Of a stretch of 38,133 bases of DNA, positions 1 through 38,133 are shown piece after piece. The stretch comes from Candidatus Omnitrophota bacterium (GTDB lineage: Bacteria > Omnitrophota > Gorgyraeia > Gygaellales > Profunditerraquicolaceae), in the NCBI GenBank assembly GCA_028712505.1, contig JAQTQC010000014.1, positions 1-38,133 of the forward strand, in the 5' to 3' direction. The translations under genes and the position numbers were made by a program. Position 1 is the first letter of the stretch, and each line of letters opens with the position of its first letter. Below the pieces are notes generated by a model. That model was not told the DNA's origin and did not search any database. It saw nothing but the letters and a program-made list of their open reading frames with translations.

Positions 1-191
1 GAAAAATGATCCGCGTGGGTATGTGTGTCCACCACAGCTTTCAGCTCCAGGTGTTTTTTATCCAGATACTTCCCGTACACCTGCCTTAAGCTTATATGAG
101 GGTCGATAATCAACGCGGCAGTGCGCGCATTCAAGATATATGAATAACAACTCCCGGAAATAAATTGCTTTACTGTCAGTTTATTACTCAT
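1..191 (-). CDS. MBL-fold metallo-hydrolase, N-terminal part, cut by window edge
   Basis: The gene begins at an ATG (189-191) preceded by a strong AGGAGG site and runs off the left edge after 63 codons. The visible protein ends in THTHADHF, the HxHxDH metal-binding signature of the metallo-beta-lactamase fold. Upstream, a short beta-rich segment (SGSCYSYI, then IIDPH) resembles the start of ETHE1-like persulfide dioxygenases and MBL-rhodanese proteins. A half-size TauE transporter lies upstream on the same strand, which would fit sulfur chemistry. The exact reaction cannot be settled from this fragment. Confidence 0.8.
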   Translation of the reverse strand, partial: MSNKLTVKQFISGSCYSYILNARTAALIIDPHISLRQVYGKYLDKKHLELKAVVDTHTHADHF

Positions 192-218
192 AGCTTAAAC
201 CTCCTGTTTAATGTTAAA

Positions 219-326
219 TCAATTGGAAGTACCGCTAAAAACAATAAAAAGGACCATTACCGTAAGGGTGACTATAATCACAAGGGCGTGAAAGAAATAT
301 TTATGTTTTATGATCTTCTCAAACAT
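219..326 (-). CDS. putative 35-residue single-pass membrane protein
   Basis: This small frame starts at an ATG that overlaps the stop of the TrkA-C fragment (sequence ATGTTTGA), a typical translational-coupling arrangement. It encodes a positively charged N-terminus (MFEKIIKHKYFF) followed by about 20 hydrophobic residues and a short GTSN tail, so it would span the membrane once. I recognise no family. It lies between the TrkA-C gene and the MBL-fold gene in the same direction. Chance is possible at this length, but the coupling and the clean TM pattern favour a real gene. Confidence 0.42.
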   Translation of the reverse strand: MFEKIIKHKYFFHALVIIVTLTVMVLFIVFSGTSN

Positions 327-567
327 TATCTTGTGGCTCCAAACACACTTTTCTCCGGATATCAATAAATTTCCCAAAACAAATAAGGCTATCTCCTAAC
401 ATAACCTGTGTATCCGGACTAGGATTAGGCGTTATATTCCCATCCCTCTCCACCGCCAATATCAAGATATTTGATTTGGGTAGATCTGCCTCCTTAATAT
501 TCTTGTTCAAAATAGGGCTATCATTGCAAATCTTAATCCGCGAAACACCATAACCACCGGTTGCCAC
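319..567 (-). CDS. TrkA C-terminal (RCK-C) domain, 3' part of a frameshifted gene
   Basis: The protein contains a TrkA-C-like segment with GDSLICFGK near the C-terminus and ILAVERDG in the middle, as in cytosolic ligand-binding domains of K+ transport regulators. The frame is open further upstream than this start: residues reading SVSFEELVVATGGYGVS precede it, up to a stop at 607-609. No Shine-Dalgarno site precedes the nominal start. It is best read as the missing C-terminal domain of the membrane protein at 507-1046, separated from it by a one-base frameshift near 597-608. Confidence 0.7.
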   Translation of the reverse strand: MATGGYGVSRIKICNDSPILNKNIKEADLPKSNILILAVERDGNITPNPSPDTQVMLGDSLICFGKFIDIRRKVCLEPQDNV

Positions 568-1046
568 AACAAGCTCCTCAAAAGAAACCGAATCAATACC
601 TGGTTCTTAATTATATGAGTCCTGAGAATGTTGGTTAATTTCCCGGCAAGCCTAGAGTTTATAACAACCCTGTATATCACGTATACGCTCAAGGCAATAA
701 TTGCCAAATTCACCAAAGGGGCCAAGTAATTAGGAATAACCGAATGTACAAAAGGGATCTTATAGGTAACGGCCAAATCAGTTCTCAATGAATTAGCGAA
801 AGTAGCGATCAACGTAACAAAACCGGCATGCCCTAAAATGATAAGAACAGAAGCTATCCTCCTCCTCTGGGGAAGGCTAGTAACCAACTCAGATTCCCGG
901 GTAGTGAACCCTGTACCCGTAAAACATGACAATGCCTGAAAAGTAGCTAATGGCCAGGGAAGTCCAGTCAATTGAAATGCAATAGCTCCGATCCTAACCG
1001 TGATAAATGAAACCCCTATAACAATGAGAAATAATAATAAGTTCAT
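507..1046 (-). CDS. membrane protein with TrkA-C tail, 5' part of frameshifted gene
   Basis: The reading frame encodes an N-terminal TM helix, a loop with SCFTGTGFTT, and two more TM stretches around residues 65-90 and 110-135. I recognise this as the membrane part of a TrkA-C-domain protein family. ATG at 1046 is preferred over GTG at 1052, because GGAAGG sits 5 bases before the ATG. After about THIIKNQ the frame drifts into unrelated sequence, while the expected continuation (VSFEELVVATGGYG) is found in the neighbouring frame. This points to a -1 shift or a missing base near 597-608. It is either a pseudogene or a sequence error. Confidence 0.75.
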   Translation of the reverse strand: MNLLLFLIVIGVSFITVRIGAIAFQLTGLPWPLATFQALSCFTGTGFTTRESELVTSLPQRRRIASVLIILGHAGFVTLIATFANSLRTDLAVTYKIPFVHSVIPNYLAPLVNLAIIALSVYVIYRVVINSRLAGKLTNILRTHIIKNQVLIRFLLRSLLWQPVVMVFRGLRFAMIALF

Positions 1047-1061
1047 CGCCACCTTCCTTGG

Positions 1062-1424
1062 TTAACATTTTGCAAAAAACATTCTCACAGAGATAAAAAA
1101 TAGAAATAAAGCAAACGTCTTTCTCAATAAAGGCTCCGGAAGGTTCTGCACTAAATTAGCTCCAATGAGACCTCCTGCAAAAAAACCCAGACAGATGAAG
1201 CCAGCCATCCCTAACTTTACATTACCAGCTTGATAATAACGCAGTGCGGCAAGAAGCCCTATCGGAGGGATCATTAAGGCAAGCGTAGTACCTTGAGCCT
1301 GAAGCTGAGTGAGACCGAATATAAAAACCAGTGCCGGGATCAAGATTACTCCTCCTCCGATACCAAGCATTCCGCTCAGGGCTCCGGCAACAACCCCCAA
1401 AATAACATATAAAACCTGGTTCAT
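1062..1424 (-). CDS. TauE/SafE-family transporter, half-size
   Basis: The 120-residue protein has about four hydrophobic helices and the TauE/SafE signature SGMLGIGGGVILIPAL near residue 20, followed by AQGTTLALMIPP. Full-length members have eight TM helices from two repeats of this unit. Only one repeat is present here, and the gene ends cleanly at FFAKC, so the protein would have to dimerise. The family exports sulfite, sulfonates or other organic anions. The start ATG has a GGAGGA site. The gene lies upstream of a possible persulfide dioxygenase-like gene, but substrate assignment is inference. Confidence 0.85.
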   Translation of the reverse strand: MNQVLYVILGVVAGALSGMLGIGGGVILIPALVFIFGLTQLQAQGTTLALMIPPIGLLAALRYYQAGNVKLGMAGFICLGFFAGGLIGANLVQNLPEPLLRKTFALFLFFISVRMFFAKC

Positions 1425-1442
1425 GGATATCCTCCTCCGGTT

Positions 1443-1823
1443 TTATTTACTTGGATGATTTTGAGTACGCTTACGCTGTTCAATCTCGACATGCAACTGT
1501 TTACTGATTATTCTTTCGGTCTCCGCTCTTGTATTAGCAATCCTGATCAATTCCTCCTGAGCCTTTATACGTTCAGCGGTTTCCCTCTTTGTTTCCTGCC
1601 AACGACGCCAGGAAAAAATAGCAAAACTGATACTTAAGGTCAGGAGCCCGATAATAACCTCATCAACATAGACTATCGAACCAGGATTTTGCTTAATCAA
1701 ATCCAGGATGAAGACAAAAACATCAAAAAATAAAGAAAGGGTTAGTACGAAGATTAATGATACAGCGATTATGATCAGATCTTTTGCTGCCCTTGAAAGC
1801 TGTACTAAGTGGTATTTATCCAT
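1443..1823 (-). CDS. two-TM protein with coiled-coil tail, signalling-like
   Basis: The 126-residue protein has two membrane segments (roughly residues 15-42 and 54-70) and then a charged helical tail (RRWQETKRETAERIKAQEEL) that continues as coiled coil to the end. This looks like the N-terminal sensor and linker part of membrane histidine kinases or PAS proteins, but no PAS or kinase domain follows; the frame stops at NHPSK. It may be a stand-alone membrane protein or the remnant of a truncated sensor kinase. It belongs to a run of small genes in the same direction. Confidence 0.65.
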   Translation of the reverse strand: MDKYHLVQLSRAAKDLIIIAVSLIFVLTLSLFFDVFVFILDLIKQNPGSIVYVDEVIIGLLTLSISFAIFSWRRWQETKRETAERIKAQEELIRIANTRAETERIISKQLHVEIEQRKRTQNHPSK

Positions 1824-1839
1824 AAGTTTAAATCACCGT

Positions 1840-2205
1840 TTATTCTTGAATTCTTTGTAAACTTTGGATAGCATATTCCGGTTGCATAATCGGCTTGCTG
1901 TAAGAAGGAATAAAAAAGGTTAACGTGTCATAAATTCCAGATAGGGCCCTGAATACGGATGCAAAAACCCCTTCGGCAGCTCCGATGAAAAACCCGAAGA
2001 TTTCACCCTTTTCATCCGCAACACTGATCATGCTTGCGGGCAACTCAAGCGGACAAGTGCAGACATTTACCAGCCCTCTCTCTAATTTATGCAAAGGCGT
2101 GCTTCCCCATCTCATATCCTCATCCCCGATTTCCGCCCTTATATCTGCAACAAAATAAGACAAAATAGCCACGGTCAAGAAAAATATCAACCAAGGAATC
2201 TTCAT
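1840..2205 (-). CDS. exosortase system-associated protein, TIGR04073-like
   Basis: The protein has an N-terminal signal peptide (hydrophobic stretch to about residue 20, cleavage near ADIRA). The segment KLERGLVNVCTCPLELPASM, then a central GFFIGAAEGVFASVFRALSGIYDTLTFFIP, and a final PIMQPEYAIQ match my memory of the TIGR04073 family, which co-occurs with exosortase/PEP-CTERM sorting. A cysteine pair (CTC) replaces the usual LTG region. An AGAAGGGGGG-type site precedes the ATG. It is predicted to be exported; its biochemical role is unknown, and no exosortase is seen in this window. Confidence 0.7.
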   Translation of the reverse strand: MKIPWLIFFLTVAILSYFVADIRAEIGDEDMRWGSTPLHKLERGLVNVCTCPLELPASMISVADEKGEIFGFFIGAAEGVFASVFRALSGIYDTLTFFIPSYSKPIMQPEYAIQSLQRIQE

Positions 2206-2235
2206 CTTCCCCCCTTCTTAGAACAAAAATCTTAT

Positions 2236-2424
2236 CTAGAAAATATTTCTACTTAGTTCGGCTTTTATCTGCCTTTCTGCTTCAAACCAATCTGCCCAAT
2301 CATCTCCCGGGATACACCCTCTTTTTTCATACAACTCCTGAGCCCGCCTGCGGATTTTATCGGTAATACTTTCCCCAAAAAGAAGCGCTGAGCCTTTGTT
2401 CTTATTTCTCACCTTGGTTGCCAT
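2236..2424 (-). CDS. DUF2934 family protein
   Basis: The 62-residue protein contains IRRRAQELYEKRGCIPGDDWADWFEAE near the middle, the core signature of the DUF2934 family, which has the pattern IxxRAYxLYExRGxxxGxxxxDWxxAE. An AAGGAGG site lies 6-7 bases before the ATG. The function of this family is not known. It lies between the KDPG-type aldolase gene and the TIGR04073-like gene. Confidence 0.8.
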   Translation of the reverse strand: MATKVRNKNKGSALLFGESITDKIRRRAQELYEKRGCIPGDDWADWFEAERQIKAELSRNIF

Positions 2425-2438
2425 ACCTTGCCTCCTTT

Positions 2439-3068
2439 TTATCTTTGTTCATTCCAGGCATCGATAAATCTTTTGACCGCATGATTAATTGATTTGAAAT
2501 CTTTCTTCTCCAGCCAGTCTTTTCTAAAAACACTGGAGCCGAAAGATACTGCGCTGGCCCCGCTGGAAAAATAAACCTTTAAATTATCCGGCGTAACCCC
2601 GCTGCAAGCTAAAAGCTCTACATTGTTAAAAGGCCCTTTAAGCTCCCGAAAATATTCCGGCCCGAAGAACTTTGCCGGAAAAACTTTAACCATTGTCGCC
2701 CCTGCCTCATGAGCCTGATAAATTTCGCCAGGAGTAAATGCTCCGGGGAATACGGGGATTTTTTTCTCCAGACAGTATTCTACAATTTCCCGAATCAATA
2801 CCGGCATAACGATAAAACCAGCACCGCTTTGAATGGCTGTTTTTAAATCCTGCATTGAAAGTACTGTACCTGCCCCCAAATTCAGACGTTTTCCACAGAT
2901 ATCCTTAGCTCTGCGGATTAATTCCGGGGCATCTTTGGTATTCATGGTTATTTCTAAAGTCTCAAGCCCCGCGGAAATAACCTCCTCAAGCAGCGGCTCT
3001 AAAATATCAGCCCCAATCCCGCGCAAGATACCGAGTATGGGTTTTTTCTTAAAAACAGCTATATCCAT
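2439..3068 (-). CDS. eda: 2-keto-3-deoxy-6-phosphogluconate (KDPG/KHG) aldolase
   Basis: The 209-residue protein is a class I aldolase of the KDPG/KHG family, which splits 2-keto-3-deoxy-6-phosphogluconate or 4-hydroxy-2-oxoglutarate to pyruvate plus an aldehyde. ILRGI is at 13-17, the general-base glutamate is E39 in LEITMNT, PGAFTPGE is at 108-115, and the Schiff-base lysine is K128 in MVKVFPA. Length matches the family. The start directly follows the stop of the upstream aldolase (TAG then ATG), with AGAGGA inside that gene's end, so the two are translationally coupled. The pairing suggests a shared keto-sugar-acid route. The substrate is not determined. Confidence 0.88.
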   Translation of the reverse strand: MDIAVFKKKPILGILRGIGADILEPLLEEVISAGLETLEITMNTKDAPELIRRAKDICGKRLNLGAGTVLSMQDLKTAIQSGAGFIVMPVLIREIVEYCLEKKIPVFPGAFTPGEIYQAHEAGATMVKVFPAKFFGPEYFRELKGPFNNVELLACSGVTPDNLKVYFSSGASAVSFGSSVFRKDWLEKKDFKSINHAVKRFIDAWNEQR

Positions 3069-4019
3069 CTATTCCTCTACTTCTCCGATCAAGCTTTCAT
3101 AATATTCCCGGTAATTTTCCTTTTTATCACTTTCCCGCAAAGCAATCGCTGTACGCGGATGTTCATCAAGAATACCGGTTATCGCGTAAGGAATGAAATA
3201 ACCCCATTCTATCTTCTTTTGCAAGGGAATAAACTCTTTGGAGATAACATCCAGGATCGGACGGATATTATATTTAGGATTCTTTAAAAATCCTAATATC
3301 AATTCAGTGGGACAATTTCCCGCAGCCCTGCCTAAACCAAAAATAGACCCATCCACGTAATTAGCATTATGGATGATCGCCTCAATAGTATTGCCAAAAG
3401 CAAGCTGCTGGTTATTGTGGGCATGCATACCAACCTCTTTAGTCTTAAGTATACTTTTAGCCTTCTTAACCAGGAACTCAGTTGTTTCCTGGTATAAAGA
3501 ACCGAAACTATCCACAATATATACAATCTGCGCCTTAGACTCTTTCTCTAATTGATGCAGGCATTCTGTAAGTTCATTATCCAAAGCTCGGGATATCGCC
3601 ATAATATTTACCGTAGTTTCATATCCCTTATCAGCAAAATGGTTTACCAGGTATATCGCCTTATCCACATCTTTAACATAAGTAGCCACCCTGATCATAT
3701 CCACAGGGCTGTCTTTTTTCGGCAGGACATCTTCCACATCAACCCTGTCCACATCAACCATCACCGAGATCTTGGTCTTGGATTGGATCCCTTCAGTTAC
3801 CTTTCTGATATCTTCATCATCGCAGAATTTCCACTTGCCAAATTCTTTAGGGTTAAAAAGCCGCCTGGAGTTCTTATAGCCGATTTCCATATAATCTATA
3901 CCCGCCTCTGAGATAGCTTTATAAACCTCGCGCACAAAACGAAGGTCAAAATCGTGCTTATTCATCAGGCCGCCATCCCTTATTGTGCAATCCAGAACTT
4001 TTATCTTTTCCCTAAACAT
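3069..4019 (-). CDS. DRE-TIM metallolyase-type aldolase (HMG-CoA lyase-like)
   Basis: The protein begins with the DRE-TIM signature LDCTIRDGG (D10, R14, D15), binds a divalent metal through HAHNN at 199-203, and carries GLGRAAGN further on. These are hallmarks of 4-hydroxy-2-oxovalerate aldolase, HMG-CoA lyase and isopropylmalate synthase relatives. I recognise it as the 'aldolase catalytic domain-containing' group sometimes found in sugar or capsule clusters, so a Claisen or aldol reaction on a 2-oxo acid is likely. ATG at 4019 (GGAGGAG 3 bases before) is chosen over the in-frame TTG at 4022. It is immediately followed by the KDPG-type aldolase. Confidence 0.78.
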   Translation of the reverse strand: MFREKIKVLDCTIRDGGLMNKHDFDLRFVREVYKAISEAGIDYMEIGYKNSRRLFNPKEFGKWKFCDDEDIRKVTEGIQSKTKISVMVDVDRVDVEDVLPKKDSPVDMIRVATYVKDVDKAIYLVNHFADKGYETTVNIMAISRALDNELTECLHQLEKESKAQIVYIVDSFGSLYQETTEFLVKKAKSILKTKEVGMHAHNNQQLAFGNTIEAIIHNANYVDGSIFGLGRAAGNCPTELILGFLKNPKYNIRPILDVISKEFIPLQKKIEWGYFIPYAITGILDEHPRTAIALRESDKKENYREYYESLIGEVEE

Positions 4020-4042
4020 CAACTCCTCCTATTTTCCATAAC

Positions 4043-4447
4043 CTAACCGGGAGAAACTTTATTGCCGATAACAAAGTTACTTATCGCAATCCTGTCCTCT
4101 TCAGAAATTTTATTAAAACGTATACCTATCCTATGACTTTCATCCGGCAGACGGACATTAGAAACCACTTCTCCGCCAATCTTCATAAACTTCCAACGCT
4201 CATCCCCGCTTAGGCGCATATTTATGAGGTTGAACTTAATATAAAGGTGGGCTCCCTTGGGTATATCATAATTTGTTACAATCGCCATTCCCAAATCGCT
4301 TAAATTCACCATTACAGTCTCGATATTGTCTGCTTGCCCCACACTGATATGCAAGGTATAGGATTTCTCTATGCTGTAAGTAAGCGTAAAGGCAGCATCT
4401 ACACGTTCAGATTTTCTACGTTCTCTCCCGCTAAGTTCATCTTCCAT
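4043..4447 (-). CDS. PilZ domain protein (cyclic di-GMP binding)
   Basis: The protein shows the PilZ c-di-GMP motifs: RRKSER near residue 9 (RxxxR) and NLSDLGMAI around residue 50 (D/NxSxxG), followed by a beta-barrel pattern and IGIRFNKIS. It is about 134 residues, essentially a single PilZ domain, so it probably acts as a c-di-GMP-responsive adaptor. GAGGTG overlapping a possible GTG at 4453 makes ATG 4447 the likely start. A TG-extended -10 box lies about 35 bases upstream. This is the first of three PilZ proteins in the window. Confidence 0.85.
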   Translation of the reverse strand: MEDELSGRERRKSERVDAAFTLTYSIEKSYTLHISVGQADNIETVMVNLSDLGMAIVTNYDIPKGAHLYIKFNLINMRLSGDERWKFMKIGGEVVSNVRLPDESHRIGIRFNKISEEDRIAISNFVIGNKVSPG

Positions 4448-4480
4448 AATCACCTCATCCTAAAATCAGTCTAAGCTTTT

Positions 4481-4489
4481 ATTATACCA
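4481..4489 (-). promoter_or_regulatory. extended -10 promoter candidate for the PilZ gene at 4447
   Basis: On the minus strand the sequence reads TGGTATAAT, a perfect TATAAT with TG one base upstream (extended -10). Transcription would start near 4475, about 27 bases before the ATG. No convincing -35 box is seen at 17 bases, which fits an extended -10 promoter. It lies in the 51-base gap after the DUF362 gene. Confidence 0.5.
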
Positions 4490-4498
4490 CGTCAAGTA

Positions 4499-5566
4499 TT
4501 ATAATTCTACCAGCTCATAATCCAAGCTCCCCAGCCCTATTTCCTGGGCATATTCTAACTGTCTTAACCCATCCTGATCAGGATGAACGGCTTTAAAGAT
4601 ATCCTTACCGCAAACCTTATTCACCAAATCCAAACTTGCCTTATCTATACTAACCGGGTCATCTGATGCCAGAATCCCGACATCCGGGGCAATTCGCGGA
4701 TTCTCCATACCCCAGCAATCACATTCCTTATTGATTTTAACGGCAAAGTTTATGAACCCGCTTTTGTTTCTTCTGCCATTCATTATTGCCAAGGCATACT
4801 CGGCCATTTTATACTGAACCTTGCTCCCGACATTAAAATCAACAGACATGGCAAAGGTAGGACAGACAGCAAGGCAGCTGGCGCAGCCGATGCACTTCAG
4901 GTTATCCACCACTGATTTCTTATCTTTGATAACGATTGCGGAAACCGGACAGATCTTTGCACATTCCCCGCAGCCGATGCATCGCTCAGAATAAACAACC
5001 GGAGCAGCATCGCAATGCTGGGCAAGTTTACCCTCTCGTGTAGCGCACCCCATACCGATATTCTTCAGCGTTCCACCGAAGCCTGTCAGGATATGCCCCT
5101 TAAAATGACTAACTACAATTAAATCTTCGGTATCGACAAAAACCCGGGCCACCTTGGCCTCTTTAATAAACTTTTGATTGATCATTACCGAAGCCGCATC
5201 TTCTTTCTTTGTGTCATCCGGGATGACAACATTGACCCCGGTCACCTCTTTTGTAAACCCGTGCTCATAGGCTAATTTCAAATGGTCTGCGGAATTAAGA
5301 CGCCGGCCGCGGTAAAGGGTATTTGCATCCGATAAAAAAGCGCTGCCACCGTTTTTAGAAATCCCGTCGCAAATCAGGCGCAAATGTTCAGGCCTTACAA
5401 ATCCAGTATTACCCTCTTCACCAAAATGAAGTTTCACCACAACTTTATTCCCTTTGGTAATAAAATCCAAAACATTGCTTTTATCCAACAGGATTTTGAG
5501 TTTCTCGTTAAGAACCACAATGCTATCGGAACTTTCCGTGGGAATAAAATAGACCTTACTTTTCAT
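4499..5566 (-). CDS. DUF362 protein with two 4Fe-4S ferredoxin motifs
   Basis: The protein combines a DUF362 domain (roughly residues 40-185 and again 260-330) with an inserted 2[4Fe-4S] ferredoxin module. Cluster motifs are CIGCGECAKICP (C196, C199, C202, C206) and CIGCASCLAVCP (C225, C228, C231, C235). GHILTGFGGTLKNIGMG at 157-172 is characteristic of DUF362 proteins. It is probably a cytoplasmic electron-transfer protein of anaerobic metabolism; the partner is unknown. AAGGAGGGG precedes the ATG, and the start overlaps the end of the YgjP-like gene by 11 bases. Confidence 0.88.
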   Translation of the reverse strand: MKSKVYFIPTESSDSIVVLNEKLKILLDKSNVLDFITKGNKVVVKLHFGEEGNTGFVRPEHLRLICDGISKNGGSAFLSDANTLYRGRRLNSADHLKLAYEHGFTKEVTGVNVVIPDDTKKEDAASVMINQKFIKEAKVARVFVDTEDLIVVSHFKGHILTGFGGTLKNIGMGCATREGKLAQHCDAAPVVYSERCIGCGECAKICPVSAIVIKDKKSVVDNLKCIGCASCLAVCPTFAMSVDFNVGSKVQYKMAEYALAIMNGRRNKSGFINFAVKINKECDCWGMENPRIAPDVGILASDDPVSIDKASLDLVNKVCGKDIFKAVHPDQDGLRQLEYAQEIGLGSLDYELVEL

Positions 5567-6071
5567 GGCTTACCCCTCCTTCATCAACGCCTCTTCCCAC
5601 AGCCATCAGATAACCCCTTGCCCGTTCAGCCAGCCGATAACGGGAAACAATATCCCAAAATGCCCGGCTGTGGTTCGGTTCTATTAAATGTGCCATTTCA
5701 TGGATTAAGACATATCTCCTAACCCATTCCGGCATCAAACCTATTTTATGCGATATCCGTATCCGCCCAGTACCATAATTACAGCAACCAAATTTACTAT
5801 TTTGCGTAGTGACGTACTCGATAGATTCTACTTTTAGCTTATTGGCGAAATATCTTTTGTTAAGCTTATCAGCCAGGTCCGAAAGATTATCTCCTTTAGC
5901 CAATTCCTCTTGGAGTTTTCTCCGGGCGAATTTTAATTTAAAATCAACCACAATCTTATCCAAACGTTCATCAGAAAGCGTTAGAGGGGCATTAACCAAA
6001 AGCAGATCTTTGACTAATCGTGCACTTACCGTACGCAAGCGCCTTTTACTGCGGATTATTTTTACTTCCAT
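5556..6071 (-). CDS. YgjP/SprT-like zinc metallopeptidase
   Basis: The 171-residue protein carries HEMAH at 124-128 and NHSRAFW just after, the pattern of the M48 (YgjP-like, DUF45) metal-dependent hydrolase family. The zinc ligands would be H124, H128 and H134, with E125 as catalytic base. The N-terminal 80 residues are charged and helical. It is shorter than E. coli YgjP-type proteins of about 230 residues; the N-terminal part is reduced. Its 3' end overlaps the start of the DUF362 gene by 11 bases. An extended -10 box lies about 40 bases upstream. Confidence 0.83.
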   Translation of the reverse strand: MEVKIIRSKRRLRTVSARLVKDLLLVNAPLTLSDERLDKIVVDFKLKFARRKLQEELAKGDNLSDLADKLNKRYFANKLKVESIEYVTTQNSKFGCCNYGTGRIRISHKIGLMPEWVRRYVLIHEMAHLIEPNHSRAFWDIVSRYRLAERARGYLMAVGRGVDEGGVSHEK

Positions 6072-6110
6072 ATTTAAAACAGTAATATTCCTGGTTAAAA
6101 TTTACGGAAT

Positions 6111-6119
6111 ATTATAACA
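6111..6119 (-). promoter_or_regulatory. extended -10 promoter candidate for the YgjP-like gene
   Basis: The minus strand reads TGTTATAAT in the 50-base gap between the ABC-F gene end and the start of the YgjP-like gene. This is a perfect TATAAT with an upstream TG at the extended -10 position. The leader would be about 34 bases. No good -35 box is seen at standard spacing. Confidence 0.45.
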
Positions 6120-6121
6120 TA

Positions 6122-7747
6122 TTAGCGGGTAGTTTTATACAATTCGTGGCGCTGGGCAGTAACCTGTTCATTGGCAAGGTATTCATCGAAATTTGTATCC
6201 AAGCGGTCAATATAACCTTTAGGCGTAATCTCAATGATCCGGTTGGCCACAGTTTGCACTAACTGGTGGTCATGCGAGGAAAACAGGATTGTCCCGCGGA
6301 ATTTTTCCAGACCCCGGTTTAAAGCAGTGATTGATTCCAGATCCAGGTGATTGGTCGGCTCATCCAGGATAAGCACATTAGGCTGGCTGACCATCATCCG
6401 GGTGAGCATACATCTTGCTTTTTCGCCGCCAGATAGAACATCCACCGGCTTAAGGGATTCTTCACCTGAAAAAAGCATACGCCCCAGGAAGGCATGAATG
6501 AATTCTTTTTCAGTATTCACCGAATATTGTTTAAGCCAATCAGCTACGCTCAGCTGGGAATTAAAAAATGCGGCGTTATCCCTGGGATAATACGCCCGTT
6601 TGGTTGAAAATCCCCATTTAAAGCTGCCACTATCAGCCTGACTTTCATTCATTAAGATCTGAAAAAGTACGGTTTTGGCTAAATCATTCGGCCCCACAAA
6701 AGCTATTTTATCGCCCTTGTTAACGTTTATGCTTAAACGCTCAAACATCACCTGGCCATCGCTTACCTTAAACAAGTTGCTTATACTTAAAAGGTCATTA
6801 CCTGCTTCGCGTTCCGGCTCAAAATTAATATAAGGGTATTTTCGCGAAGAAGGCTCTATATCTAAAACGGTAAGCTTTTCCAGGATCTTCTTTCTACTGG
6901 TAGCCTGGCGTGATTTAGAAGCATTATTGGCAAAACGCATAATGAATTCTTTTAATTCCTTGCGTTTCTCTTCTATCTTCTTGTTCGCTTCGCTGCGCTG
7001 GCGTGCGGCAAGCTGGCTTGCCTCGGCCCAAAAAGTATAATTTCCCGGATAGAGGTGGATCTTTCCAAAATCAATATCCGCAATATGGGTACAGACCTTA
7101 TCCAGGAAATGCCGGTCATGCGAAACAATAATCGCGGTATTCTCAAAGTTACACAAAAACTCCTCCAGCCACATACTTGACTCGACATCCAGATAGTTCG
7201 TAGGCTCATCCAAAAGAAGGATATCCGGATTCCCGAATAATGCCTGGGCTAATAATACGCGCATTTTCTGTCCGGCTTCCAGCTGCTTCATCTGTACTGT
7301 ATGCAGCGATTCCTCAATACCTAATTCACTTAAAAGCTTGGCCGCATCGGATTCCGCGTTCCAACCTTCCAACTCAGCAAATTCCCCTTCCAACTCCGAA
7401 GCGCGTATCCCATCGGCATCCGTAAAAGGTGTTTTAGAATACAGCTTATCTTTTTCAATCATGATTTCATAAAGTTTCTTATGCCCCATGATAACCGTGG
7501 TCAATACAATATACTCGTCAAAAGCAAACTGATCTTGCCTGAGCATCGAGAGCCTTTTCCCTGAAAAGATCTCAACCTCGCCGGTAGTCGATTCAACTTC
7601 TCCGGAAAGAATCTTCAGGAAGGTAGATTTCCCTGAACCATTGGCGCCGATCAAACCATAGCAATTTCCTGCGGAAAAAGTAATATTTACATTGGAAAAA
7701 AGCTTGCGCTGCCCGAATTGTAAAGATAGGTTATTTACCGAAATCAT
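6122..7747 (-). CDS. ABC-F family ATPase, YbiT-like
   Basis: The 541-residue protein has two ABC domains with no membrane part, and aligns along its length with what I remember of E. coli YbiT, including IVLTTVIMGHKKL and RFANNASKSRQATSR (residues 272-285). Domain 1 has Walker A GANGSGKS (34-41) and Walker B ILLLDEPTN (176-184), with a degenerate signature LEAGQK. Domain 2 has LSGGEK (438-443) and LILDEPTN (459-466), but its Walker A position reads GPNDLAKT (352-359), so the glycine before lysine is lost. ABC-F proteins act at the ribosome; the exact role is not known. Confidence 0.9.
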   Translation of the reverse strand: MISVNNLSLQFGQRKLFSNVNITFSAGNCYGLIGANGSGKSTFLKILSGEVESTTGEVEIFSGKRLSMLRQDQFAFDEYIVLTTVIMGHKKLYEIMIEKDKLYSKTPFTDADGIRASELEGEFAELEGWNAESDAAKLLSELGIEESLHTVQMKQLEAGQKMRVLLAQALFGNPDILLLDEPTNYLDVESSMWLEEFLCNFENTAIIVSHDRHFLDKVCTHIADIDFGKIHLYPGNYTFWAEASQLAARQRSEANKKIEEKRKELKEFIMRFANNASKSRQATSRKKILEKLTVLDIEPSSRKYPYINFEPEREAGNDLLSISNLFKVSDGQVMFERLSINVNKGDKIAFVGPNDLAKTVLFQILMNESQADSGSFKWGFSTKRAYYPRDNAAFFNSQLSVADWLKQYSVNTEKEFIHAFLGRMLFSGEESLKPVDVLSGGEKARCMLTRMMVSQPNVLILDEPTNHLDLESITALNRGLEKFRGTILFSSHDHQLVQTVANRIIEITPKGYIDRLDTNFDEYLANEQVTAQRHELYKTTR

Positions 7748-7834
7748 CTGATTTTATTGGTTTCTTTATTTAGGCTGGTTTCTTGAATCTTCTGCAAAGA
7801 AGGATTTCTTAAAGAACTGGCAGGCTTCTCCTTT

Positions 7835-8242
7835 TTAGAATCTATATATCAATTTCCAGTAATCCGTATATTCTGCTTCGGAGATCTGATTGTCCTTATT
7901 TTTATCCATCTGCTGAAAATACTCCTTGAACTGCGTGTCGGATTCCTGAGGGGTGACTTTATTGTCATTATCCCTGTCCGCTGCTTGATGCATCTTAGTC
8001 TTGTCAGAAATCAATTCTTCCTGGTCAAGATGCCCACTCTTGTCTTTATCTAATTCATTAAATCTTCGTTGCTGATAGTCCTGCATCTCAGAAGCAGAAA
8101 TAAAACCATTCTGATCCTGGTCTATTTCTGAAAATACCGGACTGCTGATATGTTGTACCTGAGGCTGTTGGGCAAATCCCTTTATAAAACCAAACAACCC
8201 AAAACATAAGATTAGGGCCAGAATTTTACTAAAGTTAATCAT
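7835..8242 (-). CDS. secreted or periplasmic protein with four EF-hands
   Basis: The 135-residue protein has a signal peptide (hydrophobic to residue 22, cleavage near GFAQQ) and four EF-hand calcium loops at 41-52, 65-76, 89-100 and 113-124, each of 12 residues beginning with D and evenly spaced by 24. Loop sequences such as DQDQNGFISASE and DKDKSGHLDQEE have acidic residues at positions 1, 3 and 12. It would bind calcium outside the cytoplasm. A TG-extended -10 box lies upstream and AAAGGA precedes the ATG. Confidence 0.88.
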   Translation of the reverse strand: MINFSKILALILCFGLFGFIKGFAQQPQVQHISSPVFSEIDQDQNGFISASEMQDYQQRRFNELDKDKSGHLDQEELISDKTKMHQAADRDNDNKVTPQESDTQFKEYFQQMDKNKDNQISEAEYTDYWKLIYRF

Positions 8243-8268
8243 TGCTTTGTCCTTTCAGTTATTCTGAT

Positions 8269-8277
8269 ATTATAACA
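8269..8277 (-). promoter_or_regulatory. extended -10 promoter candidate for the EF-hand gene
   Basis: The minus strand reads TGTTATAAT, a perfect -10 with TG extension, 27 bases upstream of the EF-hand start codon. The predicted leader is about 20 bases and includes the AAAGGA ribosome-binding site. No standard -35 box is evident. Confidence 0.52.
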
Positions 8278-8315
8278 CAACCATCGATATATTAAACTTG
8301 TTTTTAGCAGTCCGT

Positions 8316-8810
8316 TTACCGGTAATTACAAAAACTAAGCGGAAGGGGAAAATTCAATCCGCGCAGATGTGTAATAACCGCCTGCAACTCATCCTTTTGA
8401 GCTGAGCTTACTTTAATCTTCTCCCCTTCAATCTGGACCTGCACTTTCAAACCCAGCCCTTTGATAACAGCAGTTAATTCTTTTGCCCTTTCTTTGTCAA
8501 TGCCCATACAGATTTCTACCACCTGACGCAGGTAACCTTCGAAGGCCTTTTCCGGCTCGCTGAATTTAAACGCCTTGATCGAGACGCCTCTTTTAGCTAA
8601 ACGTGTTTCCAGGATATCCGTCAGCGCGCGCAATTTAAAATCATCATCAGCAATTAAAGTGATCTTTTTTTCTTTACGATCAAATACCAGCGAGGATTTG
8701 CTGTTCTTGAAATCATAACGTTGGGACAATTCTTTGGCTGCCTGATTTACCGCATTATCCACTTCCTGCAGATCCACCTCAGAAACAATATCAAAAGAAA
8801 AGCTTGCCAT
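8316..8810 (-). CDS. YajQ family nucleotide-binding protein
   Basis: The 164-residue protein matches the YajQ family from end to end: it begins MASFSFDIVSEVD, has LSQRYDFKNS at about 28-37, and ends with LNFPLPLSFCNYR. Family length is about 163 residues. YajQ-like proteins have two ferredoxin-like domains; some bind cyclic di-GMP. The stop lies in the last line of the intergenic gap before the EF-hand gene, and the start follows the GIY-YIG gene after two bases, so the two are cotranscribed. Confidence 0.93.
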   Translation of the reverse strand: MASFSFDIVSEVDLQEVDNAVNQAAKELSQRYDFKNSKSSLVFDRKEKKITLIADDDFKLRALTDILETRLAKRGVSIKAFKFSEPEKAFEGYLRQVVEICMGIDKERAKELTAVIKGLGLKVQVQIEGEKIKVSSAQKDELQAVITHLRGLNFPLPLSFCNYR

Positions 8811-8812
8811 GC

Positions 8813-9058
8813 TTAATCTCCCTTAAATAACTCTAATTTCTTTAGGCGGCTAAAACGTTTGATCTTGGCTTCCCTGATTAATGCCAGGGACCTGTTTTTA
8901 GCTCTCTCGCAATACATCAGTTCAACCGGCGCCCTATATTTAGTAAATTTACAGCCATTGCCGCTGTTATGTTCTTTGACTCTACGCTCTAAATCTTTGG
9001 TAATCCCGGTATAAAGCAGGTTATCCTTACACTTAATGATATAGACATGCCAAGCCAT
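8813..9058 (-). CDS. GIY-YIG nuclease domain protein (UPF0213/YhbQ-like)
   Basis: The 81-residue protein is a minimal GIY-YIG domain. The V-Y-I and Y-T-G halves of the signature are seen as WHVYIIKC (3-10) and LLYTGIT (14-20), followed by the conserved R in DLERRVKEHN and E in REAKIKR. The small single-domain form is typical of the YhbQ group, whose substrate is uncertain. It sits four to five bases from the PEBP gene upstream and two bases before YajQ. Confidence 0.9.
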   Translation of the reverse strand: MAWHVYIIKCKDNLLYTGITKDLERRVKEHNSGNGCKFTKYRAPVELMYCERAKNRSLALIREAKIKRFSRLKKLELFKGD

Positions 9059-9063
9059 ATTAC

Positions 9064-9573
9064 TTACTTCTTCTGAAATAGGCCGATCAGCTCGGACTTA
9101 TCCAATAAATGCGCAGAAATTTCCTTTTCCAGCTCAGGCTTGCTTAACCCTTCATCACAATCCAACATCGCATCCAGAGCATAAATCTTAAAGAAATAAC
9201 GATGCGTCCCTGTCGGAGGACAAGGGCTGACATAACCCAACCCACCCAAAGAATTAACCCCTTGCTTGCCAGGTATAGCATCTTCTTCTATGCGGCCGAC
9301 GATAGGGATATTATAAACTATCCAATGTACAAAATTACCTCCTACGGCATCCGGGTCTTCCACAACCAAGGCCAGACTCTTAGCCTGGGAAGGAATGGCA
9401 TCAATAATCAACGCCGGGTTTATTTTCTGCCCCTGGCAGGTGAATTTCCGGGGGATATATCGATTATGCTCAAATTCCGGGCTGGACAATCTCATACTTG
9501 ATCCTCCCTGCGCGTTAATCACCAGAAAAAGAAACAGTAAAACACAAAAGATTGTTAATAAATTCTTGGACAT
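9064..9573 (-). CDS. YbhB/YbcL family (PEBP-like) exported protein
   Basis: The 169-residue protein has a signal peptide (hydrophobic to about residue 22) and the PEBP fold of the YbhB/YbcL family. Visible signatures are LALVVEDPDA (about 66-75), FVHWIVYNIP (81-90), and SPCPPTGTHRYFFKIYALD (about 116-134). Bacterial members resemble Raf kinase inhibitor proteins and bind small ligands; physiological function is unknown. It is followed by the GIY-YIG gene in the same direction. Confidence 0.92.
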   Translation of the reverse strand: MSKNLLTIFCVLLFLFLVINAQGGSSMRLSSPEFEHNRYIPRKFTCQGQKINPALIIDAIPSQAKSLALVVEDPDAVGGNFVHWIVYNIPIVGRIEEDAIPGKQGVNSLGGLGYVSPCPPTGTHRYFFKIYALDAMLDCDEGLSKPELEKEISAHLLDKSELIGLFQKK

Positions 9574-9600
9574 CGGGACAATCTCGGACCAGCAACAATA

Positions 9601-10179
9601 TCAGTAATTCTCAGCAAGGACCTCAAAATATGCCTGCGGATGTTTGCAGGAAGGACACTCCTCAGGCGCCTCAGCACCTTCAAAGACATAACCGCAATTA
9701 GCGCAGTGCCATTTTACAACCGTCTTTTTCTTAAATACCTCACCATTAAAGATATTTTCAATTAACCTGCGGTAACGGGATTCATGAAATTTCTCAACTT
9801 TAGCTATCTGTTCAAATGAACGAGCCACATCCGGGAAACCTTCGTCTTTGGCTACCTTAGCGAAATCAGCATAAAGCGTAGTCCACTCCGTATTTTCACC
9901 GGCTGCCGCTTCTTCTAAATTTGCCTTTGTGTTCTTGATCATCCCGGCAGGATAAGATGCAGTAATCTCCACATCTCCTCCCTCAAGATATTTAAAAAAC
10001 ACTTTGGCATGTTCCTTTTCGTTTTCCGCAGTCTCCATAAATATATTGGATATCTGCACCAGGCCTTCCTTCTTAGCAACCGACGAGAAATACGTATAAC
10101 GGGTGCGTGCTTGGGATTCACCGGCAAAGGCTTTAAGTAAATTTTGTTCTGTTTTCGTACCCTTGATCGATTTATTCAT
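9601..10179 (-). CDS. rbr: rubrerythrin
   Basis: The 192-residue protein has a ferritin-like di-iron domain with EQNLLKAFAGESQARTRY near the N-terminus, ENEKEHAKVFF (about 55-65) and EKFHESRYR (about 127-135), followed by a C-terminal rubredoxin-like domain with CANCG and CPSC. It reduces hydrogen peroxide using NADH-derived electrons in anaerobes. The open frame extends 17 codons upstream, but ATG 10179 gives the family N-terminus and has an AGGGG site. The desulforedoxin gene lies 11 bases upstream. Confidence 0.93.
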   Translation of the reverse strand: MNKSIKGTKTEQNLLKAFAGESQARTRYTYFSSVAKKEGLVQISNIFMETAENEKEHAKVFFKYLEGGDVEITASYPAGMIKNTKANLEEAAAGENTEWTTLYADFAKVAKDEGFPDVARSFEQIAKVEKFHESRYRRLIENIFNGEVFKKKTVVKWHCANCGYVFEGAEAPEECPSCKHPQAYFEVLAENY

Positions 10180-10190
10180 TATCCATCCCC

Positions 10191-10319
10191 TTATTTGTCC
10201 TTCAGTTCTTCCATCGGTTTGCCACAACAAACCAATTCTCCTCCGCCAACCTTAGTTACTACAACTTCATTACCGCAAACATTACACCTGTATTTTTCGC
10301 CTATCTTTTTAACTGCCAT
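10191..10319 (-). CDS. desulforedoxin-domain protein (42 residues)
   Basis: This very short gene starts at ATG 10319 after GGGAGGTG and encodes 42 residues. It contains CNVCG at 12-16 and CCGKPM at 31-36, the four-cysteine rubredoxin-like iron site of desulforedoxin or the N-terminal domain of desulfoferrodoxin (superoxide reductase). The catalytic SOR domain is absent, so it is probably an electron carrier. It is followed directly by rubrerythrin, which fits a peroxide or superoxide detoxification operon. It is easily missed because of its length. Confidence 0.88.
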   Translation of the reverse strand: MAVKKIGEKYRCNVCGNEVVVTKVGGGELVCCGKPMEELKDK

Positions 10320-10351
10320 ATACACACCTCCCGGATTAAACAGCAAAAGGA

Positions 10352-11098
10352 TTATTTCGCCTTGCCTTGGTTTGCCACTGCATCCATAGCCTTCTTCACT
10401 GCTTCGGGATCGCCCAAGTAATAGCTTTTGATCGGTTTCAAGTTATCCTCTAGTTCATAAACCAGGGGCATTGCCGTAGGGATATTCAGGTTAACTATTT
10501 TATCATCTGAAATATTATCCAGGTATTTGACTAAAGCCCGCAGGGAATTTCCGTGGGCGGCAATAATCACCCGCTTGCCACTTTTAACAGCCGGGGCTAT
10601 AGTCTTATGCCAATATGGTAAAAAACGCTCTACTGTATCTTTCAAACATTCGGTAAGAGGAATTTCCCGGGGTTTAAGATCTTTATACCGGGGGTCATTG
10701 CCCGGAAAACGCGGGTCATCTTTATCCAACGCCATCGGAGGCACATCATAACTTCTTCTCCATATCAAAACCTGATCATCTCCGTATTTTGCCGCAGTCT
10801 CGGATTTATTTAAACCCTGCAAAGCCCCGTAATGCCTTTCATTAAGCCTCCAGGAATTGTAAACCGGTATCCACATCAGGTCCATTTCATCAAGCGTAAG
10901 CCATAGGGTGCGGATAGCCCTTTTTAATACAGAAGTAAAAGCCAGATCAAAAATAAAGCCTTCCTTTTTAAGCACCTCCCCCGCTTTCTTGGCTTCCTGT
11001 ATCCCCTGTCCGGATAAATCAACATCGGTCCAGCCGGTAAAACGGTTCTCTCTATTCCAAGTACTTTCTCCGTGACGCAACAAAACTAACTTTTTCAT
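10352..11098 (-). CDS. gpmA: 2,3-bisphosphoglycerate-dependent phosphoglycerate mutase
   Basis: The 248-residue protein interconverts 3- and 2-phosphoglycerate in glycolysis. The catalytic histidine is in [12 protein letters not shown] (about 5-16), [10 protein letters not shown] follows, and the second histidine lies in [26 protein letters not shown] and WRRSYDVPP are typical of GpmA. The upstream extension of the frame is ignored because ATG 11098 has an ideal GGGGAGGA site and begins [12 protein letters not shown] sigma70-like promoter is seen upstream. Confidence 0.96.
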
Positions 11099-11129
11099 TG
11101 AATCCTCCCCTAATTTTAAATTTGTATTT

Positions 11130-11158
11130 ATTCTAACTCCTAATTTTATTTTTAGCAA
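11130..11158 (-). promoter_or_regulatory. sigma70-like promoter candidate for gpmA
   Basis: On the minus strand TTGCTA is followed after 17 bases by TAGAAT. The predicted start is near 11123, giving a leader of about 25 bases that contains the GGGGAGGA site of gpmA. The region is AT-rich and lies in the 120-base gap after the DUF2062 gene, in which I see no other feature. Confidence 0.5.
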
Positions 11159-11218
11159 GCTTAAAAAGCCAGAGAACCCTATCTAAAAATACGCCGGCCT
11201 TAAATTTTATACAAAAGG

Positions 11219-11686
11219 TCAATTTTTATGCAGCACCCTCCTGGTTATCAAGAGCACCGCCAGATAACTGGCCAATCCTAAAAATAAACCAATCATCAGA
11301 TACCCGAGAACAACCGGTAAAATAATATCCGAAAAGGAAAACTTCAAAAAATTACCCCAATGGAAATTATGGATCAGGCCCTGAGCCTTTTGATAAACCT
11401 CCTGCCAATGCCGGTTAAGCGCTGCAGATCCAACTCTCACCGCCAAGGCAAAAGTTATAATACTCAGCCAGGTATTCGTAACAATACTCCCTAACAAGGC
11501 GGCAGCGCGGTTGGCGCGGAAAACAAATGCCAGGAATAATGCGGCAACCGGCCCGGTCCCGGGAATAAATCCGGAGAATATTCCTAAACCAACTCCCAAG
11601 GCAATCTTCTGCGCAGAATCATTAATCTTAAACAGCTTGGCAAAGATAAAGTTTATCGCTTCTTTAAGAAACGGACTTCTATGCAT
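11219..11686 (-). CDS. DUF2062 membrane protein
   Basis: The 155-residue protein has about three or four TM helices and the DUF2062 signatures ALGVGLGIFSGFIPGTGP (around residue 28-45), FRANRAAALLGSIVTNTW (56-73) and a final membrane pair. The family is found next to glycosyltransferases or lipid genes, but its function is unknown. The ATG lies two bases after the stop of the radical SAM gene. Confidence 0.87.
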   Translation of the reverse strand: MHRSPFLKEAINFIFAKLFKINDSAQKIALGVGLGIFSGFIPGTGPVAALFLAFVFRANRAAALLGSIVTNTWLSIITFALAVRVGSAALNRHWQEVYQKAQGLIHNFHWGNFLKFSFSDIILPVVLGYLMIGLFLGLASYLAVLLITRRVLHKN

Positions 11687-11688
11687 AT

Positions 11689-12648
11689 TTAAAGGGGCTT
11701 GATATTTACTCCGGCAAAACGCTCTGACCCATAAGACTCCTGGATCCAGCCATTGAGCAGATTATATTTTTCCAATATCTTTTTTGCTTCTTCATATTCA
11801 TCATTCTTAAGCCTGCGGCTGATTTCGGGATAATGAGAAGCCCGATAATAGGGTAGGTACTGGCTCATCAAGCTGATATAGGTATCCTCAGAAATATCCC
11901 TGGCAATAAACTGCATAATCTTATCCGTACCAGAAACCTGATTCGGTAATACCAGATGCCTTATGATCAGGCCCTTCTTGATCAATCCCTCTTGATCAAA
12001 TTCCGCTATCCCCACCTGACGCTGCATTTCTTTTACCGCCTCCCGGTTGCGTTCCGGATAATCCGGGGCTTGCGAAAACTTCTGAGACATCATATTGTCA
12101 GCATAACGCATATCCGCAAGGTATATATCAACTACCCCCTCAAGCAATTCCAGGGTTTTAACTGATTCATACCCGCTAGTATTATAAACTAACGGGATAT
12201 TTAGCCCTCCCTCGATAGCTATTTCTAGGGCCTTAAGTATCTGCGGTAAAACATGCGTCGGCGTCACCAGATTAATATTATGACATCCTGATTCCTGTAA
12301 ACTGAGCATTATCCGTGCCAAATCCACAAACTCATACTCCCTACCCTTACCCAATTGGCTGAATTCGTAATTCTGGCAGTAAACACAACCCATATTGCAA
12401 TGACTGAAGAATATCGTCCCGCTCCCCCTTTTCCCCGAAACAGGAGGTTCTTCTCCATGATGGCACATAAAACTGTAAATCTTAGGCAACCTAACAGTTT
12501 TACAGAATCCAGTTTGATTCTCCAGGCGATTGACTTTGCAATTCCGGGGGCATAATATGCAAGACTCAAGACTGTCAAAAAGTCTCTCGGTAAGCGTTTT
12601 TAACTTGCCACTCTTGCTTGAGTTAAGATAGGAAGGGTAATTTAACAT
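11689..12648 (-). CDS. radical SAM protein, PflX-like (COG1313 type)
   Basis: The 319-residue protein carries the radical SAM cluster motif CNMGCVYC (CX3CX2C), followed by the GxIxLxxxEP-like region LVTPTHVLPQIL. An N-terminal CILCPRNC plus a later GFC resembles the cysteine-rich head of PflX-type proteins. It is related to pyruvate formate-lyase activating enzymes, but the substrate is unknown. A MEMO1-like gene sits at 35299-36123, far from this one, so I do not infer a three-gene AmmeMemoRadiSam system from it. The gene is in a run with M48 and DUF4416. Confidence 0.86.
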   Translation of the reverse strand: MLNYPSYLNSSKSGKLKTLTERLFDSLESCILCPRNCKVNRLENQTGFCKTVRLPKIYSFMCHHGEEPPVSGKRGSGTIFFSHCNMGCVYCQNYEFSQLGKGREYEFVDLARIMLSLQESGCHNINLVTPTHVLPQILKALEIAIEGGLNIPLVYNTSGYESVKTLELLEGVVDIYLADMRYADNMMSQKFSQAPDYPERNREAVKEMQRQVGIAEFDQEGLIKKGLIIRHLVLPNQVSGTDKIMQFIARDISEDTYISLMSQYLPYYRASHYPEISRRLKNDEYEEAKKILEKYNLLNGWIQESYGSERFAGVNIKPL

Positions 12649-12651
12649 AAG

Positions 12652-13401
12652 TTAACGGACCAAGGCGATTTCTTTGCCAGCCTCTTTGATCCGCTCGTCT
12701 ATAGGGGGGTGAGAACTCAAGAAGACTAAATTAAAACTTGAGCTTTTTCCCTCCTGTTTAAGTTTCTGGAAAAAGGTAACCATTCCCTGGGGATTGAATC
12801 CGGCTAGCTTTGAATATTTAACACCCAACCTGTCTGCCAGATATTCGTCTTTACGACTATAGCCTAAAGTCACTACGCCAAAAACCACGTCCACCGCCTG
12901 CAAAACTTTATCCTCTCCGCTAACCCCTAAAGCGATGGAACTCAACAATTGGTATCCTAATGCTGCCTGCAGGCGTTTTACGCTGTGGCGCGCGGCAATA
13001 TGTCCGACTTCATGAGCAACCACTGCAGCTAATTCATCATCATTAGCCGCAAGCAAGAGGCCGCTATTGACATAAATACCGCCTCCAGGTATAGCAAAGG
13101 CGTTAAACTCTTTTTCCTCTACTACGTTAAAAGAATAGCTGACATCCGTACGGTCAGATACCGCAGCAACTCTTTTACCGATTTTCTCCAAACGTTCCAA
13201 CACCATAGGGTCGCCGGACAACTTCATTTCGCGGTCAATCTCTTTTGCCATATCTTTGCCTAGGACGGCCTCGGTCTTGGTGTCAATGAAAAAACTCTCC
13301 TTGCGTCCGGTAGCTGGATTATAAATAGTGGTACAGCCACCTAAAAGAATCAAAACAAAGATCAAAACAAATAGCATTATCTTCTTCACTTTAAAAAACA
13401 T
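12652..13401 (-). CDS. M48 family metalloprotease, lipoprotein
   Basis: The 249-residue protein has a lipoprotein signal (C23 in LLGGC) and HEVGH at 130-134, with E186 in the DEYLAD segment as likely third zinc ligand. It resembles periplasmic M48 proteases such as LoiP and BepA, but without the TPR domain of BepA. It probably degrades misfolded outer-membrane proteins in the periplasm. Its start overlaps the end of the DUF4416 gene by 11 bases. Confidence 0.9.
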   Translation of the reverse strand: MFFKVKKIMLFVLIFVLILLGGCTTIYNPATGRKESFFIDTKTEAVLGKDMAKEIDREMKLSGDPMVLERLEKIGKRVAAVSDRTDVSYSFNVVEEKEFNAFAIPGGGIYVNSGLLLAANDDELAAVVAHEVGHIAARHSVKRLQAALGYQLLSSIALGVSGEDKVLQAVDVVFGVVTLGYSRKDEYLADRLGVKYSKLAGFNPQGMVTFFQKLKQEGKSSSFNLVFLSSHPPIDERIKEAGKEIALVR

Positions 13402-13912
13402 AAAGCTCTCTGATCTGATTAAAGATATCTATATACTCCTTGCTGCGGTAATCCGGATAAGTCCAATCGTTAGGGGTAAACGAATTATTGCGGTAACTCA
13501 ATGTTATTTCGGCAAAGATACCTTTACGCAGATATATCCTGTGACTGTAATCTTTAGTTGAGGCAAGCACCAGTTTTGCCAAATCCAGATACCCCGGGTC
13601 AATATTTACCCGACGCTTCCCAGAGTCCAGGAATCTTGACTCCAGCCTGTTAGTATAAAGCTTAATCCGGTATAGGTCCTGCATGGGGACAAGCTTGCTA
13701 AAACTGATGAATCTCCTCTTTAAACCGGCTCCCATCTCCTTTTCATAATAAGCGGTGTAATTAAAATCCACCTCCGGAGATTCAAAATCGACCCTGCCGA
13801 ATCTTCTTTTCAGATTATCTCTGGATTTAATAAAAAAAGCTTCATCCTTATAGATGAAGCCTGTGATAAGTCTGACCCGCCGATTATATCTTCTTATTTT
13901 TCCCAATAGCAA
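13391..13912 (-). CDS. DUF4416 family protein
   Basis: The protein of about 171-173 residues matches DUF4416, with FGRVDFESP near residue 40, FTAYYEKEMG-like YTAYYEKEMG at 52-61, RRVNIDPGYLDLAKLVLASTKD near the middle, and WTYPDYRSKEYIDIFN at the end. Function is unknown; the family is common in thermophilic and anaerobic bacteria. The start is ambiguous: no ATG exists, and TTG at 13912 or 13906 would be used, immediately after the stop of the PilZ gene, so translation is presumably coupled. Confidence 0.85.
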   Translation of the reverse strand: MLLGKIRRYNRRVRLITGFIYKDEAFFIKSRDNLKRRFGRVDFESPEVDFNYTAYYEKEMGAGLKRRFISFSKLVPMQDLYRIKLYTNRLESRFLDSGKRRVNIDPGYLDLAKLVLASTKDYSHRIYLRKGIFAEITLSYRNNSFTPNDWTYPDYRSKEYIDIFNQIRELYVF

Positions 13913-14260
13913 TTAAGGCAAGAACTGGCTTATATACGCAGATATTTTCTTACGCTGTTCGCCGCGCATCTGATTAAAGAAAATGGCGATATTGAACCCG
14001 CCCCTATTTTCATCTTCGCTCCTTACTACCACCCCTTTGCACTCAACAATCGTATTTTTCTGGGGTCTACCCTTGATAGGAAGGCTTAGTTTGACGGAAA
14101 TCTTGGTAAAAGGCGGTATATATTTATTCAGGTGGCAATAGGCACCCACGCAACTTATATTATGAGTGGTAGTAGAGAAATCATATCCGTTTACCGCAAC
14201 ATTAAACGGCAGCTTATGCTCTAAACGCGGATGTACCCTGCGTTCCCCAACAGTCTTCAT
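13913..14260 (-). CDS. PilZ domain protein
   Basis: The 115-residue protein has RRVHPR near residue 7 (RxxxR) and NISCVGAYC (NxSxxG) near residue 33, so it should bind cyclic di-GMP. Unusually, two cysteines flank the second motif. The start codon overlaps the stop of the upstream zinc-finger-like gene (TAATG), and DUF4416 follows directly. It forms a cluster with another PilZ gene 230 bases upstream. Confidence 0.86.
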   Translation of the reverse strand: MKTVGERRVHPRLEHKLPFNVAVNGYDFSTTTHNISCVGAYCHLNKYIPPFTKISVKLSLPIKGRPQKNTIVECKGVVVRSEDENRGGFNIAIFFNQMRGEQRKKISAYISQFLP

Positions 14261-14457
14261 TATTTTTTCTCTTCTGCGGCTGAGGCTTTAGATTTAACGA
14301 TAAAAGCACGCCAGCATTTCTTGCTGCAATAAAATTTCCCGTCACGATAATACTTCTTCAGTTTCTTGATCAACTTATTACAAGCCGGGCAGTTAGTTTG
14401 TTTCTCTGCCTTTGGTTTTGCTTCCGCTTGAGCTTCTTTAGCTGCTTCAGGTGCCAT
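14260..14457 (-). CDS. small zinc-ribbon-like protein with basic core
   Basis: The 65-residue protein has an Ala/Lys/Glu-rich N-terminus, then CPAC (about 23-26), a lysine-rich stretch, and YCSKKCWRAF (about 43-52), giving a CX2C-x16-CX3C zinc or metal site resembling TRASH or zinc-ribbon domains. The tail is again Ala/Glu/Lys-rich. It sits between two PilZ genes and may act with them; no function is known to me. Confidence 0.68.
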   Translation of the reverse strand: MAPEAAKEAQAEAKPKAEKQTNCPACNKLIKKLKKYYRDGKFYCSKKCWRAFIVKSKASAAEEKK

Positions 14458-14486
14458 TATGATTTTCCTTTCATCTTGGTTACGGA

Positions 14487-14831
14487 TTACTCCAGTTGTA
14501 AATCCACAAAATCCCTTAAATAATTCTTTTCCAATTTATCAAATTCAATAAATTCCACTCCCGTCTGATTACGGTCGGAATGTGCCACAGGCATTGACCA
14601 AGCCACCTTGCCAAAAGGCCGGAGTACGCGGTTTAAAACATTGATTTCCAGCATTAGCAGGGTAGAAACTGGAATGAATTTTTCGCTGGTAAACCTCAGG
14701 CCGCCGCAGCTAATATCATTACCAAGAACATTATCAAAATTCTGCTTGCCTCTGAGCTGGTAACGTATTTGCGAATAAAAACCTACCCGGGGGAAAATTC
14801 GATTTTCTTTTGCTTTTGCTAAAATTGCCAT
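14487..14831 (-). CDS. PilZ domain protein, first gene of leftward operon
   Basis: The 114-residue protein carries a PilZ-like fold with DISCGGLRF (D/NxSxxG) near residue 39. The usual N-terminal RxxxR motif is less clear: NRIFPRVG near residue 10-17 gives a single R spacing. The C-terminal VEFIEFDKLEKNYLRDFVDL is a typical PilZ ending. It is the first gene behind a near-consensus sigma70 promoter at 14887-14915 and is followed by the zinc-finger-like gene and a second PilZ gene. Confidence 0.82.
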   Translation of the reverse strand: MAILAKAKENRIFPRVGFYSQIRYQLRGKQNFDNVLGNDISCGGLRFTSEKFIPVSTLLMLEINVLNRVLRPFGKVAWSMPVAHSDRNQTGVEFIEFDKLEKNYLRDFVDLQLE

Positions 14832-14886
14832 TAGTGCCTTTTATTTTCGAGGCAGCCGTGGCTATTTTCTTACCTCTTAAGCTGGA

Positions 14887-14915
14887 AATATATCACATAT
14901 TCGTAAAGATGTCAA
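14887..14915 (-). promoter_or_regulatory. near-consensus sigma70 promoter for the leftward PilZ operon
   Basis: On the minus strand TTGACA (14910-14915) is followed after exactly 17 bases by TATATT (14887-14892). The start would lie near 14880, leaving a leader of about 50 bases before the first PilZ gene. The -35 box sits three bases from the -35 of the divergent plus-strand promoter. Confidence 0.8.
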
Positions 14916-14918
14916 TAC

Positions 14919-14946
14919 TTTACAAACTTTGCTTTCCTGATATAAT
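14919..14946 (+). promoter_or_regulatory. sigma70 promoter for the GspA-GspB-like operon
   Basis: TTTACA (14919-14924) is followed after 16 bases by a perfect TATAAT (14941-14946). Transcription would start near 14953, about 11 bases before the ATG at 14964, with GAGGTG as ribosome-binding site. The box arrangement is back to back with the minus-strand promoter, so one regulator or supercoiling could control both. Confidence 0.65.
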
Positions 14947-14963
14947 AACCCAGAGGTGAAACA

Positions 14964-15785
14964 ATGTATTGCCAATTCTACGGATTAAAAGAAAGACCTT
15001 TTAATGTTACCAGTGATCCCGCCTTCTTCTTCTCCAGTAAAGGGCATAAAGAAGCGATATCTCATCTGGTTTACGGGGTCACCCAAAGAAAAGGAATAAT
15101 CCTCCTGACCGGCGAAATTGGCACTGGTAAAACAACCATCTGCCGTTTCTTCTTAAACCATATAGGCAAAAATATTAAAACGGCTTTTATTTTGAATCCC
15201 GATTTCTCAGAAATCCAGCTTTTGGAATCAATTCTTAAAGACTTCGGGATTTCTTCTAAAACCAACACTAAGCTGGATATGGTCTGGGAATTAAATAATT
15301 TCCTGCTGCGCGAATCAAGAGCGGGAAACAACTTGGTACTTATTGTTGATGAAGCGCAGAATTTAAATCCAAATCTGCTTGAACAAATCCGCCTGCTTTC
15401 AAATTTAGAAACCGAAAAAGATAAACTCTTACAGGTAATCCTGGTCGGCCAGCCGGAATTAAACAACCGGATCAATCTATACGATTTAAGACAACTACGC
15501 CAAAGGATAATGGTCAAATACCATATCGGCCCGCTTGATGACGATGAAATAAAGACCTATATAGACCACCGCCTTAGGGTAGCCGGCTCTAAAGGTAAAA
15601 TTGAATTCAGCGATGAAGCGATTAATGCAATAAGCCGTTTTTCCGCAGGCACCCCGAGATTGATCAATATGGCCTGCGACCGCGCCCTTCTGGCAGGTTT
15701 TGTTACCGAAACCAATCGTATAGACCTCGATATTATAAAAAGGTGCCTTGATGAACTAGGAAACTATTCTCTCAGTGCAGGATAA
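14964..15785 (+). CDS. ExeA/GspA-like AAA ATPase
   Basis: The 273-residue protein begins with the family opening MYCQFYGLKERPFNVTSDP and has Walker A GEIGTGKT (50-57), Walker B NLVLIVDEAQ (123-132) and RLRQR-type arginines near LRQLRQRI. The family, ExeA or GspA, uses ATP hydrolysis to help assemble the type II secretion outer-membrane secretin, generally with GspB. The C-terminal peptidoglycan-binding domain of full ExeA is absent here. The ATPase is followed three bases later by a GspB-like gene. Confidence 0.87.
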   Translation: MYCQFYGLKERPFNVTSDPAFFFSSKGHKEAISHLVYGVTQRKGIILLTGEIGTGKTTICRFFLNHIGKNIKTAFILNPDFSEIQLLESILKDFGISSKTNTKLDMVWELNNFLLRESRAGNNLVLIVDEAQNLNPNLLEQIRLLSNLETEKDKLLQVILVGQPELNNRINLYDLRQLRQRIMVKYHIGPLDDDEIKTYIDHRLRVAGSKGKIEFSDEAINAISRFSAGTPRLINMACDRALLAGFVTETNRIDLDIIKRCLDELGNYSLSAG

Positions 15786-15788
15786 TTT

Positions 15789-16259
15789 ATGAGCATAATC
15801 AACGAAGCGTTAAAGAAAACCGAGGAATCTATCCAAAAGAATTCAATCCAAGGAACAGACGGCGGGAATAAAAAACCGGGGCGGAAACCTTACCTCTTTT
15901 ATTTATTAATTTTTATTGTCGGGTTATTCCTGAGCAGCTTAATATTCAGCCTCATCAAAAGTAAAGTCGAGAAACCTGCCCTGGCCGAACCCCCTGTAAA
16001 AACAGCCTCTATATCGGAAAAACAAATACAAATCGGCCAGCCCTTATCTGCGATTAAGCCTGAAGAACAGGAGAAACCGGAAAAGAAATTCATTTTAAAC
16101 GGAATATTTCTCTCCGACAATAAAGGTTACGCTATAATAAACAGTCAGATTGCAAAAGAAGGAGACTCGATTGAAGGCGTAAAAGTAGAGAAAATAACCG
16201 AAAATACCGTAGAGTTAAACAACGAGGGAAAAACTATTTCCCTCTCAATCGGCAGATGA
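15789..16259 (+). CDS. GspB-like secretion accessory protein
   Basis: The 156-residue protein starts MSIINEALKKTEESIQKN, the standard opening for GspB-like partners of GspA/ExeA. It has one TM segment (about 35-55), a proline- and glutamate-rich linker, and a C-terminal domain with LNGIFLSDNKGYAIIN, and a final KTISLSIG, resembling the GspB/PilP-type beta domain. It should link the ATPase to the cell wall or secretin. No other type II genes are visible in this window. Confidence 0.8.
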   Translation: MSIINEALKKTEESIQKNSIQGTDGGNKKPGRKPYLFYLLIFIVGLFLSSLIFSLIKSKVEKPALAEPPVKTASISEKQIQIGQPLSAIKPEEQEKPEKKFILNGIFLSDNKGYAIINSQIAKEGDSIEGVKVEKITENTVELNNEGKTISLSIGR

Positions 16260-16262
16260 ACA

Positions 16263-17348
16263 TCAGGCGATTCTTCCAATCGCCTCTTTTATCAAATCCA
16301 ACGCAATACCGCGGACAACCACAGGCTTGGCAATCCCGCGGACCAAGACCAGTCGATTTTGCTTACCAACAAATTTCTTATCATGATAAAAGGAATTGAT
16401 AATTCTCTGCATAGATGCACCCTTCAGTTTTACAGGCAGACGGTAAAGCTTTATTAAGTTCTCGATGCGCAGGACCAGCTTCTTATCGATAAAACCCAAT
16501 CTATAACTTAAATCTGAAGCCGCTATCATACCTAGACCCACTGCCTCGCCGTGATTATAACCTTTATAACCACAGGCGGATTCAATCGCATGGCCGAATG
16601 TATGTCCAAAATTTAAAATTGTCCTCAAACCCAAGGTTTCTTTTTCATCGCGGCCGGCAATTACCGCCTTGATTCCGCTACAAACGCCAATAATCCTCTC
16701 TAACGCTGCAGGCTTAAGCGAAGAGATATTTTCGTGTTTATTTTCCAGGTAACAGAACAAATCACTATCCTTAATAATAGCATACTTAATTACTTCTGCC
16801 ATTCCCGAGGCAACCTGTCGTCTATCCAAAGACTTCAAAAAATCAATCTCACTGAATACCATCCTGGGTTGATAAAAAGCCCCGACTAAGTTCTTGCCTA
16901 AATCCAGATCTATCGCAGTTTTACCTCCGATAGCCGAATCCACCTGAGCCAACAAAGTCGTAGGAACTTGTACATAGGGAATTCCCCGTTTATACACTGA
17001 AGCGACAAACCCCGCTAAATCCCCCACTACCCCGCCGCCAAAAGCAATAATAAAAACTTTTCTCCTCTGGTCAAACTGAGCCAGATCTTTAATTACCCGC
17101 CCGGCGTTTTCTAACGACTTGCTTTTTTCACTGTCAGGGACCACCTTAAAACGGCAGCTAAAACCCCCAGCCTCTAAAACTTTCAACAGGCCCGCGCCGT
17201 ATTTATCTTTCAAGAAAGTATTGGTAATAATATAGGCGTCTTCTCCGATATTTAGCTTGCGCAAATACGCGGCCAATTTATCCAGGATCGACTTACCGAT
17301 CACTATATCGTAAGAACGCTTGCCCAAATCTACTTTTATTTTACGCAT
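16263..17348 (-). CDS. aroB: 3-dehydroquinate synthase
   Basis: The protein of about 361 residues converts DAHP to 3-dehydroquinate in the shikimate pathway, using NAD and a divalent metal. FGGGVVGDLAGFVASVYKRG near residue 100, VPTTLLAQVDSAIGGKTAID, and NFGHTFGHAIE with metal-binding histidines are the AroB signatures. ATG 17348 lies just after the stop of the site-2 protease gene; an in-frame GTG at 17357 is an alternative. AroQ of the same pathway lies at 34258-34701. The last codons overlap the opposite-strand terminator. Confidence 0.95.
   Translation of the reverse strand: MRKIKVDLGKRSYDIVIGKSILDKLAAYLRKLNIGEDAYIITNTFLKDKYGAGLLKVLEAGGFSCRFKVVPDSEKSKSLENAGRVIKDLAQFDQRRKVFIIAFGGGVVGDLAGFVASVYKRGIPYVQVPTTLLAQVDSAIGGKTAIDLDLGKNLVGAFYQPRMVFSEIDFLKSLDRRQVASGMAEVIKYAIIKDSDLFCYLENKHENISSLKPAALERIIGVCSGIKAVIAGRDEKETLGLRTILNFGHTFGHAIESACGYKGYNHGEAVGLGMIAASDLSYRLGFIDKKLVLRIENLIKLYRLPVKLKGASMQRIINSFYHDKKFVGKQNRLVLVRGIAKPVVVRGIALDLIKEAIGRIA
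16265..16290 (+). terminator. intrinsic terminator of the GspA-GspB operon, inside aroB 3' end
   Basis: AGGCGATT (16265-16272) and AATCGCCT (16278-16285) form a perfect 8-bp stem with a 5-base loop, and CTTTT follows at 16286-16290. This gives a rho-independent terminator for the plus strand, six bases after the GspB-like stop. The sequence is also the 3' coding end of aroB on the other strand, so it serves two purposes. Confidence 0.78.
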
Positions 17349-17349
17349 C

Positions 17350-17979
17350 TTAAGCACTTACCCCCATAAGCCTGATTACCAATGATACCATCGGCCAGAG
17401 AAATCGATCTAATGCCCCCAAGAAGATAAACGCAAAAAGGATAATAAAACCATAGCGCTCAAAACTGATGTATTGTTGCAAAAGGGGCTCCGGCAGCAAT
17501 CCCATCAGTACCCGGGACCCGTCTAATGGAGGTATCGGGATCAGGTTGAATAAAGCCAAAACAACATTTATTAAAAGTAAGTTCAGGAGCAGGTAAAAAG
17601 GGATACCTGAGAGGGGGATAAATTTCAACACCTGGGCGATAATAAAAGCAAGGATTAAATTGGCCAACGGCCCGCTTAGACCAATCCAGATAATATCCCT
17701 TTTGGGGTTTTTTAATGCCTGATAATTTATAGGCACGGGTTTGGCGGCCCCAAAGACAAAATGCCCGGAACTGGATAGGAAAAGCGCAAGCGGCAGGAGT
17801 ATGGTCCAGAAGAAATCGATATGCGCCAAAGGATTTAAGGTAAGCCGGCCGGAAAACCTGGCTGTAGAATCCCCCAGCTTATAAGCTGTCAAGCCATGGG
17901 CAAATTCATGCACAGTCATAGCAATCAATAAGAGGGAAAAGGATATCGCGAATGAAATTACCAATTGCAGAAAACTCAA
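17350..17979 (-). CDS. site-2 protease family membrane metalloprotease
   Basis: The 209-residue protein is an M50-type protease with HEFAH at 24-28 inside a TM helix and NLIPIPPLDGSRVL later as the second metal-ligand segment. About five membrane helices are visible. It lacks PDZ or CBS domains, and matches the small YwhC-like subgroup. TTG at 17979 overlaps the stop of the SH3 gene (TTGA), indicating translational coupling; aroB follows after one base. Confidence 0.88.
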   Translation of the reverse strand: MSFLQLVISFAISFSLLLIAMTVHEFAHGLTAYKLGDSTARFSGRLTLNPLAHIDFFWTILLPLALFLSSSGHFVFGAAKPVPINYQALKNPKRDIIWIGLSGPLANLILAFIIAQVLKFIPLSGIPFYLLLNLLLINVVLALFNLIPIPPLDGSRVLMGLLPEPLLQQYISFERYGFIILFAFIFLGALDRFLWPMVSLVIRLMGVSA

Positions 17980-18770
17980 TTCAAGACCTCAATAACAGCT
18001 GCTTCGATAATCGGATATTTACTATTCTGCGGGTTAATTATTTTACCGGTAACCTTGACTTTGCTGTAATTAAGACTGTTCAGCCCTTTTCGGTTACCTT
18101 TTAGAAAATAGGTTTTCTTCTCAGCAGTAACCAATTTATGAGTTGCTTTGCGCCATAAAACCACCCCATAAGGACTGACTGTACCCTCGACGGTTATTTG
18201 ATCGGATTCTTTAGGCATCGCCGCAACAAGAGTACCCGCGGATCTATCTTCAGCTTCAGGAGAAACTTTTTCCAAAATAACTATTTCTTTATTGACAAAC
18301 TTCTTATTTACCCAACCGTAGCTCTGATGTACCGGCTCAATCTTGTACCAGCCCCCTTCATCCTGGATAATATTGACTATGGTTGATTTATCAACCTGCC
18401 CAAGAATCCAAAACGACTCCCCCGGACCAAGGCGGATATTTACCTTACTAGCGATCACCTTAGCATTAGAACACTTCTCAGGAACCCGATCAATGCATTC
18501 CACAAACTCCTTCTTTATATAAGAAGGGACCTCCTTAGGAAGACGTATCTTGTACCAATCATACGCCTCGGAGATAACCTCTACCAGCTTGCCCTTCTCA
18601 AGAGTACAGGCAACTCTTGAACTTACCGTAGCATCAACGCGGACATTGACATCATTTGCGTTAATCTGCCCGGTGAATGCGATAAAACCTTCGGCAAAGA
18701 CAAGTCCCGGGAAAATTAAACTCAGCAGAAAAACAAATAATATTGTCTTGTACTTAGAGTTTGGCTGCAT
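17976..18770 (-). CDS. exported protein with two SH3-like domains
   Basis: The 264-residue protein has a signal peptide (hydrophobic to about residue 25, cleavage near VFAEG). Two bacterial SH3 domains follow: one with VNVRVDATVSSRVACTLEKG, about 40-95, and one with VNIRLGPGESFWILGQV, about 105-160. The C-terminal 80 residues contain TVEGTVSPYGVVLWR and VKVTGKIINPQ, an OB-like pattern. It is likely to act at the cell wall or envelope. It is in an operon with the small basic protein and the site-2 protease. Confidence 0.82.
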   Translation of the reverse strand: MQPNSKYKTILFVFLLSLIFPGLVFAEGFIAFTGQINANDVNVRVDATVSSRVACTLEKGKLVEVISEAYDWYKIRLPKEVPSYIKKEFVECIDRVPEKCSNAKVIASKVNIRLGPGESFWILGQVDKSTIVNIIQDEGGWYKIEPVHQSYGWVNKKFVNKEIVILEKVSPEAEDRSAGTLVAAMPKESDQITVEGTVSPYGVVLWRKATHKLVTAEKKTYFLKGNRKGLNSLNYSKVKVTGKIINPQNSKYPIIEAAVIEVLN

Positions 18771-18782
18771 TTATGCTGTATT

Positions 18783-19061
18783 TCATTTCTTATCTTGGGC
18801 TTTAGATGCAGCTTTGGCATCTTTTGCCGCTGGCGCTGCTCCGGCTGCCGAGGCTCCGCCTTCAGCAGTAGTTTCAGCCTTAACCGCTTTTTCTTTCTTG
18901 ATCTTGATCTTCAAGGTCTTGATCTTCGGCAGACCGTAAACTGAATCGCCCTCTTTCCATTTTCCCTTTTCATGCATCTGTCTGATACGTTCAGTACGCT
19001 TTAATACTGAACGGGACATCTTGTCTTTTTCCGAGAGAACTAATGACGGATGAATTGACAT
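18783..19061 (-). CDS. small basic protein, PVC-type (TIGR04137-like)
   Basis: The 92-residue protein begins MSIHPSL and continues with RSVLKRTERI and GDSVYGLPKIK (residues about 39-49), the conserved core of a small basic protein family that I know from Chlamydiae, Verrucomicrobia and relatives. The second half (about 50-92) is a low-complexity lysine/alanine tail. It has an AGGAGG site before the ATG. The family may be associated with ribosomes or rRNA, but its role is not established. It is the best taxonomic marker here. Confidence 0.82.
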   Translation of the reverse strand: MSIHPSLVLSEKDKMSRSVLKRTERIRQMHEKGKWKEGDSVYGLPKIKTLKIKIKKEKAVKAETTAEGGASAAGAAPAAKDAKAASKAQDKK

Positions 19062-19065
19062 GGTT

Positions 19066-19509
19066 TTATAACCTCCTTATGCGGCAACCAGCGTAGGTTC
19101 TCTGCAATTGATTAAGCAAAGGTTGCGCGCTCTCTTGATTAGAAAATTTGCCTACGCACAAAATAATGTAACTTCCTTTTACAAAAGCCAACGGAGCCAG
19201 CCCCCTTTTTGCCAAGACTTGAGCCTGACGCAAAGCGAGATTCTTGTTCTTAAAAGCCCCTACCTGAATAGTGTAGCTTACCTGCTCGATACTCTTATTT
19301 GAGACTAAGGCGCTATGCCTGCCTTTTTCTACCCCCAAGGAAAAAGAAATTATACTCAACAACACCAGCCCCATAATCAAAAGCAGCGCCTTCTCATACC
19401 CGCGGAAACGCGTAAAAAACGGATTGCTGCGGATACGCGGCTTAAATTGGCCGTTATCCAATTCCTGGGTAAAAAGCTCGCTTTGCGAATAATCTTGTTT
19501 TTCTGCCAT
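19066..19509 (-). CDS. SPOR domain membrane protein
   Basis: The 147-residue protein has a cytoplasmic N-terminus, one TM segment (about 39-60), and a C-terminal SPOR domain (about 77-147) with SYTIQVGAFKNKNLALRQAQ and VCVGKFSNQESAQ-like VGKFSNQESA. SPOR domains bind denuded peptidoglycan at division sites, so it may act in cell division. It directly precedes the small basic protein gene. Confidence 0.87.
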   Translation of the reverse strand: MAEKQDYSQSELFTQELDNGQFKPRIRSNPFFTRFRGYEKALLLIMGLVLLSIISFSLGVEKGRHSALVSNKSIEQVSYTIQVGAFKNKNLALRQAQVLAKRGLAPLAFVKGSYIILCVGKFSNQESAQPLLNQLQRTYAGCRIRRL

Positions 19510-19524
19510 GGCGCAATATTATAT

Positions 19525-20592
19525 CTAAGACTTATCCTGTTGCAAGTAAATTCTTTTATTGAATTTCTTAATCACCTTTAAGAAGGCTTCGACGATCTTC
19601 GGATCAAATTGAGTACCGCTTTTTTTCTTTATTTCTTTAAGCGCAGAGTCAATATCCATCCTCTGCCGGTATGGCCGGCCGTAAACCATTGCCTCAAAAG
19701 CATCCGCCACAGACATAATCCGGGCACATAAAGGAATCTGTCCACCCTTAAGATGCGATGGATAACCCGTACCGTTGTATTTCTCATGATGGTGCATAAT
19801 AATCGGGATGACCGGGCGTAAAATCTGTAAAGGCCGCAATATCTGCGCACCCTTAACCGGATGTTTTTTTATAATATCATATTCTTCATCGGTAAGTTTG
19901 GTGGTCTTAGTCAATATCTCAGCCGGGATATCGATCTTGCCGGTATCATGCAGAAGACTGGCATATTTTAAGCTTTCAACCTGCTTCTCCCCTAAATGCA
20001 GTTCACAACCCAAAGCACAAACTAACTTACTGAAATGCGGAGAATGCGTATATTCGCGAGGCACACGGGTATCCAATAAAGTTACCAGCGATTTTATACT
20101 GCCAAAGACTATTTTTTGTTGCTCATCATAAAGCTGCAGATTCTTAATCCCGATTACCGCCTGCTCCGCCATATTCATCAGCATTTCCTGATCAAACTTA
20201 TCAAAGGGCTGGGCCACTTTAGTGCGTTTTATAATGATAAAACCCAACACATCTTCACAGATAAGTGGTACGCCGAGCAGTCCGCCTTTCCTGATTGCCG
20301 AGGCAGTCTTTACAATATTCTCTTCAATCCTGCCGCTAATCCTTGTTTTCCTATCGACAATCAGTTTCTTGTTATCTTTGATCAAACACTTAATGCTGGA
20401 ATATTTCTTATTCGAATCGAGCAAAACAATCAGGCAATATTGGGCATTAAAGAACTGGCAGAACAACCTGCCCATGCGGCTGGTTAATTCTTTGAGCTCA
20501 TAGGTAGAGTTCAGCAAGCGGTAAATACTGTGTACCGCAGACACTAAAAATCTATACTTTTTCGTAGGGGTTGAATAATTTCTTATACTCAT
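19525..20592 (-). CDS. GAF-HD-GYP domain phosphodiesterase
   Basis: The 355-residue protein has a GAF-like domain (about 20-155) and an HD-GYP domain (about 165-345). LLHDTGKID at 213-221 and HHHEKYNGTGYP at 267-278 are the two diagnostic motifs, so it likely hydrolyses cyclic di-GMP. The start (ATG 20592) overlaps the dGTPase gene by 41 bases and has no clear Shine-Dalgarno site; a GTG at 20544 just past the dgt stop is an alternative. Three PilZ proteins and YajQ in the window could be targets of the same messenger. Confidence 0.88.
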   Translation of the reverse strand: MSIRNYSTPTKKYRFLVSAVHSIYRLLNSTYELKELTSRMGRLFCQFFNAQYCLIVLLDSNKKYSSIKCLIKDNKKLIVDRKTRISGRIEENIVKTASAIRKGGLLGVPLICEDVLGFIIIKRTKVAQPFDKFDQEMLMNMAEQAVIGIKNLQLYDEQQKIVFGSIKSLVTLLDTRVPREYTHSPHFSKLVCALGCELHLGEKQVESLKYASLLHDTGKIDIPAEILTKTTKLTDEEYDIIKKHPVKGAQILRPLQILRPVIPIIMHHHEKYNGTGYPSHLKGGQIPLCARIMSVADAFEAMVYGRPYRQRMDIDSALKEIKKKSGTQFDPKIVEAFLKVIKKFNKRIYLQQDKS

Positions 20593-21703
20593 CTAAACAA
20601 TAGCGGTCAGTCATGCCAGCTATATAATCACAGACTACGCGCTTTACTCCTTCCTCAGGAATTCTCAGCTGCACCTCAGAAGGCAACTGCTTGGGCCGAG
20701 CTGCATACTCACAAAAAAGCTCCCGGATAAAACGCTTGGCTTTAATGCTCATGCGCACAACCCGGTAATGATGGTAAAGCTTCTGCATAAGGAACTGCCG
20801 CAGCGGTTTTCTTAATTGCTTGATCTCTTTGCTGAAATCCACCAGCCTATAGCTAATTTTACGCAGGTCAGCATAATTCTTAATCTTAAGCCGGCTGATT
20901 ACATCCTGGGTATGCTGGATCAAATCTGTAACCTGCAAATCAATTAAACCGCGGACAACCAGGTACTTACGTTTGGTAAGGTCAATTTTACCATATTTCT
21001 GGTTAATTTTGCGATTTATTTTCTCCCAGATCTCCAGCCCTTCTAAATCCTTTTCCTTGATCAACCCTGAAGTCAGGCCGTCATCCAGATCATGATTATC
21101 ATAAGCGATTTCATCCGCGGCATCCACTAACTGGGTTTCCAGTGAAGGCATCTTTTCGGGAAAGAATTCTTTGATCTTAACCGCGATATCAAAAACTGAA
21201 GAATGCTTGACTATCCCCTCCCTTACTTCCCAGCTTAAGTTCAAACCTAAGAAATTCGGATAACGTTCCTCCAGAAAATCTACCACTCTTAACCCTTGGA
21301 GATTATGGTTAAACCCTCCACATTTAGCCATCAGTTCATTAAGGACTTCTTCGCCGGAATGGCCAAAGGGAGTATGCCCTAAATCATGGGCCAGGGAAAT
21401 TGCTTCAGTTAGATCCGTATTCAGACGCAATGCCCAGGCAATGGTCCGGGCAATTTGAGCAACTTCAATACTATGGGTAAGCCTGGTCCGGTAATAATCC
21501 CCTTCATGATTAACAAAAACCTGGGTCTTGTACTCTAGTCTCCGGAAAGCGGCAGAATGGATAATCCGATCACGGTCACGTTGATAACAGGAACGATAGG
21601 AATGTTCCTCCTCTTTATGTTTGCGACCGAGGGAATTACAACTCTTAACAGCGTAGGGAGCAAGAAACCTGTCTTCAAATTCTTTGATTTTATTTATCGG
21701 CAT
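20552..21703 (-). CDS. dgt: deoxyguanosinetriphosphate triphosphohydrolase-like protein
   Basis: The 383-residue protein contains RDRDRIIHSAAFRRLEYKTQVF near the N-terminus, then RLTHSIEVAQIARTIA and LAHDLGHTPFGHSGEE, the HD-domain motifs of dGTPases. It should split dNTPs to deoxynucleoside and triphosphate. The length matches the short type II-like dGTPases. AGGTG lies upstream of the start, which overlaps the end of the HIT gene by 14 bases. Confidence 0.93.
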   Translation of the reverse strand: MPINKIKEFEDRFLAPYAVKSCNSLGRKHKEEEHSYRSCYQRDRDRIIHSAAFRRLEYKTQVFVNHEGDYYRTRLTHSIEVAQIARTIAWALRLNTDLTEAISLAHDLGHTPFGHSGEEVLNELMAKCGGFNHNLQGLRVVDFLEERYPNFLGLNLSWEVREGIVKHSSVFDIAVKIKEFFPEKMPSLETQLVDAADEIAYDNHDLDDGLTSGLIKEKDLEGLEIWEKINRKINQKYGKIDLTKRKYLVVRGLIDLQVTDLIQHTQDVISRLKIKNYADLRKISYRLVDFSKEIKQLRKPLRQFLMQKLYHHYRVVRMSIKAKRFIRELFCEYAARPKQLPSEVQLRIPEEGVKRVVCDYIAGMTDRYCLDEYKKLFNPYEKV

Positions 21704-22163
21704 TTTTTAAACACCTGGCTAATTCATCCAGGGATTGTGAAATAATCTTAGTGCCCGCAATAACCGGCATAAAATTAGTATCGCCTATCCAACGCGGGAC
21801 AATATGCATATGCAAGTGCCCCGTAATTCCGGCGCCGGCAGAGCGGGTAAGGTTGAAACCTATATTATAACCTTGTGGCTTCAATACTTTTTGTAAAAGT
21901 AACTTTGCCCTATTTAAACATTTAAACAAATCTACGGTCTCTTCCTGGGTCAATTGGGATATATCGCGGATATGCCTTAAGGGAGCAACTAAAAGATGCC
22001 CGTTATTATAGGGATAGATATTCAGCATAACAACGCTGAACTTGGTTTTAAAAATTACATGCTCAGAAGAGGCATCTTTCTTGGCCTTACAGAAAATACA
22101 CCCCTTGCCTTTAGTTTTGGCACTTACATAATTAATCCTCCAGGGAGCCCAAAGTTTATCCAT
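21690..22163 (-). CDS. HIT family hydrolase (Ap4A-phosphorylase-like)
   Basis: The 157-residue protein contains LWAPWR and CIFC at the start, the long-HIT features, and GHLHMHIVPRW (HxHxH) as the nucleotide-binding histidine triad. The overall pattern resembles the group of HIT proteins related to Ap4A phosphorylase and Fhit. It likely hydrolyses or phosphorolyses dinucleoside polyphosphates. It lies between the phosphoesterase and the dGTPase gene. Confidence 0.91.
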   Translation of the reverse strand: MDKLWAPWRINYVSAKTKGKGCIFCKAKKDASSEHVIFKTKFSVVMLNIYPYNNGHLLVAPLRHIRDISQLTQEETVDLFKCLNRAKLLLQKVLKPQGYNIGFNLTRSAGAGITGHLHMHIVPRWIGDTNFMPVIAGTKIISQSLDELARCLKNADK

Positions 22164-22166
22164 TCT

Positions 22167-22652
22167 TTAAATCTTGATTATCCTGGCATTGATCTCTCCG
22201 GCTAATTCAATTATACCGTAAGAGTTATATTCCGCAGTAAAATCCGTGGCGCTGCCGGGATTAAAAAACAAAACACTGCCTATAAATTCATTCATCGGTT
22301 TATGCGAATGCCCGAAAACAATGATATCGGGTTTATCCTCTTTAAATGCTCCTTTTAACAGATCGACCAGATTTAAAGGAGCTCCGCTGCCATGCATAAG
22401 GCCGATTTTATAACCTGAGACCTCGATGATCTCTTTAACCGGGTATTTATTTTTTACCGCTTCCTGGTCCATATTCCCGGCTACGGCAATTACCTTGGGG
22501 CAGACAGACCTCAACTCATCGATTACTCGCAAATCTACCATATCCCCGGCATGCAAAACCATGTCCATCTGTTTGAAAACATCAAGTATGATCCTGGGGA
22601 TATGCTCATCTTTATCCGCAATATGAGTATCCGAGATAACGCCTATTTTCAT
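22167..22652 (-). CDS. YfcE/MJ0936-type metallophosphoesterase
   Basis: The 161-residue protein has the two-metal phosphoesterase motifs DTH (8-10), HAGDMVD (about 34-40), GNMD (59-62), and GHSH (about 114-117). It is of the YfcE/MJ0936 size. Phosphodiester substrates are typical in vitro, but a physiological one is unknown. Its ATG overlaps the stop of the ATPase gene by four bases. Confidence 0.92.
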   Translation of the reverse strand: MKIGVISDTHIADKDEHIPRIILDVFKQMDMVLHAGDMVDLRVIDELRSVCPKVIAVAGNMDQEAVKNKYPVKEIIEVSGYKIGLMHGSGAPLNLVDLLKGAFKEDKPDIIVFGHSHKPMNEFIGSVLFFNPGSATDFTAEYNSYGIIELAGEINARIIKI

Positions 22653-24250
22653 GCAATCACCCGTGGTTTTGAAAATAAATCCAAGATCTGGTTTAAATTA
22701 TTCAGATCCCAGGTCCAGACTTTTTCTTCCAGGGCCCGAAGTCTGGCGTTAGGATCAATCTCTTTTAAGCTGACAATAATCTTACGCTGTGACTTGTGGT
22801 GGTATTTCTTGCATTCCCGGGAAAACTCAGCGATATCCTGCTCAGTAAGTGCATCTGTCTTAATCGCCATAATCCACAAAGAATCGCTGGATCGGCCCAA
22901 TAAGCCGTCTTTCAAGAACCGGTAGTTAAATGCCAGCGGTTTTACCTCGCGGAAATGATTAAGTCTGATTTTTTTTCGCTCAATCTGCATAAGGTCATCC
23001 TCAAACAGCTGTAACAGTTCAGATACGCGGTTAGAGAGCGGCTTCTGCGACTGATTTAAAAACTCCTGGATCAACTCCTCAATACTATCATGGAATTTTT
23101 CTTTCTGACTCTTGGCGTCATACGAAAGAGAACGCATCTTTTCCTGATAAACAAAACGCATCCAATAGGCAAACAGGCGATCGCTGACTTTAAGAAAATC
23201 ACCGCTGCGGGTAATAGCATCAAGTTCCAAAAGGTAGTTAATCCGGCAGTTCAATTCTGTCTTCTGCTTATGCAAAATGTGAGCAATATCCTTGATCCGG
23301 TTACGACCACTGGCGGCTAAATACAATATAGAGATGTAATCATTGCTGGCGGAAGCATCCAAGAAACGTTTTAGATAATTGGAGAACCTCTGGTTAAGTA
23401 TTCCTGAGGTATCGAACAACAAGCCTTCGAGTATATCGGCAAGATTAACCCGGGTATCCCCGCTTCTGGCAGCCAATGCATCGGATATGAGCTCCAGGTA
23501 AAGCGGATAACCGCCGGTAAAGTTAATTATGAAATCTTTCAACCCCGGATTCATTTTTAAACCCGGAATCCGCTGGTCGAGGTAGCGGCCGCTGGTATGC
23601 ATATCAAAAGGCTCAACATTAATAACTTCAAAATTTCCGAATAACAGAGAAAGCTGCTTGGAAAGGATGACCCTGGTTTTGAACATCATCGAACTGGTTA
23701 TGGCATACAAGGTATTTTTCTGCAGGATAAGCAGTTTGCTCCAATCCCGGTATAAATTCTTAACCCCGATATTCTCCAGATTATGGAATTCATCCAAGAA
23801 CAGAACGGTAAATTTACCTGTTTCCTGATGGATCAATTCCGGAAGGTTGAAAAGCTCAGGGATGATGTTAGTTTTCTTCCTGCGCGAAAGCTCATTCAGT
23901 ATGAAATTTATCTTAAGCGCAGTATTGGGAATGTAGGCGGCAGATTTGGAAACCAAAAAGTCCAGGTCCTCCTTTAAATTCAAACCGCTGTTTAAAAGGA
24001 AGTTGTAAAGCAGGGCGCCGATAAACCTTTTGGCAAAATCCTGGAAAGATTCAGGCCTAACCTCAAGGTAAACTGTAATAATCCGCGGGTCATAGAACTT
24101 ATCCAGAAATTTAGAGAGAATACTTGTTTTGCCGACATTTTCTTCACCGATAATGGCGATATTCTGCCGGTAGCCTTCTTTAAGGCTGCCGATACGTTTC
24201 TCCAGTATCTCTATATAATTTCTACGGTCAAAAAATTTATCTTTTATCAT
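22649..24250 (-). CDS. archaeal-type ATPase (ATPase_2-like) with C-terminal domain
   Basis: The 533-residue protein begins with FDRRNYIEILEKRIGSL, then Walker A GEENVGKT (35-42) and Walker B VLFLDEF (149-155), typical of the ATPase_2 or 'archaeal ATPase' group of the STAND superfamily. A winged-helix-like part (about 310-370) and a C-terminal domain of about 110 residues follow. SDSLWIMAIKTDALTEQDI near residue 460-480 resembles the core of PD-(D/E)xK nucleases with the acidic residue lost (AIK instead of EVK). The gene overlaps NlpD-like and phosphoesterase genes by four bases on each side. Confidence 0.8.
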   Translation of the reverse strand: MIKDKFFDRRNYIEILEKRIGSLKEGYRQNIAIIGEENVGKTSILSKFLDKFYDPRIITVYLEVRPESFQDFAKRFIGALLYNFLLNSGLNLKEDLDFLVSKSAAYIPNTALKINFILNELSRRKKTNIIPELFNLPELIHQETGKFTVLFLDEFHNLENIGVKNLYRDWSKLLILQKNTLYAITSSMMFKTRVILSKQLSLLFGNFEVINVEPFDMHTSGRYLDQRIPGLKMNPGLKDFIINFTGGYPLYLELISDALAARSGDTRVNLADILEGLLFDTSGILNQRFSNYLKRFLDASASNDYISILYLAASGRNRIKDIAHILHKQKTELNCRINYLLELDAITRSGDFLKVSDRLFAYWMRFVYQEKMRSLSYDAKSQKEKFHDSIEELIQEFLNQSQKPLSNRVSELLQLFEDDLMQIERKKIRLNHFREVKPLAFNYRFLKDGLLGRSSDSLWIMAIKTDALTEQDIAEFSRECKKYHHKSQRKIIVSLKEIDPNARLRALEEKVWTWDLNNLNQILDLFSKPRVIA

Positions 24251-24906
24251 GTTAGATAAAAAAGCGGATTCTGAGGTAAAGAATGCTTACGGATTTCAAA
24301 ATGAAAATAGTTGCTCTTGCCCTTGGCTGTCGGACTGATACGACCAATCAATGCACCTCTTTGCACATTCTCTCCCGGCCTTACATAAAATTCTGACGCC
24401 CGGCAATAAACACTCCGCAGGCCATTACCATGGTCAATAATCAACGTCTTGCCGAAATTACCGAAGTTAGTTACATAAAAAACTACTGTTCCTGATCCCG
24501 AAGCAAGTATATCGGCCTCTAAAGGAACCTGGATATTTATCCCTTTATTGATCAAGTTTTGATAGTTGGCGCCAAAACCAGCCAATACCCTGCCTTTCAA
24601 AGGCCAGATAAAATCATCTCCGCTGGAAAACAACGTTTCGCTTTGCGGCTTTAGACGGTTAGGTATCAGCAATACCTGGCCGATTTCAATAGTTGCATCT
24701 TCCGAAATGTTATTCGCCCGCAGGATATCATCGATATCTACATTATACATCTTGGATATCCTCCAAAGCGTCTGTTTGGGTTCTACGCGGTGCTGCAAGC
24801 CGCTAACCGCCTGGCGCGAAACAGGTGGCCTTGGACCCGTATAAGTCGGGGCACTCGCGCAGCCACTTGCAATTAAAACTATTAAAATAAAAATTATATT
24901 TTTCAT
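24247..24906 (-). CDS. NlpD-like LysM/LytM lipoprotein, catalytic residues missing
   Basis: The 219-residue protein has a lipobox (C16 in IASGC), a LysM domain (about 40-83) and a C-terminal LytM (M23) domain (about 105-215). The zinc ligands are lost: the HxxxD position reads NKGIN, YAHL reads YCRAS, and HLHFE reads YFHFE. This is the pattern of NlpD and EnvC activators, which stimulate cell-wall amidases rather than cut themselves. ATG 24906 is chosen over TTG 24909. It overlaps the ATPase gene by four bases. Confidence 0.88.
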   Translation of the reverse strand: MKNIIFILIVLIASGCASAPTYTGPRPPVSRQAVSGLQHRVEPKQTLWRISKMYNVDIDDILRANNISEDATIEIGQVLLIPNRLKPQSETLFSSGDDFIWPLKGRVLAGFGANYQNLINKGINIQVPLEADILASGSGTVVFYVTNFGNFGKTLIIDHGNGLRSVYCRASEFYVRPGENVQRGALIGRISPTAKGKSNYFHFEIRKHSLPQNPLFYLT

Positions 24907-24949
24907 CAACCCTGTATTCTACATACTAGCTACTAAATACTGATTTAAT

Positions 24950-25020
24950 AGCGGGTGAGCGGAATCGGACCGCCATATGCAGCTTGGGAAGCTGCCATTC
25001 TACCACTGAATTACACCCGC
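24950..25020 (-). tRNA. tRNA-Gly (CCC)
   Basis: The 71-nt sequence folds as a cloverleaf: 7-bp acceptor stem (GCGGGTG/CACCCGC), D arm with ATTC/GAAT and GG in the loop, 5-bp anticodon stem (GCAGC/GCTGC) with loop TTCCCAA giving anticodon CCC, and a T arm with GGCGG/CCGCT. The discriminator is U, as in glycine tRNAs, and CCA is not encoded. One oddity: the T loop reads TCCGATT, with C where U55 is nearly universal. It lies after thiC and before the NlpD-like gene. Confidence 0.93.
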
Positions 25021-25021
25021 G

Positions 25022-25066
25022 ATACCTATCGCGCATCGACGCAATACCTATCAGCGTCGGACGCTG
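25022..25066. repeat. two imperfect direct repeats and a palindrome beside tRNA-Gly
   Basis: ATACCTATC occurs twice, at 25022 and 25044, each followed by a related GC-rich stretch ending in GACGC, giving two 21-base units 22 bases apart. The second unit contains a perfect palindrome CAGCGTC-G-GACGCTG (25052-25066). They lie between the tRNA and the structured element copy at 25081-25144. No function is known. Confidence 0.55.
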
Positions 25067-25080
25067 TCTTGCCAAGCGCG

Positions 25081-25144
25081 CACCAGCGCAATCGCCGCAG
25101 AAAGCGGCGTACCCGCCTTTCCTATTGGCGGGGTAACACTGGTA
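25081..25144. repeat. structured two-hairpin intercistronic element, copy C
   Basis: On the plus strand an outer pair ACCAG/CTGGT (25082-25086 with 25139-25143) encloses GCGCAAT, a 6-bp hairpin CGCCGC-AGAAA-GCGGCG (25093-25109) and a second hairpin CCCGCC-TTTCCTATT-GGCGGG (25112-25132). The second loop contains TCCT. The same layout occurs at 28568-28628 and 34870-34924 with different stems. It lies directly after the thiC stop. Confidence 0.6.
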
Positions 25145-25154
25145 CTTCAATCTA

Positions 25155-26438
25155 CTATTTCTTCGAGCAATCTTCCATCAGCTTGATCGAACAATATTTC
25201 CCGCACATTGTGCATACGTCGGAAAATTCAGGCTTACTGGATAAACGATACTGTTTTGCTCTTTCAGGATTTATTGAAAGCTGGATCTGCTTTTTCCAAT
25301 CCCTGGCTTTACGGGCAGAGGAGATATCTCTATCCCAGCCTATAGCCAGACCCCTGCGCTTAACTAAATCTCCCGCATGAGCAGCAATCCGTGAAGCAAT
25401 GACCCCTTCCCGCACATCTTCTACTGTTGGATGACGCAGATGTTCAGCCGGAGTTACATAACAAAGAAAATCTGCGCCAAAACTGGCAGCTAAAGAACCG
25501 CCGATCGCGGATGTAATATGGTCATAGCCGGGAGCAACATCGGTAACTAAAGGGCCTAACACATAAAAAGGAGCCCCGTTACAATATTTTTTCTGCAAAA
25601 GTATATTTTTCTTGATTTGATCCAACGGAACATGCCCGGGCCCCTCAACCATAACCTGTACCCCTCTTGCCTGGGCACGTTTTGCCAATGCACCAAGAAT
25701 CTTCAATTCCGTAATCTGAGCTTTATCCGTAGCATCTAAGATTGAACCCGGCCTCAAACCATCTCCCAGGCTTAAAGTTACATCATATTGATTAGCGATA
25801 TCGAGGATTTGTTCAAAATGAGTATAAAAAGGATTTTCTTTTTTATGGTATTTTATCCAATTAGCAATAATCGCTCCACCCCGGGAAACCAGGCCCATAA
25901 GCCTTTTTTGCTTCTTGAGGGCTTTAAGACTTGTCCGAGTTACGCCGCAATGAATGGTAAAAAAATCCACCCCCTGTTTTGCCTGATCATTCAATACTTC
26001 AAGAATATCCTCAGCGCTGAATTCGATAAAATTATTATTCTTTTTCTGGGCCCGGACAGCCGCCTCATAGACAGGTACAGTACCTACGGGAACAGTTGAG
26101 AATTTTAGAACTTCCCGCCTCATCTTACTCAAATCCCCTCCCACGCTCAAATCCATCAGCGCATCTGCACCATGTTCTATAGCAACCTTAAGTTTTTCAA
26201 TTTCATCGGGAATGCTTGATTCATCGGTAGAGGTACCGAGGTTAGCGTTGATTTTAGTAGAGAGGCTACTGCCTATGGCGCAAGGTTTACTGATTTTATG
26301 ATTTATATTTAAAGGGATAACCACCTTGCCGGCCCGGATAAGCCGCATGAGTTGGATTGGCCGGACACCTTCAAGACGGGCGACCTTACGCATAAGCCCG
26401 GTTACTATATTTTTCTTTGCGTATTCTAATTGGGTCAT
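25155..26438 (-). CDS. thiC: phosphomethylpyrimidine synthase
   Basis: The 427-residue radical SAM enzyme converts aminoimidazole ribotide to hydroxymethylpyrimidine phosphate for thiamine. ThiC signatures include NANLGTST, DLSVGGDL, FFTIHCGVT, SRGG, SLGDGLRPGS and VMVEGPGHVP. The cluster site near the C-terminus is C409, C412, C416 (CTMCGKYC), one residue shorter than the CX2CX4C of the long enzymes, as I remember for the short anaerobe-type ThiC. It overlaps thiE by four bases. No TPP riboswitch is seen in front. Confidence 0.96.
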   Translation of the reverse strand: MTQLEYAKKNIVTGLMRKVARLEGVRPIQLMRLIRAGKVVIPLNINHKISKPCAIGSSLSTKINANLGTSTDESSIPDEIEKLKVAIEHGADALMDLSVGGDLSKMRREVLKFSTVPVGTVPVYEAAVRAQKKNNNFIEFSAEDILEVLNDQAKQGVDFFTIHCGVTRTSLKALKKQKRLMGLVSRGGAIIANWIKYHKKENPFYTHFEQILDIANQYDVTLSLGDGLRPGSILDATDKAQITELKILGALAKRAQARGVQVMVEGPGHVPLDQIKKNILLQKKYCNGAPFYVLGPLVTDVAPGYDHITSAIGGSLAASFGADFLCYVTPAEHLRHPTVEDVREGVIASRIAAHAGDLVKRRGLAIGWDRDISSARKARDWKKQIQLSINPERAKQYRLSSKPEFSDVCTMCGKYCSIKLMEDCSKK

Positions 26439-27064
26439 TTTATCTTAAGATAGCTTTCTTTAACTTTCTTAAATAACCGGCTTGCCACACAAGCAGGATT
26501 ATCCGCTTTTAGAATTGCCCGGGCTACGGCAATCCGCTTAGCCCCACAAGCGATGATTTGCCCTAAATTAGCTTCATTGACATCGCCGATTGCAAAATAC
26601 GGTATTCTTATCCTACCCTTAAGCTGACGCAAAACCCTTAGCCCGATTGGCCTGTATTCAGGTTTAGTGGCAGTAGAATATACCGGGCCGATACCGATAT
26701 AATCCGCACCATCTTTTTGCGCTTTCAAAGCCTGTTTAAGGCTATGACAGGATATACCGATAATCTTATCTTTTCCCAATAAAATCCTTGCCTGCTTCAG
26801 AGGAAGATCCCCCTGCCCCAGATGCACGCCGTCGGCGCCGGACAAAAGAGCCAGATCGATATAATCGTTGACAATAAAGAGCGTTTTAGTCCCGTTTAAA
26901 AGCTTGGACAGCTTAACCGCCGATTTTAATACCTGCGATTTAGCAGAAAACTTATCCCGTAATTGGATTATCCCTACCCCGCAAGAAGACAGCTTTGCAT
27001 AACCCGGTTTATCGATGATCAGGTAAAGAAGAGACTTTTTTAAAAGAATCTTTCTCGATTTCAT
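26435..27064 (-). CDS. thiE: thiamine phosphate synthase
   Basis: The 209-residue TIM-barrel enzyme joins HMP-PP and thiazole phosphate. LFIVNDYIDLALLSGADGVHLGQGDLPL (about 62-90), IGISCHSL and GPVYSTATKPE are its signatures, and GDV near residue 160 follows. ATG 27064 gives the full length but overlaps thiD2 by 56 bases. Removing one A from the A6 run at 27036-27041 would fuse the two proteins in frame (FKK joined to SLLYLIIDK), so an ancestral ThiD2-ThiE fusion is plausible. Confidence 0.94.
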   Translation of the reverse strand: MKSRKILLKKSLLYLIIDKPGYAKLSSCGVGIIQLRDKFSAKSQVLKSAVKLSKLLNGTKTLFIVNDYIDLALLSGADGVHLGQGDLPLKQARILLGKDKIIGISCHSLKQALKAQKDGADYIGIGPVYSTATKPEYRPIGLRVLRQLKGRIRIPYFAIGDVNEANLGQIIACGAKRIAVARAILKADNPACVASRLFKKVKESYLKIK

Positions 27065-27461
27065 AAACTTTATACCTGAGCCTTTTAAAAGATAAAGCCG
27101 TCTTTTCGTCGATTAATTTGGCGAATTCTTCGAGCACGCGCAAGGATTCTTTTACTCTCTGGATATTGGCCCGGAAAATATCTTGGCAACTGGAACGTTG
27201 CAATTCTCCACGGGAGTTCAATCTGCCTACATCAGCGCCGCTATTGCGCTCCCCGAGCAACGCAGAAACAGGATAAACCTTCCTTGCTACACGGTCAATC
27301 TCATGCCTGATTTGCTTAAAAGACGCCGTGAGCTTATGGTTATCCAGAACAAAACGCGCTATCTCCTCACAAACGCGCAACCCTTCTTTAACCCGATTCA
27401 GGTTGGCATCGATAATCCGATAGATATTGCTATTTTTCCGTAAAACCTTAACGCCCTTCAT
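27009..27461 (-). CDS. ThiD2-like domain protein (HMP-P kinase family)
   Basis: The 150-residue helical protein contains RIIDANLNRVKEGLRVCEEI near the N-terminus and ANIQRVKESLRVLEEF in the second half, the two related repeats of the domain usually found at the N-terminus of ThiE (ThiD2, Pfam PF17792). The family includes monofunctional HMP-phosphate kinases; no ordinary ThiD is seen in the window, so this could supply HMP-PP. ATG 27461 has GGAGG 8 bases upstream and is preferred to TTG 27497 and ATG 27476. Confidence 0.82.
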   Translation of the reverse strand: MKGVKVLRKNSNIYRIIDANLNRVKEGLRVCEEIARFVLDNHKLTASFKQIRHEIDRVARKVYPVSALLGERNSGADVGRLNSRGELQRSSCQDIFRANIQRVKESLRVLEEFAKLIDEKTALSFKRLRYKVYEIEKDSFKKVSSLPDHR

Positions 27462-27500
27462 CCCCTTTTCCTCCATATAGACAAATGGGGATTGCAAAAG

Positions 27501-28013
27501 TCATTTATCTCCAGAAAAACAGGCGATCTTATTGATTATCGCACTGGTTGAACGGCCATTGACTAACTTTACGGTTTGCACCTTGCCGCCATAACTTTCG
27601 ACAAAATCCGCTCCGATAATCTTTTTCTTACTCCAATCCGAACCCTTAACCAAAATATCCGGCTTAAGCGCCATTATCACTTTAAGCGGATTGGTTTCTT
27701 TGAACAAAACTACAAAATCTACACACCCTAACGCTTCAACCACCTTTAAACGATCTGTTTCATTGATAATCGGACGGTTCTTGCCTTTAATTTTTTTAAT
27801 CGAAGAGTCGCTATTAACTCCGACGACCAAATAATCTCCTTTGGCCCGGGCATCCTGCAAGTATTTAGTATGGCCGTAATGCAGGATATCAAAACAGCCA
27901 TTGGTAAAGACTATACGCTTACCGTTTTTCTTAAGGCGTTCAATTTTTCGCTTAAGAGCGGAAAGAGAACTTATCTTTGTTCCTGACAAAGCTCTTGCTC
28001 GATCATTTCGCAT
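27501..28013 (-). CDS. rfaE2: D-glycero-beta-D-manno-heptose 1-phosphate adenylyltransferase
   Basis: The 170-residue protein has FTNGCFDILHYGHTKYL (about 36-52), the nucleotidyltransferase HxGH-like motif, and GSDW and GRSTS later. It is the C-terminal, adenylyltransferase half of HldE standing alone, and makes ADP-heptose. The kinase half (HldA) and GmhB are not in this window, so the pathway must be completed elsewhere. The start overlaps gmhA by 43 bases. Confidence 0.9.
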   Translation of the reverse strand: MRNDRARALSGTKISSLSALKRKIERLKKNGKRIVFTNGCFDILHYGHTKYLQDARAKGDYLVVGVNSDSSIKKIKGKNRPIINETDRLKVVEALGCVDFVVLFKETNPLKVIMALKPDILVKGSDWSKKKIIGADFVESYGGKVQTVKLVNGRSTSAIINKIACFSGDK

Positions 28014-28549
28014 ATTATATGGGCAATAGTAATGTGCGCCTCCTGAATCCTGGCGGTTATTTTAGAAGGAACCAGTAAAGACACATCCGCTAATTTCACA
28101 ATTTCTCCGCCGTCACCACCACTTAAGGCCACGGTTTTAATCCCCATTTTCTTGGCTTGCTTAATTCCTAAGGCTACGTTCTTTGCTTTACCGCTGGTAG
28201 ATATGCCCAACACAACATCATTCTTCTTGCCTAAAGCCTCTACCTGCCTTGAAAAAACCACATCATAACCATAGTCATTTGCCAGAGAAGTCAATATTGC
28301 AGTATTGGTAGTCAAGGCGATTGCCGCCAATGCCGAACGATCTTTCTTGAACCGGCCGACAAGCTCAGCAGCAATATGCTGGCTATCGCTGGCTGAACCA
28401 CCATTACCAAAAACAATCACCTTGCCGTCTTTTTTAAGACAATCTATCATGAGATGAGAAATCTCATAGATTGAATCGATCTGATTACGCAGGATCTCTT
28501 CTTTAACCTGGATACTTTCTAAAAGTATATCCTTGATTCTCTCGCGCAT
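27971..28549 (-). CDS. gmhA: D-sedoheptulose 7-phosphate isomerase
   Basis: The 192-residue SIS-domain protein contains FGNGGSASDSQHIAAELVGRF (about 47-67), GISTSGKAKNV and QEAHITIAHIICEMIEQ, the catalytic and metal-binding segments of GmhA. It makes D-glycero-D-manno-heptose 7-phosphate, the first step of ADP-heptose synthesis for LPS cores or glycoproteins. ATG 28549 has GGAGGA four bases upstream; the upstream frame extension is rejected. The GGAGGA can be masked by a perfect hairpin. Confidence 0.94.
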   Translation of the reverse strand: MRERIKDILLESIQVKEEILRNQIDSIYEISHLMIDCLKKDGKVIVFGNGGSASDSQHIAAELVGRFKKDRSALAAIALTTNTAILTSLANDYGYDVVFSRQVEALGKKNDVVLGISTSGKAKNVALGIKQAKKMGIKTVALSGGDGGEIVKLADVSLLVPSKITARIQEAHITIAHIICEMIEQELCQEQR

Positions 28550-28553
28550 TTTT

Positions 28554-28569
28554 TCCTCCACCTGGAGGA
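28554..28569 (-). promoter_or_regulatory. hairpin masking the gmhA ribosome-binding site
   Basis: In the minus-strand transcript TCCTCC, a 4-base AGGT loop and GGAGGA form a perfect 6-bp stem. GGAGGA is the Shine-Dalgarno site of gmhA, four bases before its ATG. In the closed form translation initiation would be blocked. It could open through translating ribosomes, temperature or a ligand; which one is not visible. Confidence 0.6.
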
Positions 28570-28628
28570 CACCCGCGCAATTTTGCCCACAAGGGCAACA
28601 CCAACGCAATTCCTTTAAGCGTTGGGTG
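28568..28628. repeat. structured two-hairpin intercistronic element, copy A
   Basis: On the plus strand CACC (28570-28573) can pair with GGTG (28625-28628), enclosing GCGCAATTTT, the 6-bp hairpin TTGCCC-ACAA-GGGCAA (28583-28598) and CAACGC/GCGTTG around an 11-base loop that contains TCCT (28602-28624). It lies between pfkA and gmhA, just upstream of the RBS hairpin. The same flanks occur at 34870-34924. Confidence 0.62.
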
Positions 28629-28651
28629 GCAGCGCCGAGTGCCCCTACATC

Positions 28652-29683
28652 TTACCCAAAGAAAACTTTGGCAATGTCATATAACTCCATGTCAACGGTC
28701 TTTAAAGCCTTTACCGCATCTTCAAGCGGCACGTCAATAATCTTGATACCGGCCAGAGCCACCATCCTGCCGAATTTCTTGTTCTTGATCAGCTCAACCG
28801 CTTTTACCCCTAAACGTGTGCCTAATACGCGGTCAAAAGCAGTGGGAGAACCGCCTCTTTGTATATGGCCTAAAACACTGACCCTGGTTTCAAAACCAGT
28901 CCTTTTCTCGATTAAAGAAGCCAGATTCTCTCCAATACCTCCCAGGCGGACATGACCAAAAGCATCAAGCTTCTGCTCCTGGGTAACCATATCTCCATCC
29001 TTAAACTGAGCGCCTTCGGCAACTACAACAATACTAAAAGTCTTTCCTCTGGCGTGCCTTTTCTTGATAATCTCACAGACCTCGTCTATATCAATCGGTA
29101 TCTCCGGGATCAAAATAACATCCGCCCCTCCGGCTATCCCAGCTTCAATGGCAATCCAACCTGCATGCCTACCCATCACCTCAGCCACGATAATCCGATG
29201 ATGGCTTTCAGCCGTAGTATGTAAGCGGTCGATACACTCCGTAGCAACATTTAAAGCGGTATCAAAACCAAAGGTATAATCAGTAGCAGATAAATCATTG
29301 TCTATGGTCTTGGGTACTCCAACTATATTCGGCAGGCCATCCTTAACTAATTTAGAGGCAACGCCCAGAGTGTCTTCGCCGCCGACAGCAACCAGGGCAT
29401 CAAGACCCATTTTCTTAAAGCTATCCTTAACTCTTTCTACGTCACCTTGAGTTTTATACGGATTAGTACGGCTGGTACCAAGGATAGTCCCGCCTTTAGG
29501 GAGTATCCCGGAAACAGTATTTAAATTTAAAGGCATGGTATCATTCTCAACCAGACCTTTCCAGCCATTCTTGACACCTACTATTTCATAACCTTCAAGC
29601 AAAGCCTTACGCACCACTGCTCGAATTACCGGGTTTAATCCTGGACAATCACCACCACCTGTTAAAATACCGATCCTTGCCAT
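28652..29683 (-). CDS. pfkA: 6-phosphofructokinase, probably pyrophosphate-dependent
   Basis: The 343-residue protein contains GGGDCPGLN (9-17), GGEDT (101-105), PKTIDND (124-130), and MGRHAGW, of the mixed-substrate PFK group. The D in GGEDT (instead of G in GGDGS) and the K in PKTIDND (instead of G) are the residues I associate with pyrophosphate rather than ATP use, so fructose 6-phosphate phosphorylation may be reversible. ATG 29683 has AAGGAG upstream; TTG 29689 is rejected. Confidence 0.92.
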   Translation of the reverse strand: MARIGILTGGGDCPGLNPVIRAVVRKALLEGYEIVGVKNGWKGLVENDTMPLNLNTVSGILPKGGTILGTSRTNPYKTQGDVERVKDSFKKMGLDALVAVGGEDTLGVASKLVKDGLPNIVGVPKTIDNDLSATDYTFGFDTALNVATECIDRLHTTAESHHRIIVAEVMGRHAGWIAIEAGIAGGADVILIPEIPIDIDEVCEIIKKRHARGKTFSIVVVAEGAQFKDGDMVTQEQKLDAFGHVRLGGIGENLASLIEKRTGFETRVSVLGHIQRGGSPTAFDRVLGTRLGVKAVELIKNKKFGRMVALAGIKIIDVPLEDAVKALKTVDMELYDIAKVFFG

Positions 29684-29732
29684 TTTCAATCTCCTTCTGT
29701 TTTTGTTTAATGCACTATGCCATGTATGATTG

Positions 29733-29748
29733 GCAAGTGCGCACTTGC
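29733..29748. other. perfect 16-bp palindrome upstream of pfkA
   Basis: GCAAGTGC is followed directly by its complement GCACTTGC, a gap-free 16-bp inverted repeat. It lies 50 bases before the pfkA start in a 159-base non-coding gap. It might be a dimeric regulator's operator or a cruciform; no promoter boxes clear enough to report are seen near it. Confidence 0.6.
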
Positions 29749-29786
29749 TGTGCGAAATCTGAACCCCAAAAATAATCTAACGAAAT

Positions 29787-29805
29787 CCTTGCGCGAAGCA
29801 CAAGG
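29787..29805 (-). terminator. weak hairpin after amaP
   Basis: In the minus-strand transcript CCTTGTGC and GCGCAAGG form an 8-bp stem with one G-U pair and a 3-base loop, 38 bases after the amaP stop. A short U-run (TTATTTTTGG) begins only about 12 bases later, so it is at best a weak terminator or an mRNA-stabilising hairpin. Confidence 0.3.
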
Positions 29806-29842
29806 GCCATAGACATCCCGGACAAAAAACTATTTGGACTTA

Positions 29843-30451
29843 TTATACCCTGCCGTATCCGCTGAACGGTATTGCCGACGGATCATCTTTGTCGTAATCC
29901 CTTCTTTTACGGCTATCCTTCTCATCGTGGGTTATTTTGGCCACGTGGATCCTGATAATAACCTGTTCTTCCAGCCCTAAGATCTCCTGGATCTTAGATT
30001 TGGTGATATCCTGCAACCGGGAAGTAAGCTCCGGGATATTTGCTTCTGAACGCAAAATAATGCGCATATCTACGATAATGCCTTTCTTGTTGGCCACCAC
30101 ATTAGGCCTTAACTCTTTCACTTCCGGAATAACCCCTGCCAGCCTGCGGATCAAATCCTCGACGGCTGAAAGCGATATAGTCACCTGCCCGCTAGAAGTA
30201 GCAAAGGCAATTGTCTTTTCCCTCTGGAACCTTCCTAAAATAATCTGGGCAAAAGAAAAACTGATCAGGATTAAAAGCAGGCCGGAAAAACCAATAACCA
30301 GTCGGGAATTCGAACTATTCTGGGCATAGATAAGCAGACTATTAATATCCTGGGGAAGCAGTATATTCAACGAAAATACAATAAACGCCAGCCCCATCAA
30401 AATGATAATCACGGAGTAAAACATAATCCCTAATACAGTAAAGAATTTCAT
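29843..30451 (-). CDS. amaP: AmaP, alkaline shock membrane anchor protein
   Basis: The 202-residue protein has two N-terminal TM helices (about 8-34 and 50-73) and a cytoplasmic domain with VTISLSAVEDLIRRLA, typical of the Asp23 membrane anchor AmaP. The C-terminus is rich in charged residues (KDSRKRRDYDKDD). It directly follows the Asp23-like gene in the operon, and by family should recruit that protein to the membrane. Confidence 0.88.
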   Translation of the reverse strand: MKFFTVLGIMFYSVIIILMGLAFIVFSLNILLPQDINSLLIYAQNSSNSRLVIGFSGLLLILISFSFAQIILGRFQREKTIAFATSSGQVTISLSAVEDLIRRLAGVIPEVKELRPNVVANKKGIIVDMRIILRSEANIPELTSRLQDITKSKIQEILGLEEQVIIRIHVAKITHDEKDSRKRRDYDKDDPSAIPFSGYGRV

Positions 30452-30454
30452 TCT

Positions 30455-30808
30455 CTACCCCCTTTCTATGCCCTTCACATTTACATTGACGTCTTTTACG
30501 GAAAAATTACTCATCTTCTCTAAAGCCAGACGGACATTCTCCTGGACCCTGGCGCAAGTTTCCGGGATATTATAACCGTATTTAATTACCAAAGGGATAT
30601 CCATCTTTATCTCTTCGTTTCTGGTAATATCTACCTTGATTGCCAGAAAAGGTTTCTGGCCGAATAGTTCCAGAAGATTGGCCTTAAGACTTGCGCCGAT
30701 CCTACTAACCCCTTCGATCTCCAGGGCAGCAATCGAAGCCAGAGAAGAAATCGCGTTCTTGTGCATCCTTACTACACCTAATTCATTCCTTGATTCATCA
30801 GGATTCAT
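30455..30808 (-). CDS. Asp23/Gls24 family envelope stress protein
   Basis: The 117-residue protein contains ISSLASIAALEIEGVSRIG, the Asp23/Gls24 N-terminal signature, and then IPLVIKYGYNIPETCARVQENV. It would associate with AmaP at the membrane. The start codon is one base after the accC stop, which has GGGAGAATAA-type spacing. The order aroQ, M24 protease, efp, accB, accC, asp23, amaP is typical of Firmicutes. Confidence 0.93.
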   Translation of the reverse strand: MNPDESRNELGVVRMHKNAISSLASIAALEIEGVSRIGASLKANLLELFGQKPFLAIKVDITRNEEIKMDIPLVIKYGYNIPETCARVQENVRLALEKMSNFSVKDVNVNVKGIERG

Positions 30809-32170
30809 TTATTCTCCCTTAACATCGCTTGTTAAAAGATCTTGCACGAAATGCGTAGAAATATCGCCTTTCTTGAATAACGGATTATCCATCAGCTTAA
30901 GGTGGAAAGGAACGGTGGTCTTAATCGGAGCAATATAAAATTCGCTTAAAGCCCTGCGCATGGTCCTGATCGCCTCACTGCGGTTAACACCGTACACAAT
31001 AAGCTTAGCTAAAAGAGAGTCATAATAAGAAGGCACTTCGTAACCGGAGTAAATATGTGTATCCACGCGCACATTCGGTCCGCCCGGAAGGATCAACGCC
31101 TCGATCTTTCCTGGAGACGGCATGAAATTATTATCCGGATCTTCAGCATTAATCCGGCATTCTATCGCCGCGCCTTTGATCTGTACATCCTCCTGCTTAA
31201 TCTTCAACTTCTCTCCGCTGGCTACCCGGATCTGCTCCTTGATCAGGTCAATACCAGTAACCATCTCAGTGACCGGATGCTCCACCTGAATACGCGTATT
31301 CATCTCCATAAAATAGAAATTATTAGTTTTGGCATCCAAAAGGAATTCAATAGTACCACAACTGACGTAACCGATGGATTTTATCCCTTTTAAGACCATT
31401 TCTCCTAATTTATGGCGCATCTTACTATCCACTGCCGGAGAAGGCGACTCCTCAAGCAATTTCTGATGTCTTCTTTGAATACTACAATCCCTCTCCCCAA
31501 GTTGCAGGATATGCCCAAACCGGTCAGCGATAATCTGAACTTCTATATGGCGCGGTTTCTCGATATATTTCTCGATGTAAACACTAGGATTCCCAAAATT
31601 GGCTTCTGCTTCACTCTGGGCGGTCAAAAGACTGGAAACAAGAGTTAAATCATTATGGCAAATCCGCATCCCTTTGCCTCCGCCTCCGGCAGCGGCTTTG
31701 ATAATCACAGGATAACCGATTTCTTTAGCGGTTTTCAGCGCTTCTTGTTTATTCTTGATGATCGCTCGGCTACCCGGGACAATAGGAAGCCCGGCCTTTT
31801 GCATACTTGTACGCGCAGCCATCTTATCACCCATAAGCCGGATATTTTCCGGAGTCGGGCCGATAAAAGAAATTTTACAGGATTCGCATATCTCAGCAAA
31901 ATGGGCATTTTCAGCCAAAAAACCATAACCCGGATGTATTGCCTCTACATCGGTAATTTCGGCAGCGCTGATAATTGCGGGAATATTAAGATAGCTGTTA
32001 GCGGAAGATGCCTGGCCAATGCAGATTGCTTCGTCAGCAAAACGCACATGCAGACTGTTACGGTCGGCCTGGGAATAGACGGCTACGGTACGGATACCCA
32101 TCTCATGACAGGCGCGGATTATTCTTAAGGCGATTTCGCCTCTATTGGCAATGAGAATTTTAGAGAACAT
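30809..32170 (-). CDS. accC: biotin carboxylase subunit of acetyl-CoA carboxylase
   Basis: The 453-residue ATP-grasp enzyme carboxylates biotin on AccB. The N-terminus [24 protein letters not shown], the glycine-rich loop [24 protein letters not shown] and [13 protein letters not shown] are all present. Length matches the family. It follows accB by eight bases in the operon, and asp23 follows. Confidence 0.97.
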
Positions 32171-32178
32171 CTTTTACT

Positions 32179-32637
32179 TTAAAGCGGATCAATAAGGAAT
32201 AAAGGCTGGCCAAATTCTACAGGCTCAGCGTTATCAACCAAAATTTCAAGAATTTTACCTTTAATCTCTGACTTTATCTCGTTCATCAACTTCATTGCTT
32301 CAATGATACAAATTACCTGCCCCGGCTCGATAACCTGGCCAACCTCGACATAAGCCGGTGATTCCGGGCTGGGAGCGCGGTAAAAGGTTCCAACCATAGG
32401 AGCTTTAATTTCTACGGTCTTAATTACAGGTTTCTCCTCCGTCGCAGGAGCGCTCTGAGCCTTGTCTTGAGGCATAGGGATATTCTGCCCCTGGAAGACT
32501 ACCGGGCCATTAAAACCCTCAATACCACTAGCTGTCTTTTTAAGCCGGATGCGCATATCATCTTTCTCCACCTCCAGCTCAACAAGGCCGTTTTCATTCA
32601 TCAGGTTGATCATTTCTTTTATTTCCTTGATGTTCAT
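32179..32637 (-). CDS. accB: biotin carboxyl carrier protein of acetyl-CoA carboxylase
   Basis: The 152-residue protein has an N-terminal domain, a Pro/Ala-rich linker (about 55-75), and a C-terminal biotinyl domain with APMVGTFYRAPSPE and the biotin attachment site EAMKLMNE (lysine about residue 118). It shuttles carboxybiotin for malonyl-CoA synthesis. accC follows in the same operon and efp precedes. Confidence 0.96.
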   Translation of the reverse strand: MNIKEIKEMINLMNENGLVELEVEKDDMRIRLKKTASGIEGFNGPVVFQGQNIPMPQDKAQSAPATEEKPVIKTVEIKAPMVGTFYRAPSPESPAYVEVGQVIEPGQVICIIEAMKLMNEIKSEIKGKILEILVDNAEPVEFGQPLFLIDPL

Positions 32638-32652
32638 TTAAGAGCTCCTTGC

Positions 32653-33219
32653 TTAGTTAATTCTTTCGGTATAGGTCCCGCCGGTACGCGTATCTACTTT
32701 AATCCTATCCCCTACGTTAATGAATAAAGGAACTTGTATAATTGCTCCGGTATCCACCTTAGCCGGCTTGGTTCCGCTCTTTGAAGAATCACCCTTGAAA
32801 CCCGGTTCAGTTTCGACTATCTTAAATTCAATAAAATTAGGAAGAGTAACAGATAAAGCGACTCCTTTAAAGAAATACCCCATAATCTCCAGGTTATCTT
32901 GCAATAATTTCGCCTTATCACCGATAATCTCATCGGAAATGGCAATCTCCTCAAAATTCTCCTGGTCCATAAAATGAAACATCCCATTGCTTGAATATTG
33001 ATATTGCAGCTTGCGCTCTTCCACATAAGCCTGCTCTATCTTTTCTTCTCCGCGGAAGGTTTTTTCCTGGATATTATTAGTTTTCATGTCGCGCAAGCGT
33101 GCCCGCACAAAAGCCGCACCTTTACCAGGCTTGACATGCTGGGCATCAACACAGACATAAACAATATCATCCACTAAAACAGTTACCCCTGATTTGATTT
33201 CGTTAATTGATAGTGCCAC
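32653..33219 (-). CDS. efp: elongation factor P
   Basis: The 188-residue protein helps ribosomes through polyproline stretches. The tip lysine is K33 in VKPGKGAAFVRARL, and GVALSVTLPNFIEFKIVETEPGFKGD is the domain II/III signature. The modification enzymes (EpmA/B, EarP or YmfI type) are not in this window. The start lies 17 bases inside the 3' end of the M24 peptidase gene. Confidence 0.96.
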   Translation of the reverse strand: MALSINEIKSGVTVLVDDIVYVCVDAQHVKPGKGAAFVRARLRDMKTNNIQEKTFRGEEKIEQAYVEERKLQYQYSSNGMFHFMDQENFEEIAISDEIIGDKAKLLQDNLEIMGYFFKGVALSVTLPNFIEFKIVETEPGFKGDSSKSGTKPAKVDTGAIIQVPLFINVGDRIKVDTRTGGTYTERIN

Positions 33220-34261
33220 TTAAGACCTCGCATCCTTTATTGGTTACTAATATCATATCCTCTATTCTTATCCCAAACCTACCGGGTAAATATATCCCCG
33301 GTTCTATGGTAAAGATCATCCCCGGCTTAAGAGCGCTGGCTTCATTGCCTGAGATACGCGGATCCTCATGTACCTCCAGGCCAAGACCATGTCCCAGGTT
33401 ATGGGTAAAATACCCCGCGTACCCTTTAGAAGCTATATATTCCCGCGCAACTTTATCAATTGCAGCCATTTCTGCACCAGGCCGCACCTTTTTTATCGCT
33501 AATTCCTGGGCCTTAAGGACGATGTCGTAAACCTTACGCACAAGAACTTTTATTTTACCCAAAAATAAAACCCTTGTCAAGTCGGATTTATATCCTTGAT
33601 AATCAACTCCAAAATCAATGAGCACAGGCTCGTTATTTTTTAACATCCTCTGGCCAGAAAGGTGGTGCGGCTGGCTGGAATTAGGACCAGATGCTACGAT
33701 TATATCAAATGCGGAGGAATTACAACCCTGGTATCTTATGAAACGCTCAAACTCCGCGACTATCTCCACCTCTTTTACCCCGCAGGCAATGAACTTCTTG
33801 ATATGCTCAAAAGCCAACCGGGTAATTTCAGCAGCCTGTTTAATAATATCAACTTCCCGGGTATCTTTAACTTGCCTTATATCCTCAACAATGCTATGCG
33901 TAGGGATAAGCTCAAGACGACCGTTAAGGACCTCTCTGATCTTATTGTATTCGGCAAACGGCAGATTCCTCTCTTCAAATCCTAACCTTTTCAGTCCCAG
34001 ACTAAGAGACACTTCAGCAATCCGTTTAAAAACCGAACCATTGCACTCTTGAAGCCTGAACCCTGTTTTTAAAGAACTCTTCACTTCCTCGGTATAACGG
34101 GAATCGGTAAAATAGATATTCCTTTTTCCGGAAATCAACAGATAAGCATCCCGGCTCAAGAATTCAGCAATATAGGAGATATTTGCCGGAAGAGAAACAA
34201 GTAAACCATCCAGCCCTCTTTGCTTCAATTGGGAATATACGTGATTTAAACGGGAACTCAT
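33203..34261 (-). CDS. Xaa-Pro peptidase, M24 family
   Basis: The 352-residue protein has an N-terminal creatinase-like domain and a C-terminal M24 metal site: [18 protein letters not shown] (two aspartates), [15 protein letters not shown] (histidine), FTIEPGIY and RIEDMILV (two glutamates). It should cleave X-Pro dipeptides or peptides in the cytoplasm. The start overlaps the end of aroQ by four bases (ATGA). Confidence 0.93.
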
Positions 34262-34701
34262 TTTACCTCGATCAGGTCAAGGATGGCAGATAAACCCAAG
34301 CTATAGCTCTTGGGCCCGAAACCCATAATCGTACCCTTGGCTACAGGGCTGATCAAAGACTTATGTCTGAATTCCTCGCGGGAATAGATATTAGAAAGGT
34401 GTACTTCCACCACAATCAATCCGCAAGCGGCTATAGCATCCCGCACAGCTACGCTTGTATGAGTATAGGCTGCCGGATTGATCAAAATACCCTGAAATTT
34501 ATTTTTCCCGGCATTGCCGATCAAATCCACAATCTCGCCTTCATGGTTAGACTGCTTAATGACTAAAACCGCCTTCTCTTTTTTGGCCTGGTCTTTAAGC
34601 ATCTGGTTAATTTTTATTAAGGTCACCCGGCCATAGACTGCCGGTTCTCTTGTGCCTAAAAGGTTTAAATTAGGACCGTGGATAACTAATATCTTTTTCA
34701 T
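34258..34701 (-). CDS. aroQ: type II 3-dehydroquinate dehydratase
   Basis: The 147-residue enzyme of the shikimate pathway carries [18 protein letters not shown] at the N-terminus (active-site tyrosine), [12 protein letters not shown], and [17 protein letters not shown] with the catalytic histidine region. The start overlaps the Trm112-like gene's stop by four bases. aroB, of the same pathway, is 17 kb away in the window. Confidence 0.96.
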
Positions 34702-34856
34702 GCCTGATCTGCCTCATCAATCAACATAACCGGAATGCCTTCACGCACAGGATATTTCCTGCCGCATTTCTTACAAACAATCTTGTTCCCCTTTAACTCC
34801 ACATCAGCCTTACATGCCGGGCAGGCCAATATGTCTATCAATTCTTTATCTAGCAT
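34698..34856 (-). CDS. Trm112 family protein
   Basis: The 52-residue protein has [16 protein letters not shown] and [20 protein letters not shown], the Trm112/UPF0434 zinc-binding pattern with two CxxC pairs. Bacterial members are small and may activate methyltransferases. The upstream extension of this frame by 40 codons lies within the structured element and is discounted. The ATG at 34856 has only a weak ribosome-binding site (GTAGAAAA). Confidence 0.85.
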
Positions 34857-34869
34857 TTTTTCTACAAAG

Positions 34870-34924
34870 ACAACCCCGCGCAATTTTCGCCAGGCGGCGA
34901 TCACCAACCCAGCTCCTGTCTGGG
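34870..34924. repeat. structured two-hairpin intercistronic element, copy B
   Basis: On the plus strand, ACCCCGCGCAATTTT is followed by hairpin TCGCC-AGGC-GGCGA (34887-34900), CACCAAC and hairpin CCCAG-CTCCTGT-CTGGG (34908-34924). The flanking GACA, CCCGCGCAATTTT and CACCAAC are shared with the copy at 28568-28628 while the stem bases differ in a compensated way. It lies between DUF1844 and Trm112. Confidence 0.62.
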
Positions 34925-34935
34925 CCGGATATTTA

Positions 34936-35295
34936 CTAATCAGCGCTGGGCTTGCCTTCCCCTTTTTCTGGAGCAAGATAAGCCACCCTCAATTCATAAA
35001 GCAGGTTTTCCAAAAGCTGGGTTTCTTCAGGTGTCAAGTTACCTTTGGTTTTCTCCTGCAACATACCCAATGTATCAATAATAAACTTCGCCTGGGCAGG
35101 ATCTTTCTGGGTTTTTTGAGTCTCCGGATTAGCCATATGCCCTAAAGCAATCGAAGCCTGCAATGCCAGCGTAGTGATAAAAAACTTAAAATCCGGATCA
35201 GGCGGAGTAAATTTGCCCTCCTCTTTCGGAGCCTGCTTTTCTTTCTCTACTTTCTGCTTCCAATCTTCATCAACTTTCTTTTTGATCTCATCCAT
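34936..35295 (-). CDS. DUF1844 family protein
   Basis: The 119-residue protein contains PDPDFKFFITTLALQASIALGHM (about 32-54) and AKFIIDTLGMLQEKTKGNLTPEE (about 68-90), typical of the DUF1844 family. The N-terminus is a charged coiled stretch. Its function is unknown. It follows the MEMO1-like gene by three bases and precedes the Trm112-like gene. Confidence 0.86.
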   Translation of the reverse strand: MDEIKKKVDEDWKQKVEKEKQAPKEEGKFTPPDPDFKFFITTLALQASIALGHMANPETQKTQKDPAQAKFIIDTLGMLQEKTKGNLTPEETQLLENLLYELRVAYLAPEKGEGKPSAD

Positions 35296-35298
35296 AAT

Positions 35299-36123
35299 TT
35301 AACTGATTGTGATTCCGGCGTAGCCTACAACACTGCTCAGATCACCGCTGGCATCGCCGCTAGTTTGATATTTAATCAACCTCCCCATTTTTGCCCCAAG
35401 TAGCCTGACAGCCCTTAGCAATACTGCAGCTGGAGCAAACCCGCACATAGAAATAGAATATTTCCTAACCACCGCTTCAAGTTCATCTTCATCTAAGGCA
35501 AGTATTGCCTCTATCGCCAGGCTGTCTTTTCTTTCGGCGACTGACTGCGGTTCATAGTGAGTCATATCCGAGCTGGCAATAAACATACAGCTGTTCATCA
35601 GATTATGCCTGATAAGGACTCCAGCCAATTCATCTGCAACTGCCTTAAGGACATTTAATTCGTCTGATCTAATAGTAATCGGAACAAACTTAAAATCTTT
35701 TCTAAAATACTGCAGGATAGGCAGCTCTACTTCCAGCGAATGCTCATCAATATGAGCAAGGGTATCAGCTTCCAGGTGCTTTGAACTGCCTAGGAATAAA
35801 TCTGCCAGCCGCCAATCAATCTCTATATTTCCAAGCGGGGTCTGCCAACATCCCCGGGGCATCAGACTAAAGGCCGGGCCATTTCCGGTATGATTCGGGC
35901 CTAAAAGTATAAGCGTGTCTTTGATATTGACCCCGGAAAGAGTCTCAGCTGCCACCCTCCCTGAATAAACATATCCGGCATGCGGCAAAAGGCAACCTAA
36001 AACATCCTGCTTTTTCGCATGATTGTTAACAAAAGAGGAAATTAGGTCGGAAAGTCTGTCCGGTTCCTCCGGATAAAACTGCCCGGCTACAGCAGGCCTT
36101 CGGATATCAGATTGCTTCGTCAT
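35299..36123 (-). CDS. amrB: AmmeMemoRadiSam system protein B / MEMO1 family
   Basis: The 274-residue protein begins RRPAVAGQFYPEEP and has LLPHAGYVYSG (about 45-55), LGPNHTG (75-81), and ASSDMTHYEP (about 190-199), the metal-binding histidines and conserved core of the MEMO1 family. In bacteria it normally occurs with AMMECR1 and a radical SAM protein; neither is adjacent here. It overlaps the sugar isomerase-like gene by 17 bases. Confidence 0.92.
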   Translation of the reverse strand: MTKQSDIRRPAVAGQFYPEEPDRLSDLISSFVNNHAKKQDVLGCLLPHAGYVYSGRVAAETLSGVNIKDTLILLGPNHTGNGPAFSLMPRGCWQTPLGNIEIDWRLADLFLGSSKHLEADTLAHIDEHSLEVELPILQYFRKDFKFVPITIRSDELNVLKAVADELAGVLIRHNLMNSCMFIASSDMTHYEPQSVAERKDSLAIEAILALDEDELEAVVRKYSISMCGFAPAAVLLRAVRLLGAKMGRLIKYQTSGDASGDLSSVVGYAGITIS

Positions 36124-37030
36124 AAACTTGAGATATGAAATTGCGGCTCTGAATTAACTCTTCCGCGGTTGCCGGATGATGCGCCTCAATAACTTTTAAA
36201 GTGTTTCTATTCAAGTACGGCTTCAGCATAGAGAAATCAATTTGGCCCTTTGAAGGAGCAAGGTGATCCTGGCAGCCAAAAATATCCTGCAGATGCACAC
36301 CGATAAGGCGCCGGCCATAACGCTCTAAGAAATCCTTATGCCTTAACAACCCCAGGTTTTCCATTAACTGGGCATGGCCAGTATCATGCCAATAGTAAAC
36401 CTGCGAATCATTAAATTTATCCAGGATAATTCCGATTTCGTTGATATCAGGGATTTCCCGGTAATAAAACCGAGTTTCTATCCCCAAGAGCACGCCTTTT
36501 AATTGCGCATGCTCATTTAATTCTTCGATACTGATTAAAGCCTGCTTTAGGAATTTATCAGCCAATCCGGCGCGCTCCCGGATCATCTTTTCTTTTATTT
36601 CCAGGAACTCCGGACAATTATTTTTTCCCCGGTCATGAAGGTTGATCAACTGACGGATGTAATCAGGAACTTCCACTCTGCCGCAATGCAAAACCACAAC
36701 TTTCGCCCCCAACCTGCTGGCCGTATCAATACTGCGTTTAGTATATTTTATTGCCAGGAAACGTTCTTCTTCATCCAGGGATGCCAAAGAATAAAAATCC
36801 GGCAACGCCTGTTTACGGCTTAACCCATCCGGGATTGGGCAATAATTATGCAAGCTTGCAATTTCGATATTTAACCTGCGGGCCGAATGCGCAATTTCAT
36901 CCACCATTCCAGAGCTAAGATTGAAACTCAACTCGATGGATTTGAAACCAAGCCGGCTTATTTCAAAGAGCAATTCCTCCCCGTCATCAAAACGATAAGC
37001 GTTCCAAGAGGTAGAGATTGCTAAGGTCAT
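36107..37030 (-). CDS. sugar phosphate isomerase/epimerase-like TIM barrel
   Basis: The 307-residue protein has the xylose isomerase-like TIM-barrel pattern: KSIELSFNLSSGMVDEI near the N-terminus, VVLHCGRVEV (about 110-119), LGIETRFYYREIPD, YWHDTGHAQ (about 217-225) and VIEAHHP near the end. These residues bind metal and sugar in the family, but the substrate is unknown. It lies immediately downstream of rpsU and overlaps the MEMO1-like gene. Confidence 0.84.
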   Translation of the reverse strand: MTLAISTSWNAYRFDDGEELLFEISRLGFKSIELSFNLSSGMVDEIAHSARRLNIEIASLHNYCPIPDGLSRKQALPDFYSLASLDEEERFLAIKYTKRSIDTASRLGAKVVVLHCGRVEVPDYIRQLINLHDRGKNNCPEFLEIKEKMIRERAGLADKFLKQALISIEELNEHAQLKGVLLGIETRFYYREIPDINEIGIILDKFNDSQVYYWHDTGHAQLMENLGLLRHKDFLERYGRRLIGVHLQDIFGCQDHLAPSKGQIDFSMLKPYLNRNTLKVIEAHHPATAEELIQSRNFISQVYDEAI

Positions 37031-37032
37031 GC

Positions 37033-37203
37033 TTATTTTCTGGATTTAGCTTTTTTTCTTTTGCGCTCGCTGGGTTTTTCGTAATGCTTACGGTCACGTA
37101 CTTCCCGCAAGATCCCGTCCTGTTCAATCTTCTTCTTAAAACGGCGCAAAGCAGATTCGAAAGATTCGTCTTTTTTAACTTCTACTTGTGACAATATGAT
37201 CAT
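37033..37203 (-). CDS. rpsU: 30S ribosomal protein S21
   Basis: The 56-residue basic protein has [18 protein letters not shown] and [17 protein letters not shown], the S21 signature. The annotated ATG at 37203 directly follows AAGGAG with no spacer; an in-frame TTG at 37194 (spacing about 9) could be the real start. It follows a near-consensus sigma70 promoter, and the next gene begins two bases after its stop. Confidence 0.93.
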
Positions 37204-37229
37204 CTCCTTTCATTATGATTTAGACGCTT

Positions 37230-37258
37230 AATATACCATTGTTTCAGAAAAGTGTCAA
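37230..37258 (-). promoter_or_regulatory. near-consensus sigma70 promoter for rpsU
   Basis: On the minus strand TTGACA (37253-37258) is followed after 17 bases by TATATT (37230-37235). The start would lie near 37223, giving a leader of about 20-30 bases. It is the same -35/spacing/-10 combination as the leftward PilZ promoter, and it sits directly after the stop of the TonB-like gene. Confidence 0.8.
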
Positions 37259-37267
37259 TATCGGGAA

Positions 37268-37984
37268 TTACTCAATTTCAAAAGAAATGATGATATTAAA
37301 GGAAAGCTTGGGATAGTCCAACTCTTTGGGGAAATTAGGAAATGGTGAGGCATCTCTAACACTTCTCAAAGCAATCCCCTTCAAGTAATCGCTGGCAGAT
37401 GTTTTGGCATCAATCAAACGGATATCCTTGACATAGCCGTCATTTGAAATAACAAAAGACAGATATACCTCTCCTATTTCATTATGAGTATAACTCTGAT
37501 AGGCGCTGCGGCGGATCTTTTCCCGGACAATCTGATAATAACTGATATAGCTGGGGTTATTTATCCTGGCCATTTCAATTTTAGGCAAGTTCACCCTTCT
37601 TTTTATTACCAGCATGTCCGGACTGCTAAAAGCCGGCTTAGCCAGCTCCGGGGACTTATTTGATAATTCTTTAGAACCTTTAAAAACTCTTTCCTTTTCA
37701 ACATAAGGCGGTGGGGCCTGGGTGCCTGCAGATGCCCTGGCAATCTTTGAATCCAGGCTTAAAAAAGGATCGGGCTTACGAAGTGATTTTGCTGAATCCG
37801 AATCGGCCGCTGCCTTAAGAGGCATCTTAGATCTGAGCTCTTCTTTCTTAAGGTAGCGCACCTTGATCAGCTGCTCTTTAGGCGCCGGAACAAGCGGGTT
37901 AAGATTAGGGCCCGGCAAGAGTAAAATCCCGTGTAAAACAAGGGAAATAATAAAAGTAAACCGCAAAAGTCGATCCGAATTCAT
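37268..37984 (-). CDS. TonB-like protein
   Basis: The 238-residue protein has one N-terminal TM segment (about 8-26), a long proline- and charge-rich periplasmic linker (about 35-130), and a C-terminal TonB/TolA-type domain with GEVYLSFVISNDGYVKDIRLID and a final beta-strand. It should couple the proton-driven ExbB/ExbD complex to outer-membrane receptors, though those genes are not seen here. The ATG has no clear Shine-Dalgarno site. Confidence 0.85.
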   Translation of the reverse strand: MNSDRLLRFTFIISLVLHGILLLPGPNLNPLVPAPKEQLIKVRYLKKEELRSKMPLKAAADSDSAKSLRKPDPFLSLDSKIARASAGTQAPPPYVEKERVFKGSKELSNKSPELAKPAFSSPDMLVIKRRVNLPKIEMARINNPSYISYYQIVREKIRRSAYQSYTHNEIGEVYLSFVISNDGYVKDIRLIDAKTSASDYLKGIALRSVRDASPFPNFPKELDYPKLSFNIIISFEIE

Positions 37985-38034
37985 AGTTTAGTTTATCACA
38001 GCCGGGATAATCTTGCAAGAAATTGAAACAGCGG

Positions 38035-38053
38035 GCCTAACCAACTATTAGGC
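38035..38053. other. hairpin upstream of the TonB-like gene
   Basis: GCCTAA and TTAGGC form a perfect 6-bp stem with a 7-base loop. It lies between the putative end of a gene at the right edge and the TonB-like start, in the 88-base gap. No U-run follows directly, so a terminator role is doubtful. Confidence 0.35.
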
Positions 38054-38072
38054 AGATTGAATGCTTGGAATA

Positions 38073-38133
38073 TTATTTTTTACTCAAAGAAAAAACGATT
38101 GCAACTGTCATGCTTACGGAAGATCTACTGATT
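38073..38133 (-). CDS. possible C-terminus of a gene cut by the right edge
   Basis: A frame open from the edge ends in TAA at 38073-38075 and reads SSVSMTVAIVFSLSKK at its end. The alternating hydrophobic pattern would suit the last beta-strand of an outer-membrane barrel, but 19 residues are too few to judge. Chance is quite possible. Confidence 0.3.
   Translation of the reverse strand, partial: ISRSSVSMTVAIVFSLSKK

Follow-up and report, generated by a model that had tools for sequence, protein, structure and literature searches.

Organization of the thiD2-thiE-thiC locus

The window, that is, the whole stretch of DNA that was analysed, is one entire contig of 38,133 nt from a 1.40-Mb genome in 42 contigs. 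It carries thiD2, thiE and thiC in a single minus-strand run, with the following features:

27501-28013, minus strand: gene with a heptose-phosphate adenylyltransferase domain, in the same run as thiD2-thiE-thiC
27009..27461, minus strand: thiD2, open reading frame for a ThiD2-family HMP-phosphate kinase (PF17792, E 5.5e-40, 137.1 bits)
26435..27064, minus strand: thiE, thiamine-phosphate synthase (PF02581, E 8.4e-56, 188.6 bits; TIGR00693 above cut-off)
25155..26438, minus strand: thiC, HMP-phosphate synthase (PF01964, E 8.6e-190)
24950-25020, minus strand: tRNA gene, the sole Rfam match in the window
27009..27064, minus strand: 56-nt same-strand overlap, thiE lying +1 relative to thiD2 (the length counts the thiD2 stop)
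27062..27064, minus strand: nested thiE ATG; its A and T are the final two bases of the invariant ThiD2 Tyr codon TAT (27063-27065), and its G comes from the codon that follows
27036..27041, minus strand: A6 run (T6 on the plus strand), the proposed slip site, at thiE codons 8-9 (ATG = 0)
27023..27028, minus strand: Leu-Tyr codons of the first strand of ThiE, 12 codons past the nested ATG
27009..27011, minus strand: thiD2 stop codon, built from bases of the ThiE Asp-Lys codons

The thiD2 start is the ATG at 27461, with a TTG at 27497 as a possible alternative, and thiE starts at an ATG and encodes a product of 209 amino acids. Both genes are intact family members, with PF17792 and PF02581 matches above cut-off and no internal stops. 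A preliminary description of the locus had placed the thiD2 stop 56 nt within thiE, which agrees exactly with the coordinates 27009-27064, and its account of the T6 at 27036-27041 on the plus strand and of the frame relation between the two genes was likewise correct. Reading by eye also reproduced its observation that one A fewer would join the frames as DSFKK-SLLYLIIDK. It proposed three origins for this arrangement: that the gene had split naturally and gained a new ATG, that polymerase slips at the A run and so yields both forms, or that the assembly is wrong.

At the other end of thiE, its stop and the thiC start share a 4-nt ATGA overlap (26435-26438), a classical coupled form that the preliminary description had passed over, so that the unusual long thiD2-thiE overlap adjoins a classical thiE-thiC one. 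An Rfam search of the window returned no TPP riboswitch at threshold.

Conservation of frame and spacing in Candidatus Omnitrophota

ThiD2 was present in 169/195 relatives and in 318/352 genomes of the phylum, two sets that overlap, while 26 and 34 genomes, respectively, gave no ThiD2 match. The ThiD2 loci read in Candidatus Omnitrophota numbered 237 (149 + 59 + 29), a selection that leaves out many matches from the 352-genome set. Using a thiE profile built from the loci read, thiE was detected downstream of ThiD2 in 177 of the 237 loci, in the +1 frame in 162 of them, in frame 0 in 8 and in frame 2 in 7. The +1 set spans 44 families and 126 genera, some of the families lying outside the class of the window. 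As controls we used the 59 anchored ThiD2 loci with no thiE in the fetched stretch, where the sequence after ThiD2 can be short (177 bases in L021, 578 in L061) and thiE may lie beyond it; one locus at a contig end (L313, G146) could not be anchored on the conserved Tyr of ThiD2 and was dropped. Most of the genomes are metagenome bins, and one vote per genus was the sole correction for relatedness, made without a tree. The best 80 loci in the named genome collection were also nearly all from Candidatus Omnitrophota/Omnitrophica metagenome bins, the top ThiD2 match among them showing 75% identity.

The distance from the invariant Tyr codon of ThiD2 to the Leu-Tyr motif of ThiE was 37 nt (1 nt plus 12 codons), in the window as elsewhere. 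The 12-codon spacing was found by script in 153 of the 162 +1 loci and by eye in one more, G119, which has Trp for Leu, giving 154; G136 and G335 have 11 codons, and six loci (G158, G184, G345, G346, G347 and G375) are not nested, which leaves 156 nested loci. When 16 members of the window's genus, window included, were aligned, all showed the same frame and spacing. The comparison with relatives proposed in the preliminary description therefore shows an overlap that recurs across the phylum in one frame and spacing, and no oddity of one contig. The 12 ThiE residues before Leu-Tyr (27029-27064 in the window) carry a recurring pattern over 120 genus representatives, with Met at position 0, Lys/Arg at 3 and 4 and Leu at 7, for which dual coding accounts in part.

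These data bear directly on the proposal that a mistake in sequencing or assembly at the A run split a gene that is in reality fused. Homopolymers are error-prone and the genome is in 42 contigs, but an identical frame and spacing in 154/162 +1 loci, in a set of 44 families, is not what such an error would leave behind. The spacing in the window equals the consensus, which indicates that six A is the correct count, and with five A the ThiE frame would no longer match its own ATG. We consider an error of this kind to be almost out of the question.

Evidence for a thiE start nested in thiD2

An in-frame thiE start was present in all 156 nested loci (121 with the ATG at Tyr, 12 with another ATG and 23 with GTG or TTG only), compared with any start in 24/59 control loci over the same stretch. 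Since TAC cannot form it, an ATG at Tyr needs TAT, and the Tyr codon was TAT in 142/162 +1 loci versus 33/59 controls (Fisher 1.2e-6), a difference retained with one vote per genus (107/126 versus 26/49, p 2.4e-5). At the other Tyr codons of the same coupled ThiD2 genes TAT was used in 213/330 cases.

The distribution of stops in the thiE frame locates the start. Among the 119 loci with the ATG and 12-codon spacing, +1-frame stops occurred upstream of the ATG (32 at codon -5, 13 at -8 and 21 at -10), while at each codon from 0 to 12 there were none, although synonymous resampling predicted 35.7 ± 5.5. In the controls, 15/59 had a +1-frame stop at codon +2. Stops in codons 0-3 were thus found in 0/119 loci versus 15/59 controls (p 1.7e-8; 0/87 versus 15/49 at genus level, p 4.6e-8), while in codons -5 to -1 there was no difference (33/119 versus 19/59, p 0.60). 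Coding constraint on the downstream frame, as in an overlapping gene pair, therefore begins at the nested start and not earlier, and the disappearance of thiE-frame stops exactly from the ATG indicates that ThiE is read from there, upstream of the A run. Among the 34 loci with 12-codon spacing but no ATG, codon +2 is a stop in three, which fits a thiE start further down in them. A TTG two codons after Tyr was present in 18/39 loci without the ATG versus 28/123 with it (p 0.008) and 16/59 without thiE (p 0.08), so that compensation for a missing ATG by this codon is only suggestive.

From these sequence comparisons, thiD2 and thiE very probably encode two separate proteins, with the thiE start nested inside thiD2. 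Of the three origins first proposed, the natural split with a new ATG comes closest to this, but nothing shows that a split was recent: the two-gene, +1, nested-start layout is usual in the phylum, its outlying classes included, and the loci read include few fused genes (G139, G130 and G164).

The A run and true ThiD2-ThiE fusions

Slippage of RNA polymerase or of the ribosome at the A6, with a net shift of +1, would give a regular or programmed ThiD2-ThiE fusion, alone or beside the separate proteins. Consistent with this, the frame is fixed at +1, at least six A in a row lie between the landmarks in 75 of 153 coupled loci, and fusions of the two domains occur in nature, as captured by the profile PRK02615. 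However, such runs were nearly as common in loci without thiE (21/59, p 0.09; for at least seven A, 45/153 versus 13/59, p 0.31), and they are expected here because the stretch is lysine-rich. In the alignment, 21/137 loci have exactly A6 in the columns that the window's run occupies, so neither alignment nor run counts point to the conserved slip site of a programmed +1 frameshift. Nor was the downstream reading frame ever without its own start, as such a frameshift would have it in at least some members (0/156 nested loci). Loci of this type were sought as candidates for an obligate frameshift and none was left; G003 and G129, flagged as startless by an automatic motif search that had picked a later motif, were dismissed using the fixed spacing.

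The frame protection itself also argues against slippage as the way thiE is made. The thiE frame is free of stops from its ATG at codon 0, which lies 23 nt before the run, a protection that slippage at codons 8-9 would not require; because it starts upstream of the run, slippage there leaves it unexplained.

The existence of such fusions in nature, as the preliminary description had stated, was borne out by three single-ORF, in-frame examples in the phylum (L025 in G139, L318 in G130 and L309 in G164) and by a fourth in Haliovirga abyssi. Their linkers, taken as running from the conserved Tyr as far as the residue preceding the motif Tyr and counted by eye, measure 26 (G139), 20 (G130), 31 (G164) and 19 (Haliovirga abyssi) residues, while the imagined window fusion would have 12 between the same landmarks. 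The linker lengths, from few examples, thus speak against a fusion in the window, and the earlier statement that the proteins would fuse cleanly with no lost residues holds as geometry, although true fusions carry much longer linkers. The fused-enzyme profile PRK02615 (NF002727) leads in the same direction: the window proteins share its two domains and their order and match separate halves of it, but they are two ORFs in different frames scoring 216.2 and 131.4 bits, neither of which reaches the cut-off of 335, and the landmark spacing in the profile is about 21 by its coordinates, if gapless, versus 12 in the window. On this evidence, regular or programmed slippage appears very improbable, although a rare additional slip may occur. 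A variant in which the 37-nt dual-coded module also yields, by A-run slippage, a little ThiD2-ThiE fusion whose 12-residue linker aids assembly, the spacing being kept for that reason, seems to us at least as far-fetched.

Probable coupling of thiE initiation to thiD2 translation

Under the reading with two separate proteins and a nested start, thiD2 and thiE in the thiD2-thiE-thiC run would each be intact and translated separately. Initiation of thiE would take place at T-ATG-aa on the invariant Tyr codon of ThiD2, in the +1 frame, while reading of thiD2 would continue to its stop, 56 nt of overlap from the thiE start. Ribosomes on thiD2 could keep the thiE start site open, and such translational coupling might match the amounts of two consecutive enzymes, which take HMP-P to HMP-PP and then to thiamin phosphate.

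Shine-Dalgarno-like tetramers before the ATG were not enriched (5/87 versus 2/49 genus representatives), and it is on this account that we infer a probable dependence of thiE initiation on thiD2 translation. An AGG codon for the conserved Arg was considered as an internal Shine-Dalgarno element and rejected, as it showed no enrichment (33/105 versus 16/40). The manner of coupling is constrained by distance. Reinitiation is described as strictly local in the available part of Huber et al. 2023 (PMC10666635), a study of overlaps of -4 and -1 nt. Like those genes, thiD2 and thiE are overlapping genes of one pathway that are likely coupled, and thiE-thiC has exactly the -4 ATGA form, with a start a few nucleotides from the upstream stop as in termination-reinitiation. 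In contrast, 53 nt separate the thiE start from the thiD2 stop codon that follows it, a distance that misfits simple local reinitiation and favours a site kept open by thiD2 ribosomes.

Alternatively, thiE may initiate independently of thiD2, the layout persisting for no other reason than the difficulty of undoing it. The part of Sabath et al. 2008 (PMC2542354) available to us accounts for long same-strand phase-1 overlaps without invoking selection, and the absent Shine-Dalgarno enrichment settles neither side. The nested layout can be left, however, as indicated by the 59 anchored ThiD2 loci without thiE downstream and by 21 loci with another layout. We regard a stable overlap without coupling as the less likely reading, if a possible one, and retain dependence on thiD2 translation as the probable one.

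Relation to known overlaps

The overlaps described in that portion of Sabath et al. 2008 resemble thiD2-thiE in being on the same strand, with a one-nucleotide shift and a start inside the coding sequence of the upstream gene; thiD2-thiE differs in having the thiE start placed on an invariant Tyr codon, at a spacing that stays fixed across the phylum. Long phase-1 overlaps are thus of a known kind, and it is the depth and fixed spacing of this one that are notable. The conserved frame transitions of Antonov et al. 2013 (PMC3711429), as far as the accessible sections describe them, share with it overlapping ORFs that have fused homologues elsewhere, and the authors warn that such pairs can mimic a frameshift; for thiD2-thiE the comparison favours initiation instead. 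A word search of the main text of that paper gave neither 'thiamin' nor 'ThiE', and we found no paper on a thiD2-thiE overlap in the available portions of the literature on ThiD2/ThiE (including PMC12345177) and on overlapping genes in Omnitrophota.

As found, thiD2-thiE is an ordinary, well-formed gene pair, and what looks like a fusion broken by a frameshift is how the phylum normally arranges these genes; automatic frame repair, or a label of pseudogene or sequencing error, would damage a correct annotation. The pair is also a clean case in which sequence by itself, through the avoidance of stops in a second frame, locates a nested start codon, and its deep overlap with locked spacing would lend itself to tests of whether two consecutive enzymes are coupled.

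Predicted thiamin pathway of the genome

Elsewhere in this genome there is a strong Thi4-family match (G000:C13:29968-30660, L324; 278.5 bits), and a search of the genome for ThiG gave no match; given these two results, Thi4 is the probable source of the thiazole moiety of thiamin. Matches to the families of the classical HMP kinase (PF08543; 31.9 and 27.8 bits) and of the thiazole kinase (PF02110; 33.8 bits) were weak and partial. Judged by family, ThiC, ThiD2, ThiE and Thi4 could jointly make thiamin phosphate. Thiamine pathways are reported for >75% of 204 Omnitrophota species genomes in the available part of PMC10066038.
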